This document shows positions 1 through 64,000 of a DNA stretch of 64,000 nt, piece by piece. The notes under the pieces are model-generated. The model had not been told where the DNA came from and did not search any database. It worked only from the letters and a program-made list of their open reading frames with translations. A program made the translations under genes and the position numbers. The DNA lies in NCBI GenBank assembly GCA_024697405.1, contig JAILFU010000171.1, forward strand, positions 1 through 64,000, read 5' to 3'. This DNA is from Prevotella sp. GTDB taxonomy: Bacteria; Bacteroidota; Bacteroidia; Bacteroidales; Bacteroidaceae. Within the stretch, counting starts at the first letter, position 1. Every line of letters starts with the position of its first letter.

Positions 1-1
1 T

Positions 2-247
2 GCCCAAAAAGACGAATGGATAGTTTTCGTGGAGGTGAAAACCCGCAGCAACCGTAACTTCAGCGACCCTTTGGATGCTATTGACTACCAGAAACAGCGG
101 AATCTGAGCCGTGCCATAAACCACTACATCAGATACCGCAATATAGATAATCCATGTCGTTTTGATGTAATTACTATCGTGGGAGAAATTGGTAGTGAAA
201 AGGTAGAAATAAACCATATAGAGAACTTCCAATTGTCACCACGGTAG
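2..247 (+). CDS. YraN/UPF0102 family endonuclease-like protein, C-terminal part (truncated by window start)
   Basis: Frame 2 reads AQKDEWIVFVEVKTRSNRNFSDPLDAIDYQKQRNLSRAINHYIR...; the FVEVKTR motif is typical of UPF0102. Confidence 0.8.
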   Translation, partial: AQKDEWIVFVEVKTRSNRNFSDPLDAIDYQKQRNLSRAINHYIRYRNIDNPCRFDVITIVGEIGSEKVEINHIENFQLSPR

Positions 248-392
248 ACAGACGGCAGACCTGACGCGACCAGCTATTGGCTGATGCTCCTATCCCCAAT
301 TGCTCCCTTCTTGCAATTGCCTGCAAGGGAGTGAAGGGGGGGACACCAAGAACGAATAAATAGAAGTTACCAATAATAGGGGATTTCCGAGA

Positions 393-703
393 AAACCCTG
401 CAACCCTGCATTCTTCCTTTATAAGTATTTGCTTTTCAGGATATTGCCAGGTGCACACTTTGCTGCAAACCCTGCACTCAACCCTGCATTCTCCGGCCGA
501 GGGGAAAGCCTGCCGAGGAGGAGAGTAAGCTAACGCAGGTGAAAGGTTAGCCGCTTATTTGTCCCAAGCCTTGGGACAAAAAAATAGCGTTAGTATTTTT
601 CCAAACGGCGTTCGTATTTTCCCAAACGGCGTTAGTATTTCCTGAAGACAATTTATTTAGAATATATCTTGATTAGTGCAGAGTATGCAGAGTTGCAGGG
701 TTT
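393..703. repeat. Dispersed intergenic element, copy A
   Basis: AAACCCTGCAACCCTGCA at left, TGCAGAGTTGCAGGGTTT at right, GTCCCAAGCCTTGGGAC at 561-577, followed by tandem TATTTTCCCAAACGGCGTT units. Confidence 0.75.
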
Positions 704-747
704 TTCGAGATTCACTATATTATAATATATAACCCAGCTTCCACATA

Positions 748-949
748 GGCAATAATATAGCAGTTGACCCAGGACATCTTCTCCAGCGGTAGCCGCAATA
801 TTGCGTCCCTTTGCCAGCAAACGACCGGAGGTCGAGCGCCCGACCTGCCACCTACCAGTAGCCATTCCCCTCTCATCAAGGTGAGGGGAGTGCCATGCGG
901 GTCAGTCAATCATGGTCAGCTAATATAGGTCAACTGCCCTATTGTGGCC
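748..949. repeat. MITE-like element with degenerate terminal inverted repeats (GGCAATAATATAGCAGTTGACC ... GGTCAACTGCCCTATTGTGGCC)
   Basis: Terminal 22 nt are inverted copies of each other (about 18/22); the same left end recurs at 17189 and 41077. Confidence 0.55.
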
Positions 950-1142
950 TTAATATTTGCATATTATCAGACGTGATGTTCCTTGTTTTTGACTGGCGCG
1001 GAGCTCTCCCAAGTAATCACTTCGCAGTCCTGCCCAAACAGTAAAAACAAAGAAAACAAAGAAAAACGGGAGTTGTCGTTCTCCGTGCTTTTTCTTTGCT
1101 TTCTTTGTTTCCCCTTCCCTTCTGAGGGGACGGAAGGGGGGG

Positions 1143-1910
1143 CTACTCGTAGTGCCTGATTCTCACGTCTATCCCGTCGGCCTGGAGCTGGGCGGGCAGT
1201 TTCGTCACATCGGTCTGGCCGTAGTGATAGGGGAAGAGCACCTTCGGCCTGATGATTCTGGCAGCCTTGAGCAGCTGGTCGGTAGTCATGGTATAGGGCT
1301 GGTTGCAGGGCAGGAATGCGATGTCGATATCCTTGATGCTGGCCATCTCGGGGATGTCCTCCGTGTCGCCTGCGATGTAGACACGTAGGCCGTCGATGGT
1401 GAGGATATAGCCGTTGTCGCGGCCTGCGGGATGGAACTGGGTGCGGCCTTCGGTGATGTTGTAGGCGGGCACGGCTTCGACGGTGAATCCGTCGGCTATC
1501 TGCATCTTGTCGCCGTTGGCCATCACCTCGCCCGAGCCGAGCATGTCGGCGCAGCGGCGGTTGGTGACGAGGCGCGTGCCGTCGGCCGAGAGCAGCCTGA
1601 TGGCCTCCTTGTCGAAGTGGTCGCCGTGCTCGTGGGTGACGAAGATGTAGTTGGCCTTGGGCATGGCAGAGTAGTCTATCGTCTTGTTGCCGAGCTTGGT
1701 CACGGGGTCAATCTGAATCTCCTTGCCGTCGTACTCCATGCGGATGCTGGCGTGGACGAGGGCGTGGAACTTGACGGTCTTTCCGCTCTTGGTCTTGAAG
1801 ACGTCCACTTCGTAGGTGTCGGCGTCTGCGGCCTGTGGCTTTTGGCTTTGCTGGCCGCAAGCGGTGGTGAGTCCCAGGGTAGCCAGCAGGCATGTCAGAA
1901 TTTTTCTCAT
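1143..1910 (-). CDS. MBL-fold metal-dependent hydrolase (UlaG-like), lipoprotein-type signal
   Basis: THEHGDHFD motif and MRKILTCLLATLGLTTACGQQ N-terminus. Confidence 0.85.
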   Translation of the reverse strand: MRKILTCLLATLGLTTACGQQSQKPQAADADTYEVDVFKTKSGKTVKFHALVHASIRMEYDGKEIQIDPVTKLGNKTIDYSAMPKANYIFVTHEHGDHFDKEAIRLLSADGTRLVTNRRCADMLGSGEVMANGDKMQIADGFTVEAVPAYNITEGRTQFHPAGRDNGYILTIDGLRVYIAGDTEDIPEMASIKDIDIAFLPCNQPYTMTTDQLLKAARIIRPKVLFPYHYGQTDVTKLPAQLQADGIDVRIRHYE

Positions 1911-1942
1911 AATCGTTTAGTTGTTTTGATGGTTGTTTCTTC

Positions 1943-2242
1943 TTAGCGGTAGGGGTATTTACGCTTGGGGTTTTTCGGGAACCAGCCTTTCTCTACCCGC
2001 CGCTTCTGCGCGAAGAGCTCGCCGATGCCCCAGAGGGCGGATGCGCCGAAGACTCCCAGGAACGACGAGAGGTAGACGTTGGCAATGAAGAGGGCGGCAA
2101 CACAGCAACTGACGCCTATGAGGAGGTAGACAATCCACGGGCGTGTGCCCCAGTAGTATTCCGTCTTGATGACGATGGGATGCCAGATGCCTATGGTGAG
2201 AAAGGTCATGATGGCTATGGTGATGCCTGTGAGATATATCAT
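1943..2242 (-). CDS. DUF4491-like small membrane protein
   Basis: 99 aa, several hydrophobic helices, IWHPIVIKTEYYWG motif. Confidence 0.7.
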   Translation of the reverse strand: MIYLTGITIAIMTFLTIGIWHPIVIKTEYYWGTRPWIVYLLIGVSCCVAALFIANVYLSSFLGVFGASALWGIGELFAQKRRVEKGWFPKNPKRKYPYR

Positions 2243-2288
2243 TTGCTGTGCTGTCGCCTGGTTTTCTGTCTGCGTGTGTAGCTATGTG

Positions 2289-5200
2289 TTAGAAGCGTCC
2301 GGGGCCTCCGAATCCGCCGCCACCGAATCCGCCGCCGCCGCCGAATCCGCCGCCGCCGCGATTGCCGCCACCACGGTTGCCTCCGCGATTGCCGCCGCCG
2401 GGCATTCCGCCGCCGAAGCCGCCCATGCCCATGCCCATGCCTCCGCGCATGCCTCGGCGGGCTTCACGTGTGCCGAAGAGGTTGAGGCGATAGCTGACGC
2501 GGAACATGATGTAGCTGGTGACTGCGTTGTACTCGTTGTCGGTGCTCGACATGGCGTTGATGGTGCGCGAGAAGTTGGTCTGCTGGCCCAGGATGTCGTA
2601 GAACTGGAGCATGAGTGTGAGGGGCTTGCCCTGCAGCAGGCTGTGGGAGATCTGTGCGTTCCAGATGAGCTCGTTAGTGTTCATCGAGGCGTCGCTGTAG
2701 CCACGACGGCTGTTCATGCCCATGTCGGTGGCAATCTGCGTGCCCCAGGGGAGGTAGAGGGTGGAGTTGAATCCGTAGGCGAAGCTCCAGGTGTCGAGGT
2801 TCGACTGCTTCTGCAGCTGGTTGCGCGTGTGGGTATAGTTGAGCGAGCCGTTGACTTCCACTTCGAGCCAGTCGTTGCGGAAGCCGAGTCCTGCGCGTGT
2901 GCCGATGGTGTTGGTGTTGGTGGCGTTTTTCACGGCTTGCTTGTTCTGGTCGAGGAAGCTCACACGGTGGTTGTAGTTGTCGTTGAGCGAGATGTTGTAG
3001 GTGAAATAGCCCAGGGAGTCGATGGCCGAGTTCCACATGATGTTGGCGCCGGCATTCCAGTTGCCGTTGATGTTCTCGGGCCGCGAGGTGCGTGCGCCGG
3101 AGTTGAGGTCGTAGCTCACCTTGTTGGCGATGCTGTTGGCGGTTGTCGAGAAGTTGGCGTTGGCGTTGATGAACCGCTGGTGCTCCATCATGTAGCTGTT
3201 GTAGCGCAGGTTGAAGCTCTGTGTGAACGAGGGCTTCAGGTCGGGGTTACCTGTGGTCTTGTTCAGGGGGTCGGTATCGTCGTTGATGACGAGCAGCTGG
3301 TCGATGGAGGGCTGGCTGGTGCTGCCTCGGTATTCGAAGCGCAGCTGCTGCTGCTGCGAGGGTCGCCAGTTGAAGCGGGCCGTGGGGCTCCAGTTGGTGA
3401 CGGTACGGTTGACGATGGTGTCGACGCCGAGGTAGCGCTGGGTGTACTCCGAGGTCTGGGGCACAATCTGCAGGCCGACGTTGAAGTCGTAGGTGTTGCG
3501 GATGAAGCGCAGCATCACTTCGCCCGTGTGGATGTAGTTCTTATAGGCGGAGTAGCGGCTCTGGTCCTTGCTGTAGTAGGGGTCGCCGTTCTGCGGGCTG
3601 TAGCCGTCGTTCACAAGGTTGAAGTAGTTGTCCCAATGGCGGTAGCCGTTCGACACGCCGTTGAAGTCGTAGCCGCGTGAGGGGTCGGAGAGCAGGGGGT
3701 TGGAGTAGTCGAAGGTGGCACGGTCGTTCTCGTTGTAGCGATACTGGAAGGTATAGCTGAACTGGAGGAAGGTGGCGTAGGCGATGGGCTCGCTGTATGT
3801 GGCGCGTGCGCTATAGTCCCACGAGGTGGTAGGTGTGAGGTTGTAGCGGTTGGTCTGATATTCCGACAGTCCGCTGACGCCGTTGAACGTGGTGGTCGAC
3901 TTGAAGAGCTTGGTCTGGTTGGACGACAGCTGGCGGTTCTCGTTGTCGCTGTAGTTTCCGGTCAGCTGAATGGTAAGGTTGCGGCCCTTGCCGTTCAGGA
4001 GCCGGTTCACCATGAGGGTGCCGCCCAGGCGCTTGTTCTCGCCGTAGGAGAGGGTCTTGTTGTTGCTGCCGTTGACGATGATGTCGCTAAGGTCGCCGCC
4101 GTTCTTCACGATTTCCTGCATGAGGGCAGCGCCGAGCTGGGTGCTGATGAGCTCGTAGGGGTCGGCGTTGAAGGTGGCCTGGGTGTTCCAGCTGCGTCCG
4201 TCGTTGGTGGAGTAGGTCCAGTTGGGACGGAAGCTGATGTTCCACAGCGTGTCGGGTGTCCACTCTATGCGTCCCTGCACGCTCCAGCTGTTGGAGCGGG
4301 AGTAGCTCTGGTTCACGGAGTTCTGGAACGACGATACGTTCTCGCCGAGGAAGTTCTTCGAGGCGCGGCGCGACCAGGTGTCGCCGTCGCGGTGGTTCCA
4401 GTTCACGCTGGCCTGTGCGATGAGGCGGTCGGTCTTCTCGTAGTTGTAGTTGAGCATGCCCGACTTGGCGGCATTCAGTCCGCCGCCCATGCCGCCACCG
4501 CCGCCGAAGCGTCGGCCTCCGCCGCCGCCCATGCCCATGTCGTTGGTGTTGTTGGCGTTGAGCATGCCCATGAGGCGGGAGTCGCCGCGCATGTGCATGC
4601 CGAAGATGCGGCTGGCGTAGCGGTCCTTGGTGCCCACGCCGAGGTCGACGTTGGCCATCGTGCCACGGTTCATGCCTGCACGCAGGCCGAAGTCGAGCAC
4701 GGTCTGCTCGTTGCCGTCGTCAATGCCGGTGATGCGTGCCAGGTCGCTCTTCTCGTCGTAGGCACGGATGCGCTCCACGATGTTGGCGGGCAGGTTCTTC
4801 AGGGCTGTCTGGGCGTCGCCGAACTCCTTGTTGTCGACCTTGATTTTCGACACGGTCTTGCCGTTGATCTTGATGTTGCCGCTCTCGTCGAGCTCAGCGC
4901 CCGGGAGTCGCTTCACCAGCTCCTCGACGACCGAGCCTTCGGGGGTCTTGAACGCGTCGGCATTGTATATCAGGGTGTCACCCTTCGACTGTACGCGGGC
5001 GACGTTTTTCACTACTTCTACGTTTTTCAGCATCTTCGAGTCGGGCTCAATGACGAGGTTGCCCAACTTCAGCGGCTGTCCGTTCATGGTGATGCTGCGG
5101 AAGAAGGGCTTGTAGCCTACGTAAGTGATGCGGAGCAGGAAGTTGCCGTTCTGCGGAGCTGTCATCTGGAACTGTCCGCTGAGGTTGGTCACGGCGTTGC

Positions 5201-5357
5201 TCACCAGCGTGCTGTCGGTTTTCAGCAGGGCTACTGTGGCCTGAATCACGGCCTCGTTTAATTCTTTGTCGATGACTGTGCCACTAATGGTGCGCTGAGC
5301 CTGAATGGAGAGGGCCGTCTGCAACATGACGGCCATCAGAAGTAAAATACGTTTCAT
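2289..5357 (-). CDS. TonB-dependent receptor-like outer membrane beta-barrel protein with carboxypeptidase-regulatory-like N-terminal domain and Gly-rich tail
   Basis: 1022 aa; ISGTVIDKELNEAVIQATVALL start, barrel-like body, C-terminal (G)n-rich region ending GGPGRF. Confidence 0.85.
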   Translation of the reverse strand: MKRILLLMAVMLQTALSIQAQRTISGTVIDKELNEAVIQATVALLKTDSTLVSNAVTNLSGQFQMTAPQNGNFLLRITYVGYKPFFRSITMNGQPLKLGNLVIEPDSKMLKNVEVVKNVARVQSKGDTLIYNADAFKTPEGSVVEELVKRLPGAELDESGNIKINGKTVSKIKVDNKEFGDAQTALKNLPANIVERIRAYDEKSDLARITGIDDGNEQTVLDFGLRAGMNRGTMANVDLGVGTKDRYASRIFGMHMRGDSRLMGMLNANNTNDMGMGGGGGRRFGGGGGMGGGLNAAKSGMLNYNYEKTDRLIAQASVNWNHRDGDTWSRRASKNFLGENVSSFQNSVNQSYSRSNSWSVQGRIEWTPDTLWNISFRPNWTYSTNDGRSWNTQATFNADPYELISTQLGAALMQEIVKNGGDLSDIIVNGSNNKTLSYGENKRLGGTLMVNRLLNGKGRNLTIQLTGNYSDNENRQLSSNQTKLFKSTTTFNGVSGLSEYQTNRYNLTPTTSWDYSARATYSEPIAYATFLQFSYTFQYRYNENDRATFDYSNPLLSDPSRGYDFNGVSNGYRHWDNYFNLVNDGYSPQNGDPYYSKDQSRYSAYKNYIHTGEVMLRFIRNTYDFNVGLQIVPQTSEYTQRYLGVDTIVNRTVTNWSPTARFNWRPSQQQQLRFEYRGSTSQPSIDQLLVINDDTDPLNKTTGNPDLKPSFTQSFNLRYNSYMMEHQRFINANANFSTTANSIANKVSYDLNSGARTSRPENINGNWNAGANIMWNSAIDSLGYFTYNISLNDNYNHRVSFLDQNKQAVKNATNTNTIGTRAGLGFRNDWLEVEVNGSLNYTHTRNQLQKQSNLDTWSFAYGFNSTLYLPWGTQIATDMGMNSRRGYSDASMNTNELIWNAQISHSLLQGKPLTLMLQFYDILGQQTNFSRTINAMSSTDNEYNAVTSYIMFRVSYRLNLFGTREARRGMRGGMGMGMGGFGGGMPGGGNRGGNRGGGNRGGGGFGGGGGFGGGGFGGPGRF

Positions 5358-5460
5358 GAAAAATTAGAATTTTTGTTCATAACTACTTTCTCTGACGCAT
5401 TCCTGCCAAGAAGGTTTAATCTTTTTTTTAAATAATTCAACTTCCGCTTACTGGTGGGGA

Positions 5461-5632
5461 TGCGCAGCTAGATAAACCCTGAAAGGGGGTGAGAAGCCCA
5501 CGGGGCTGGGATGCCTTCCCAAGCCTATGGCTGCATGCTGACACAGGGGGTATGATGCTCCGTCCTGTCACCTTACACTACGTGCTGAACGATAGACATT
5601 TAGCAGTTTTGCCTATCATTCAGCACGTGGTG
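5461..5632. other. Cluster of stem-loops between nqrF and the TonB-receptor gene
   Basis: GCAGC...GCTGC enclosing CCCTgaaAGGG, GCCCacgGGGC, GGGAtgccTTCCC and GCCtatGGC; then a 20-bp inverted repeat 5576-5595/5613-5632 with 18/20 matches. Confidence 0.5.
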
Positions 5633-5659
5633 CTTCGCTCTCTGAATAATTCTTTCTTG

Positions 5660-6928
5660 TTATCCTCCGAAGTTATCGTACATGATGCTCTCGGGGTCTA
5701 CTCCGAGCGAGTCGAGCATGGAGACGACGGCTGCCGACATGGGGCCGGGTCCGCACATGTAGTACTCGATGTCCTCGGGAGCCTCGTAGTCCTTCAGGTA
5801 GGTGTTGTACATGGCCTGATGGACGAAGCCCGGGGTGTACTTCACGCCTGCTGCGTCGGCAGCGGGGTCGGGACGGTCGAGGGCCAGATGGAAGTGGAAG
5901 TTAGGATAGTCCTTCTCCAGGCCGAGGAAATCGTCGAGGTAGAACACTTCGTTCAGGGCGCGGGCGCCGTAGAAGTAGTGCATCTGGCGGTCGGTGGTGT
6001 GGAGGGTCTTCGTCATGTGCATAATCTGTGCACGGAGGGGAGCCATGCCGGCGCCGCCGCCCACCCATATCATCTCTTTCTTAGAGTCGAAGTGGGGATG
6101 GAAGTCGCCGAAGGGTCCGCTCATGATGACCTTGTCGCCAGGCTTCAGGGAGAAGATATACGACGAGGCGATGCCGGGATTGACGTCCATGAATCCGCTC
6201 TTGTCGGGCTTGAAGGGTGGGGTGGCAATGCGTACTGTGAGCATGAAGACGTCGCCCTCGGCGGGATAGTTGGCCATAGAGTAGGCGCGGATGGTGGGCT
6301 CGGGGTTCTTACACTTCAAGGGGAAGAGACCGAACTTCTCCCACGACGGCAGGTACTCGGCTCCGATGAGGCTCTTGTCGAAGTCGCGGTCGTAGTCGAT
6401 GCAGTCGAAGGCGGGAATCTTTATCTGCGCATAGGAGCCAGGCAGGAAGTCCATGTGCTCGCCGGCGGGCAGCTGCACCTTGAACTCCTTGATGAACGTG
6501 GCGACGTTCTTGTTGGAGATGACGGTACACTCGTACTCCTTCACGCCGAGAATCGACTCGTCGACATGAATCTTCAGGTCGCCCTTCACCTTGCATTGGC
6601 AGCCCAGCCGCCAATGGTCCTTAATCTGCTTGCGTGTGAAGTGGGGCTTCTCGCTGTCGAGAATCTCGCCGCCGCCCTCAAGCACCTGCACCTTGCATTG
6701 TCCGCAGCTGGCCTTGCCACCGCAGGCAGAGGGCAGGAAGATGCCGTTCTCGTTGAGCGTCGCCATGAGGTTGTTGCCCTGAGCCACAGAGATGGTGCGG
6801 TCGCCGTTGATTTCGATGTTCACATTGCCCGAGGGAGAGAGATATTTCTTGGCCACGAGCAGGATGATGACAATGGCTATGATTGTCACCAAGAACACTA
6901 ATATGCTGTAAAGAATAAACTGTGCCAT
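5660..6928 (-). CDS. nqrF: Na+-translocating NADH:quinone reductase subunit F
   Basis: 2Fe-2S motif CGGKASCGQC, FAD/NAD-binding domain; operon order nqrABCDEF. Confidence 0.97.
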   Translation of the reverse strand: MAQFILYSILVFLVTIIAIVIILLVAKKYLSPSGNVNIEINGDRTISVAQGNNLMATLNENGIFLPSACGGKASCGQCKVQVLEGGGEILDSEKPHFTRKQIKDHWRLGCQCKVKGDLKIHVDESILGVKEYECTVISNKNVATFIKEFKVQLPAGEHMDFLPGSYAQIKIPAFDCIDYDRDFDKSLIGAEYLPSWEKFGLFPLKCKNPEPTIRAYSMANYPAEGDVFMLTVRIATPPFKPDKSGFMDVNPGIASSYIFSLKPGDKVIMSGPFGDFHPHFDSKKEMIWVGGGAGMAPLRAQIMHMTKTLHTTDRQMHYFYGARALNEVFYLDDFLGLEKDYPNFHFHLALDRPDPAADAAGVKYTPGFVHQAMYNTYLKDYEAPEDIEYYMCGPGPMSAAVVSMLDSLGVDPESIMYDNFGG

Positions 6929-6934
6929 AATCCT

Positions 6935-7561
6935 TTAGATGTTTAAGCCTGAGAAGCACATCATAGCCATAGCCATGAGGCCGACGGTGATGAATGTTAT
7001 ACCTAGTCCCTGAAGGGGTTTGGGCACGTCGCAGTACTGCATCTTCTCGCGGATGGCACCCAGCGACACGATGGCCAGGGTCCAGCCGATGCCCGAGCCT
7101 ACGGCATAGACCATAGCATCCCATACGCTGGTGATAGCCTGTGTGTTCGACGGGTCGAGCAGGATGCGCTGCTGCATGAACAGCGAGGCGCCCATGATGG
7201 CGCAGTTCACGGCGATGAGCGGCAGGAAGATGCCCAGGGCGGCATAGAGCGAGGGGCTGTACTTCTCGACCGTCATCTCGACGAGCTGAACCATGCCCGC
7301 AATAACAGCGATGAAGAGGATGAACGAGAGATAGCTGAGGTCGACACCCTCGACGAGGCAGTCGGGACCCAGCACCTTGGTCTGCAGCAGATAGTCGACG
7401 GGCACGGTGACGAAGAGCACAAACGTCACGGCCAAGCCCAGGCCCAAGGATGTCTTCACCGTCTTCGACACGGCCAGATAGGAGCACATGCCGAGGAAGA
7501 AGGCGAATATCATGTTGTCGACGAAAATCGACCGGAAGAATAGACTGATTATATGTTCCAT
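6935..7561 (-). CDS. nqrE: Na+-translocating NADH:quinone reductase subunit E
   Basis: [45 protein letters not shown]. Confidence 0.97.
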
Positions 7562-7717
7562 TTCCTATATTTACAATTTGTCAATTTACTATTTACAATT
7601 GATTTTACGATTTCGTGTATTTAACAATTTATTATCGCTCTGGCCTTTGAAATAGACAAATAGCTCAAATGACAAATTAATTGTAAATTGTAAATCGTAA
7701 AAATGTAAATCCCATTA

Positions 7718-8338
7718 TTATTCCTTATAAAAGTATGCACGATGTACCCAAATAACAATACCCACGAGAATGAGGGCCATAGCGGGCATGGTCATCATGC
7801 CGTTGTTGATGTAGCCAGCCTCGTAGACTCCGTCGGGGATGAGCTGGAAGCCCAGCAGCGAGCCGCGACCCAGCAGTTCGCGGACAGCGCCCACGATGAC
7901 CAGTATCATGGCATAGCCCAGGCCGTTGCCCACGCCGTCGAGGAACGACGGCCAGGGCTTGTTCTGCATGGCGAAAGCTTCCAGGCGGCCCATCAGGATA
8001 CAGTTGGTGATGATCAGTCCGACATAGACCGAGAGCTGCACGCTCACGTCATAGACGAAAGCCTTCAGCACTTGGCTGACGATAGTCACCAGCGCGGCCA
8101 CCACTACCAGCTGCACGACGATGCGGATGCGGTTGGGGATGGTGTTGCGCAGCAGGGAAATAATCACATTGGCGAAAGCCGTAATGACCGTCACGGCTAG
8201 GCCCATCACGATGGCAGGCTTCAGCTGGCTGGTGACAGCCAGAGCCGAGCAGATGCCCAGCACCTGTCCGAGAATGGGATGGTCGAGGTTCAGCGGTTTG
8301 GTGAAAGCCTCTTTATTCTGTTTGCTAAATAGTGCCAT
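7718..8338 (-). CDS. nqrD: Na+-translocating NADH:quinone reductase subunit D
   Basis: NPILGQVLGICSALAVT-type sequence; GRLEAFAMQNKPWPSFLDGVGNGLGY. Confidence 0.97.
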   Translation of the reverse strand: MALFSKQNKEAFTKPLNLDHPILGQVLGICSALAVTSQLKPAIVMGLAVTVITAFANVIISLLRNTIPNRIRIVVQLVVVAALVTIVSQVLKAFVYDVSVQLSVYVGLIITNCILMGRLEAFAMQNKPWPSFLDGVGNGLGYAMILVIVGAVRELLGRGSLLGFQLIPDGVYEAGYINNGMMTMPAMALILVGIVIWVHRAYFYKE

Positions 8339-8379
8339 AATTCAATTAGTAATGAGTAATTAATAATTAGTAATTATGA

Positions 8380-8586
8380 TTAGTTCTTGCAACCGGCTTT
8401 TGTGGAGTCCTCGCAGCAGGCGTCCTTCTGCTCCTTGCAGCAGTCGTCCTTCTGTTCCTTGCAGCAGTCTTCCTTCTGCTCCTCGCAGCAGGCGTCTTTA
8501 TGTTCCTTGCAGCAGGCGTCCTTCTGCTCCTTGCAGCAGTCGTCCTTATGTTCCTTGCAGCAGGCATCTTTCTGCTCCTTGCAGCA
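8380..8586 (-). repeat. 24-nt tandem repeat coding for the CCKE(Q/H)KD(A/D) octapeptide tail of NqrC
   Basis: Eight CC pairs at 8-residue spacing; repeating gcagcagtcgtccttctgctcctt-type 24-mers. Confidence 0.95.
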
Positions 8587-9213
8587 AGGATGGGATGAGC
8601 CGACGAAGCGCTGGGCTACATTCTGCAGTCCTGCTTTAATCATGTCGTTCACACCATTACTGGTCAACGTAGCACCTGTCACGCAGTCCACCTGAGTCGT
8701 GGGGTCATCCACTTTCTTCACGACAGAGAGCGCCACATCGCCATTGGCAAAAACCTTCTTGCCAATGAACTTCTCCTGCCACTCCTGCGAGTCCTTGATT
8801 TCTGCGCCAAGACCTGCCGTTTCGCTCTCGTGGTTGAAATAGGCGCCATAGACTGTGGGGTCGTCTTCGCCATGAATAGCGATATAGCCGCTGATGCCGC
8901 CCCAGAGTCCCATGCCCTTCAGGGCAAAAACCATGATTTCTTCACCATCGACAAGGCAGGCGTAGGCTTTCTGCCCGTCGACCTCAGTCTCCGACTTTAC
9001 CACCTCGGCATACTTGGCTTCGGCTTCAGCATCGTCAAGACCGCGCAGGTTCAGCGAGTTGAGGATTTGTTTCTTCACGTCGAGGGCCACGTTGGCTTCC
9101 TGCTTCGCCTTCAACGAGGAAGAGACGAATGCCAGCAGGAAGGCCACGATGACGACGAGAATCGCACTATATATAATAATGTACGCGTTGGAGTTTGTAT
9201 TCAGCTTACTCAT
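8380..9213 (-). CDS. nqrC: Na+-translocating NADH:quinone reductase subunit C with Cys-rich octapeptide-repeat C-terminal tail
   Basis: NqrC body with FMN attachment region VTGATLTSNGV, followed by (CCKEQKDA)n tail. Confidence 0.95.
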   Translation of the reverse strand: MSKLNTNSNAYIIIYSAILVVIVAFLLAFVSSSLKAKQEANVALDVKKQILNSLNLRGLDDAEAEAKYAEVVKSETEVDGQKAYACLVDGEEIMVFALKGMGLWGGISGYIAIHGEDDPTVYGAYFNHESETAGLGAEIKDSQEWQEKFIGKKVFANGDVALSVVKKVDDPTTQVDCVTGATLTSNGVNDMIKAGLQNVAQRFVGSSHPCCKEQKDACCKEHKDDCCKEQKDACCKEHKDACCEEQKEDCCKEQKDDCCKEQKDACCEDSTKAGCKN

Positions 9214-10403
9214 TTTGTACCTCCTCTCTTCATTCGTTTACTAATATTCCGCTCCACGACGAAGTGGTCGATGGTGGGAGCAAACATGTTCATCAGCAGG
9301 ATGGCGAGCATCATGCCCTCAGGATAGCCGGGGTTCATCACACGGATGATGATGGCCATCATGCCGATGATGAAGCCGTAGATCCACTTGCCAGTCTCTG
9401 TGCGTGCAGAGGTGACGGGGTCGGTAGCCATAAACACGGCACCAAAGGCGAAGCCGCCCAGCACCAGGTGCTCATACCAGGGAATGGGCGTAGAGCCTGT
9501 CGACGCGAAGAGGGCTGCCGTCAGAGCGCCGCCCACGAAGACGCTGAGCATGGTCTTCCACGAGGCGATGCCCGTGATGAGCAGCAGCAGGGCACCAAGG
9601 GCGATGGCGATGACGCTGGTCTCGCCGATAGAGCCCGGTATGAAGCCGCAGATCATGTCGCAGAGGCTGGTGCCGGCATCAACGGGGTTGACGCCCAGTC
9701 CCACCTCGGCCAGCGGAGTAGCCTGCGAGAAGCCGTCGACCAGCGTGTTGCCCAGGCCGAAGATGGTGTCGTCGGCCACCCACACCTTGTCGCCGCTCAT
9801 CATTGAGGGGTAGGCAAAGAAGAGAAAGGCACGGCAGATGAGCGCGGGGTTGAAAATGTTCATGCCCGTGCCGCCGAAGATTTCCTTGCCGATGATGACG
9901 GCGAAGGCGACGGCTATGGCCAGAATCCAAAGCGGACAGTTGACGGGGATGATCATCGGGATGAGGATGCCCGACACGAGGAATCCCTCCTGTATCTCCT
10001 CGCCCTTCCATTGTGCCCAGGCGAACTCAATGCCCAGACCCACGATATAGCTGACGAGAATCTTGGGCAGCACGGCCAGGAAGCCGTAGATGAAGATTTC
10101 GAAGAAGCCGGCCGAGGCGAGGGTGCCTGCAGCCATATAGTTCTGGTAGCCCACATTATACATACCAAAGAGCAGGGCAGGCATCAGGGCAATCACTACC
10201 ATACTCATGATGCGCTTCGAGTCGATGGCATCATGTATGTGCACTCCGTTCCTCGACGTGATGTTCGGCACGTAGAGGAAGGTCTCGAAGCCGTCGAAGA
10301 GCGAGCGGAAAGCATGCAGCTTGCCGTCTTTCTCGAAGTTCGGCTTTATCTTGTTCAAATAATTTCTTAAAAAACTCATAGAACTCAAATTTTGACTAAT
10401 CAA
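9210..10403 (-). CDS. nqrB: Na+-translocating NADH:quinone reductase subunit B
   Basis: NqrB-type membrane protein; FMN site region SVIAIALGALLLLITGIASWKTMLS. Confidence 0.97.
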   Translation of the reverse strand: MISQNLSSMSFLRNYLNKIKPNFEKDGKLHAFRSLFDGFETFLYVPNITSRNGVHIHDAIDSKRIMSMVVIALMPALLFGMYNVGYQNYMAAGTLASAGFFEIFIYGFLAVLPKILVSYIVGLGIEFAWAQWKGEEIQEGFLVSGILIPMIIPVNCPLWILAIAVAFAVIIGKEIFGGTGMNIFNPALICRAFLFFAYPSMMSGDKVWVADDTIFGLGNTLVDGFSQATPLAEVGLGVNPVDAGTSLCDMICGFIPGSIGETSVIAIALGALLLLITGIASWKTMLSVFVGGALTAALFASTGSTPIPWYEHLVLGGFAFGAVFMATDPVTSARTETGKWIYGFIIGMMAIIIRVMNPGYPEGMMLAILLMNMFAPTIDHFVVERNISKRMKRGGTK

Positions 10404-10408
10404 TCCTT

Positions 10409-10731
10409 CTCAACACTAATTGCGGGATAAACTTATTCACTAATTGGGGAAAATCTTATTCACTAATTGGGGAAAATCTTATTCGCTAATTGAGGAAAAT
10501 CTTATTCACTAATTGGGGAAAATCTTGTTCACTAATCGTGGAAAATCTTGTTCACTAATTGGGGAAAAATTTTTCCATAATTTGTGGTTTATATTTTCCA
10601 TAATTCGTGATTTAAATTTTCCATAATTTGTGGTTTCTATTTTCCTAAATTTGTGATTCATATTTTCCTAAATTTGTGATTCATATTTTCCATAATTCGT
10701 GACTTACATTCTCCGTAATTCGTGTAAAAAA
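10409..10731. repeat. Head-to-head array of 23-nt tandem repeats: 7 units CTTATTCACTAATTGGGGAAAAT then 7 units of the inverted form TTTTCCATAATTCGTGATTTATA
   Basis: Units keep an exact 23-nt register from 10409-10569 and 10571-10731; second half resembles the reverse complement of the first. Confidence 0.9.
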
Positions 10732-10752
10732 AGAATCGTGCTTACCATATAT

Positions 10753-12108
10753 TTATGTATTCTCCTTCCTTAGCATGTTCAATCCTTCGCGTACGATGCG
10801 CTGCAACTCCAGCTTCGAGGAATCCACGAACTCTGCCAGCGCAAAGTCCTCAGGGCTAACCTCATAGATGCCCAGCTGCTCCATCTTGTCAATGTCGCCG
10901 GTGATGATGGCCTTGATGAGATACTCGCCATAGATGTCCATAGGCAGCACCCGGTCGTACTCTCCGCTCATGATGATGTGGCGCTCGCCGCCCTTCACAC
11001 GGGCATCCAGCGCATATTCCTTCTTCTTGCCCAGCAGCCAGGAGAAATAGCTGCGGTTCACGGAGAACTGCTTCAGGCGCGGCAGAATCCAGCCTAGCAG
11101 CTCGTCGGCATCGTCGCCTTCGGGAATCACGGTAATCTCCGAGCTGTGAGCACCCAGGTAGCCGTCCTTCGTGGTCTGCCGTCCTGTGAGCACGTTGCCG
11201 TTGATGATGCGCACGTGGTGGTCGGCATCGTAGCTGTTTGAGAGCAGCGTAGAGAGTTCCTCGCCCACCAGCATCTCCACATGGCAGGGCTTCTTCACCT
11301 CGCTTCCGCAAAGTGCCACCGTGCGGCGCAGGTCTACCTTGCCCGTGTTGAACAGGCGCCCGATGAAGAGCACCACCGTGGGGTCGCCAATGGCCCACAC
11401 CATCTCGCCCTTGTTCACTGGCTCCAGGTGGTTCACCTGCACACCTACGTTTCCGGCAGGGCAGGGGCCGTCGAACACATTCACCTCCACGCCTTCCAGA
11501 TTTGAAATCTTCGCTTGAAGGGCTGAGTCCTTACCCACGCCGACGTAGACCTTTGCAATCTTTGCCAGCGCCTTGAGGCCGGTCACGAAATCCTGCTCCT
11601 GACCTTTCACCTCATACTCGAAGTCGCAGGCCAGCGGCTTGTCGCGCAAGGCCGAGACGAAAACAGTCCTCGGACGCACGGGAGTGGTGGCAACGGCGTA
11701 GGGCAGCTGGTTCACGTAGCCCAGCAGGCCAGCTTCCATGATGTGCTCAAGCACGGCCTGTCCGTCCATCTTCTCCACATCCTTCTTTCCGAAGTCCACA
11801 TAGCTTTGCTCCTTGTCGGCCTCCACCTTCACGCAGAGCACTTTCCTCCGTTCACCCCGCTCTACGGCTGTCACTTTGCCGCTTACAGGCGAAGCAAACT
11901 TCATCTCAGGATACTGTTTGTTGACAAACAGCGCATCCCCGGCCTTGACCACATCGCCTTCCTTGACCACCACCTTGGGAGTCACTCCCTCAAAATCGTC
12001 GGGCACCAACGCGAAGCGCCCGTTCGACTTCAAGCTGAGTTTTTCCTCAGCAGCCCTGCCTTGAAGGTTGATGTCTAAGCCTTTGTGTAGCTTAATTACA
12101 TTTGCCAT
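10753..12108 (-). CDS. nqrA: Na+-translocating NADH:quinone reductase subunit A
   Basis: MANVIKLHKGLDINLQGRA N-terminus typical of NqrA. Confidence 0.97.
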   Translation of the reverse strand: MANVIKLHKGLDINLQGRAAEEKLSLKSNGRFALVPDDFEGVTPKVVVKEGDVVKAGDALFVNKQYPEMKFASPVSGKVTAVERGERRKVLCVKVEADKEQSYVDFGKKDVEKMDGQAVLEHIMEAGLLGYVNQLPYAVATTPVRPRTVFVSALRDKPLACDFEYEVKGQEQDFVTGLKALAKIAKVYVGVGKDSALQAKISNLEGVEVNVFDGPCPAGNVGVQVNHLEPVNKGEMVWAIGDPTVVLFIGRLFNTGKVDLRRTVALCGSEVKKPCHVEMLVGEELSTLLSNSYDADHHVRIINGNVLTGRQTTKDGYLGAHSSEITVIPEGDDADELLGWILPRLKQFSVNRSYFSWLLGKKKEYALDARVKGGERHIIMSGEYDRVLPMDIYGEYLIKAIITGDIDKMEQLGIYEVSPEDFALAEFVDSSKLELQRIVREGLNMLRKENT

Positions 12109-12200
12109 TATAGTTATTGTTTGATAAAATACGCAATAGCGTGTGCAAAATTAATAAAAATTAGTAAGAAAACGAAGAATTTGTGCTAGAAAATAATAAA

Positions 12201-15200
12201 ATGAAAAGATTTTGTCGTAATTTTGCAACACGAAATAAAGTGGTGGCCCAAAATTGCCATTTCGGAATAGCGAATTTGAAGAAGTTCAAGCATATCATCA
12301 ACTGGACAATATGGAGCGTGCTGGCTCTGTATGTCCTGCTCGTGGTGCTCATCCAGCTCCCGTTCATGCAGCGGCAGATAGGCCGTCTGGTGGAAGGCGC
12401 GGTAAGCGGGAAGCTGGGCACGGAAGTGAGCGTGGGGCGTGTCAACCTGGGATTCTTCAACCGTCTCATCATCGACGATGTCGCCATCAAGGACCAGCGG
12501 CAGGAGGACCTGTTGCAGGTGCGCCGCATGTCGGTGAAGATGGAGTTGCTGCCCCTGCTCGACGGTCGTGTGTCCATATCCTCTGCCCAGCTGTTCGGTG
12601 CCCGCCTGCATCTCTATCGCGACAGCGCTGGGGCAGTACCCAACTACCAGTTTGCCGTCGACGCCCTCTCCTCGCCCGACAACGACGATGCCTCCAAGCT
12701 CGACCTGCGCATCGGCTCGCTCATCGTGCGCAGCCTCGCGCTGGGCTACGACCAGCTCGACGCCCCTTCCACGCCAGGCCGCTTCAACCCCCTCCACCTG
12801 AGCATCTCCGATGTCAGCGCACATATCCTGCTGCGTGCCCTCGACGACAACCAGCTCAGCCTGCTTGTCAAGCGCATCTCCCTGAAAGAGCAGTCGGGGC
12901 TGGAGCTGCGCCAGCTGGCTTTCAAGCTTGAGGCCGACAAGCACGCAGCCCTGCTTTCCGACCTCTCTTTACAGACGCAGAACTCACATTTGAGCGTTGA
13001 TTCATTAAATGCTACCTATCAGCTTGACAGCCTGCAGAATACACTAATCTATGACGTGAATCTCTTTAAGTGTTTCTTCGTGCCTGGGGACTTCGCCTGT
13101 CTGCTGCCCGCACATTTTCCCGCTGACCATTCTCTGCAAGTCGATGCCGCCTTCAGCGGAGGGGTGAGAAGCCTCGTCTGCCAGCACTTGGACATATCCT
13201 CTCCCGACGAGTCGCTTCAGCTGCAGCTGTCGGGCAGACTCCACGAGGCAGGGTGGCAGGCCAACGTCAGCCGGCTCAACGTTTCCAGCCAGCTGCTGAC
13301 CGAGCTGCACGACCTTCTCCCGTCCGTCTCGCCACTCGTCGACCGTCTGGGCGATGTCAGCCTCGCCGGAAGTGCCTATCAGGATGACCTGGGCCGAATC
13401 AGCGCTCAGGGGAACCTGCACACGGGGCTGGGACAGCTCGCCCTGCATGGCGACATGACTCCTGAAGCCGACACCTGGACGCTGGACGTGGGCACCGACA
13501 GCCTGGACATGCAGCGCCTGCTCGCCCATCCTTCCTTCGGGCTCCTGGCTGCCCGCCTCCATCTCAGCGGACGTGGCCAGGCGATAGGCATAGAGGGTGC
13601 CGTGCCCCGCATCGACTGGCAGGGCTACAGCTACCGCGACCTCTCACTCGACGGCTCCTACAGCCCACAGGGGGTTGAGGGGAAGCTCAAGCTCGACGAC
13701 CCCAACCTCCTTGCCGATGTGGAGGGCTCCGTCAGCCTCGCGTCGCGGACGCCCAGAATACGCCTCACGGGAAACATCGGCTCCGTAGCTCCCCAGACCC
13801 TCCATCTGACCGACTACTGGGGCGACGCCGTCTTCTCGGCTGTCATCGACGCCGACTTCTCAGCCTCTTCGCTGGCCGATGCCGAAGGTACTGTCGACCT
13901 CGACGACTTCATCATGATACAAGGCGACACCGCCCGCTACCACCTCGACAACCTGCACGTGAAATCGGGCTATGCCGACGGACGCCATTTCCTCCGCCTG
14001 AACAGCGACTTCGGCGAGATGGAGCTGCAGGGCAAGTTCTACTGGAACACGTTGGCCCAGAGCCTGGCATCAGCCGTTCCCATGCTGACCACAAAGCGCA
14101 AGCAGGGCAACAACGACTTCGTGCTGGCCATGCGACTGACCGACAGCCAATGGCTGAAGAAGCTCACAGGCATACCCCTCGACCTGGAAGGCCCCATGCA
14201 TCTTAACGCTCAAGTCTGCGACTCCACCAGCAGCATCGAGGTCAGCTCCTACGTCTCGTCGTTCCTCTACGGAGCTGACCAATATCACGATGCCACGCTC
14301 AGGCTCACCACTCAGGGCGACAGCAGCCTGTGTAACGCCAGTCTGACCCGCCTCACCGACAACGGCAAGCCCCTCTATGTGAAGCTGGCGGCACACACCT
14401 CCGACAGTCAGCTGTTCTCCACTTTAACCCTGAACACCGAAGGGACCGACGGCGGAACCGTGAACACCATCACCTCCCTTTATCAGAACGACAAGGGGCT
14501 GCGCGAGACCCACGTGCGCGTCATGCCCTCGGAGCTGACCGTCAAAGGACAGCTCTGGGAGCTGGAGCCTTGCGACATCCTCTACAGCGAGAAACGACTC
14601 ATGGTCGACCAGTTCACCATCCATCACGGCGACGAGCACCTCATCATCGACGGCATCGCGTCCACCAGTCAGGGCGACTCCCTGCTCGTCGACCTGCGCG
14701 GCGTGGACATCGCCTCCCTGCTCGACATCGTCAATTTCCATTCCGTGGAATTCGGCGGACGGGCCACAGGACGGGCATACATCTGCCAGGCGTTCGACAA
14801 CCTCCAGGCCTGGGCCGACATCTTCGTCCCCGACTTCCTCTTCCAGTATGCGCCCATGGGCAAGCTCGAAGCCCATGCCTTCTGGAATGCCGATGAAGGA
14901 CAGGTAGACCTTGACGCCTTCATCGACGACGGCGCCGACGCGCAGACCTATATCGACGGCTACGTCTCACCCCGACAGCAGCAGATAGAACTGGGCATCC
15001 GCGCACGAGGCACTAGCATAGGCTTTGTACACTCCTTCACCAATAGTTTCGTGGGGCACATCGAGGGCCACGCTCATGGCGACGTCCGCGTGCACGGCCC
15101 GCTGAAAGGCATCAACCTCAACGGAGAGGCCGTCGTCGACGGACTGGCAACCATCACGCCTCTCGGCACCAGATACACCTTCCACGACGACACCGTGCGC

Positions 15201-16652
15201 ATGGTGCCCGACACCATCATGTTCCGCGATTTCATCGTCTACGACCGCGACCTTCACACCATACACTTCGACGGAGCCGTGGGCCATCACGACCTGAAGG
15301 ACTTCTACTTCGACCTGCAAGGCACAGCCGACCATCTGCTGGCCTACGACTTCCCACAGCTGGAGCCGGGCAGCACCATCGGAGGCACCATCTGGGCCGA
15401 CGGACAGACCGTCATTCGCGGACGCTCAGGCGAAGTGGTCATCGACTGCGACGTCACACCCGCATCGCCCTCCTTCTTCATCTACAACGCCGCCTCGCCC
15501 GATGCCGTCAGCAACCAGCAGTTCATCACATGGGGAGAGGCTAGCCAGAGGGGTAGGGGAAACACCGCCCACTACGATGAAGAGCAAGGCTCTTCCCTTC
15601 CCGTACAGGCGGCTTCGACCTCTGGCGCAGACAATGCTCAGGACGGCGGGAGGTCAGACCTTCGCATAAACCTGCGCATCAACGCCATACCCGATGCCAC
15701 GCTGCGCCTGCTCATGGATCAGCGCTCGGGCGACTATATCACGCTCAACGGAAGCGGCGTCCTGCGCGCGTCCTATTACAACAAAGGCCCTTTCCAAATG
15801 TTCGGTACCTACAACGTGGAGCGCGGCACCTACAGCATGACCATACAGAACATCCTCAAGAAAATCTTCCAGTTCCAGCCAGGCAGCAGCCTCGTCTTCG
15901 GAGGCGACCCCCTGCAGGCCGCCCTCAACCTGAAAGCCCGCCATACCGTCAACGGCGTGTCGCTCTCCGACCTCGGACTGGGCAACTCCTTCACCAGCAA
16001 CACCATCCGCGTCAACTGCCTGATGAACATCCTGGGCACGGCTGGCGAGCCGCGCGTGGAGTTCGACCTGGAGATGCCCACCGTCAACAGCGAGGAGGAG
16101 CAGATGATACGCTCCATCATAGCCAGCGAGCAGGAGCTCAACCAGCAGGTGGTCTATCTCCTGGGCATAGGCCGTTTCTACACACAGGGAGCCAACAACG
16201 CCTCCACGCAGGGCTACGGGCAGACCGAGCTGGCCATGCAGAGCCTGCTCTCCAGCACGGTGTCCTCGCAAATCAACCAGATACTCTCGCAGGTCATCAA
16301 GAACGACGACTGGAATTTCGGCGCAAACATCTCCACAGGCAACGAGGGCTGGCATAATGCCGAATACGAGGGACTCTTCAGCGGCCGCATGCTCAACAAC
16401 CGCCTGCTCATCAACGGACAGTTCGGCTATCGCGACAACGCCACACAGGCAGCACCTTCCTTCATCGGCGACTTCGACATACAGTACGTACTTACGCCTG
16501 GCGGCAGCCTTTCCCTGAAAGCCTACAACCAGACCAACGATCGCTATTTCACCCATTCATCGCTGAACACGCAGGGCATAGGCATCATCATGAAGAAAGA
16601 CTTCAACGGCCTGAAAGACCTCTTCACCATCCGACGCAAAAAAAACAAGTAG
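12201..16652 (+). CDS. tamB: TamB-like translocation/assembly module protein (DUF490)
   Basis: Long beta-helical protein, N-terminal TM anchor, C-terminal GEPRVEFDLEMPTVNSEEEQMIRSIIASEQELNQQVVYLL... GTEVSVG... typical of TamB; start codon uncertain. Confidence 0.85.
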   Translation: MKRFCRNFATRNKVVAQNCHFGIANLKKFKHIINWTIWSVLALYVLLVVLIQLPFMQRQIGRLVEGAVSGKLGTEVSVGRVNLGFFNRLIIDDVAIKDQRQEDLLQVRRMSVKMELLPLLDGRVSISSAQLFGARLHLYRDSAGAVPNYQFAVDALSSPDNDDASKLDLRIGSLIVRSLALGYDQLDAPSTPGRFNPLHLSISDVSAHILLRALDDNQLSLLVKRISLKEQSGLELRQLAFKLEADKHAALLSDLSLQTQNSHLSVDSLNATYQLDSLQNTLIYDVNLFKCFFVPGDFACLLPAHFPADHSLQVDAAFSGGVRSLVCQHLDISSPDESLQLQLSGRLHEAGWQANVSRLNVSSQLLTELHDLLPSVSPLVDRLGDVSLAGSAYQDDLGRISAQGNLHTGLGQLALHGDMTPEADTWTLDVGTDSLDMQRLLAHPSFGLLAARLHLSGRGQAIGIEGAVPRIDWQGYSYRDLSLDGSYSPQGVEGKLKLDDPNLLADVEGSVSLASRTPRIRLTGNIGSVAPQTLHLTDYWGDAVFSAVIDADFSASSLADAEGTVDLDDFIMIQGDTARYHLDNLHVKSGYADGRHFLRLNSDFGEMELQGKFYWNTLAQSLASAVPMLTTKRKQGNNDFVLAMRLTDSQWLKKLTGIPLDLEGPMHLNAQVCDSTSSIEVSSYVSSFLYGADQYHDATLRLTTQGDSSLCNASLTRLTDNGKPLYVKLAAHTSDSQLFSTLTLNTEGTDGGTVNTITSLYQNDKGLRETHVRVMPSELTVKGQLWELEPCDILYSEKRLMVDQFTIHHGDEHLIIDGIASTSQGDSLLVDLRGVDIASLLDIVNFHSVEFGGRATGRAYICQAFDNLQAWADIFVPDFLFQYAPMGKLEAHAFWNADEGQVDLDAFIDDGADAQTYIDGYVSPRQQQIELGIRARGTSIGFVHSFTNSFVGHIEGHAHGDVRVHGPLKGINLNGEAVVDGLATITPLGTRYTFHDDTVRMVPDTIMFRDFIVYDRDLHTIHFDGAVGHHDLKDFYFDLQGTADHLLAYDFPQLEPGSTIGGTIWADGQTVIRGRSGEVVIDCDVTPASPSFFIYNAASPDAVSNQQFITWGEASQRGRGNTAHYDEEQGSSLPVQAASTSGADNAQDGGRSDLRINLRINAIPDATLRLLMDQRSGDYITLNGSGVLRASYYNKGPFQMFGTYNVERGTYSMTIQNILKKIFQFQPGSSLVFGGDPLQAALNLKARHTVNGVSLSDLGLGNSFTSNTIRVNCLMNILGTAGEPRVEFDLEMPTVNSEEEQMIRSIIASEQELNQQVVYLLGIGRFYTQGANNASTQGYGQTELAMQSLLSSTVSSQINQILSQVIKNDDWNFGANISTGNEGWHNAEYEGLFSGRMLNNRLLINGQFGYRDNATQAAPSFIGDFDIQYVLTPGGSLSLKAYNQTNDRYFTHSSLNTQGIGIIMKKDFNGLKDLFTIRRKKNK

Positions 16653-16756
16653 AGTGGGGGAGGCTTAGTCTGTCAAACAATGGAACCTGGTCAGTCCAGA
16701 CAAGAAGAATTGGGCTTGTCAAGATAAAAGCTAAAGTATTAACGGCAGGAAAGTCA

Positions 16757-17111
16757 AAACCCTGCAACCCTGCACCAGTAGCGTTTAACCTCCTGTTTCT
16801 TAGCCGTTTGTCAGGTGTACACTTTGCTGCAAACCCTGCTCTAACCCTGCTCCACGCTCATGCTTTCGCCAATAGCCTGATGTATAGTCCAAAAGTTCCC
16901 GCAGAAAGTCCCAAGCCTTGGGACGAAAAAATAGCGTGCGCATTTTCCCAAACGGCGTGCGTATTTTCCCAAGCGGCGTTCGTATTTCCCAGTACGCATC
17001 ACGAATATAGACATTTCGCATAGTAAGTGCAAGGTTTCGCCTCAAGTGTACACTTTCTACCTCGCTGTAAAACAAAGAATTACAAAGCACCAGCGCAGGG
17101 TTGCAGGGTTT
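16757..17111. repeat. Dispersed intergenic element, copy B
   Basis: AAACCCTGCAACCCTGCAC left, GCGCAGGGTTGCAGGGTTT right, GTCCCAAGCCTTGGGAC at 16908-16924, tandem CGCATTTTCCCAAACGGCGTG units. Confidence 0.75.
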
Positions 17112-17322
17112 GCACAAAATATGGTCAATATAATCATCCTTCTAGTAGGGAAAGGGCATAATAATAGAACTTGAGAACCATTATTTTAGGCAACGACATA
17201 GCAGTTGACCATGAATGCTTCACCGATTAAATTAGGTCAAAACAGACCGAAACAAACCTTAAATCGAATCGCGTAAAACGCTGTCATACAATTAACTCCG
17301 CTTAACAGACCTTATTCTTTGC

Positions 17323-17403
17323 CTATTGCGCGTTTGCCCCTTTTAGAGTAATCGAGCCGAGGATGTTGGCGAGCAGAACTATGATGACGGTTTTCATCTT
17401 CAT
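17323..17403 (-). CDS. Possible small ORF of 26 aa (MKMKTVIIVLLANILGSITLKGANAQ), signal-peptide-like
   Basis: Reverse-strand ATG...TAG, hydrophobic, ends in an AxA-like site; starts just downstream of an inverted-repeat arm. Confidence 0.3.
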   Translation of the reverse strand: MKMKTVIIVLLANILGSITLKGANAQ

Positions 17404-17414
17404 GATTTCTTTGT

Positions 17415-17557
17415 GGAGCAGTAGCAAAAACTGGTTGGTGGCTCTTATGCGAACAGCTTAGTAAGCCTATATATGAAGAAAGATATCTTCCATGCTGCGA
17501 ATGGTCGGAATAATTCTCCAAATAAGCAAATTACCAACCAGGTTTTGCTACTGCTCC
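17415..17557. repeat. 25-bp inverted repeat (24/25 identical) flanking a 93-bp spacer
   Basis: 17415-17439 GGAGCAGTAGCAAAAACTGGTTGGT; 17533-17557 ACCAACCAGGTTTTGCTACTGCTCC. Confidence 0.9.
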
Positions 17558-17577
17558 CAAAAAATTACGGGGCAATG

Positions 17578-17609
17578 TTTGGTGGGTTCACATTTTGTTT
17601 GTACCTTTG
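17578..17609 (+). promoter_or_regulatory. Bacteroidota-type promoter (TTTG-N20-TACCTTTG) for glyA
   Basis: TTTG at 17578-17581 and TACCTTTG at 17602-17609, upstream of ATG 17659. Confidence 0.75.
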
Positions 17610-17658
17610 CAGTCTAAAAGGGACATATACCTATTACATTATAGAAAAAGGCTAAAAG

Positions 17659-18939
17659 ATGAACAGAGACAACGCCATTTTTGAGTTGATTGAGAAAGAG
17701 CATCAGCGCCAGCTGAAAGGCATTGAGCTGATTGCCAGTGAGAACTTTGTGAGCGATCAGGTGATGGCGGCTATGGGCAGCTACCTGACCAACAAGTATG
17801 CCGAGGGCTATCCCGGCCACCGCTACTACGGCGGCTGCCAGGTGGTGGACGAGGTGGAGCAGCTTGCCATCGACCGTGTGTGCAAGCTCTTCGATGCGGA
17901 GTATGCCAACGTGCAGCCCCACAGCGGCGCACAGGCCAATGCTGCCGTGCTGCTGGCCGTATTGAAGCCCGGCGACACGTTCATGGGTCTGAACCTGGCC
18001 CACGGCGGCCACCTCTCGCACGGCTCGCTGGTGAACACGAGCGGCATCCTCTACAAGCCCGTGGGCTATAACCTGTCGAAGGAGACGGGCCGCGTGGACT
18101 ACGACGAGATGGAGCAGCTGGCCTTGGAGCACAAGCCGAAGCTCATCATCGGCGGCGGCTCGGCCTACAGCCGTGAGTGGGACTACAAGCGCATGCGTGA
18201 GATTGCCGACAAAGTGGGCGCCCTGCTGATGATAGACATGGCTCATCCCGCTGGCCTCATCGCCGCCGGACTGCTGGAGAACCCCGTGAAATGGGCACAC
18301 ATCGTGACCTCGACCACACACAAGACGCTGCGCGGCCCTCGCGGCGGCATCATCCTCATGGGCAAGGACTTTGAGAACCCCTGGGGCCTGAAGACTCCGA
18401 AGGGCGTGACGAAGATGATGTCGACCCTGATCAACAGCGCCGTCTTCCCCGGCCAGCAGGGCGGTCCCCTGGAGCATGTCATCGCCGCCAAGGCCGTTGC
18501 CTTCGGCGAGGCTTTGCAGCCCGAGTTCAAGGAGTGGGCCAAGCAGGTGCAGAAGAACGCGAAGGTGCTGGCCGAGGAACTGGTGAAGCGTGGCTTTGGC
18601 ATCGTCAGCGGCGGCACGGACAACCACTCCATGCTCGTCGACCTGCGCACGAAATATCCCGACCTGACGGGCAAGGTGGCCGAGAACGCCCTTGTGGCTG
18701 CCGACATCACGGTGAACAAGAATATGGTGCCCTTCGACACGCGCTCGGCCTTCCAGACCAGCGGCATCCGCCTGGGCACGCCTGCCATCACCACGCGCGG
18801 CGCCAAGGAAGACCTCATGGTGCAGATTGCCGCCTGGATTGAGGAGGTGCTCAACGACCCCACCAACGAGGAGGTCATCGCAAGCGTGCGCCAGCGTGTG
18901 AACGAAAAGATGAAGGACTACCCGCTTTTCGCCTATTAA
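17659..18939 (+). CDS. glyA: Serine hydroxymethyltransferase
   Basis: [38 protein letters not shown]-lysine motif. Confidence 0.98.
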
Positions 18940-18955
18940 ACAGCTAATTACCATA

Positions 18956-21868
18956 ATGAAACGATTCACATTACTATTACTAACTATTCTGGGCGCTGCC
19001 AGCCTCATGGCTTTTCCTAAGTTTGAGGCTGGCCAGCGCTATCATATTGTCTGCCAGCAGTTCACGCAGGGATGCGTCACCGACGGCGCTTCGGCAGGCA
19101 AGAACACCCCGCTCTACTATCAGACCGTAGCCAACCAGCGCGATGAGTCGGCGTGGATAATCTCGGTAGCATACGGCAACGTCGTCACCATCCAGAATGC
19201 GAAGACGGGGCAGTATGTCACCTACGACGGCCAGCGACAGGACTCCCCACAGCTGCTCCGCTATGTCTGCATGACCGACGAGACGGTTGACGGCTACTCC
19301 TACTGGTACCTGGAATTAGAGGATGACGGCACTTATGCCATCCACAACTATGGCATGTGGGATCACATCTGGGACGTGCGCGTCGAAAGCTACTGCGTGG
19401 GCACATACTCCAATCTGGGAATCCCCAGCCAGAACCAGAGATTCTTCTTCACCGAGGAGGACGGCACCCCTCTGGCCGAGCTTCAGCCCAACGCTTCTGA
19501 AGACGGATTCTACGTAAGTTCGTGGCTGGATGCTACCACCGAATCACCCGACGGATGGTCGGTTGAGGGACCCTCATGGGGCGACCCAGGCTTTGGCGAC
19601 TACGAACACTTTGACGAGGAAGGCTCGCTGGTATCCATGGTTTCCTCGCCCTTCCTGGAGCGCTGGCAGAGCCAATGGAGCGGCGGCCTCTCTGACGGCC
19701 GTATCTTCCAGACAATCAGACATCTGCCCGCAGGCGGATACACAGTGTTTGTCGATGTCATCGCCGTGCTGCAGGGTTACAACGCCAGCGACTTCGGCAC
19801 GCCTGCCGAAGGGGTTTACTTCTTTGCCAACGACCAGTCGGTGGCCTGCAGCTCAGGCTCTGAGCGCCCCGAGTTCTACAGTCTGGACGTGACCGTAGGC
19901 GACGACGGAGTGCTTACGCTGGGACTGTACAACGAGCATACGACGGCCAACTGGATTGCCTTCGACAACGTAGGCCTCCTCTATCACGGCACGGAGGAAG
20001 AGATGATTGAGGGCGAGAAGGAGAAGATTCGCCAGGAGCTGGCCGACTATCTCTCGCCAAACGAGATAGAAGCCCTCATCACGCAGGCTGGCAACAACTT
20101 CTACAACCTCGAGTCAGTACGCATGAGCGTAGCCAACATGACCATCGACCCGCTGGCCAAAGCCCTGCAGGGTCTGACCATCGACGGCCATGCACCCGTC
20201 TACGTGGGGTCGCTCGACCTCTACCTCTGCACCATTCCGCTGGAGAAGTTCGGCAGCCAGCTCACCGCCCGCGTGGACTACACCAAGCGCGAGGACTGCG
20301 GCACGCTGAAGATAGGCGCCACCACCGTAGAGCCTGGCACCGACTACCGCTTCAGCGCCGTGCGTGCTGGCAGAACCTACCGGTTCAGCGTCGCCGACAA
20401 GAACGGCACCACCATCGAGAAGAACGTCACGTTCACCTCGCTGCCTGTAGTGAGGATTACCGGTACGTTCAACGACAACTATTCCGACGGCACCATCGTC
20501 GTGCACGAACCCGACAAGCCCGTACCCGAGACGATGCAGATGAAGGCCAAGTGGCGCGGAGGCATCACCAACGGCGGCGGCAAGCACAAGCGCAACTACC
20601 ACGTGAAGCTGCAAGACGCAAAGGGAGAGAAGCTGGAGACCTCGTTCATGGGCATGCGCAACGACAACAGCTGGATTCTGGAGTCGTGCCAGGTGGACAT
20701 GAGCCGCATACGCAACCGCGTGCTGACCGACCTGTGGAACGACTACTGCGCCAAGCCCTACTATTTCGCAGAGGAGAAGAAAGCCATGACGGGCACGCGC
20801 GGCCACTTCGTGGAGCTGATTCTCAACGACGACTACCGAGGCATCTACTGCATGACCGAGAACATGGACCGCAAGCAGATGAAGCTGAAGAAAATAGACG
20901 AGGACACACAGGAGGTGCACGGACAGCTGTGGAAGTCGAAAGACTGGAGCTACGGCGTGTTCATGGGCCACGACACCGACAACAGGAACTACCCCAGGCG
21001 CCATCCGTCGAACTATTATGAGTGGAGCGAGATGTGGGAGAACTACCAGGTGAAATATCCCGACTTCGAGGACTATGGCTACACCACCGACTGGGAGACA
21101 CTCTACAACGCCGTAGACTTCGTCTGCACATCGACGAACGCCAACTTCAAAGAGCAATTCTCAGAGTACTTCGACCTGCCTGTAGTCATCGACTACTACA
21201 TCTTGATGGAGACCATCCTCTCGACCGACAATCACGGAAAGAACATGTTCTTCGCCGTCTACGACAAGCAGGTGGACAAGAAGATTACCTTCGGCGTGTG
21301 GGACATGGACGCCACCTGCGGCCAGCGCTGGAGCGACGAGTACTTCCACAAGGCATTCCTCGGCCCTGAACAGGACTACGCCAAGTTCATCACCAACTAC
21401 GAGCACGGCGACTACAACCTCTTCAAGCGCCTGCGCGACACCAACGCCGAGAACTTCAACGAGCAGGTGCGCCTGCGCTACTACCAGCTGCGGCAGAACC
21501 ACCTGGCCACAGAGAGCATCCTCAACCGCTTCCGCAACTATCTCGACGAGTTCAAGACCTGCGGAGCCGCCCAGCGCGAATACGACAAATGGAGCTACGA
21601 CAGCGACGTGGCAGGCCACAAGCTGGACTTCGACGACGAGATGGAGTATCTCGACGACTGGTTCACGCGCCGCATGAACTATCTGGACAACACACGCTTC
21701 AAAATTGCCGAGCTGGATGCTATCCATAGCATCAACACGACGGCCAGCGAAGCCAGCAGCGACGTCTACGACCTGCGCGGACTGAAGGTGGGCACTATCG
21801 ACCACTTCGACCGTCTGCCCGCCGGCATCTATATGGTCAACGGAAGGAAATACAGCAAGACCCGATAA
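18956..21868 (+). CDS. CotH kinase family secreted protein with short C-terminal sorting-like domain
   Basis: RNYHVKL..., DNHGKNMFFAVYDKQ...WDMDATCGQRW typical of CotH; C-term VYDLRGLKV...GIYMVNGRKYSKTR. Confidence 0.85.
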   Translation: MKRFTLLLLTILGAASLMAFPKFEAGQRYHIVCQQFTQGCVTDGASAGKNTPLYYQTVANQRDESAWIISVAYGNVVTIQNAKTGQYVTYDGQRQDSPQLLRYVCMTDETVDGYSYWYLELEDDGTYAIHNYGMWDHIWDVRVESYCVGTYSNLGIPSQNQRFFFTEEDGTPLAELQPNASEDGFYVSSWLDATTESPDGWSVEGPSWGDPGFGDYEHFDEEGSLVSMVSSPFLERWQSQWSGGLSDGRIFQTIRHLPAGGYTVFVDVIAVLQGYNASDFGTPAEGVYFFANDQSVACSSGSERPEFYSLDVTVGDDGVLTLGLYNEHTTANWIAFDNVGLLYHGTEEEMIEGEKEKIRQELADYLSPNEIEALITQAGNNFYNLESVRMSVANMTIDPLAKALQGLTIDGHAPVYVGSLDLYLCTIPLEKFGSQLTARVDYTKREDCGTLKIGATTVEPGTDYRFSAVRAGRTYRFSVADKNGTTIEKNVTFTSLPVVRITGTFNDNYSDGTIVVHEPDKPVPETMQMKAKWRGGITNGGGKHKRNYHVKLQDAKGEKLETSFMGMRNDNSWILESCQVDMSRIRNRVLTDLWNDYCAKPYYFAEEKKAMTGTRGHFVELILNDDYRGIYCMTENMDRKQMKLKKIDEDTQEVHGQLWKSKDWSYGVFMGHDTDNRNYPRRHPSNYYEWSEMWENYQVKYPDFEDYGYTTDWETLYNAVDFVCTSTNANFKEQFSEYFDLPVVIDYYILMETILSTDNHGKNMFFAVYDKQVDKKITFGVWDMDATCGQRWSDEYFHKAFLGPEQDYAKFITNYEHGDYNLFKRLRDTNAENFNEQVRLRYYQLRQNHLATESILNRFRNYLDEFKTCGAAQREYDKWSYDSDVAGHKLDFDDEMEYLDDWFTRRMNYLDNTRFKIAELDAIHSINTTASEASSDVYDLRGLKVGTIDHFDRLPAGIYMVNGRKYSKTR

Positions 21869-21869
21869 G

Positions 21870-22355
21870 ATGACCATCAGCATGATAGCGGCCGTAGCCC
21901 GCAACAGGGCCATCGGCTATGGGAATAAACTCATCTACTGGCTGCCCAACGATTTGAAGCGCTTCAAGCTGCTGACCACAGGGCACACCATTCTCATGGG
22001 GCGGCGCACCTTCGAGAGTCTGCCGAAGGGCGCGCTGCCCAACCGGCGCAACTGCGTGCTCACCCGAGGACGGAAGGAGCTGCCGGGGTGCGAATGTTTC
22101 AGCTCATGGAACGAGTTCGTGGCCACCTGCCAGCCCGACGAGGAGGTCTTCATCATCGGAGGAGCCAGTCTCTACAAACAACTTCTAGACAAGGCCGACC
22201 GTCTCTGCCTGACCGAAATCGACGACTTGCCAGCAGCGGCCGACACCTTCTTCCCCGACTACAGCAACGGATGGAAGGAGGTATGGCGCGAGAATCACAA
22301 AGCCGACGAACGGCATAGCCAAGACTATGCCTTCGTCGACTATATCCGTCAATAA
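21870..22355 (+). CDS. folA: Dihydrofolate reductase
   Basis: MTISMIAAVARNRAIGYGNKLIYWLPNDLKRFK...TILMGRRTFESLP. Confidence 0.96.
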   Translation: MTISMIAAVARNRAIGYGNKLIYWLPNDLKRFKLLTTGHTILMGRRTFESLPKGALPNRRNCVLTRGRKELPGCECFSSWNEFVATCQPDEEVFIIGGASLYKQLLDKADRLCLTEIDDLPAAADTFFPDYSNGWKEVWRENHKADERHSQDYAFVDYIRQ

Positions 22356-22364
22356 GCCAAGACC

Positions 22365-22847
22365 TTACTCCTCTGAAGGAACTTCCAGCTCGGGCAGCTG
22401 CATCTGCCTGTTGATGGCTGCGTGGAAGGAGATGAGACTCTCGCTGCGCGCCAGCCCCAAGGGCTGCAGCTTGTCGTGGATGATGTCGAGCAGGTCGTGG
22501 TTGTTCTTGGCGTAGATCTTGATGAACAGGTCGTAGTTTCCCGTCGTGTAGTGACACTCCACCACCTCCGGCATCTTCTTCAACTGCTCCACCACCTGAT
22601 CGAACGACTCGGGGTTCTTCAGGTTCAAGCCGATAAAGGCACAGGTGTCATAGCCTACCTTCTCGGGGTCGATGATGAAATGCGAGCCTTTCAGAATGCC
22701 CAAGTTGGTCAGCTTCTGGATGCGCTGGTGGATGGCGGCTCCGCTCACCTCGCACAAGCGTGCCACCTCCAGGAAGGGGATTCTGGCGTCGTCGGCAATC
22801 AGTTTCAGGATTTGCACGTCCAGCCTGTCAAGTTTTACATTTGCCAT
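22365..22847 (-). CDS. Lrp/AsnC family transcriptional regulator
   Basis: LDRLDVQILKLIADDARIPFLEVARLCEVSGAAIHQRIQKL HTH plus RAM-like domain. Confidence 0.93.
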   Translation of the reverse strand: MANVKLDRLDVQILKLIADDARIPFLEVARLCEVSGAAIHQRIQKLTNLGILKGSHFIIDPEKVGYDTCAFIGLNLKNPESFDQVVEQLKKMPEVVECHYTTGNYDLFIKIYAKNNHDLLDIIHDKLQPLGLARSESLISFHAAINRQMQLPELEVPSEE

Positions 22848-22850
22848 ATC

Positions 22851-23333
22851 TCAATTGTCTTTTAGGTTTGCCTTCTCTGTGGCCGAGTAGTTCAGCTTCA
22901 GGGCATACGCCTGCTGCAGCTCGCGCTTGATGTCGGAAATGATGCTCATGGGCACGTCGCCGTCGGCCTTCAGACTCACCGTGAGGCGTGCCTGGTCGTC
23001 GGCCGACATGCGCTGCCGCTCCTCCTCGATGAACGCCTTGATGTCGCTCACCTTGGCCAGCCGGTTGTTCAGCTGGATGAAGAAGTCGCCCTCGCCTTTG
23101 CGGGCATCGGGCTGACGCCCCACGTAGATATAGACGATGCTGCCCTTGTGACCCAGCTTCTGCAGCTCCGTGCCCTGCGGCACTTGGTAGTACACCTTCT
23201 GCTCGTCGTGACGCATGTGGGTCACTATCATGAAGAAGAACAAGACGGTGAATATAAGGTCGGGCAGCGAGGCCATGTTCAGGCCAGGCATCTCGCGCGC
23301 TCCGTCGTTCCGTTCAAAAAGGCCGTTTCTCAT
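22851..23333 (-). CDS. ExbD/TolR-type biopolymer transport protein
   Basis: GLNMASLPDLIFTVLFFFMIVTHMR. Confidence 0.88.
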   Translation of the reverse strand: MRNGLFERNDGAREMPGLNMASLPDLIFTVLFFFMIVTHMRHDEQKVYYQVPQGTELQKLGHKGSIVYIYVGRQPDARKGEGDFFIQLNNRLAKVSDIKAFIEEERQRMSADDQARLTVSLKADGDVPMSIISDIKRELQQAYALKLNYSATEKANLKDN

Positions 23334-23345
23334 TTTCTTTCTACT

Positions 23346-23966
23346 TCATTTCTGTCCTTTGTCCCCTTCGATTCTCTCCCCCTCTGAGAGGCCAGGAGAT
23401 GTAGTCCTTTCGCTGATGCGCTGCGGATAGACTAGGGCTATAGCATCGCGCTCCTCTTGCGAGCAGCTGGCGTAGGCATGTCCGAATCGGCTGCGTGCCA
23501 GTTCGTTGCGAAGGTGGTAATAGCCCCTCACGATGGCGTTCTGCATCTGAAAGTAGGCGTTGTAGGTGGTCAGGCTGTCGGTAGTGACGGCGATGACGTG
23601 GCGGTCGCTCACCCTGATGCGCCCAAACAAGTGCACCTCGCGCTCGCTCTTCTCCGGCAGCGCAGGGTCGTCGAGCCTGTTGGCCACAAACTCCTCCACA
23701 CGCTGAGTCAGCATCTCGTAGTCGGTAGGCTCGCCGTTGCAGCTTAGCCGGTCGGCGGCATCGAGCTGCAGCTCCAAAACGTTGCGCTTCTTGATTTCCA
23801 CCTCCTGTTCCATCAGCATGTCCTCGGGCTGTGGCAGCTGTCGCGGCAGCCCCTTGTCGGTGTCCATCGACGAGGTGACGAGGAAGAAAATCAGCAGCAT
23901 GAACGAGATGTCGGCTGTCGACGTGGTGTTCAGTCCGGGAACATCCCTGCGCGGTCTCTTAAACAT
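23346..23966 (-). CDS. ExbD/TolR-type biopolymer transport protein
   Basis: GLNTTSTADISFMLLIFFLVTSSMDTDKGLPRQLP. Confidence 0.9.
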   Translation of the reverse strand: MFKRPRRDVPGLNTTSTADISFMLLIFFLVTSSMDTDKGLPRQLPQPEDMLMEQEVEIKKRNVLELQLDAADRLSCNGEPTDYEMLTQRVEEFVANRLDDPALPEKSEREVHLFGRIRVSDRHVIAVTTDSLTTYNAYFQMQNAIVRGYYHLRNELARSRFGHAYASCSQEERDAIALVYPQRISERTTSPGLSEGERIEGDKGQK

Positions 23967-24336
23967 GGTTCCTCCTCCTCAAAATCTCTGCCACGCCCAT
24001 CAGCACGGCAATAACGGCCACCAGCACCATCGGGGTGAAGATAAGCATGTCGCTTATGCGCAGCCAGAACACGTCGTTGAACGTCTTGCCGTTCACATGG
24101 AGGGGCTTCGTGTCGGAAAACAGCCAGGCAGCACCGAGTATGACCAGCAGCAGGGCCGCCGTCATCAGGGCGATGCTTCGCTGGGGGAGCCCCTTCGCAG
24201 CCTCGTCTTCACATTTCCCCTGCAGACGGATGCTGCGCACCACCGACCACACGGTCAGCCCGGCGGCCAACAGCAGCAGCGCGTAGATGGTGTAGAGCAC
24301 AATGCTCACGAAGACAGGCGAGGCGTAGTTGATCAT
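23959..24336 (-). CDS. Small hypothetical membrane protein in exbB-exbD cluster
   Basis: 125 aa with three hydrophobic helices, overlaps neighbours by a few nt on the same strand. Confidence 0.75.
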   Translation of the reverse strand: MINYASPVFVSIVLYTIYALLLLAAGLTVWSVVRSIRLQGKCEDEAAKGLPQRSIALMTAALLLVILGAAWLFSDTKPLHVNGKTFNDVFWLRISDMLIFTPMVLVAVIAVLMGVAEILRRRNHV

Positions 24337-25250
24337 GCTCCCAGGCGCTTTTTCCGTTTCAACAAGATGTCAAGCAGGGTGATGGCGCTCTCCTCCATCT
24401 GCGAGGTGATGCGCTCTATCTTCGAGAGGATGTAGTTGTAGAATATCTGCAGCACCAGCGCCACGACAATACCGAAGATGGTGGTGATGAGGGCCACCTT
24501 CATGCCTTCGGCTACGATGGTGGGATTGATGTCGCCCGCCTCTTGGATATGGTCGAAGGCCATCACCATGCCGATGACCGTGCCCAGGAATCCCAGCGAG
24601 GGGGCAATGGCTATCATCAGCCTGATCCACGAGCAGCCTTTCTCCAGACGGCCTGAGAGCACGGTGCCGTAGCTCACGATGCCGCGTTCTACGGTGGCCA
24701 TATCCTCGTCGGCATACATCAGCCCCTGGTAGCAGATGCCCGCCACGGGGCCGCGCGTCTCGCGGCAGATGGTCTTGGCACCCTCCACGTCATCTGCATC
24801 GAGCTTCTTCTCGATGTCGCCCAGCAGCTTCTTGGCATTCACCTCCGACAGCGTCAGATAGATGATGCGCTCGATGCACAAGGTAAGGCCGATGACCAGC
24901 GCCAGCGCCACCAGCGACATGAACTCCGCCGAACCTTCGACGTATTTCTCCTTCAGCTGCTCGTGCAGCCCCAGACCTTCGCCCTGAGCCATCTGCTGCA
25001 GGCCATCCAAGGTCTCCTCGTCGCCATCGAAGACCAAGTCCTCAACAGAAGCCAGCGCGCCTGAGTCGGCAGGCAGGGAGTCGCTCTCGGCCATGATGAC
25101 GGCAGGGGTCTGGGAACCATCGCCCTGCGCCCATACGGCGGGACAGCACAACGAAGCGCAGCAGATAGCGAGCGAAGCCATCCGCTTGTCCCATATTGTT
25201 ACCATTTGCTTTCTTTTCATCTGGGGTGCAAAGTTACGAAAAAAAAACAA
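24333..25250 (-). CDS. MotA/TolQ/ExbB proton channel family protein
   Basis: GFLGTVIGMVMAFDHIQEAGDINPTIVAEGMKVALITTIFGIVVAL. Confidence 0.93.
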   Translation of the reverse strand: MFFFRNFAPQMKRKQMVTIWDKRMASLAICCASLCCPAVWAQGDGSQTPAVIMAESDSLPADSGALASVEDLVFDGDEETLDGLQQMAQGEGLGLHEQLKEKYVEGSAEFMSLVALALVIGLTLCIERIIYLTLSEVNAKKLLGDIEKKLDADDVEGAKTICRETRGPVAGICYQGLMYADEDMATVERGIVSYGTVLSGRLEKGCSWIRLMIAIAPSLGFLGTVIGMVMAFDHIQEAGDINPTIVAEGMKVALITTIFGIVVALVLQIFYNYILSKIERITSQMEESAITLLDILLKRKKRLGA

Positions 25251-25264
25251 ACTGGCAAATAATT

Positions 25265-25296
25265 TTTGGTCAGTTTGCTTTTTTTTCGTACCTTTG
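25265..25296 (+). promoter_or_regulatory. Bacteroidota-type promoter TTTG-N20-TACCTTTG
   Basis: TTTG 25265-25268; TACCTTTG 25289-25296; upstream of ATG 25314. Confidence 0.7.
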
Positions 25297-25313
25297 CAGC
25301 CAAATTTAGGACT

Positions 25314-26474
25314 ATGTACAAAACATTGCTATACCAACGAACAGAGGCAAGGTTATTCACATTCGAGAAAGGAACTGTCAACGAGTATCATCTCATGATA
25401 CGCGTGACGGACACCACCTTATCTTATCAGCAGCAGCTCGATGCCGTTCTCGACACTTGGCAGCAGATTATCAGCGAGCAAGTTCCTGGAGCGGTAGCTG
25501 TGTTCAAACGCTATTTCCTGAGCGATGCCGCCAACCAGGCCGACGACATACTGGCTGCCGACACCAGCGACTGCGCCAAGAGCATCATCCAGCAGGCACC
25601 GCTCGACGGTACGAAGCTCGCGCTTTGGGCCTATCTGATGACGAATGTCAGCACACGGCTGACAGCCGGAGGACTTTACGAGGTGCAGTCGTTGTCGGGA
25701 AACGATGGTTCGGAGAAGGGCCACTACCGCCATCTCTGGAACGGCTCCGCCCATAATCTTGCAGCCAACTCTGAATTCCAGACCCGCCTGCTCTTCAACG
25801 AGTATATCATGCAGCTGGCTCAAGAGGGCTGCAAGCTGGAGGCGAACTGCATGCGCACCTGGCTCTTCGTGAACGACATCGACCTGAACTATGGCGGCGT
25901 CGTTCGTGCGCGCAATCAGGTGTTCTTCACACAAGGTCTCACCTACGACACCCACTTCATCGCCTCGACGGGCATCGGCGGAAGGGCGCAGGACCCCTGC
26001 GTGCTCACCCAGATGGACAACTATGCAGTGGCTAATATAAATAATGAACAGGTACATTATTTATATGCATCGACACACCTCAATCGCACCAGCGACTACG
26101 GCGTATCCTTCGAGCGGGGCACCTACATCGACTACGGTGACCGTCGGCATGCCATCATTTCCGGTACGGCCAGCATCGACAACAAAGGGCAGATTGTCTA
26201 TCCCAAGAACGTCGAGATGCAGACGCGCCGCCTTTGGGAGAATGTGGAAGCATTGCTCAAGGAGGCCGACTGCTCGTATGACGATGTGGCCCACATGATT
26301 GTCTATCTTCGCGACCCTGCCGACTATTCCACCGTGCGCCGGCTCTATGAGGAGCGCTTCCCTGAGAAGCCGGTCGTTATTGTCCATGCGCCTGTCTGCC
26401 GCGTAGGCTGGCTGGTGGAAATGGAATGCATGGCCGTCAAGGATATCTGCAACCCGCAGTTCCCCGCTTTCTAG
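25314..26474 (+). CDS. Rid/YjgF-superfamily (chorismatase/FkbO-like architecture) protein
   Basis: C-terminal ...CSYDDVAHMIVYLRDPADYSTVRRLYEERFPEKPVVIVHAPVCRVGWLVEMECMA Rid-like; start placed after promoter. Confidence 0.7.
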   Translation: MYKTLLYQRTEARLFTFEKGTVNEYHLMIRVTDTTLSYQQQLDAVLDTWQQIISEQVPGAVAVFKRYFLSDAANQADDILAADTSDCAKSIIQQAPLDGTKLALWAYLMTNVSTRLTAGGLYEVQSLSGNDGSEKGHYRHLWNGSAHNLAANSEFQTRLLFNEYIMQLAQEGCKLEANCMRTWLFVNDIDLNYGGVVRARNQVFFTQGLTYDTHFIASTGIGGRAQDPCVLTQMDNYAVANINNEQVHYLYASTHLNRTSDYGVSFERGTYIDYGDRRHAIISGTASIDNKGQIVYPKNVEMQTRRLWENVEALLKEADCSYDDVAHMIVYLRDPADYSTVRRLYEERFPEKPVVIVHAPVCRVGWLVEMECMAVKDICNPQFPAF

Positions 26475-26549
26475 CCTACTGCATTAAGACTGATACAAAA
26501 GCAAATGGCCGCGCCCGCTTATCGTTCAACTTTGGCTGTTTCAACAAAA

Positions 26550-26581
26550 ATCCTCTCCCGTCGTTGGTGGCGGGAGAGGAT
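26550..26581 (-). terminator. Intrinsic terminator downstream of the EF-G-like gene
   Basis: Perfect ATCCTCTCCCG/CGGGAGAGGAT stem followed on the minus strand by TTTTTG. Confidence 0.75.
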
Positions 26582-26608
26582 ATTGTTTGATGGACGTAGG
26601 GTGGGGGA

Positions 26609-28771
26609 TTAGTCCTCATCCTTCATCTCTTCCTCATGCTGCTTGATGAGAGCCTGCTGGATGTCGTTCGGCACAAGCTCGTAGCTGGAGAACTTGGTCT
26701 GGAACGATGCACGTCCGCCTGTGATTGACGAGAGGGCAATGGAGTAGCTGGCCAACTCCTTGAGAGGAATCTTGGCCGAGAGCTTCTGGTAGCCTGCCTC
26801 GCTGTCCATACCCATGATGATGGCACGGCGGCCCTGCAGGTCACTCATCACGTCGCCCATATAGTCGCCGGGCACGAGCACCTCGAGGTCGTAGATAGGC
26901 TCCAGCACCTTCGGTCCGGCCTCCTTGAATGCCAAGGAGAAGGCGTTACGTCCTGCGAGCATGAACGATAGTTCGTTGGAGTCGACGGGGTGCATCTTTC
27001 CGTCGTAGACGATGACACGCACGTCGCGGGCATAGCTGCCGGTGAGCGGGCCCTGCTCCATGCGCTGCATGATACCCTTCAGGATGGCGGGCATGAAGCG
27101 CAGGTCGATGGCACCACCGACGACGCTGTTGATGAAGACGAGCTTGCCGCCCCATTCGAGGTCGATTTCCTCCTTGCCCTTGATGTTCATCTTGAACTCC
27201 TGGTTGTTGATGGTGAAGCTCACGGGATCCTCCATGCCCTCTGTGTAAGGCTCGATGATGAGGTGCACCTCGCCGAACTGTCCGCTGCCGCCCGACTGCT
27301 TCTTGTGGCGATAGTCGGCACGTGCCATCTTCGAGATGGTCTCACGGTAAGGAATCTTCGGCTCCTGGTATTCTATCTGAATCTTCTCGTTGTTCTCCAT
27401 ACGCCATTTCAGCGTACGCAGGTGGAACTCACCCTGTCCGTGAACGATGATCTGGCGCAGCTCTTTCGACTGCTCCACCACCCACGTGGGATCTTCCTGG
27501 CGCATCTTGTTCAGAGCAGCCATCATCTTCTCCGTCTCACTCTCGTTGATGGCCTTGATGGCACGCGAGAACTTCGAGTTGGGATACTTGATGAAGTCGA
27601 AGCGCCAGTCGGCGTTGTCCTTGCCGTTGAGGGTGTTGCCCGTCTTCACGTCCTTCAGCTTCACGGTGCAGCCGATGTCGCCTGCGTTGAGCTGGTCTAC
27701 CTGTACGCGGTTTGTTCCGGCGCAGGCATAGAGTGTGCCGATGCGCTCCTTTGAGCCGCGGTCAGCGTTGGTCAGGTCGTCGCCGCTCTTGACGGTTCCA
27801 CTCATCACCTTGAAGTAGCTGACCTCACCGATGTGGGGCTCGATGCCGGTCTTGAAGAAGAAGAGCGACTCGGGGCCGTTGCTGTCGGGAGCAACCTCTG
27901 CTCCAGCGGCGTTCTTCACCTTTGGCATCTCGCTAACGAAGGGAACGACGTTTCCGAGGAATTCCATCAGGCGGCGTACGCCCATGTCCTTGCCTGCACA
28001 GACACAGAAAATGGGGAAGATGCTGCGGGTGATGAGACCTTTGCGGATGCCCTCGCGGATCTCGTCGGTGCTCAGCTCCATCGTGTCGAAGAATTTCTCC
28101 ATCAGGGCATCATCGCCGGCGGCAGCTGCCTCTACGAGTGCATCGTGCATCTCCTGAGCCTTGTCGGCCTGGTCGGCAGGAATGTCCTCGATGGTGGGTG
28201 CGCCGCCCTCAGCCTTCCATGTGAGCTTCTTCATGAGCAGCACGTCGATGATGCTGTTGAAATCGGGACCTGTGGCTATGGGATACTGCACGGGGACGCA
28301 GTTCTTGCCGTAGGTCTCCTGCATCTGGTGCAGGATCTGGTCGAAGTCGCAATGCTCGCGGTCGAGCTGGTTCACCAGGAAGATGACGGGTTTCTGCAGC
28401 TTGTCGGTATTGCGGAATGCGTTCATCGTTCCCACCTCGGGACCATACTGACCGTTGACGAGAATAAGTGCCTGGTCGGTGACATTCAGGGCGGTGATAG
28501 CTCCACCTACGAAGTCATCGCTTCCTGGACAGTCGATGATGTTCAGTTTCTTGCCGTTCCACTCAGTATGGAACACTGTCGAAAAGACGCTGTAGCCATA
28601 CTCCTGCTCCACGGGGAAGTAGTCACTCATGGTGTTCTTACCCTCTACGGTGCCGCGACGTTTGATGATGCCGGCCTCGTAGACCATAGCCTCGGCAAGA
28701 GTGGTCTTGCCGCTACCCGCACTGCCAATAAGTGCAATGTTCTTGATCTCGTTTGTCTGATAAATCTTCAT
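26609..28771 (-). CDS. Elongation factor G-like paralogue (EF-G2/FusA2 type) with altered G motifs
   Basis: P-loop GSAGSGKT; DCPGSDDF at G3; NQLD at G4; EF-G domain IV/V downstream. Confidence 0.92.
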   Translation of the reverse strand: MKIYQTNEIKNIALIGSAGSGKTTLAEAMVYEAGIIKRRGTVEGKNTMSDYFPVEQEYGYSVFSTVFHTEWNGKKLNIIDCPGSDDFVGGAITALNVTDQALILVNGQYGPEVGTMNAFRNTDKLQKPVIFLVNQLDREHCDFDQILHQMQETYGKNCVPVQYPIATGPDFNSIIDVLLMKKLTWKAEGGAPTIEDIPADQADKAQEMHDALVEAAAAGDDALMEKFFDTMELSTDEIREGIRKGLITRSIFPIFCVCAGKDMGVRRLMEFLGNVVPFVSEMPKVKNAAGAEVAPDSNGPESLFFFKTGIEPHIGEVSYFKVMSGTVKSGDDLTNADRGSKERIGTLYACAGTNRVQVDQLNAGDIGCTVKLKDVKTGNTLNGKDNADWRFDFIKYPNSKFSRAIKAINESETEKMMAALNKMRQEDPTWVVEQSKELRQIIVHGQGEFHLRTLKWRMENNEKIQIEYQEPKIPYRETISKMARADYRHKKQSGGSGQFGEVHLIIEPYTEGMEDPVSFTINNQEFKMNIKGKEEIDLEWGGKLVFINSVVGGAIDLRFMPAILKGIMQRMEQGPLTGSYARDVRVIVYDGKMHPVDSNELSFMLAGRNAFSLAFKEAGPKVLEPIYDLEVLVPGDYMGDVMSDLQGRRAIIMGMDSEAGYQKLSAKIPLKELASYSIALSSITGGRASFQTKFSSYELVPNDIQQALIKQHEEEMKDED

Positions 28772-28901
28772 GTTTTTTAGTATAATTAGGTGTTGTTTAA
28801 ATGGTCTTTTTCAAAAAACGGCCCGAAATTAGTCATTTTTTGCCGAAAAACCAAGAAAACCTTTTAAATATTAAGCAAAATTAGTACTTTTGCAGCTGAT
28901 T

Positions 28902-30047
28902 ATGGCAGGATTATACATTCATATACCGTTTTGCAGGAGCAGATGCATCTATTGCGGCTTCTACTCTACGACGTGCCTTTCGAGGCGCCGGGACTATGTA
29001 GATGCGCTCTGTGCAGAGATGCGTCTGCGTGCTGCCGACGCCCTCTTTTCCCGGCAGATTGACACGGTCTATTTGGGTGGGGGGACGCCCAGTCTTCTGA
29101 CGGCTGAGCAGCTTCGCCGCCTCTTCCTATATATATATAATGTGTATGATGTGTCGCCTGAGGCTGAAGTCACTATGGAGTGTAACCCCGATGATATTGA
29201 CGATGGGTTTGTGAAGATGTTGTCGCAGCTGCCTGTCAACAGGGTGAGCATGGGTGCGCAGACCTTCAGCGACGCACGTCTGCGTTTCCTGCACCGCCGT
29301 CACAGGGCCGAGCAAGTGGTTTCAGCTGTCGGACTGCTTCGAGGTGCCGGCATCTCCAACATCAGCATCGACCTGATGTACGGCTTTCCGAATGAGACCA
29401 TTGAGGAATGGCACGCCGACATCGATGCCGCCTTGTCGCTCGGGGTGGAGCATATCTCGGCCTACGCCCTCAGTTATGAACCGGGCACTCCGCTCAGCCG
29501 CATGCTGGAGAAGGGAAGCGTGAGTGAGCTTGACGAGGAAATACAGCGCCAGATGTACTACGACCTGAAAGACCGCCTGGAGTCGGCTGGCTATGAACAC
29601 TATGAGCTGAGTAATTTTGCAAAGATAGAGGAGGGAGAGAAAAAGAACGGAATGGGCTTTCGCTCACGCCATAACAGCAGCTACTGGAACCATACTGCCT
29701 ATCTAGGCATCGGTGCTGGTGCCCACTCCTACGACGGAAAACGACATCGGCAATGGAACGTGTCGGACCTTGATGCCTATATCCGAACCATAGGGAAAGG
29801 CAGCTTACCCGCTGAGGGTGAAGACTTAGACGATGATACATTCTATGACGAACAGGTGATGACCCGTTTGCGCACCAGCGAGGGTTTGCCCTTGGCGCAG
29901 CTTCCGGCTCCCAGGCGAGCCTGGTGTCTCTCTCAGGCAAGCAAGTGGATGAAGTGTGGCTGGCTATGTGAGGAGGACAACCATTTGAGGCTGACGCGAG
30001 AGGGACTTTTTGTCAGCGACGCTGTAATCTCAAGTCTTTTCAGCTAA
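28902..30047 (+). CDS. hemW: Radical SAM HemW/coproporphyrinogen III oxidase-like protein
   Basis: MAGLYIHIPFCRSRCIYCGFYST; YLGGGTPSLL. Confidence 0.95.
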   Translation: MAGLYIHIPFCRSRCIYCGFYSTTCLSRRRDYVDALCAEMRLRAADALFSRQIDTVYLGGGTPSLLTAEQLRRLFLYIYNVYDVSPEAEVTMECNPDDIDDGFVKMLSQLPVNRVSMGAQTFSDARLRFLHRRHRAEQVVSAVGLLRGAGISNISIDLMYGFPNETIEEWHADIDAALSLGVEHISAYALSYEPGTPLSRMLEKGSVSELDEEIQRQMYYDLKDRLESAGYEHYELSNFAKIEEGEKKNGMGFRSRHNSSYWNHTAYLGIGAGAHSYDGKRHRQWNVSDLDAYIRTIGKGSLPAEGEDLDDDTFYDEQVMTRLRTSEGLPLAQLPAPRRAWCLSQASKWMKCGWLCEEDNHLRLTREGLFVSDAVISSLFS

Positions 30048-30170
30048 TATTAGTGCTTTTTTCTTTGTTTTTCGAAAAGAAATGCCATTTATTTTTCTGC
30101 TTTACGAAAATGAAAGTAATGGGAACGTATACGCTAGCGTGTATGAAATAAACTTTGTACCTTTGCACCA

Positions 30171-30317
30171 GCAAAAGGAAAATAGAGATTTTCTTCATAA
30201 GTTTATCAAATCACACATTGCAAGGTTATTAGTTAGTAGTTAGTTATCGTTAGTTATGGTAAAACTAATTGTTGGTGGTCTCCCGTATGCGAATATAGGA
30301 GGCCGCCTTTCGTTTTT
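30171..30317 (+). ncRNA. Candidate small RNA between hemW and the hybrid two-component gene
   Basis: TACCTTTG -7 at 30158-30165; terminator-like stem GGTGGTCTCC/GGAGGCCGCC (30274-30307) followed by TTTCGTTTTT; no credible ORF. Confidence 0.4.
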
Positions 30318-30472
30318 GAACAGTAGGTTGTCAAAACGGATATTTGCAACACCAGAAAAACACTATGTTACAAAAAATAATTAGGATTTTATGCGGGTTG
30401 AATCATCTTTTTTTTGTACCTTTGCATCCAATTAACGAGAAAACTACTACTTTCATATAATTTACCATAACA

Positions 30473-33400
30473 ATGAAACGACGTTTTGTCTTCTTGTCTG
30501 TTGCAATTTCCATGCTGTGCACTATGGCATGGGCACAGACGGGGCACTTCATATCCAGCGACCGTTTTTCCAGCAGTCTGATCTCTGTTTTGTGTCAAGA
30601 CCGCCAAGGGTCGGTGTGGATAGCTACCGATTATGGCTTGAACCGCTACGACGGCTATAGTTTCCAGGTTTTTCTACATGACGATGCCGACAGCACCTCG
30701 CTATGCAACAGCATGGTAGTGAGTTTACTTTGCGACCGTGACGGCTGTCTGTGGGTAGGCACCAGCAGGGGACTGGACCGCTACGATGCAGCCACTAAGT
30801 CTTTTGTGCATTGTGTCTTCCCCGATAGCGTGAAGCCTCATGTAGGTAGTCTGATACAGCTTCGCAATGGTACCATCCTGGCCGGTACCGCTGGCTATGG
30901 TTGCTATTCCATAGGAGCCGACGGCAAATTGACCAAGATGGCCGTTGGAGGAGTGGGCAGCTATCTTGACCAGATTTACGAAGATTCACGCGGCCGGCTG
31001 TGGATGAGTTCTTACGACGGGAAGATTACCATGCAGGAAAACGGCAAGGAGGCGGTATATATGTCCGAGGCCGGCACGCCTCTGGTTTTTGCAGAGTTGG
31101 GCGACGAGCTGCTGATTATCTGCCAGCATGGTATTCTGTCTTTTCGCAATGGACGTCTCTCCAAGGCCGACGTCAACATGCAGGCCGTAACCGGAAAGGA
31201 TATCGTCTTTTCAGGAGCGTGTGTCAATGAGGCTGGTGACATCTATATAGGCTCACGAGGGTGGGGAGTCTTCCAGATTAAGAACGAATCTCCATACAAG
31301 CTCGAACCCTTTGGCATTAATGCTATGGGCATAGATGCCGGCACGGCCAAGGTGGTCAGTCTGCTGTCCGACCGCTGGGGAAACCTGTGGCTAGGCTGTC
31401 ATCGCAAGGGATTGCTCATGGTGCCGCAGAAGCCCTTGCAGTTCAATAGCTGGAGTTTCGAGGCTCAGGGCATACGGCTAGGCAGCACCATCTCCTCGGT
31501 GTGCCTGGGCGACGGCGGCAGGGTCTGGTGCACCGTGCAGGGAGTAGGAGTCTATGGCTTCGACCGCAAGGGGCATGTGGTGGCCCAACCCTCTGCTCCC
31601 GATGCTGTAGAGTTTATCTTCCGCGACAAGCAGCGTCGCTATTGGATTGGTACCGACGACGGTCTCTACAGCTATGACCCGCTGACAGGTCACTACGATT
31701 TGAAGGTGAACTTCGACTGCGACAAGTTCAACGATATGACCAGCGACGAAAGCGGAAACATCTATATTTCTGTCTTTTCACGGGGCTTCTGCGTGTATAA
31801 TCCCCAGACGGGCATATTGGAAAACCACAATATTAATAATGGCGACAGCGTGCACGGTTACCTCTGTAATAACTGGGTGATGGGTATGAGTGTCGACAGT
31901 CAGGGCTTGCTGTGGATGGCCACGTCTTCGGGCGTGTCGTGCTATGACCCCCAGACACAGAGTTTCCTCTCGCAGGGCTGGGAGTCGCTGCTGAGAGGCA
32001 TCATGTGCTACGATGTGTGTGAACTCTCTGACGGCAATATCGCCATCGGTACCGACCGGGGATTGTTTCTCTACGACCGGAGACAGAAGAGCGTGGAGCG
32101 TTTCCCAGCCAGCGAGATATTGGCCAACAAGGTGGTGAACTATATTGTCCAGTCGAACAACGGCGACGTCTGGTGCTCTACTTCCGAGGGCATCTGGCAG
32201 TATTCGAAGCAGAGCGGCACATTCATCGGCCATGTGAATGGTAACGGCTTGACGCAGAAGGAGTACATCTACGGTGTAGGCATGCATGCGGATGACGATT
32301 TCATCTGTTTCGGCCAAAACGACGGCCTCACCACGTTCTACCCGGCCAACATCCAGAAGAGCCGGTCGGCGCTCGACCCGCTGCTGCTCACAGCCATTCG
32401 CGTCGGCGACCAGTATGTCGACAGCCGCACCGTCATCAATGGTGTGCACGTGACCGACAAGTCGGTAGAAGAGACCAGCAGCATTACCGTGAGCTATCTC
32501 GACCACACTATCACGCTGGCATTCTCGCAGTTCAACTTCGACAATCCGCGTGACCTGACCTTCGAATACCGTGTCAACGGAGGGGAGTGGATACGTTGTC
32601 CGGAAGGGAAGAACGACTTCACGCTGGGACACCTTCAGTCAGGAACATACCAAATAGAGGTGCGTGCCCAGCAGGGCGATGAATACACGCCGGTGAAAGT
32701 TGTGACGGTCACAGTCCGTGCCCCTTGGTACCGCTCACCGCTGGCCTACTTTATCTATTTCCTCATCCTGGCCTCGCTGCTGACATATATCTTCTATACC
32801 TACCGCCGACGTGCCAACCGGCAGTTGGACGAAGAGAAGATGAAGTTCCTCATCAATGCCACCCACGATATCCGGTCGCCACTCACCATCATTCTCTCTG
32901 CCTTGAAGAAGCTGGAGAAAAGTGCTGCAGCCGACACTATCGAGCGAAATTCAAAACGCATACTCGACCTGGTGAACCAGATTCTGGACGTGCGCAAGAT
33001 TGACAAGCAGCAGATGCAGCTGCATTGCCAGTCTACCAACATGGTGGACTTCGTGGCAGGCGTGTTTAAGATGTATGAATATACCGCCCAGGAGCGCAAC
33101 ATCGATTTCCATTTCCAGCACGAAGGAATCGACGAGCTGGAGGTCTGGATAGACCGCACCCAGTTCGACAAGGTGGTGAGCAACCTGCTGTCGAATGCCT
33201 TCAAGTACAGCAAAGAGGGCGGCGAAATTATCGTCTCGCTAGAGAAAAGAGAGCAGTCTATGAAACTGCAGGTGACGGATAGTGGCGCCGGGCTTGACGG
33301 GGCTAACGTGAAGCGCATCTTCGACCGCTTCTACCAAGGCAAGAATTCCCGCGACATGAATGTCAACGGCACGGGCATAGGCCTGAACCTCTGCAAGATG

Positions 33401-34324
33401 ATTGTCGACATGCATCACGGCACCATAGAGGCTCAGAACCGTACAGACAAAAATGGCGCGATGTTCATCGTCACCCTGCCTTTGGGCAACGAGCATCTCA
33501 AACCGGAAGAGATAGAGATTACGCCCCCGGCAGTAGAAGCGCCGCAGGCTGCTGCCCTCAAATCGCAGGGCAAAGGCCACCGTGTGCTCCTCGTGGATGA
33601 CGACGAGGAAATAGGACGTTACATCTCCAATGAGTTGGGCCGGTACTATAAGTTCACCATCTGCCATAACGGTAAGGATGGACTGAAAGAGCTGCTGACG
33701 AATGAATACGACTTGGTCGTGTCAGACGTCATGATGCCCGAGATGGACGGCTTCACCATGTTGCGCATGATCAAGACCAACATGAACCTCAGCCATCTGC
33801 CTGTGGTCATGCTCACTTCGAAAGCCGAGGTGGCCAACCGCCTTGAGGGCCTTGAGCGCGGCGCCGATGCCTTCCTCGCCAAGCCTTTCGATATGGAAGA
33901 GCTGCACATGGTCATCAACAACCTCATCCAAAGCCGTCTCCACCTGAAAGGGAAATATAGCGGTGCACAGCAGCAGACCGACAAGCTGGAGCAAATCGAG
34001 GTGAAGGGCAATGACGAGCAGCTCATGGAGCGCATCATGAAGGTGGTGAACAAGAATCTGAGCGACAGCGACTTCAATGTGGAGATGCTTTGCAGCGAGG
34101 TGGGCATCAGCCGCACCCAGCTCCACAGGAAGATGAAGGAGATGACAGGCCTGACCACCAGCGAGTTTATCCGCAACATACGTCTGGAGCAGGCTGCAAG
34201 GCTGCTCAAAGAACAGAAAATCAACATCACCCAGGTGGCCTATACGGTAGGCTTCTCCAACTTGGCACATTTCTCCACCGTGTTCAGAAGATACTTCGGC
34301 GTAGCCCCCTCGGAGTACGTTTAA
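30473..34324 (+). CDS. Hybrid two-component system protein (reg_prop/YYY sensor, histidine kinase, response regulator, AraC HTH)
   Basis: NATHDIRSPLTIILSALKKL H-box, GTGIGLNLCKMIVDMHHG, VLLVDDDEEIGRYI...VVSDVMMPEMDG, C-terminal AraC domain. Confidence 0.96.
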   Translation: MKRRFVFLSVAISMLCTMAWAQTGHFISSDRFSSSLISVLCQDRQGSVWIATDYGLNRYDGYSFQVFLHDDADSTSLCNSMVVSLLCDRDGCLWVGTSRGLDRYDAATKSFVHCVFPDSVKPHVGSLIQLRNGTILAGTAGYGCYSIGADGKLTKMAVGGVGSYLDQIYEDSRGRLWMSSYDGKITMQENGKEAVYMSEAGTPLVFAELGDELLIICQHGILSFRNGRLSKADVNMQAVTGKDIVFSGACVNEAGDIYIGSRGWGVFQIKNESPYKLEPFGINAMGIDAGTAKVVSLLSDRWGNLWLGCHRKGLLMVPQKPLQFNSWSFEAQGIRLGSTISSVCLGDGGRVWCTVQGVGVYGFDRKGHVVAQPSAPDAVEFIFRDKQRRYWIGTDDGLYSYDPLTGHYDLKVNFDCDKFNDMTSDESGNIYISVFSRGFCVYNPQTGILENHNINNGDSVHGYLCNNWVMGMSVDSQGLLWMATSSGVSCYDPQTQSFLSQGWESLLRGIMCYDVCELSDGNIAIGTDRGLFLYDRRQKSVERFPASEILANKVVNYIVQSNNGDVWCSTSEGIWQYSKQSGTFIGHVNGNGLTQKEYIYGVGMHADDDFICFGQNDGLTTFYPANIQKSRSALDPLLLTAIRVGDQYVDSRTVINGVHVTDKSVEETSSITVSYLDHTITLAFSQFNFDNPRDLTFEYRVNGGEWIRCPEGKNDFTLGHLQSGTYQIEVRAQQGDEYTPVKVVTVTVRAPWYRSPLAYFIYFLILASLLTYIFYTYRRRANRQLDEEKMKFLINATHDIRSPLTIILSALKKLEKSAAADTIERNSKRILDLVNQILDVRKIDKQQMQLHCQSTNMVDFVAGVFKMYEYTAQERNIDFHFQHEGIDELEVWIDRTQFDKVVSNLLSNAFKYSKEGGEIIVSLEKREQSMKLQVTDSGAGLDGANVKRIFDRFYQGKNSRDMNVNGTGIGLNLCKMIVDMHHGTIEAQNRTDKNGAMFIVTLPLGNEHLKPEEIEITPPAVEAPQAAALKSQGKGHRVLLVDDDEEIGRYISNELGRYYKFTICHNGKDGLKELLTNEYDLVVSDVMMPEMDGFTMLRMIKTNMNLSHLPVVMLTSKAEVANRLEGLERGADAFLAKPFDMEELHMVINNLIQSRLHLKGKYSGAQQQTDKLEQIEVKGNDEQLMERIMKVVNKNLSDSDFNVEMLCSEVGISRTQLHRKMKEMTGLTTSEFIRNIRLEQAARLLKEQKINITQVAYTVGFSNLAHFSTVFRRYFGVAPSEYV

Positions 34325-34386
34325 GTTTAAAAAACAGCCGCATTTCCCCGCTATGCACAAATTTGAAACACTATGAAACAAACAAT

Positions 34387-34418
34387 AAAGCCCTTCTCAC
34401 AGGAGGGCTTTACCTTTG
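34387..34418 (+). promoter_or_regulatory. Terminator hairpin abutting a TACCTTTG -7 element
   Basis: AAAGCCCTTCTCACAGGAGGGCTTT (34387-34411) directly joined to TACCTTTG (34411-34418). Confidence 0.55.
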
Positions 34419-34472
34419 CAAGCGAATTCTGAAAACCAATTTTTTTTAACTAAACACTAATTTTTTAACGAC

Positions 34473-37400
34473 ATGAGAAAAACTTACTCAATGCTTCTTG
34501 CACTGCTGCTTACAGCGGCAGGTGCTGTGAATGCCAATGCCGGAAAGATGATCTCACTCGACGAGGTCCCCTTTACCACATGGGAAGGCTATGGCATCGA
34601 TGCATCGCAAGGTGAACCTGCCACTTGTGCATGGGTCATCGGCGAACCTACTGGCCAGCCTTATGGCGACGCCAGCGTTATCAACGGAGCCGACCTCTCG
34701 CTCTACAGCAAGCTGGTCATCACCTACACTGAAGGCACACCCCGTGTGCTGCTCAACCGCGACGTGCCCGAAGGTCAGTGGAATTCCGACGAGGCAGAGT
34801 CGAAGCTCATCGAGTTCCCCAAAGACGGTTGGAGCTCAAAGTACTTCAGCAACAACACCGACGATGGTGTCCTTATTGTCGACTTGAAGCAAATCAAGAA
34901 GGACAAGGGCTATGTCCGTCTGCACGCCATCAAGGGTGCCAACTGGGCTAATGTCACAGTCACCAGCATGGAAGTGGAGGCTCAGAGCAATGCGCAGCAG
35001 GTAGGTTGGACCAACCTCATCACCAATGGTGACATGGAAGGTGAGGACAACAGCTGCTTCTGGGCTAGGGAAGAGAATGCCGACCCCGTGGCATGGCCTA
35101 TCACCGACGGCGACGGCCGCGACGGCAGCCGTGGTGTGAAGGTTCACGCTGCTGCTGGTGCTGCTCAGGACTGGGACGCCCAGTTCTGGATTAACCTGCC
35201 TGAGACGCTCGCTCCCGACACCAAGTATCGTGTCAGCTTCGACTATCGCTCAAGCATCGACGGCTCGATGGACACACAGGCTCACCGCGATCCCAGCGAC
35301 TACATCCACTATGAGATGTTGGGCACCATCAACACCACTCCCGACTGGCAGACCTTCACGGCTGAAGGCACGCTCACCGCACAGCAGTCGGGTGAAACCA
35401 CCATGCACTCCATCGCATTCAACCTCTCGAAGGATCGTGAAAACGATGTCGACTTCTACTTCGACAACATCAAGTTCGAGGTCTACAAATATGGCACCAC
35501 CGTCGAGTACTCCATGGATGTGCTGAAGGTAGACTTCGGTTTCGACACCAACATTCCTGAGCTGGTGAAGGCTTGTGGCAAGCCCCGCCTCCTCTTCCCC
35601 ACCGACATGGTGACCGTGACCAGCGACAACGAGGCTATGGAAATCATGACTGTTGAGGGATTCCCCGACGGCCGTTTCTACATCTTCCTGGAGGATGGCC
35701 TGGAGGAAGATGCCGAGGTTGAGGTCTCGCTGAAGAACCCCGCCGATGCTGCCTACCATCTGGTTTACACTTCTGGCCCTGGTGGCGACGTTACCGACTT
35801 CACCGTTCCCGCAGTCTTCAACGATGAGATTACTGTGGAGGATGCCTATTCCTACAACTTCGTGAAGCCTACCGTGATTGCTGCTGATCCCGAGGACGGC
35901 TCGTTCAACCTGCCCAACAGCATCAAGGAGTTCAAGATTACCTTCGACAAGCCCGCCGACTGCTCGAAGCTCGTTGCCACGCTCAATGGCAAGGCGCTCG
36001 CTGTCAATCCCTCCGAGGGCTTCGAGGAGCAGGTCACCCTCGTCCGCAGCGGCGATGACCTCCCCGACGGCCTCTACATCCTGAAGCTCGACAAGATCTT
36101 CTCAGAGGATCCTCTCGTGGAAGACGACTACAGCACCTTCACGCTCAACATCAACGTGGGTAAGGTGGTCTACGACCCGAACGACCTTCCCAAGGAAATG
36201 TTGCCCGACTACTTCGCTACGACTGAGGCCAATGGCATTCCTGAGGGCTATATCCTGACCTTCGGCGAGGAAATCCGCACCGCTGAGGGCGGCAGCTATG
36301 GCAGTGGCCCGCGTATGTTCAACTTCAGCGAGGGTGGCGACTTCACCAAGGGTCTCTACTACCGCGAAGGCTATGTGGAGTATGGAAGCACCGCTGGCTA
36401 TCCCCTCCCGCTCGAGGCTGGCAAGAAGTACAACGTGCGTTTCAACACCGCTATGTGGAAGGAGAGTGGCAACCTCACGCTCTTCCAGATTCTGACCGAG
36501 GCTGGCGATCCTGTCATTTCGCAGATGATCAACAACAACCCCAATGTCAACGGCGCAACAACTGCTGTAACAGGTTCTACCGTTACTGAGATTCAGTTCA
36601 TCCCCGATGCTACTGCCAACTATCTGCTCCGCTGGACAGCTGCCCAGAGCGAGGAAGGCAATACGGGATTCTTCGAAATCATTCTGGCTAACCCCAGCGT
36701 GCGCTACATCCCCAACCAGGTGGGCATCGAAGAGACCCAGCTGCTGAACACCGCTCTTGAGAATGCCAAGGCCGTGCGCGACGGCAACAACTCTGCCCGC
36801 TACGACGGTGAGATCTTCAACGCACTCGTTGCCGCTATCGACAAGTACGAGGCTGAGATGACCGCCTACACCGCTCCCTCTGCTTTCAGGAAGGCTGCTG
36901 CCGACCTCGACGCAAAGGCTCAGGCCATGAAGGATCACCGCACGTTGTGCGACAAGTTCGACACCACTGCTGCCAGCGCCATGCAGACCGTGCTCGACAA
37001 TGCCGAGAACAAGTTTGCCAAGTCTGAACTCTATGCACAGCTGAAGGGCATTGCCGAAAAGTGGGCTGTTGCCGACGTCGACGACGAGGGTAACGTCTAT
37101 GTGGCTGCCAAGGTGGTGAAGGACGACGCTACGCTCTCCGAGGCCATCGCAGAGATGGAGCAGATTGCCAAGGTGGCTGCTGCCATGTTCTCCGAGGGTG
37201 AGTCTGTCACCGGCGACGCCGGCATCGAGGTACTCGTCGACCGCGTCCGTCAGGGTGCCGAAGGTCTGATGGAGATGGGTGTTTCTGAGGACGACGAACT
37301 CATCGTTCTTGCCAACAATGCCCTGACCGACGACGACGAGCTGGCTGAAGCCATGAAGAACCGTCTGAAGCTGGAGTTCTACAACAAGATGAAGAATGGC

Positions 37401-38192
37401 GACAACAGCCTCTTCGCTCCTACCGGCGAGGTAGATCCCGAGACTGAGGAGCCCATCACGAAGACCTACAACTTCACCGTGTTTGCCAAGAACCCGAACA
37501 TCTATGCATGGTCGGTGAGCGCACAGTACTCTCCTGAGAATGTTCCCGGTTGGGATGTGCCCATCGGTTCTGGCGAGCTGAACACCATTTGGGTGGGTGG
37601 TACTCCGCGTAACATCGAGGGTGTGCCCGAGGATGTTGCCTTCACCAAGTATCACCAGCGTGTACGCATGCAGCAGACCGTCTATGACCTGCCCGCAGGT
37701 ATCTACAATGTCATCATCGACGCCACGAACTGGGCTGACGACGACAATACCGACGGCTATGCATTCATCAAGACCTCTGCTACGCCTGAGGTTGAGGAAG
37801 GCATCGAAGAGGATCCCGCTGTGAACTTCGCTGATACACTTGCCCTGAACTATCACGGCCAGTATGTGGGTCACCACGACAACGTCTTCACCGTAGAGGT
37901 TGTGGATGGTATCCTGACCTTCGGTTGTAACTTCGGTGCACAGTCGCAGTACGAGTTCGACCATGTGAAGATCATGCTCAGCGGTGCTGCTGCAGGCTTC
38001 GACTATGCCAAGGGCTACGAGGAAGTGCTCACTTCCATCGACAATGCTCCTGCTGCCAATGTCAAGGTTCGCGCCATCGAGGTTTACGACCTCAACGGTC
38101 GCCGCCTCTACAACGCACAGAAGGGTGTCAACATCCTGCGCAAGCAGATGAGCGACGGCACCATCCGCATCGAAAAGGTAGTAATCAAGTAA
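34473..38192 (+). CDS. Large secreted protein with CBM-like/Ig-like regions and sorting-like C-terminus; function unknown
   Basis: Signal peptide MRKTYSMLLALLLTAAGAVNANA; jelly-roll-like YRVSFDYRSS...; C-term VYDLNGRRLYNAQKGVNILRKQMSDGTIRIEKVVIK. Confidence 0.75.
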   Translation: MRKTYSMLLALLLTAAGAVNANAGKMISLDEVPFTTWEGYGIDASQGEPATCAWVIGEPTGQPYGDASVINGADLSLYSKLVITYTEGTPRVLLNRDVPEGQWNSDEAESKLIEFPKDGWSSKYFSNNTDDGVLIVDLKQIKKDKGYVRLHAIKGANWANVTVTSMEVEAQSNAQQVGWTNLITNGDMEGEDNSCFWAREENADPVAWPITDGDGRDGSRGVKVHAAAGAAQDWDAQFWINLPETLAPDTKYRVSFDYRSSIDGSMDTQAHRDPSDYIHYEMLGTINTTPDWQTFTAEGTLTAQQSGETTMHSIAFNLSKDRENDVDFYFDNIKFEVYKYGTTVEYSMDVLKVDFGFDTNIPELVKACGKPRLLFPTDMVTVTSDNEAMEIMTVEGFPDGRFYIFLEDGLEEDAEVEVSLKNPADAAYHLVYTSGPGGDVTDFTVPAVFNDEITVEDAYSYNFVKPTVIAADPEDGSFNLPNSIKEFKITFDKPADCSKLVATLNGKALAVNPSEGFEEQVTLVRSGDDLPDGLYILKLDKIFSEDPLVEDDYSTFTLNINVGKVVYDPNDLPKEMLPDYFATTEANGIPEGYILTFGEEIRTAEGGSYGSGPRMFNFSEGGDFTKGLYYREGYVEYGSTAGYPLPLEAGKKYNVRFNTAMWKESGNLTLFQILTEAGDPVISQMINNNPNVNGATTAVTGSTVTEIQFIPDATANYLLRWTAAQSEEGNTGFFEIILANPSVRYIPNQVGIEETQLLNTALENAKAVRDGNNSARYDGEIFNALVAAIDKYEAEMTAYTAPSAFRKAAADLDAKAQAMKDHRTLCDKFDTTAASAMQTVLDNAENKFAKSELYAQLKGIAEKWAVADVDDEGNVYVAAKVVKDDATLSEAIAEMEQIAKVAAAMFSEGESVTGDAGIEVLVDRVRQGAEGLMEMGVSEDDELIVLANNALTDDDELAEAMKNRLKLEFYNKMKNGDNSLFAPTGEVDPETEEPITKTYNFTVFAKNPNIYAWSVSAQYSPENVPGWDVPIGSGELNTIWVGGTPRNIEGVPEDVAFTKYHQRVRMQQTVYDLPAGIYNVIIDATNWADDDNTDGYAFIKTSATPEVEEGIEEDPAVNFADTLALNYHGQYVGHHDNVFTVEVVDGILTFGCNFGAQSQYEFDHVKIMLSGAAAGFDYAKGYEEVLTSIDNAPAANVKVRAIEVYDLNGRRLYNAQKGVNILRKQMSDGTIRIEKVVIK

Positions 38193-38200
38193 TCTCATTG

Positions 38201-40636
38201 ATGAAAACATTCACAAGCGGGCAAGCATGCAACAGGCATGTTTGCCCGCTATGCTTCCTCATTCTGGCCTTGCTCCTCCCAGCAGGCTTGCAGGCCCAGC
38301 CGACGTTTAGCCGGCAGCATGGCTTCTGCGAAGAACCGTTCGACCTCACCATCGGCGGAGCCGAGGGGCAAGCAGTACACTACACCCTCGACGGCAGCGA
38401 ACCTTCGCCTTCCAGCCCCGTCTATGCTCAGCCCCTCACCATCAGCACAACCACCATCCTCCGCGCCGCAACCTTCAACGGCCTTGAGCGCACCTCGTCG
38501 GTCGTCACCGCCACTTGGCTTTTCCCCGCCGATGTGCTCAAGCAGAGCAATACTCCAGAGGGCTATCCCTCACAATGGGGCGACTTCTGCCAGATATGGG
38601 GCACCGCTCCCGCCGACTATGAGATGGATCCTGAGATGACCACCGACCCCGTCTTGCGTCCCAAGATTCTCGAAGGCCTCAGACAGCTGCCCGTCCTGAG
38701 CATCGTCACCGACCGCAACAACCTGTTCAGCCACGTCAACGACCCTGAGCGCGGAGGCATCTACATCTTTACAGGCCCGCCGGTAGGCGACCCCACCGGG
38801 CACGGCTGGACAAGGCCTGCCAGCATCGAGCTGTTCAGCTACTCGTCCGCCGCCGACGCCCCCTCTCCGTCTTTGTCCGCCGACGGCTTACCCGCCGACT
38901 TCTCCACCACCTGCGGCCTGCGCCTGCATGGCGGTCATGGCCGTCTGGCAGAGAAGAATCCGAAGCACTCCTTCCGGCTGGTCTTCAAGGATGAATACGG
39001 GCCGAAGACGCTGCAATATCCGCTCTTTGGCGACAATCAGCCCCAGAAGTTCAACCAGCTCGTGCTGCGCTGCCATTTCGGCAATTCCTGGCAGCACTGG
39101 GGCGAGAGCAACCGCCAGAAGGCACAGTACACCCGCGACGTATGGGCACGCCGCATACAGCGGAAGATGGGCCACACCAGCGTCAACGCACGTTATGTAC
39201 ACCTCTTGCTCAACGGCATGTACTGGGGACTCTACAACCTGGCAGAGCGCGTCGACGACCAGTTCGGCAAAGACCATCTTGGCGGCAGCAAATCCGACAT
39301 CGACGTCGTCAAGATAGAGGAAGACGGCGGCAACCATACCGAGGCCAGCGAGGGCACACTCGATGCCTGGCAGCTCATGGTGGATGCAGCCCGGGTTGTG
39401 GGCGGCAGCAGCTCGAACACAGTCCATGCGACCCCCTCCGAAGCCTATCAGATGCTCTCCGACTCACTCCTCGACATCGATGCCTTCATCGACTACATGC
39501 TCATCAACCAGTATGCCGGCAACACCGACTGGGACCACCACAACTGGTACGCCATCCGCCGCTGCGGCACCGACAGTCAGGGCTTCCGCTTCCTCTGTTG
39601 GGACACCGAAATCATTCTGGAGAGTGAGCGCGAGAACGTGCTCTCGAAGAACAACGGAAACAGCTTTCCCACGGGCATCTTCCACAACCTGCTCCACAAC
39701 GACGACTTTGCCCGCCGCTACGTGCGCCGCGCCAAGGAGTTGCTCACCGACGACGGGCTGCTGGGCGAGGAGAGCGTTGTCGAGGTCTGGGACAGTCTCT
39801 ACCAAACCATCAGCTCCGCCCTCTACTGCGAGGCAGCACGCTGGGGCGACTATCGGCGCGACGTCCACCAATGGCAGACTCCAGGCAAGCTCTACACCGT
39901 CGACGGCACCTACATGGCCGAGCGCCAGCGACTGCTCACACAGTATTTCCCCGTGCGCACCGACCGCGTGCTCAACCAGATTACCAGCTTTGTCAATATC
40001 GACGACTTCGAGATGCCCGACGGCTGGGAGCTGCTTGCCGCAAATATGTTCCATGAGTGGGACGGCACAGGAGCCGACGCACAGCCTGTGGACAAGCAAG
40101 TGCATGTGGACTGGAACTTTGGCGTCAATGCCTCTGGCGGAACAGCCATTGCCGGCTTCGTCAACGTTGACCACAACCAGTTTGCCGACCTCTCCTCCTA
40201 CGACTACCTCGTGCTGAGAGGGCAGGGGAGTGGTCTGCGCATCCTGGCCAACCGCTTGGTGGCCCACGGCCCGTGGAAACAGGTGACTGTCAGTTTCAAC
40301 AGCAGCGACCCCTATTGGAGCAATGACTTCCAGGCCATCGTCTTCCCCTTGGCTGACCTGAAGACCATCAAGACCAGCGAAGGAAAGAGCCGCAACGACA
40401 GCTTCGTACACCTGCATGCGCTAAAGGTCGACTGGAGCAGCACGGTCAACGTCCGAGCAGCATACCTCATTCCTTCAGAAGAAAAACTATGCGTCGATGG
40501 ATTGGCACAACAGGCCACTCCTTCCGTCGATGCTGTCTACGATCTGCAAGGTCGCCGCCTCAAGGACAAGATGCCTCATTCCTCATCAATCAGAAAAGGC
40601 ATATATATCAAGAACGGCAAGAAATATGTTTATTAA
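38201..40636 (+). CDS. CotH kinase family secreted protein with N-terminal chitobiase-C-terminal-like (CHB_HEX_C) domain
   Basis: VHYTLDGSEPSPSSPVYAQPLTIS...; INQYAGNTDWDHHNWYAIR...FRFLCWDTE; C-term VYDLQGRRL...GIYIKNGKKYVY. Confidence 0.85.
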   Translation: MKTFTSGQACNRHVCPLCFLILALLLPAGLQAQPTFSRQHGFCEEPFDLTIGGAEGQAVHYTLDGSEPSPSSPVYAQPLTISTTTILRAATFNGLERTSSVVTATWLFPADVLKQSNTPEGYPSQWGDFCQIWGTAPADYEMDPEMTTDPVLRPKILEGLRQLPVLSIVTDRNNLFSHVNDPERGGIYIFTGPPVGDPTGHGWTRPASIELFSYSSAADAPSPSLSADGLPADFSTTCGLRLHGGHGRLAEKNPKHSFRLVFKDEYGPKTLQYPLFGDNQPQKFNQLVLRCHFGNSWQHWGESNRQKAQYTRDVWARRIQRKMGHTSVNARYVHLLLNGMYWGLYNLAERVDDQFGKDHLGGSKSDIDVVKIEEDGGNHTEASEGTLDAWQLMVDAARVVGGSSSNTVHATPSEAYQMLSDSLLDIDAFIDYMLINQYAGNTDWDHHNWYAIRRCGTDSQGFRFLCWDTEIILESERENVLSKNNGNSFPTGIFHNLLHNDDFARRYVRRAKELLTDDGLLGEESVVEVWDSLYQTISSALYCEAARWGDYRRDVHQWQTPGKLYTVDGTYMAERQRLLTQYFPVRTDRVLNQITSFVNIDDFEMPDGWELLAANMFHEWDGTGADAQPVDKQVHVDWNFGVNASGGTAIAGFVNVDHNQFADLSSYDYLVLRGQGSGLRILANRLVAHGPWKQVTVSFNSSDPYWSNDFQAIVFPLADLKTIKTSEGKSRNDSFVHLHALKVDWSSTVNVRAAYLIPSEEKLCVDGLAQQATPSVDAVYDLQGRRLKDKMPHSSSIRKGIYIKNGKKYVY

Positions 40637-40731
40637 ACAACATGCTCATTGTCCTCTTTCGCACGCAAGAAATAGCCCTTTCTTTGATGGTACGATGGCG
40701 GTCTCCCTCATCCATTCGAGGTTTTCCGCGA

Positions 40732-41067
40732 AAACTCTGCAACCCTGCACCTGGAACAGACAACCATCTGTATTCCAAAACATTGGAGGTAGTACACTTT
40801 GACGAAAACCCTGCATAAACGCTGCATGCCCCAGCATCGTTACCCCTGACAACTCCGAAGAAAAGTCCCAAGCCTTGGGACAAAAAAATACTGCCCGTAT
40901 TTTCCCAAACGGCGTTAGTATTTTTCTGAACGGCGTTCCTGTTTTCCTGCATGGAGCGCGTATATAGACAAATGCATAGTTGATGCAGGGTTTTGTTCCA
41001 AGTCTGCACCTAATACTTTTCTAAAAATCAGCGAGTTACAGAGTCAGAGTGCAGAGTTGCAGGGTTT
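40732..41067. repeat. Dispersed intergenic element, copy C
   Basis: AAACTCTGCAACCCTGCAC left, TGCAGAGTTGCAGGGTTT right, GTCCCAAGCCTTGGGAC at 40865-40881, CGTATTTTCCCAAACGGCGTT core. Confidence 0.75.
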
Positions 41068-41076
41068 AATAAAATA

Positions 41077-41304
41077 GGCAATAATATAGCAGTTGACCCA
41101 GGAATTCTTTTCCGGCGGTAGCAGCTCCCCTCCCCTCAAGGGGAGGGGCAGGGGTGGGGTCGGTAATATCCTTTCAACGAATCTACCATCGGCTGTTTTT
41201 CTCCGTGGAAAAAGTTACAGGCCCCAGCCCTGCCCCTCCCCTTGAGGGGAGGGGAGTGGCTACCGCCGGAGAAAAATTCCTGTGCCAACTGCTATATTGT
41301 TGCC
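41077..41304. repeat. MITE-like palindromic element with 85-bp inverted arms
   Basis: 41077-41161 vs reverse complement of 41220-41304: 9 mismatches in 85 by eye; 58-bp spacer. Confidence 0.85.
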
Positions 41305-41472
41305 ATAAAATATGGCCAAACTGCTGTGTTCAACCACAATGCGGTATTACCAAAACTAATGAGGTCTTCGTGTGGCCGAAAGCCACATGAAGACCATGTT
41401 TTATGGCTCACCTTAAGAATGGTCTCCCTGTTACCCTGTCCTATAACATTTTTACAAAAAAGTGAGCGAAAA

Positions 41473-41504
41473 TTTGTGAAGTTGCGGGAAATACCTTATC
41501 TTTG
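41473..41504 (+). promoter_or_regulatory. Bacteroidota-type promoter TTTG-N20-TATCTTTG
   Basis: TTTG 41473-41476, TATCTTTG 41497-41504, upstream of nitroreductase gene. Confidence 0.65.
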
Positions 41505-41586
41505 CATTCGCTATCGCTCATCGCGGCGGTCTGCGGCTTTCTAGTCGCTGCGTCAACTTACACATAACTAAATAAAATTAAGCACA

Positions 41587-42189
41587 ATGAAAAAATTCAT
41601 CATTCTGGCCACGTTCGCTGCCATGATGGCGCAGTCGGCCTTTTCGCAAGTGAAAACGCCGTCGTTCGACGAAGTGTTGACAACCCGTCGCAGCATCCGC
41701 AGCTACGATGCCACGAAGAAGATCTCTGAGCAGGAGGTTCGCAAGCTGATGGAAGCCGTGCAGGAGGCTCCGTCGTGGGCCAATCAGCAGCCTACGAAGT
41801 ATTATGTGGCCATATCGCCTGAAAAGGTAGCTGCCGTGCAGGATCTCGTCGGCGGCAACAAACAGCGCATTCTGGGCGCTCCCGTGCTTATCGTCTCAAC
41901 CTACGAGCGTGGCAAGTCGGGCTTCTTCCAGGGCAATCCCGCCAACGAGGTGGGTGATGGCTGGGGTGCCTACGACAACGGCCTCTCCAACTGCTACCTC
42001 GTGCTGAAGGCCCGTGCCATGGGCTTCGACACGCTCATCATGGGCATGCGTGATGCCGACAAGCTGCGCCAGCTTTTCAGCATCCCCAGCGAGGAGACCG
42101 TCATGGCCGTGATTGCTCTGGGCTACCGTGCCGCCCAGCCCGTTCAGCCCCGTCACCGACAGTTGGATGACATGGTGAAGTTCTATTGA
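41587..42189 (+). CDS. Nitroreductase family protein with signal peptide
   Basis: RRSIRSYDATKKISEQEVRKLMEAVQEAPSWANQQPTKYYV. Confidence 0.92.
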   Translation: MKKFIILATFAAMMAQSAFSQVKTPSFDEVLTTRRSIRSYDATKKISEQEVRKLMEAVQEAPSWANQQPTKYYVAISPEKVAAVQDLVGGNKQRILGAPVLIVSTYERGKSGFFQGNPANEVGDGWGAYDNGLSNCYLVLKARAMGFDTLIMGMRDADKLRQLFSIPSEETVMAVIALGYRAAQPVQPRHRQLDDMVKFY

Positions 42190-42212
42190 CGACGGACTAA
42201 AACGTGCACAAG

Positions 42213-43205
42213 ATGAAGACGAAACTGTTTTTCCTTTCCCTGCTGGCTGTAGCGTGCCTGCAGAATGCCTCGGCTCAAAGGAATATGCGCGTGAGGAACA
42301 ACGTGCCGCTGGACTCCATACGGCTGAGCGACCCGGCCATTCTGGCCGACCAGAAGACGAATATGTACTACATGACGGGCACAGGCGGCATGATGTGGCG
42401 CAGTGCTGACCTGAAGCGCTGGGAGGGGCCGATGCGCGTGACGGCGTTCGAGGCCGACTCCTGGATGGGGCCGAGGCCGATGATCTGGGCTGCTGAGCTG
42501 CACCAGACGGGCGACGGCTGGTATTACTACTTTGCTACTTTTACGAATCAGGCGGTGAAGATAGACACGGTGCGCGGCAATGTCATCGAGCGCCGTGCCT
42601 CGCAGGTGCTGCGGGCCGACAACCCTATGGGACCTTACCGTGCCTTCGGCGACGCCACCTACCTGCCTGCCGACCGTCCGACGCTCGACGGCACCTACTG
42701 GAAAGACCGCGACGGAAAGCCGTACATGGTGTTCTGTGGAGAGTGGCTGCAGAACTGGAACGGCACGGTGGAGAAGATTGAGCTGAAGCCCGACCTCAGC
42801 GGCACCATCGGTGAGCCGAAAATACTCTTCCGCGCCAGCGACTCGCCTTGGAGCCGTGAACGGAACGACCAAGGCGAGATTACCTGGAACAAGGTGACTG
42901 ACGGCCCCTACCTCTTCCGCACAGGCACGGGACGACTGGGCATGGTATGGACATCGTGGGTCTTCGATGTCTACACACAGGGCGTGGCCTACTCAGAAAG
43001 CGGCACCCTCGACGGCCCCTGGGCGCAGGAGCCAGAGCCCATCACGCCTCCAGGCTACGGCCACTCGATGCTCTTCCAGCGCTTCGACGGCCAGTGGATG
43101 ATGGCCGTTCATCACCATTCCAAGGATGACAGGGGGCGTACGGTGCGCATCCCTCATCTGTTCGAGGTAGACTTGAGCGGCGACAAACTGACAGTTAAAA
43201 AATGA
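42213..43205 (+). CDS. Glycoside hydrolase family 43-like protein
   Basis: SDPAILADQKTNMYYMTGTG; GPMRVTAFEADSWMGPRPMIWAAELHQ; five-bladed propeller-like motifs. Confidence 0.85.
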   Translation: MKTKLFFLSLLAVACLQNASAQRNMRVRNNVPLDSIRLSDPAILADQKTNMYYMTGTGGMMWRSADLKRWEGPMRVTAFEADSWMGPRPMIWAAELHQTGDGWYYYFATFTNQAVKIDTVRGNVIERRASQVLRADNPMGPYRAFGDATYLPADRPTLDGTYWKDRDGKPYMVFCGEWLQNWNGTVEKIELKPDLSGTIGEPKILFRASDSPWSRERNDQGEITWNKVTDGPYLFRTGTGRLGMVWTSWVFDVYTQGVAYSESGTLDGPWAQEPEPITPPGYGHSMLFQRFDGQWMMAVHHHSKDDRGRTVRIPHLFEVDLSGDKLTVKK

Positions 43206-45367
43206 ATCACACGATGAAGCAGAAACTATTCCTCATCTTTGCCGCAGCATTGCTGGCGCTGCCCACGGCGGCAAAACCCAAGCGCGCCCTGACGGAGAAG
43301 GACATGGGCGCCTATCTCTTCACCTTCTTCAGCGACCCGACGCACTCGCTGTTCATGGCCATCAGCTACGACGGCTATACGTTCACTCCGGTGAACAACA
43401 GCGAGCCGATTATCTCGGGCGACAGCATCGCCGAGCAGCACGGCATCCGCGACCCGCATATCTACCGTGCGCCGAACGGCAAGTGCTACATCGCCATGAC
43501 CGACCTGCACGTCTTCGGCAAGCAGAAAGGCATACGCACCACGCAATGGGAGCGCCCCGACGAGTTCGGCTGGGGCAACAACAGGGGGCTGGTGCTCATG
43601 GCTAGCGACGACCTCATCAACTGGACACACCACGTGGCCCGCCTCGACAAGCTCTTCCCCGACGAGTTCGGCAAGGTGGGATGCGCCTGGGCTCCACAGA
43701 CCATCTGGGACCCGGCAGCAGGTAAGCCGATGGTCTATTTCACCATCCGACAGCAGGCGGGTGGGCGCACGAAGCTTTACTACAGCTATGCCGACGAGGC
43801 TTTCACTACGCTGGAGACCGTGCCGCAGCTGCTCTTCGAATATCCCGACACGACGATTCAGGTGCTCGATGCCGACATCTGTCCGATGCCCGACGGCCGC
43901 TATTTCATGACCTACGTGTCGCAGGAGAATCCCGGCGGTATCAAGTACATGATCAGCGACCGGATAAACCATTTCGACGACTATCACGCCGAGCAGATAG
44001 ACGGCGAACGCACGGGCTGTGAGGCACCAAACGTGTGGAAGCGCATCGGCGAGAACAAGTGGGTCATCATGTACGATGTCTATAGCGTCAACCCCCACAA
44101 CTTCGGCTTCGTCGAGACTTCCGACTTCAAGACGTTCACACCACTTGGACACTTCAACGAGGGCAAGATGAAGATAACCAACTTTGTGTCGCCGAAGCAC
44201 GGCTCGGTCATCCACATCACGAAGGCCGAGGCGAAGCGGCTGGAGCAGTACTGGGAGGCACAGCAGCAGAAGAAGGAGGGCATACGTAACGGTGAGCTCT
44301 GGCGCGACGACGGCGGGCGCCACATCAATGCCCACGGTGGCGGAGTGCTGAAATATGGCGACACATACTACTGGTTTGGCGAGCACAAGGACGAGCGCAC
44401 CAGCGACGCGATGGTGGGCGTGATGTGCTACGCCTCGAAGGACTTGGTGAACTGGAGAAACTGCGGCGTGGCGCTGAGTGTCACAGAGCCAGCTCCGGGA
44501 CGGGGCAACGACAGGACGGCGAGGAGACGCGCCACGACAGATTCCGACATCGAGCGCGGCTGCATCCTGGAACGTCCGAAGGTGATATATAATGAGGTGA
44601 CGAAGAAATTCTGCATGTGGTTCCACCTGGAGCTGAAGGGGCAGGGCTACAATGCCGCACGCTATGGCGTGGCCGTGGCCGACCGCCCCGAAGGCCCCTA
44701 CAAGTTTCTCTACTCGCAGAGGGCTGATGCAGGCACATGGCCAATAGAGTACGGGCAGAAGGAGCTGGCTGTGCTCGACACGCTCAACGAGGCCAACTTC
44801 AAGGAATGGTGGACTCCAGAGTGGAGAAAGGCTGTGAATCAGGGGCTTATCGTAAAACGCGACTTCCACTCCGGGCAGATGTCACGCGACATGACGCTCT
44901 ATGTCGACGACGACGGGAAGGCATACCACATCTTCTCGTCGGAGGAGAACCTGACGCTGCACATTGCCGAGCTGACGGCCGACTACCTGCATCACACGGG
45001 GCGATACACCTGCGTTGCGCCAGCTGGCCATAACGAGGCGCCTGCCATCTTCAAGCATGAAGGTACCTACTGGATGATTACCTCTGGCTGCACCGGCTGG
45101 GCACCCAACGAGGCCCGCATGTTCTCTGCTCCCAGCATTTGGGGGCCTTGGACGCAGCATCCCAACCCTTGCCGGGGTCCCAAGGCGGAGATTACCTTCG
45201 GCGGGCAGAGTACCTACATCCTGCCTGTCGGCGACAAATACATCTTCATGGCCGACATCTGGCGTCCGCAGCATCCCATCGACGCCCGCTACATCTGGCT
45301 TCCCATCGAGTTTGAAGACGGAAAGCCGGTCATCCATTGGCGCGACGAATGGAAAATGACGGAATAA
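43202..45367 (+). CDS. Two-domain glycoside hydrolase family 43-like protein (arabinosidase-like N-half plus GH43_34/galactosidase-like C-half)
   Basis: IRDPHIYRAPNGKCYIAMTDL in first half; INAHGGGVLKYGDTYYWFGEHK...APAIFKHEGTYWMITSGCTGW in second half. Confidence 0.83.
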   Translation: MNHTMKQKLFLIFAAALLALPTAAKPKRALTEKDMGAYLFTFFSDPTHSLFMAISYDGYTFTPVNNSEPIISGDSIAEQHGIRDPHIYRAPNGKCYIAMTDLHVFGKQKGIRTTQWERPDEFGWGNNRGLVLMASDDLINWTHHVARLDKLFPDEFGKVGCAWAPQTIWDPAAGKPMVYFTIRQQAGGRTKLYYSYADEAFTTLETVPQLLFEYPDTTIQVLDADICPMPDGRYFMTYVSQENPGGIKYMISDRINHFDDYHAEQIDGERTGCEAPNVWKRIGENKWVIMYDVYSVNPHNFGFVETSDFKTFTPLGHFNEGKMKITNFVSPKHGSVIHITKAEAKRLEQYWEAQQQKKEGIRNGELWRDDGGRHINAHGGGVLKYGDTYYWFGEHKDERTSDAMVGVMCYASKDLVNWRNCGVALSVTEPAPGRGNDRTARRRATTDSDIERGCILERPKVIYNEVTKKFCMWFHLELKGQGYNAARYGVAVADRPEGPYKFLYSQRADAGTWPIEYGQKELAVLDTLNEANFKEWWTPEWRKAVNQGLIVKRDFHSGQMSRDMTLYVDDDGKAYHIFSSEENLTLHIAELTADYLHHTGRYTCVAPAGHNEAPAIFKHEGTYWMITSGCTGWAPNEARMFSAPSIWGPWTQHPNPCRGPKAEITFGGQSTYILPVGDKYIFMADIWRPQHPIDARYIWLPIEFEDGKPVIHWRDEWKMTE

Positions 45368-45396
45368 CAAAAAACGGTTGTTTCTTAGTGACTGAT

Positions 45397-46335
45397 ATGA
45401 AATACGGAATTATTGGGACAGGAGCCATCGGTGGCTACTATGGTGCCCGGCTCGCACAAAGCGGGCAGGAGGTGCACTTCCTGCTGCATAGTGATTATGA
45501 TTATGTGTGTGAGCATGGGCTGCAGGTAGATTCCTGCAACGGCTCGTTCCATCTGGACAAGCCGCATGTTTACAATTCTACAGCCGACATGCCGCCGTGC
45601 GACGTGGTGCTGGTGTGCCTGAAAAGCATCAACAACCACAAGCTCCGCGAGCTGCTGCCGCCATTGCTCCCTGCCCCGTCCGCCGACAGTCCGACGTACT
45701 CCGCTGGCCCGCTGGTTGTATTGATTCAGAACGGCATCGGCGTGGAGCAGGATGTGCAGGCCATGTTCCCCGGCCTACAGCTGGCAGCGGGACTGGCCTT
45801 TATCTGCTCGGCCAAAACGGAGCCGGGGCGCATTAACCACCAATGCTACGGACAGATGAATCTGGGCAACTACTCCTGCCGTAACGAGGCCCGGCTGGAA
45901 CAGGTAGTAGCCGACTTCAACGCCGCTGGCGTGAAGGCCGGTCTGGTGGAATACAACGAAGCCCGCTGGAAGAAAGCAGTATGGAATATGCCTTTTAACG
46001 GCATGACCGTTGCCTTGAACACGCGTACCGACCTGCTCCTGGGTAATCCTGCCACCCGCAGGCTTATCCGTGAGCAGATGATGGAGGTGATTGGTGCCGC
46101 CCGCCATCTGGGGGTGACAGGTATAGACGAGTCGTTTGCCGAGCTGATGATGAAGATGACCGACGAGATGACGCCTTACTCGCCTTCCATGAAACTGGAC
46201 TTCGACTTCCACCGCCCCATGGAGATACATTATCTTTATACACGGCCCATAGAAATAGCCAGAGAGGCTGGTTTCGACATGCCCCGTCTGGCTATGCTGG
46301 AAGCCGAACTCCGGTTCCTGGAAAACCCCTCCTAA
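45397..46335 (+). CDS. panE: 2-dehydropantoate 2-reductase (ketopantoate reductase)
   Basis: MKYGIIGTGAIGGYYGARLAQSGQEVHFL. Confidence 0.92.
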   Translation: MKYGIIGTGAIGGYYGARLAQSGQEVHFLLHSDYDYVCEHGLQVDSCNGSFHLDKPHVYNSTADMPPCDVVLVCLKSINNHKLRELLPPLLPAPSADSPTYSAGPLVVLIQNGIGVEQDVQAMFPGLQLAAGLAFICSAKTEPGRINHQCYGQMNLGNYSCRNEARLEQVVADFNAAGVKAGLVEYNEARWKKAVWNMPFNGMTVALNTRTDLLLGNPATRRLIREQMMEVIGAARHLGVTGIDESFAELMMKMTDEMTPYSPSMKLDFDFHRPMEIHYLYTRPIEIAREAGFDMPRLAMLEAELRFLENPS

Positions 46336-46354
46336 TCTCCCCGAAGGGTAGGGA

Positions 46355-46392
46355 TTACCCCCCTCCCCTTTGGGGAGGGGATGGGGGAGGGG
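46355..46392. terminator. Convergent terminator-like hairpin between panE and nagB
   Basis: CCCCCTCCCCTTTGGGGAGGGG palindrome between convergent stop codons. Confidence 0.5.
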
Positions 46393-46393
46393 T

Positions 46394-47188
46394 TTACAGC
46401 AGATTATCTTTCTCTATGTCCTTGAAGTAGCGGTAGGTACCAACCTTCAGTTCGTCGCAGGCGGCATCGTCGGCCACGATGATGCCGTGCTGGTGCATCT
46501 GGAGGGCTGAGATGGTCCACATGTGGTTCACGCTGCCTTCAATGGCGGCCTGCAAGGCGCGGCACTTGGCATGTCCGTTCACCAGAATCATCACTTCCTT
46601 GGCTGCCATCACAGTACCTACGCCGACAGTAAGCGCCGTCTTGGGCACCTTGTTGATGTCGCCCTCGAAGAAGCGGCTGTTGGCGATGATGGTGTCGGTG
46701 GTCAAGGTTTTCTGACGAGTGCGGCTGGTGAGCGACGAACCCGGCTCGTTGAATGCGATGTGACCGTCGGGGCCTATGCCGCCGAGGAAGAGGTCGATAC
46801 CGCCGGCCTCCTCAATCATCTGCTCGTAGTGGGCGCACTCGGCAGCCAGGTCGGGAGCGTTGCCGTTGAGAATGTGAATGTTCTCCTTCGGGCAGTCGAT
46901 ATGGTTGAACAGATTGGTGAACATGAATGAGTGGTAGCTCTCAGGATGCTCCTCGGGCAGACCCACATATTCGTCCATGTTGAAGGTGAGCACATGCTTG
47001 AAGCTGACTCGTCCCTCCTGACATGCTTTCACCAGTGCCCGATACATGCCGATGGGGCTGCTGCCTGTGGGGAGTCCAAGCACGAAGGGCTTCTCTGCCG
47101 TTGGCTTTGCGGCGTTGATACGTTCAATGACATGATTTGCTGCCCATTGCGACATCAAATCGTAGTTCGGTTCAATGATAACTCTCAT
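46394..47188 (-). CDS. nagB: Glucosamine-6-phosphate deaminase
   Basis: [60 protein letters not shown]. Confidence 0.97.
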
Positions 47189-47222
47189 AATTGTGTTGTT
47201 TAAATGAATTGTGTTTGTTAAT

Positions 47223-48716
47223 TTATCTAGAAAAGTATTTCTTTCCGTTCTTGATGACCAGTCCGTGATAGGAGGTGCTGACGCGGCGCCCTGTGAGGTC
47301 GTGGGCAGCATGTGTCCGTTCCGGCTGCTGCGCGCTCAGTTCCACAATGCCGCTCATTTCCTCGTTCATGAATAGGAACGACACCGTGGCATCATCGTTC
47401 TCCGTAATGTCGTTAATGGGCTTGGAGAGCAGGCCCGTGCCGCTGTAGGTCGTGGCGGCAGGAATGGAAGTGTCTGTAAACGAACGGTTTTCGGTAGAGT
47501 CGTTAAAAAATGGATAGGCTGTCCCGCTGAGGTAAAGGCTGTGCCCGCCTGTATGTGTGCTACCGTCGCCGATGATGTCTTCCCAGTCGTTGTAGTCCAT
47601 GTTGTCGGCATGCACCAGTTCGTAGCGGTGGTGGTTAGGATTGTTGTTCACGTTGTTGGCGTTCCAAATCGAGGCGTTGTAGTCCACATGGCTGATGAGC
47701 AGTCCATGTCCTGGAGTGCGCAAGTCCCAACCGTTCCATTGGCGGTTTTCCAGCAGGAAGAACTCGTTGGTGTTGTCTGTTCGGATGATGTATGCCTTGC
47801 CGCCTTCAGCCAGAGGCTTCAGCCCCTCTATCGTGGCTGGCATGTCGAGTTCCTCTGGCTTCAGCCATCCTAGTAGCATCTTCTCATGCGCAGAATAGTT
47901 GGGCGGACACCAGCCGTTGTTTACAAAGTTTCCGCCGTCCATCAGATCCCACTCGTCCACTATAGAGTATTCGTCGCCCCTAGTGGGGTAGAGGTCGGGC
48001 AGGCCCAGCGTATGGCTGTACTCATGGCAGATGGTGCCTATGCCGCAGGAACGATTATTCGTCCACAGTTCGGCACTGGCAGAACAATCGCGCATAGTGA
48101 TTCCGTTCACCGTGACTGAGGATATGGTGCTCGTGTTTGGCCAGATGCAGCCTTTTGTGGCGTCTGACGACTCGTTGCCTCCGTAGCCGGCATAGATGAA
48201 GACGATGGCTTCTGCACGTCCCGCTCTATCCCAAACATAGGGACTGAAGTCTACGCCCAGCGAGTCGGCTGCCAGTTGCAGGGCTTCCCTGAAAGCATTG
48301 GCGCCATAGTTGCCATACGTTGTGTTTCCGTTCGCCAGCTTGACAGGGCCGTAGATGTCGAAATGGGGCTTGAACAGTCCTGACGACTGTTGGCGGAAAT
48401 AGTCGGCCACGCAGCCGGGGCCTCTGCCCTCGTTGTAGCCCTCTTCGTTGAAGATGCGGTTGTAGAAGTCCTGCGGGTCTTCGCAGGAGAAGTCCTTGTT
48501 GGAAAAAGATACCAGCACTACCGCTACAGGATAGACCCGCGTGGAGTCCCAGTCTGTTTTCAACTGGGCAAGCTGGTACCCACGGCTGGCTCCCCCCACC
48601 GCTTCATGGGTAGGCTGGGCTTCCAGGCAGTCATAATGCAGAAATCTCCTGCCCTGGGCTGAAGAACCTAGGGGCAGGAGAGTAAGGAATGAAATCAGGA
48701 ATGTTCTTATTTGCAT
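47223..48716 (-). CDS. M6-family metalloprotease (immune inhibitor A-like) with sorting-like C-terminus
   Basis: [15 protein letters not shown] zinc motif; C-term [26 protein letters not shown]. Confidence 0.88.
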
Positions 48717-50356
48717 TTGGGACACCAGGGTTTCAAGGTCTTGAAGTAGTCGTTGCCCTTGTCGTCTACGAGAATAAAGGCGGGGAAATCCACGACGTCA
48801 ATCTTCCAGATGGCCTCCATGCCCAGTTCAGGATATTCTACACACTCAATAGATTTGATGCTGCTTTGACTGAGCACGGCAGCCACGCCGCCGATGCTGC
48901 CCAGGTAGAAGCCGCCATGCTTCTGGCAGGCGTCGGTCACCACTTGCGAGCGGTTGCCCTTGGCAATCATCACCAATGAGGCGCCGAGGCTCTGGAACTC
49001 GTCCACGTAGGGATCCATGCGGTTGGCCGTCGTGGGTCCCATCGAGCCGCAGGGATAGCCCTCCGGCGTCTTGGCAGGACCGGCATAGAGCACGGGATAT
49101 TTCTTGAAGTATTCAGGCATCTCCTCACCGGCGTCGATGCGGGCTTTCAGCTTGGCGTGGGCAATGTCGCGGGCTACGATGATCGTGCCCTTCAGGTTCA
49201 CCCTCGTGGAAACGGGATATTTCGACAGTTCCTTGCGGACGGCGTCGATGCCCTCGTTCAGGTCTATCTCAATGGTGTTCTGTCCCTCGCCGGCCTTGGC
49301 GTATTCTGCGGGAATCAGCTCTGTGGGGTTCGAGTCCATCTGCTCCAGCCAGATGCCGTCGCGGTTGATCTTGGCTTTGATGTTGCGGTCGGCCGAGCAG
49401 CTCACACCCATGCCGATGGGGCAGCTGGCACCGTGGCGCGGCAGACGGACGACGCGGATGTCATGAGCCAGATACTTGCCGCCAAACTGTGCACCCAACC
49501 CAATCTTCTGAGCTTCCAGCAGCAGCTTCTGCTCCAGGTCGACGTCGCGGAAGGCACGCCCTGTCTCGTCGCCCGTAGTGGGCAGCGAGTCGTAGTACTT
49601 GATGCTGGCCAGCTTCACGGTGAGCAGGTTCTTCTCAGCCGAGGTGCCGCCGATGACGAAGGCGATGTGGTAGGGCGGGCAGGCAGCTGTGCCCAGGCTC
49701 TTCATCTTCTCCACGAGGAAGGGAATCAGCGTCCCCTCGTTCTGGATGGTGGCCTTGGTCATGGGGTAGAAATAGGTCTTGTTGGCAGAGCCGCCGCCCT
49801 TGGCCACGAAGACGAAGCGGTATTCGGCACCCTCGGTGGCCTCGATGTCAATCTGTGCAGGCAGGTTGCAGCGGGTGTTCACCTCGTCGTACATGTTGAG
49901 CGGGGCATTCTGCGAATAGCGTAAGTTGTCCTGTGTAAAGGTGTTAAACACTCCTAGTGAAAGTGCTTCTTCATCTTCGAAGCCCGTCCACACCTGCTGA
50001 CCTTTCTCGCCGTGGATGATGGCAGTACCGGTGTCCTGGCAGAAGGGCAGTATGCCGCGAGCGGCCACCTCTGCGTTGCGCAGGAACTGCAGGGCCACGT
50101 ACTTGTCGTTGTCGCTGGCATCGGGGTCGTTCAGTATCTGAGCCACCTGCAGGTTATGCTCGCGGCGAAGCATGAACTCCACGTCGTGGAAGGCCTGCTG
50201 GGCTAGCAGCGTAAGAGCCTCCTTAGAAACTTTGATGATTTCTTTTCCCTCAAACTGCGCGGTGGTCACGCCATCCTTTGAAAGCAGTCTGTACTCTGTC
50301 TTGTCCTCGCCCAGCTGGAACATTGGGGCGTACTTGAATGCGGGTGTTGTAGCCAT
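48707..50356 (-). CDS. Class I fumarate hydratase
   Basis: [57 protein letters not shown]. Confidence 0.94.
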
Positions 50357-50395
50357 AATATCTTTTTTTTAGTTTTTCGCTTGCAAAAGTACACA

Positions 50396-50430
50396 AAAAA
50401 TGCCGAAAGCACAAAACTTTCGGCATTTTT
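50396..50430 (-). terminator. Intrinsic terminator of mrp; its loop contains the -33 TTTG of a downstream promoter
   Basis: AAAAATGCCGAAAG(CACAAAA)CTTTCGGCATTTTT perfect stem. Confidence 0.85.
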
Positions 50431-50434
50431 CTTT

Positions 50435-51532
50435 CTACTTTTTCTTTCCGTTCCTGTTCACCACCGTGACCACTGCCTGAGCCAGGTTTAGGAAAGCCTG
50501 TCCCGACATCGAGTCGGCATTGGCGGCCACAGGCGTTCCCTCGTCGCCGTTGTCACAGACGCTCTGCACCAGCGGCAGCTGTGCCAGCAAGGGGAGCTTC
50601 ATCTCTTCGGCCAGTCGCTTGCAGCCTTCTCGTCCGAAGATGTAGTAGCGGTTCTGGGGCAGCTCGGCAGGCGTGAACCACGCCATGTTCTCCACCAGCC
50701 CCAGGATGGGCACCTGTACTTTCTCGTTCTGGTACATATCTATGCCTTTACGGGCATCGGCCAGCGCCACCTGCTGCGGTGTGGAGACGATGACGGCACC
50801 TGTGAGCTTCAGCGTCTGCAACAGCGTGAGATGGATGTCGCTGGTGCCCGGCGGCGTGTCGAGGATGAGATAGTCCAGCTCTCCCCAGTCGGCGTCGGCA
50901 ATGAGTTGCTTCAGCGCGTTGCAGGCCATGCCGCCGCGCCACAGCGTCGCCGTGCTGGGGGCGACGAAGAAGCCGATGCTCAGCATCTTGATGCCATATT
51001 TCTCAACAGGCACGATGAGGTCGCGTCCGTCCTTGTTCACGGCATACACTTGTTCGCCCTCCACGCCCAGCATCTTCGGGATGCTTGGACCGAAGATGTC
51101 GGTGTCGAGCAGGCCCACGCTGTAGCCCAGACGGGCCAACGCGACAGCCAGATTGACGGCCACGGTGCTCTTGCCCACGCCGCCCTTGCCGCTGCTCACG
51201 GCCACGATATGCTTTACGCCAGGCAGCAAGTCCTCGTCCTTGGGCCGGGGCTTCGATTTGTACTCGGTAATAATCTCTACGGCTACGTCCTGTCCGCAGT
51301 GGTAGTGGATGGCCGCTTCAGCGGCTTTCACGGTTGACTTCAGGAAAGGGTCGGTGTCGCGGGGAAATTCCAGCACCACCTTCACGCTCCAGTTCTTTCC
51401 CTCTTGCGGGGGATTGAGAGGGGCTACCACAGGCGTGTCGGCTACCATGCCGCTCTCTACCAGGTTTTTCTTCGTGCCCGCATACGTCACAGTGGCGAGC
51501 GCCTCCATAATCAGTTTCGGATAAAGGGCCAT
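50435..51532 (-). CDS. Mrp/NBP35 (ApbC) family Fe-S carrier ATPase
   Basis: AVSSGKGGVGKSTVAVNLAVALA; N-terminal DUF59-like region. Confidence 0.94.
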   Translation of the reverse strand: MALYPKLIMEALATVTYAGTKKNLVESGMVADTPVVAPLNPPQEGKNWSVKVVLEFPRDTDPFLKSTVKAAEAAIHYHCGQDVAVEIITEYKSKPRPKDEDLLPGVKHIVAVSSGKGGVGKSTVAVNLAVALARLGYSVGLLDTDIFGPSIPKMLGVEGEQVYAVNKDGRDLIVPVEKYGIKMLSIGFFVAPSTATLWRGGMACNALKQLIADADWGELDYLILDTPPGTSDIHLTLLQTLKLTGAVIVSTPQQVALADARKGIDMYQNEKVQVPILGLVENMAWFTPAELPQNRYYIFGREGCKRLAEEMKLPLLAQLPLVQSVCDNGDEGTPVAANADSMSGQAFLNLAQAVVTVVNRNGKKK

Positions 51533-51728
51533 GATTATTCTTTAATATATAATAATGTAGGGTCTGTATTGTTATTATTCATGTTTGCTTTCGTTTAGCG
51601 AAAAGACAGCTGCAAAGGTAAGCAAAAGAATCTTTTTCGCCAAGTAAGCAAGTGTTAAAAGTAAACAAAAGACATTAACGCCTACACTTCGTTGAATATT
51701 TTTTCGTACCTTTGCAAGCGTTTTAATC

Positions 51729-51753
51729 AGGCGCGGCATCTCGTGCCGCGCCT
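51729..51753 (+). other. Perfect 10-bp hairpin in the predicted 5' UTR of the NlpC/P60 gene
   Basis: AGGCGCGGCA(TCTCG)TGCCGCGCCT just after TACCTTTG (51707-51714). Confidence 0.7.
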
Positions 51754-51775
51754 ATCAATTACCTAATAGCGAGTT

Positions 51776-52375
51776 ATGAGAAAGAATTTCTTTTGTGCCC
51801 TTACCGTGATGTGTCTTTCCTTTGGCTGTGCTTACGGCCAGAGCAAGCAGGAAGAGTCGAACGACGAACTGATCAATGAGCTGTTGTCCTACGGCGATGT
51901 GGACGACGAGGAGATTGGCAACTTCGACTTCATCTACCGCAATGGAGGCGAGTCGCTCGACTACGACGAACTGATGGCGGAGAACATCATCGATGAGGCC
52001 ATATCCCATTTGGGAACCCGCTATGTCTATGGCTCGAAAGGCCCCAACTCGTTCGACTGCTCTGGTTTCACCAGCTATGTCTATAAGCACCAGAACGGCG
52101 TGTGGATTGGCGCCTCTTCCCGCGAGCAGTATGCCATCAACCAGCCCATCAAGCGCAGCGAGATGCAGGCAGGCGACCTGGTGTTCTTCACCTCCCCCCG
52201 CTCAGGACGAGGCGTGGGCCATGTGGGCATCGTCCTCGACTTCGACCCCATCACCGACACTTTCTATTTCATCCATGCCTCGACAAAGGAAGGCGTGAAA
52301 ATCAGCAAATCTACCGACGGCTATTATCAGAGACGCTATGTAGGCGTCAGGCGCCCCTTGCGGGCTACGCCCTGA
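51776..52375 (+). CDS. NlpC/P60 (C40) family cell-wall peptidase
   Basis: GTRYVYGSKGPNSFDCSGFTSYVY; GVGHVGIVLDF. Confidence 0.94.
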   Translation: MRKNFFCALTVMCLSFGCAYGQSKQEESNDELINELLSYGDVDDEEIGNFDFIYRNGGESLDYDELMAENIIDEAISHLGTRYVYGSKGPNSFDCSGFTSYVYKHQNGVWIGASSREQYAINQPIKRSEMQAGDLVFFTSPRSGRGVGHVGIVLDFDPITDTFYFIHASTKEGVKISKSTDGYYQRRYVGVRRPLRATP

Positions 52376-52383
52376 ATAGATAA

Positions 52384-52524
52384 CGGGCTGCGCCCTAAAT
52401 GATAAATGATAAATGACAAATAAAAAATGCTGCGCGATGAAAAGACTAAATATTAGTAGAAAGATTTTTACGCCGCTAAGTTTATCATTTATCATTTTTC
52501 ATTTATCATTTAGGGCGCAGCCCG
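52384..52524. repeat. Inverted repeat CGGGCTGCGCCCTAAATGATAAATGA... whose right arm encodes part of the CapA-like signal peptide
   Basis: 26-nt perfect arms 52384-52409 and 52499-52524; the right arm lies in the CDS. Confidence 0.9.
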
Positions 52525-53528
52525 CAGTAGCACAACCCGCTCCAGCTCAGTCCGACACCCTGACCATTGCCATGGTGGGCGACGTGATGATGGGCACTAC
52601 CTTTCCCAGCATGATGCTGCCCGAGGATGAGGGACGGCAGCTGTTTAAAGACGCTGCCGACATCCTGCTGCGTGCCGACCTCACCGTGGGCAACCTAGAG
52701 GGGACGCTCTGCGACGGCGGACAGTCGACCAAAGGCACAGGTCCCAATAGCTATAGCTTCCGCACCCCCACCAGCTTCGCTCCGAGGCTGAAGGAGGTGG
52801 GCTTCGACTTTATGAGCATGGCCAACAACCACGCCAACGACTTCGGCCAGCAGGGCATCGAGAGTACCGAGCGCTGCCTGCGCGAACAGGGCATCCTGTT
52901 CAGCGGTATCGAGGGACGCGTGGAGAGCTGTGTCATCGAGCGTTGTGGAAAGAAGATAGGTCTCTGCGCCTTCGGTCATAACAGCTACACGCTGAAACAC
53001 ACCGACCTGAATGTAGTGGGCCGCATCGTCGACGACCTCGTCAGCAGCAGCGACCTCGTCGTCGTCTCCTTCCACGGTGGTGCCGAAGGCCGCGACAAGA
53101 ACCACTTGCCACAGGGCAGCGAGACCTTCCTGGGTGAAAACCGAGGCTCTCTGCGTGAGCTGGCACATTTCTGCATTGACCACGGAGCCGATGTGGTCTA
53201 CGGTCACGGCCCTCATGTGCTGCGCTGCGCCGAGGTCTACAAAGACCGGTTCATTGCCTACAGTCTTGGCAATTTCTGCACGCCCTATAACGTCAACTTG
53301 ACAGCTATCTCGGGCTATGCCCCTTTGCTGGAAATCAAGATAGATCCCAGTGACGGTCGTTTCCTCCAGGGACAGATACACCCCTTCATCCAGACCCGAG
53401 GGATAGGCCCCCGTGCCGACAAGTCGGGAGCCGTCATCCGCGAGATGAAGCAGCTCACCGAGACCGACGTGCCCCAGAGCCAGGCCCGCATCGACGACCA
53501 AGGCTGCATTCTTCTTAAGTCAGAATAA
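52437..53528 (+). CDS. CapA/poly-gamma-glutamate synthesis-like metallophosphatase family protein
   Basis: LTIAMVGDVMMGTTFP; LTVGNLEGTLCDGG; SFHGGAEGRD; VYGHGPHVLRCAEVYKDRFIAYSLGNF. Confidence 0.9.
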   Translation: MKRLNISRKIFTPLSLSFIIFHLSFRAQPAVAQPAPAQSDTLTIAMVGDVMMGTTFPSMMLPEDEGRQLFKDAADILLRADLTVGNLEGTLCDGGQSTKGTGPNSYSFRTPTSFAPRLKEVGFDFMSMANNHANDFGQQGIESTERCLREQGILFSGIEGRVESCVIERCGKKIGLCAFGHNSYTLKHTDLNVVGRIVDDLVSSSDLVVVSFHGGAEGRDKNHLPQGSETFLGENRGSLRELAHFCIDHGADVVYGHGPHVLRCAEVYKDRFIAYSLGNFCTPYNVNLTAISGYAPLLEIKIDPSDGRFLQGQIHPFIQTRGIGPRADKSGAVIREMKQLTETDVPQSQARIDDQGCILLKSE

Positions 53529-53547
53529 AAAGTAAGCAATAATCTTG

Positions 53548-53955
53548 ATGAATACTTTCCGTCATTTGCTCCGCTGCTATCCGCTGACGCTTGTCTGTCT
53601 GGCACTCATCTGGTTTCTCTGCCTGTTTGGCCATATGCCGAAGACGCCGATGGACGATGTGCCCTTCATCGACAAGTGGACGCATCTTGTGATGTACGGC
53701 GGCACCACGTCGGTGATGTGGTGGGAATACCTGCGCTGTCACAGCCGTCTGGAGTTCTGGAAACTCTTCCTCTTTGCCTTCCTTGGGCTCATCCTGATGA
53801 GCGGCTGCATAGAGCTTCTACAGGCTAACTGCACGACGACACGCTCGGGCGACTGGCTCGACTTCGTCGCCAACAGTCTGGGCGTGGTGCTCGGCACCCT
53901 TGTCGGTCTGACCATCCGCTGGCTGCGCAATAAAAAAACAAATAATAATAAATAA
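53548..53955 (+). CDS. VanZ-like family membrane protein
   Basis: DKWTHLVMYGGTTSVMWWEYLR...LMSGCIELLQ. Confidence 0.8.
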   Translation: MNTFRHLLRCYPLTLVCLALIWFLCLFGHMPKTPMDDVPFIDKWTHLVMYGGTTSVMWWEYLRCHSRLEFWKLFLFAFLGLILMSGCIELLQANCTTTRSGDWLDFVANSLGVVLGTLVGLTIRWLRNKKTNNNK

Positions 53956-54011
53956 AGAAAGCTCCCCTCATTCGCGTGGGAGGTAGAAGGGTTTTATAAC
54001 TCCTAACTATT

Positions 54012-54764
54012 ATGAAATTAATCAGTTGGAACGTGAACGGCCTGCGGGCCTGCGAAGCCAAGGGCTTCAGAGAAATATTCCGTGAGCTGGATGCCGACTT
54101 CTTCTGCCTGCAGGAGACGAAGATGCAGCCCGATCAGCTCGACATCGCCTTCGACGGCTATGAGTCCTACTGGAACAGCGCCGAGAAGAAAGGCTATAGC
54201 GGCACCGCCGTCTTCACCCGTCACAAGCCCCTCAGCGTCAGCTACGGCATCGGCGTCGACGAGCACGACCATGAAGGACGTGTCATCACGCTGGAGATGG
54301 AGCAGTTCTTCCTCGTATGCTGCTATACGCCCAACTCGCAGGATGGCCTGAAGCGCCTCGACTACCGCATGACATGGGAGAATGACTTCCGCGAGTACCT
54401 GAAGCGGCTCGACGCAACGAAGCCTGTCATCCTCTGCGGCGATTTGAACGTGGCCCACGAGGAAATAGACATCAAGAACCCGAAGACCAACCGCCGCAAT
54501 GCCGGTTTCACCGACGAGGAGCGCCAGCAGTTCACCAATCTCCTTTCAAGTGGCTTCACCGACACCTTCCGCTGGAAATATCCCGATCAGGTGACCTACT
54601 CCTGGTGGAGCTACCGCTTCCAGGCCCGGCAGAAGAACGCTGGCTGGCGCATCGACTATTTCGTCGTCAGCGACCGCCTGCAGCCACACGTAGACGACGC
54701 CAAGATCCACACCGACATCTTCGGCTCCGACCACTGCCCCGTAGAGCTGGACATAAGGTTATAG
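54012..54764 (+). CDS. xth: Exodeoxyribonuclease III
   Basis: MKLISWNVNGLRACEAKGF; FCLQETKM; DYFVVSDRL...SDHCPVELDI. Confidence 0.96.
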   Translation: MKLISWNVNGLRACEAKGFREIFRELDADFFCLQETKMQPDQLDIAFDGYESYWNSAEKKGYSGTAVFTRHKPLSVSYGIGVDEHDHEGRVITLEMEQFFLVCCYTPNSQDGLKRLDYRMTWENDFREYLKRLDATKPVILCGDLNVAHEEIDIKNPKTNRRNAGFTDEERQQFTNLLSSGFTDTFRWKYPDQVTYSWWSYRFQARQKNAGWRIDYFVVSDRLQPHVDDAKIHTDIFGSDHCPVELDIRL

Positions 54765-54935
54765 ACCGCTGTGTAGCAGGCAATAAATTAGTCCTAATCA
54801 GGATAAATCCCTGTATTGTCAGATCATTGCTTACTTATTGGCAGCATCCGTCGTCTGAGGATGTAGCGACAGCAAAGGACAGCACTAGAGACCTCAGAAT
54901 AACGTTCTGTCTAAGCTGATGTCATATTCCCTTCA

Positions 54936-55229
54936 TATCCTTCACAAGACCGTAACTTGTTGATAAACAATTACTTCTTGTGAAGGATATGGCTTTTGTA
55001 TAAATATACAGAGAAACTGTATATTTATGCAGAGTCTATGCTTTTCAAGCACCTCTTATCCCTATTTTCCAAATAGTGCCACCTTTTGAAAAAATGCGAA
55101 CGCTATTTTCCCAAAAGGCGTTCGCATTTTTTCCTACGGAGGCACTATACGAAATGCATAAATATGCATTTTAGAGTATCCTTCACGGTAACTGCCATAT
55201 ATTCACTGTATTACACGACGGTGAAGGAT
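54936..55229. repeat. Divergent copy D of the dispersed intergenic element (ATCCTTCAC/GTGAAGGAT boxes, long central hairpin)
   Basis: Core CGCTATTTTCCCAAAAGGCGTTCGCA matches A-C core; 16-bp perfect stem GAAAAAATGCGAACGC/GCGTTCGCATTTTTTC. Confidence 0.55.
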
Positions 55230-55429
55230 GAAACATGAATCTCCAACTTGTGTTATTCACGGAAGTGATTCCTGTAAAGCCTCTTCACAAAGTTGGCTTC
55301 GCCGGAGGGTTCTGTGCAGCATCTTTCGTGCCTCTGCCAGTTTCCGCGTCCTAAAGCAAAATCTCTGCGACCTCAGAGTTGAAAAATAACGTCATGAATA
55401 ATACAGATAAAAGAAAAGTTCCGATTTTC

Positions 55430-55460
55430 TTTGAAGTTTCATTTTTATTTCTTATCTTTG
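55430..55460 (+). promoter_or_regulatory. Bacteroidota-type promoter TTTG-N19-TATCTTTG
   Basis: TTTG 55430-55433, TATCTTTG 55453-55460, upstream of ATG 55505. Confidence 0.7.
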
Positions 55461-55504
55461 CAAAAAGTTTAGAAGAAGAATTATTCACTAATACCTGACA
55501 TACT

Positions 55505-56125
55505 ATGAACAAGGAGGAGAAATTCATCATCACCATCAGCCGTCAGTTCGGCACAGGTGGACACGAGATTGGCGCCGAGCTGGCTCGTCGCCTGGGCGTG
55601 AAGCTGCTCGACAAGCAGATTTTGAACGAGGTAGCCAGCCGTTTCTGCGGCGTGGAGAATGCCGTGGAGCGTATTGAAGCTCGCAACCCGCTGTGGCGCG
55701 ACGACTTCACCAGCTTCTACCGACAGTACATGGCCGGGGCTGAGTATAATGGTCAGGAGCATGACCAGACGAGCCACCAGCTGTTTGAGGCACAGGCACA
55801 GGCCATACGCCGCATCGCTGCGGAGGAGTCGTGCGTGCTCATTGGCCGCTGCGGCTTCCACATCTTCCGCGACCACCCGAACGCGCTGAAGATTTTCATC
55901 CATGCCGACGATGACTGCCGCAAGCATCGCATCGCCGAGAAGTATGACATCTCAGAGGGCGATGCCGCCGCCATGATTGTGGACAACGACTACTCCCGAG
56001 AGCTCTACACGAAGACCTTCACAGGCAGCGACTGGCAGGATGCCCGCAACTACGACGTGACGCTGAACGTGCGACGCTTCGGCGTGAACGGGGCCGTTGA
56101 CTTCCTGATGAACGTGATTGGCTGA
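55505..56125 (+). CDS. Cytidylate kinase-like family protein
   Basis: [34 protein letters not shown]. Confidence 0.9.
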
Positions 56126-56937
56126 TGGGACTGGGAAAATGGATTGCAGGCTATCTGGGCTGGATAGTGCTGGGGCCAATAGGAGGAATATTGGGATTCC
56201 TCCTAGGGTCTTTTATTGAATCCTCTGCCTCTGGCGGCAAGGATGGCTCAACCGACAACGGACAGACTTACGGCAGCCAAGAATGGGAGCAGGCACAGGC
56301 TCGAAGCCAGCAGCAGAGTCAGGCACAGGGCGACCGCAACAGCTTCCTGCTGTCGATGCTGGTCATGGCGGCCTATATCATCAAGGCCGACGAGCGGGTG
56401 ATGCACTCGGAGATGGAGCTGGTGCGCAGCTTTCTCAGGCAAAACTTCGGTGAAGAAGCTGTGCAGCAGGGTAACCACATCCTGATGAAACTCTTCGAAG
56501 AGGAGAAGAGCAAGGGGCGCGTCGCCTTCAGACAGACCATCCGGCAGAGCTGTGCCGAGGCTGCCCGCTACCTGGACTACAGCGGACGGCTGCAGCTGCT
56601 GAACTTCCTTGTGATGATAGCTCAGGCCGACGGTCATGTGGACAACAGGGAGGTGGATGCCCTGAAGGACGTGGCACGCTGGATGCAGATGAAGACCAGC
56701 GAGGTGGACTCGATGCTCCACATGCAAGGCGACACGCTCGACGATGCCTACCGCGTGCTGGGCGTCACCCCGCAAGCCACCGACGAAGAGCTGCGTAAAG
56801 CCTATCGCCGGCTGGCACTGGAGCACCATCCCGACCGCGTGGCAAAGCTGGGCGAAGATGTGCGCCGGGCCGCCGAAAAGAAATTCCAGGAAATCAACGC
56901 CGCCAAGGAACGGATATGGAAGGCAAGAGGACTGTAG
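56125..56937 (+). CDS. TerB plus C-terminal DnaJ domain co-chaperone (DjlA-like)
   Basis: C-term [36 protein letters not shown]-domain; TerB-like middle. Confidence 0.88.
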
Positions 56938-56945
56938 CGGGCTGC

Positions 56946-57100
56946 GGGCTGCGCCCTAAATGATAAATGACAAATGATAAATATATAAATAATGCTGTGT
57001 GATGAGAGGAGTATATAGAAAATTCTTTGGAGGTATTGTCAGACAGCTAGGTTTTTTATTTTTTATTTTTTATTTATCATTTAGCCCTGTAAGGGCGCAA
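56946..57100. repeat. Second GGGCTGCGCCCTAAATGATAAATGA inverted-repeat element overlapping a signal peptide
   Basis: Left GGGCTGCGCCCTAAATGATAAATGACAAATGATAAAT; right TTTATTTATCATTTAGCCCTGTAAGGGCGCAA. Confidence 0.8.
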
Positions 57101-59434
57101 TACCTGGATTTCCTTTATCGCTATATGCCGCTGCCCGACCGTGCGGCCTATTCTAGGGAGTTTTTTCAGAAAAATGTGGACCTCGCCTTGGAAGCTCGCC
57201 GCGAGATGCCGTGGGGCAGCAGTGTGCCGGAGCGGGAATGGCGTCATTTCGTGCTGCCCGTGCGTGTGAACAACGAAGACCTGGACAGCAGCCGCGCCGT
57301 GTTCTATCATGCCTTGAAAGAGCGCGTGCAGGGGTTGACCATGCAGGAGGCTATCTTGGAGGTGAACCACTGGTGCCATGAATACGTGACCTATCGCCCA
57401 AGTGATGCACGCACCAGCAGTCCGCTGGCAACGATGCGCACAGCCTATGGCCGATGCGGCGAGGAGAGCACTTTCACGGTGGCTGCACTGAGGAGCGTGG
57501 GCATACCTGCCCGCCAGGTATATACCCCTCGCTGGGCGCATACCGACGACAACCACGCCTGGGTGGAGGCATGGGCCGACGGCCGCTGGCACTTCCTCGG
57601 AGCCTGCGAGCCGGAGCCGGTGCTCGACCTGGGATGGTTCAACGAGAGCGCGTCGCGCGGTATGCTGATGCACACCCGCGTCTTCGGCGACTACGATGGT
57701 CCCGAAGAGGTGATGAGCCGCACACCCTGTTACACGGAAATCAATGTGACGGGGAACTACGCACCTACGTCGAAGGTAACGGTGAGGGTTGTCGACGAGC
57801 GTCAACAGCCGGTAGTAGGGGCCTGCGTGGAGTTCAAACTCTACAACTATGCTGAGTTCTACACCGTGGCCACAAAGACTACTGGCGATGACGGGCGAGC
57901 TTCGCTGACGGCAGGACACGGCGACATGCTGCTATGGGTGACCGAAAGGGGACGAACGGCGTTGCAGAAGGTAACGTTCGATGCGGACAAGGAGGTGACG
58001 GTGCTGTTGACGGACGGGCAGCCACCGCTCTCTATGGACCTGGACATGGTGCCGCCACCCGTGTCGGTCAGTCTTCCGACTGTGACCGACGCGCAGCGGG
58101 CGGAGAACAACCGGCGGCTGGCACGAGAAGACTCCATCCGTAAGGCCTACGAGCAGACCATGCCCGTAGAGGCGTGGCGGGGCAACCACCGTGTAATCAG
58201 CCGGTTCCTGGAGAAGTCAGAAAACAAAGTGATGGCCCGTCGCCTGCTCGACGTGCTGTCGGAGAAAGACCTGCGCGACGTGACGGCCGACGTGCTGCTC
58301 GACAATGCAGTCATCACCACCGACACGAGCGACATCTATTGCAGGTATGTGCTCTCCCCACGGGTGGAGAACGAGCTGCTTACTCCCTACAAATCCTTTT
58401 TTCGTCAGCAGTTTGTGGGCTTGGGTTCCCCCCAAGTCATTGAGCGATGGTGCCAAGACAGCATCCGGTTGGACAGTCTGCACAACCCGCAGCACCTGCG
58501 CATGCGCCCGATGAGCGTTTGGGGGGAAAGGACGGCCGACCCGCTGGGGCGCGACATCTTCTTCGTGGCCGTGGCTCGCAGTCTGGGCTTCCCCGCACGC
58601 ATCAATGAGGTCGACGGGCATGTGGAATATTATCAGGACGGCGTGTGGATTCGGGCTTTTGCTCCGAAGGACGGCGGCAGCAAGGCGCTGACAGCTACGT
58701 TGTACCTGCGCTACAAGCCGGTGGAGTATTACGACAATCCGAAATACTATACCCATTTCACGCTGAGCCGAGTAGAGAACGGGCGCGCACAGCTGCTCAC
58801 CTGGCCGGAAGAAACCACTTGGCAGCAGGACTTTGCCAACGGCGTGGAGCTGGAGTGGGGCGACTATCTGCTCACTACAGGCACGAGGCTCGCCAGCGGA
58901 AGGGTGAAAGCACGCATCGACCCCATCCGCGTGCAGAGCGATGCCTGGGCCAGTTTCACCATGCGTGAAGACCAGGAGGAACCGCAGGTCATAGGCGCGC
59001 TGAACGCCGAAGACCTGTACTTCGACCAGAAGACCCGGACGGAGAAGAGTCTGCTTTCCACCACAGGGCGCGGATACTATGTCCTGGGCATCGTGGCACC
59101 TAATCAGGAGCCCACCAGCCACGCGCTGCGCGACATCGGCGGATGCCGTCAGCAGCTAGAGCAGTGGGAACGGAAGATGGTGCTACTCTTTGAAAGTGCG
59201 GATGAAGTCAGCCGTTTCAACTTTGAGGAGTTCACAAATCTGCCGTCGACGGTGGAGTGGGGGACAGACATCGGCGGAAGGATATTGCTGAAGGTGCGCC
59301 GGGAGATGAAGCTGGAGAGCGCGTCGCTGCCTGTATTCCTCGTCTGCGACACTTTCAACCGTGTCCTCTTCGTCAGCCAAGGATATACCATCAATTTGGG
59401 CGAACAGCTGCTGAAGGTCATCAGCAAGCTGTGA
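57002..59434 (+). CDS. Secreted transglutaminase-like domain protein
   Basis: YGRCGEESTFTVAALRSVGIPARQVYTPRWAHTDDNHAWVEAWADGRWHFLGACEP (Cys-His-Asp transglutaminase-like core). Confidence 0.88.
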   Translation: MRGVYRKFFGGIVRQLGFLFFIFYLSFSPVRAQYLDFLYRYMPLPDRAAYSREFFQKNVDLALEARREMPWGSSVPEREWRHFVLPVRVNNEDLDSSRAVFYHALKERVQGLTMQEAILEVNHWCHEYVTYRPSDARTSSPLATMRTAYGRCGEESTFTVAALRSVGIPARQVYTPRWAHTDDNHAWVEAWADGRWHFLGACEPEPVLDLGWFNESASRGMLMHTRVFGDYDGPEEVMSRTPCYTEINVTGNYAPTSKVTVRVVDERQQPVVGACVEFKLYNYAEFYTVATKTTGDDGRASLTAGHGDMLLWVTERGRTALQKVTFDADKEVTVLLTDGQPPLSMDLDMVPPPVSVSLPTVTDAQRAENNRRLAREDSIRKAYEQTMPVEAWRGNHRVISRFLEKSENKVMARRLLDVLSEKDLRDVTADVLLDNAVITTDTSDIYCRYVLSPRVENELLTPYKSFFRQQFVGLGSPQVIERWCQDSIRLDSLHNPQHLRMRPMSVWGERTADPLGRDIFFVAVARSLGFPARINEVDGHVEYYQDGVWIRAFAPKDGGSKALTATLYLRYKPVEYYDNPKYYTHFTLSRVENGRAQLLTWPEETTWQQDFANGVELEWGDYLLTTGTRLASGRVKARIDPIRVQSDAWASFTMREDQEEPQVIGALNAEDLYFDQKTRTEKSLLSTTGRGYYVLGIVAPNQEPTSHALRDIGGCRQQLEQWERKMVLLFESADEVSRFNFEEFTNLPSTVEWGTDIGGRILLKVRREMKLESASLPVFLVCDTFNRVLFVSQGYTINLGEQLLKVISKL

Positions 59435-59532
59435 GCCATCCCCATTTTTAGGTATTTTGAGGAGAAAATGGTCTTTCTCTTACGTTATTCCCAGAGAAAT
59501 GATTACCTTTGCAGGTCATTTTATTGTAGAAG

Positions 59533-61857
59533 ATGAAACTTTCGGAACTGAACACGGGTGAGCACGGCGTCATCGTGAAGGTGCACGGTCACGGCGGCTT
59601 TCGCAAGCGCATTGTGGAAATGGGTTTTGTGAAGGGTAAAAACGTTGAAGTATTACTTAACGCTCCCCTGCAAGACCCAGTGAAATACAAGGTGATGGGC
59701 TACGAGGTGAGCCTGCGTCGCCATGAGGCGGAGATGATAGAAGTGGTGAGCCAAGCCCGTGAGGAAGCATCGCTGCAGAAACCGCTGGTCATGGAGGGTC
59801 ACGAAACCGACTTCATGCAGCACCAGGCCCTGCGTGAGCGCCGTACCATCAACGTGGCACTCATAGGCAATCCCAATTGCGGAAAGACATCGCTCTTCAA
59901 CTATGCCAGCGGGGCACATGGCCGTGTAGGTAACTACAGCGGCGTTACCGTCGATGCCTCGGAAGCCCATGCCTCGATGTTCGGCTACGAGTTCAACCTT
60001 ATCGACCTGCCTGGCACCTACTCGCTTTCCTGCTATTCGCCGGAGGAGCTCTATGTGCGGAAATACCTGAGGGAGCAGATGCCGGATGTGGTAATCAACG
60101 TGATTGACGCCAGCAACCTGGAGCGTAACCTCTACCTGACAACCCAGCTTGTGGACATGGACTTGCGAGTAGTGGGCGCGCTGAACATGTACGACGAGTT
60201 CGAGCGCCGGGGCGACCATGTCGACCTGAAGACGCTGTCCACGCTCTTCGGCATGCCGATGGTGCCCACGTCGTTCAAGAACGGAATGGGCGTGAAGGAG
60301 CTGTTTCGTGCCGTCATTCAGGTTTATGAGGGGCGTAGCCGCGAGGCCCGTCACCTGCATATCAACTATGGACATGAGATAGAAAACGGCATCAAGGGCA
60401 TACAGAAATGGCTGAAGGTGAATGACGGAGCGCCTGTTGAAGAGAGTGTACTCCCTGCCTCGCTGAGCACCCGCTACCTGTCCATCAAGCTGCTGGAAGG
60501 CGACGCTGAGGTGGAGGGGGTGTTCTCCAGACATCTTCTGCCCTCTATCATTGACAGGATACGACAAGCCCGGGAGAAAGCGGCAGCCCGTGTGTTGGAG
60601 GAAACGGGCGACGATGCCGAGACGGCCATCATGGACGCCAAATACGGCTTCATCAACGGCGCGCTGACGGAGGCGCGCTACCGGACAGGCACGAAGGAAG
60701 ACACGTACCTTGTCACCCACACGATAGACCGTGTGCTGTCGAGCAAGTTCTTCGGATTCCCCATCTTCTTCGCCATCCTCTTCGTGATGTTCCAGACAAC
60801 GTTTGCCCTGGGACAGTATCCCATGGACTGGATAGACGCCGGCGTGGAGTGGCTGGGCGAATGGATAGGTGCCACGCTGGAGGAAGGACCGCTGCGGTCG
60901 ATGCTCGTCGACGGCGTGATAGGCGGCGTGGGGGCCGTCATTGTGTTCCTCCCGCAGATATTAATATTGTACCTGTTCATATCGTTTATGGAAGACTCGG
61001 GCTACATGGCCCGTGCCGCCTTCATCATGGACCGGCTGATGCACAAGATGGGGCTGCACGGCAAGTCGTTCATTCCCCTCATCATGGGCTTTGGCTGCAA
61101 CGTGCCTGCCGTGATGGCCACCCGCACCGTGGAGAGCCGCCGCTCGCGGCTAATCACCATGCTGGTATTGCCGTTCATGTCATGCTCGGCACGCCTGCCT
61201 ATCTACATCATGGTGACGGGCATCTTCTTCACCGCCCGGTGGCGCTCGCTGGTAATGATCTCGCTCTATGCCGTGGGCATCGTCGTGGCAGTCATCGTGA
61301 GCAAGATATTGTCTAAGTACGTCATAAAGGGCGAGGACACGCCCTTCGTCATGGAGCTGCCGCCCTATCGCTGGCCCACCGCAAAGGCCACGATGCGCCA
61401 CACCTGGGAGAAAGGCAAGGAGTATCTTAAGAAGATGGGCGGTATCATCCTGGTGGCATCAGTCATCGTTTGGGCGCTAGGCTATTTCGGCCCGATGGGC
61501 GTGGCACCTTCTATGGAGCAGAGCCTGATAGGCTCTATCGGACGTATGGTAGAGCCGCTGTTCTCGCTGCAGGGCTTCGACTGGAAGCTCGACGTCAGCC
61601 TGATTGCCGGTGTGGGGGCCAAGGAGATTGTGGCCAGCACTATCGGCGTGCTGGGCGGGCTGGAAAGCATCACGCCGCTGGCAGCCTACTGCTACCTGCT
61701 CTTTGTGTTGCTCTATTTCCCCTGCATCGCCACTATAGCAGCCATCAAGAACGAGACTGGCTCCTGGCGCTGGGCCATAGTGGCAGCATGCTACACCACC
61801 GCCGTGGCATGGGTAGTCTCGGCAGTGGTGTATCAGGTGGGAGGACTCTTCAGTTAG
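59533..61857 (+). CDS. feoB: Fused FeoA-FeoB ferrous iron transporter
   Basis: N-terminal FeoA-like MKLSELNTGEHGVIVKVHGHGGFRKRIVEMGFVKGKNVEVLLNAPLQDP; GNPNCGKTSLFN G1; FeoB Gate domains. Confidence 0.95.
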   Translation: MKLSELNTGEHGVIVKVHGHGGFRKRIVEMGFVKGKNVEVLLNAPLQDPVKYKVMGYEVSLRRHEAEMIEVVSQAREEASLQKPLVMEGHETDFMQHQALRERRTINVALIGNPNCGKTSLFNYASGAHGRVGNYSGVTVDASEAHASMFGYEFNLIDLPGTYSLSCYSPEELYVRKYLREQMPDVVINVIDASNLERNLYLTTQLVDMDLRVVGALNMYDEFERRGDHVDLKTLSTLFGMPMVPTSFKNGMGVKELFRAVIQVYEGRSREARHLHINYGHEIENGIKGIQKWLKVNDGAPVEESVLPASLSTRYLSIKLLEGDAEVEGVFSRHLLPSIIDRIRQAREKAAARVLEETGDDAETAIMDAKYGFINGALTEARYRTGTKEDTYLVTHTIDRVLSSKFFGFPIFFAILFVMFQTTFALGQYPMDWIDAGVEWLGEWIGATLEEGPLRSMLVDGVIGGVGAVIVFLPQILILYLFISFMEDSGYMARAAFIMDRLMHKMGLHGKSFIPLIMGFGCNVPAVMATRTVESRRSRLITMLVLPFMSCSARLPIYIMVTGIFFTARWRSLVMISLYAVGIVVAVIVSKILSKYVIKGEDTPFVMELPPYRWPTAKATMRHTWEKGKEYLKKMGGIILVASVIVWALGYFGPMGVAPSMEQSLIGSIGRMVEPLFSLQGFDWKLDVSLIAGVGAKEIVASTIGVLGGLESITPLAAYCYLLFVLLYFPCIATIAAIKNETGSWRWAIVAACYTTAVAWVVSAVVYQVGGLFS

Positions 61858-62012
61858 GAATTAACAGGTCAGCGTTTATAGATCAGCGCTCAGAGCCAGG
61901 CGTTCAGAGCAAGAAGTCTTGGCTTCTCATTTCCCAAGCGGTTAGGTGTGCGGCGTATTCGCCGCAAACAGTGGAACCTGCCGGATGACAATCCCTGACA
62001 CCAAACTCACAT

Positions 62013-63857
62013 CTACTCTACTGTGACGGATTTTGCCAGGTTTCGGGGTTGGTCTACGTTCTTGCCTTTGCATACGGCCACGTGATAGGCCAGGAGCTGC
62101 AGGGGGATGGTAGCCACCAGCGGTTCCAGGCACTCCAGCACATCGGGCAGCTCAATAACTTCGTCTACAATCTTGGAGATGGTGTCGTCGCCTTTTGAAA
62201 CGAGGGCGATGACTCGGCCCTGACGGGCTTTGATTTCCTGTATGTTCGACAGCACCTTTTCGTACATGGCGTTGTGTGTGGCTATGACCACCACGGGCAT
62301 GTCGGAGTCGATGAGGGCGATGGGGCCATGTTTCATCTCGGCTGCGGGGTAGCCCTCAGCGTGGATATAGGATATCTCCTTCAGCTTCAAGGCGCCTTCG
62401 AGTGCCACGGGGAAGCTGTAGCCGCGCCCCAGATAGAGGAAGTTGTGTGCGTAGGTGAAGGTGCGTGCCAGGTCGGCCACCTTGTCGTTCGTCTTCAGCA
62501 CCTCGCGAATCTTCTGCGGAATCTCGCTCAGACCCTTCACTATCTTGAGATAGTCGTCGCGGTTGATAGTGCCCTTCGCCTCACCCATAGCCAGTGCAAT
62601 CATTGTGAGTACTGTCACCTGGCCGGTGAAAGCTTTTGTAGAGGCGACACCAATCTCCGGGCCTACATGGATGTAGGTTCCCGTGTCAGTAGCCCGTGGA
62701 ATGGAAGAGCCAATGGCATTGCAGATGCCGTAGATGAATGCCCCTTTCTCCTTGGCCAGCTGGACGGCGGCCAGCGTGTCGGCAGTCTCGCCGCTCTGGC
62801 TGATGGCCAGCACCACATCCCCCTTGCCGACGACAGGATTGCGGTAGCGGAATTCCGAGGCATACTCCACCTCGACAGGAATGCGGCACAGGCTCTCAAT
62901 AATCTGCTTGCCAATGAGGCCGGCATGCCAGCTGGTGCCACAGGCCACGATGACCACCCGCTTGGCCTCTAGCAGCTGACGGCGGTAGTCGATGAGTGCC
63001 GACAATGTCACATGGTCGGCCTCTACGTTCACTCGTCCACGCATGCAGTTGGTCAAACATTCGGGCTGATCGAATATCTCCTTCAGCATGAAGTGGGGGT
63101 AGCCGCCCTTCTCAATTTGTCCCAGGTCGATGTCAACAGTCTTCACCTTCAGTTGCTGCTCCTCGCCAAGGATGCTGAACACATGCAAGTCCTGGCCGCG
63201 ACGGATGACGGCGATGTTGCCGTCTTCCAAGTACACCACCTTGTCGGTATATTCCACAATGGGACTGGCATCTGAGCCGAGGAAGAATTCATCCTCGCCG
63301 ATGCCCACCACCAGCGGGCTCTGTTTCCGGGCAGCGATAATCTGGTCGGGGTGACGCTTGTCGAGCACGGCAATGGCATAGGCACCGATGACCTGATAGA
63401 GAGCCACCTTTACGGCCTCCAGCAGGTCGAGCTTTTTTTTCACCATGATATACTCGATAAGCTGCACGAGCACTTCGGTGTCGGTGTCGCTGACAAACTG
63501 AACCCCTTTTTCCTTCAGTTTCTCCTTAATGTCGGCATAGTTCTCGATGATGCCGTTGTGGATAATAGCCAAATTGTGGCTCTGTGAGTAGTGAGGGTGG
63601 GCATTTCGGGAAGACGGTTCGCCGTGTGTTGCCCAGCGTGTGTGGGCAATGCCTATGGTGCCCGTCACATTTTTGTCGTTACAATACTCGGCCAGGTTGT
63701 CCACCTTTCCCTTCGTCTTATAGACGTTCAACTCGCCGTCAGCGTTGATGAGTGCCACGCCGGCAGAGTCATAGCCGCGGTATTCCAGCCTTCTCAGACC
63801 TTTCACCAGAATAGGGAAGGCCTCTTTCTTTCCAATATATCCTACAATTCCGCACAT
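62013..63857 (-). CDS. glmS: Glutamine-fructose-6-phosphate aminotransferase (isomerizing)
   Basis: MCGIVGYIGKKEAFPILVKGLRRLEYRGYDSAG. Confidence 0.98.
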   Translation of the reverse strand: MCGIVGYIGKKEAFPILVKGLRRLEYRGYDSAGVALINADGELNVYKTKGKVDNLAEYCNDKNVTGTIGIAHTRWATHGEPSSRNAHPHYSQSHNLAIIHNGIIENYADIKEKLKEKGVQFVSDTDTEVLVQLIEYIMVKKKLDLLEAVKVALYQVIGAYAIAVLDKRHPDQIIAARKQSPLVVGIGEDEFFLGSDASPIVEYTDKVVYLEDGNIAVIRRGQDLHVFSILGEEQQLKVKTVDIDLGQIEKGGYPHFMLKEIFDQPECLTNCMRGRVNVEADHVTLSALIDYRRQLLEAKRVVIVACGTSWHAGLIGKQIIESLCRIPVEVEYASEFRYRNPVVGKGDVVLAISQSGETADTLAAVQLAKEKGAFIYGICNAIGSSIPRATDTGTYIHVGPEIGVASTKAFTGQVTVLTMIALAMGEAKGTINRDDYLKIVKGLSEIPQKIREVLKTNDKVADLARTFTYAHNFLYLGRGYSFPVALEGALKLKEISYIHAEGYPAAEMKHGPIALIDSDMPVVVIATHNAMYEKVLSNIQEIKARQGRVIALVSKGDDTISKIVDEVIELPDVLECLEPLVATIPLQLLAYHVAVCKGKNVDQPRNLAKSVTVE

Positions 63858-63880
63858 GATAATAATGTATTTGTGTTTGT

Positions 63881-64000
63881 TTATAATGCTTCGTCATCCG
63901 GGCGCTGGAGCTTCCGAATGATAGGGGGCAGATGTTTCTTCCGGCGCAAATAGGCGTCGCGTCGCGCTTCATAGTCGCGCTGGTGTTTCTCTAAATAGCC
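63881..64000 (-). CDS. C-terminal fragment of an unidentified protein running off the window
   Basis: Reverse frame reads GYLEKHQRDYEARRDAYLRRKKHLPPIIRKLQRPDDEAL*, open to the window end. Confidence 0.55.
   Translation of the reverse strand, partial: GYLEKHQRDYEARRDAYLRRKKHLPPIIRKLQRPDDEAL

Follow-up and report, generated by a model that had tools for sequence, protein, structure and literature searches.

The 311-bp element at positions 393-703 of the window, the whole stretch of 64,000 nucleotides of Prevotella sp. DNA analysed here, is probably a non-autonomous, MITE-like member of a PrimPol-helicase mobile-element family of rumen Prevotella, and would act by the mechanism proposed below. 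This element (copy A) and copies B and C of the same window share with word-arm elements the inverted arms of about 95-105 bp, an iterated word, a common scaffold and tandem units of 21-22 bp located inside the left arm. Ends that are related to theirs without being identical lie on either side of a PrimPol-VapE gene, and the carrier of this gene would be a putative autonomous partner. Copies A-C display an array of 21-bp units at the place where these relatives hold the gene, and contain no ORF combining PF08800 and PF05272; they are therefore designated non-autonomous members. A non-autonomous mobile element was one of the options proposed in the original prediction, and it is the one supported by the related inverted arms flanking the gene in other genomes.

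Layout of copies A, B and C

Upon checking of the sequence, all the components predicted for copy A were found in place, and the same order of components is displayed by copies B (16757-17111) and C (40732-41067). The three copies have in common inverted arms of about 95 bp, in which the word CCCTGCA is iterated, together with a palindrome of 17 nt and tandem units with a strict period of 21 bp. The features are as follows, where R3 designates the arm model of the A/B/C type.

393-410: copy A, outer left end AAACCCTGCAACCCTGCA (from the sequence)
393-489, plus strand: copy A, left arm (R3, 77.8 bits; sequence)
396-402 and 404-410: copy A, outer words CCCTGCA of the left arm
451-456: copy A, inner palindrome GTGCAC, within GTGCACACTTTG (451-462)
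470-476 and 482-488: copy A, inner words CCCTGCA of the left arm, beside GTGCACACTTTG
561-577, no strand: copy A, 17-nt palindrome GTCCCAAGCCTTGGGAC, then AAAAAAATA
578-584: copy A, A-tract directly after GTCCCAAGCCTTGGGAC
587-649, plus strand: copy A, tandem 21-bp units, intact at 587-607 and 608-628, with a degenerate third at 629-649
658-703, minus strand: copy A, truncated right arm (R3 matches model positions 1-46 only)
677-683, 686-692 and 694-700: copy A, right-arm words TGCAGAG, TGCAGAG and TGCAGGG
686-703: copy A, outer right end TGCAGAGTTGCAGGGTTT, the inverse of AAACCCTGCAACCCTGCA with one mismatch
704-735, plus strand: right-end extension TTCGAGATTCACTATATTATAATATATAAC (from flank comparison of the copies)
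16757-16851, plus strand: copy B, left arm (R3, 72 bits)
16908-16996, plus strand: copy B, palindrome (16908-16924) and 21-bp units (16934-16996)
17018-17111, minus strand: copy B, right arm (R3, 65.7 bits)
40732-40827, plus strand: copy C, left arm (R3, 70.4 bits)
40865-40952, plus strand: copy C, palindrome (40865-40881) and 21-bp units (from 40891)
40971-41067, minus strand: copy C, right arm (R3, 70.3 bits)
55064-55150, no strand: solitary inverted pair of array units, with neither arms nor palindrome

In the left arm of copy A, a scaffold separates the outer words from the inner palindrome. The right arm is matched by the model along its outermost 46 nt only, copies B and C having two full arms, and the TTCGAGATTCACTATATTATAATATATAAC extension is common, in diverged form, to the copies with a short right arm. 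A divergent copy D had also been claimed to follow the same order. The sole further match in the window is the solitary pair at 55064-55150, likely the region that was meant, and only the units are common to it; models built from the copies of the genome detect no armed element in the window beyond A, B and C.

Other repeats are present in the window. Arrays of a 23-bp unit (TTTTCCATAATTTGTGATTTATA and its diverged inverse) are arranged head to head between genes at 10401-10747 and represent another minisatellite family, likewise with a TTTTCC anchor. The repeat CTGCGGGCTGCGCCCTAAATGATAAATGATAAATG occurs in direct and inverted copies at 52384-52524 and 56942-56988, and a 24-bp tandem repeat (8380-8601) is included in a minus-strand ORF (8380-9213).

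Dispersal and related arms in the host genome

The host genome was searched as an assembly of 3.55 Mb in 228 contigs, 85% complete. The outer 18-mer is matched 42 times with at most 2 mismatches, versus 0 times for the reversed pattern, and most of these matches pair as inverted ends 265-440 bp apart. The core is composed of the palindrome, the A-tract and 2-9 or more units, each exactly 21 bp in length; its model finds 91 matches in the genome, and the palindrome is missing from many copies. The copies are therefore not chance resemblances, and their number is not three: about 21 CCCTGCA elements are present, in addition to at least 40 elements built on the word GTAGCTAC. The predicted lack of coding potential is borne out by the 20 examined copies, 0 of which overlap an ORF of at least 150 aa.

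The flanks of the CCCTGCA and GTAGCTAC elements are mostly unrelated, and it is from this dispersal into unrelated sites that we infer mobility of the copies. No consistent direct repeat indicative of target-site duplication lies outside the ends of the CCCTGCA copies or of the gene-bearing loci, and an empty-site comparison at copy B, around which the synteny is not conserved, showed no empty site. The exact core has no match in the GTDB genomes, and the exact CCCTGCA outer 18-mer is found in 1 of 150 same-genus genomes, none other than the host. Two-armed copies by the dozen, dispersed over unrelated sites between the genes of one genome, together with such a restricted 18-mer, point to recent amplification and not to conserved sites. 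In viral contigs, 9 isolated 18-mer matches were obtained among 2.9 million contigs and were judged to be due to chance.

The same core occurs in other frames of the host genome, i.e. between arms of the word GTAGCTAC/GCGCTAC at the 40 or more loci counted above and with the GGCAACGATATAGCAGTTGACC repeat. In the hybrid elements L054, L008, L017 and L020, a single array is enclosed by two arms of different type. Both kinds of arm, CCCTGCA and GTAGCTAC, are about 95-105 bp in length and follow a single plan consisting of two outer words, the scaffold TAA....CTG.....CA....GTTG, an inner palindrome and two inner words. When the words are left out, the scaffold profiles of both arm types match at one register only (z 5.5; 0/5000 column permutations), so that the word differs and the scaffold is common to both. 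In one other species (G059), a diverged core of palindrome plus units is found without arms of these types, and core and arms are thus separable.

Several additional observations concern these repeats. At ten G059 loci (L073, L076, L078, L080, L082, L083, L086, L088, L090 and L096), the diverged palindrome is accompanied by GGCGTTGACTTTTTTCAAAA units, often inverted into hairpins, and in several copies a terminator-like T-run follows the palindrome. The GGCAACGATATAGCAGTTGACC repeat with its CTCCCCTCCCCTCAAGGGGAG spacer is dispersed and intergenic (window positions 745-948, 17180-17225 and 41074-41304); it often adjoins a CCCTGCA element or makes hybrids with it, and forms a 90-bp inverted pair at 41077-41304. 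Many GTAGCTAC elements of the host genome (L105-L129, L012, L014 and L016) are bordered, on one side or on both, by alternating (CG)n palindromes such as TACGCGCGCGCGTA located just beyond the end. The only RAYT (Y1) gene detected in the host genome (L101 1408-1992, contig C47) is accompanied by several copies of the GTAGGGAC type, reading ...GACACAAGGTCTGTCCG, presumably the cognate REP.

Gene-bearing PrimPol-VapE relatives

The model of the GTAGCTAC arm (R2) yields matches in 15 of 399 genomes. In one of these, the inverted arms are 2.5 kb apart and surround a single ORF of 697 aa, whose product combines PF08800 (BT4734/VirE-N, PrimPol-like) with PF05272 (VapE helicase). Homologues of this PrimPol-VapE gene are present at E<=1e-60 in 119 of 300 same-genus genomes. 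Inverted arms surround the gene at 10 of 20 loci in a first sample and, at E<1e-4, at 37 of 58 loci in a second sample overlapping the first, although L252, one of these 37, is a repeat of another type. The control consisted of 2.1-kb stretches drawn at random from the window and gave 0/150. The 58 loci come from named records, all of them Prevotella/Prevotellaceae or less precisely named Bacteroidales and mostly of ruminant origin.

Each of the gene-bearing arms is about 105 bp long and holds a word in about five copies, identical on the left and right of one locus and different between loci (GGGCTAC, GTGCTAC, CCTGCTAT, ATGCTAT, CCCCCTAT, GTGCCCCT, CTGCCCC, TTATCCG, CCTGCAC and others). About three tandem units are found just inside the left arm at 26 of 34 loci, with a length of 22 bp in 25 of the 26, versus 0/170 in controls. 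The resulting order is left arm, about three 22-bp tandem units, leader, one gene and inverted right arm. At the locus L311 of genome G101, an apparent further word-arm with the repeated word AGTGTAGG lies upstream of an SHMT gene.

The arms of copy A are connected to these elements by both models. Over the 58 loci (445 kb), R3 gives 8 matches at E<=0.1. Of these, 7 fall on arms and are oriented as expected, and in L295, L241 and L267 the gene has such a match on either side; these R3 matches are weak (best 1.8e-5) and few (7). All of the 23 matches of R2 over the same loci are on arms and in the right orientation (23/23). In the host genome, a full-length gene is located on contig C15 next to one for an HU-HIG protein, and its arms, of the word TGCTAT, are decayed. 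Two truncated homologues without the N-domain are located directly downstream of a CCCTGCA element on C193 and of a GTAGCTAC element on C105. A gene-bearing element of the word CCCTGCA was not found in the host genome, whose assembly is 85% complete.

No transposase ORF lies between the arms at the loci examined, and a domain search of the PrimPol-VapE protein detected no known strand-transfer, HUH or integrase domain. PrimPol motif I is expected to include a second acidic residue, which is absent from 14 of 14 aligned proteins, so that the PrimPol-like N-domain may be devoted to DNA reading rather than to primer making. The AlphaFold model of the protein was of low quality (pLDDT 43), and no result is based on it.

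The similarity of the words was compared to that of the proteins using partial Mantel correlations over 31 loci. Word similarity tracks the N-terminal PrimPol-like domain (r 0.29-0.36) and the C-terminal tail (r 0.36-0.38), as opposed to the helicase (r about -0.03). In 12 loci, it also tracks the HU-HIG protein encoded beside the element (r 0.36, p 0.006). All windows were picked after a scan, and part of the protein-word correlation is possibly due to shared ancestry. At many PrimPol-VapE loci (L205 1271-1930; L163 1257-2045; L209; L259), a gene of the HU-HIG type (PF18291) stops a few bases short of the left arm, on its outer side, and at G213:C200 both arms are abutted by HU-HIG 3' ends. 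Since the HU-HIG stop codon often precedes the left arm by a few bases only, the true boundaries of the gene-bearing unit may lie elsewhere than at the arms.

Proposed mechanism, alternatives and known systems

The proposed mechanism can be summarized as follows. The words would serve as iterons, bound by the protein that the element itself encodes and probably read by the N-domain and/or the C-terminal tail of this protein, possibly in partnership with the HU-HIG protein for which a neighbouring gene often codes. The PrimPol-VapE protein would assemble on both arms, the helicase would open the DNA, and the interval between the arms would then be moved or copied by the protein, which would also serve the gene-less copies in trans. 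The 21-bp array may be an expanded left-end unit cluster through which copies would recombine and exchange arms, and changes of word would isolate each family from the proteins of the others. A protein-binding array had been another option of the original prediction, and the iterated words, judged by their sequence, would fit such a role.

A more conventional possibility is that a DDE or other transposase encoded outside the assembly moves the arms as MITE ends of the ordinary kind, the PrimPol-VapE gene being a passenger framed by ends of the same type. The size and copy number are indeed MITE-like, the PrimPol-VapE protein is devoid of a strand-transfer domain, and MITEs of the BrickBuilt type borrow IS5 ends (PMC4596501). 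We nevertheless consider this explanation unlikely, as one gene family is found again and again between matching arms whose words are of many kinds, unlike a chance passenger, and as no transposase ORF is present between the arms at the loci examined. The arms and gene could alternatively form a chromosomal regulatory, replication or defence module, i.e. operator or origin arrays for the HU-HIG and PrimPol-VapE proteins, in which case the gene-less copies would be dispersed binding sites and not mobile DNA. The likeness of the iterated words and palindromes to protein sites, the HU-HIG gene abutting an arm at many loci and the position of the array upstream of the leader of the gene are in agreement with this explanation, and expanded HU proteins of Bacteroidetes were reportedly proposed by Burroughs et al. 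in 2017 to act against mobile elements. Dozens of two-armed copies in unrelated sites, with the exact 18-mer confined to 1 of 150 same-genus genomes, are not readily accounted for in this manner and make a non-mobile module quite improbable.

Two further explanations are given very little weight. A family of structured RNA (or RNA terminator) genes, which the original prediction had also envisaged, could account for folding better than that of shuffled sequences (z -4.6, -4.9), but good folding is expected of any long inverted repeat. The left and right arms of an element show no covariation of the kind expected of a stem (1048 differences versus 1081 +/- 18 when re-paired at random), covariation is not supported within arms either, the top column pairs correspond to adjacent-base dialects and not to helices, a scan of the window gave no Rfam match, and related arms flank a protein gene; an RNA family is accordingly very improbable. 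A repeat of the REP/BIME type, whose REP hairpin would be the 17-nt palindrome and which a RAYT (Y1) transposase would mobilise, would be consistent with the fixed place of the palindrome, the mosaic make-up and the single Y1 transposase gene of the host genome. This gene is flanked by its own different repeat (GTAGGGAC-GACACAAGGTCTGTCCG) and not by GTCCCAAGCCTTGGGAC, and many copies are devoid of the palindrome, which reduces the likelihood of this explanation to a nearly negligible level.

The preferred reading, a MITE-like derivative of PrimPol-VapE elements, can be compared to known systems. To our knowledge, no PrimPol-helicase element with inverted word-arms and a 22-bp array, nor gene-less derivatives of such an element, has been described, and we know of no transposon family that matches the pairing of gene-less ends with primase-helicase elements. 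The BIME/REP and Neisseria mosaic intergenic repeats also consist of module combinations and produce hybrids between families, but the elements described here have no RAYT link and display a symmetric two-armed architecture. Plasmid iteron origins similarly hold iterated words of 7-8 bp and an array of about 22 bp readable by an initiator/helicase protein, whereas the present elements are chromosomal, inverted on both sides of the gene and dispersed in many copies.

The claim that no named family has this architecture was roughly right, but the same general plan is found, with different ends and units, in BrickBuilt, a MITE of Porphyromonas gingivalis (Klein et al. 2015, PMC4596501) and the nearest named element in plan. 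Both are intergenic and devoid of ORF, with inverted ends, about 20 copies per genome, copies with and without intact ends, and an internal minisatellite of about 21-23 bp with a variable number of units and no spacers, the period being strictly 21 and not 23 in our case. BrickBuilt has 12-bp IS5-like ends (GAGACCTTTGCA), whereas the present arms of about 95 bp are made of iterated CCCTGCA with ends AAACCCTGCAACCCTGCA, and the gene-bearing relative is a PrimPol-VapE cassette instead of an IS5 transposase. Membership in BrickBuilt was rejected as its TIR GAGACCTTTGCA is not matched by the AAACCCTGCAACCCTGCA ends, the comparison being restricted to the printed TIRs. More generally, the elements resemble MITEs in being short, multi-copy, non-coding and intergenic with long terminal inverted repeats, and differ from them in that no target-site duplication is seen and that the sole gene around which related ends were found codes for a primase-helicase. 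VirE-N/VapE PrimPol-helicase proteins are known to occur in mobile and transposable elements (PMC8211822; for the wider AEP families, see PMC5862659). The gene between the related arms has the same VirE-N (PF08800) and VapE helicase make-up, but its AEP motif I looks degenerate. Beyond PMC8211822, nothing relevant on VapE with HU-HIG, or on primases with inverted-repeat elements, in Prevotella/Bacteroidetes was found in the mostly open-access literature.

It is conceivable, although we rate it at somewhat less than an even chance, that these elements constitute a new class in which a primase-like/SF3-helicase protein without known transposase moves the DNA between long inverted word-arms, each family having its own word, co-evolving with the DNA-reading domains, and dozens of gene-less copies. 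If this is true, related families in one genome could each maintain dozens of gene-less copies. The VirE-N/VapE genes, common in rumen Prevotella, gain through the word-arms and the gene-less copies a testable role in mobile elements, and the word-arm link explains a large share of the intergenic repeats of the host genome. The protein-word pairs would finally provide a natural series for studying the diversification of DNA recognition.
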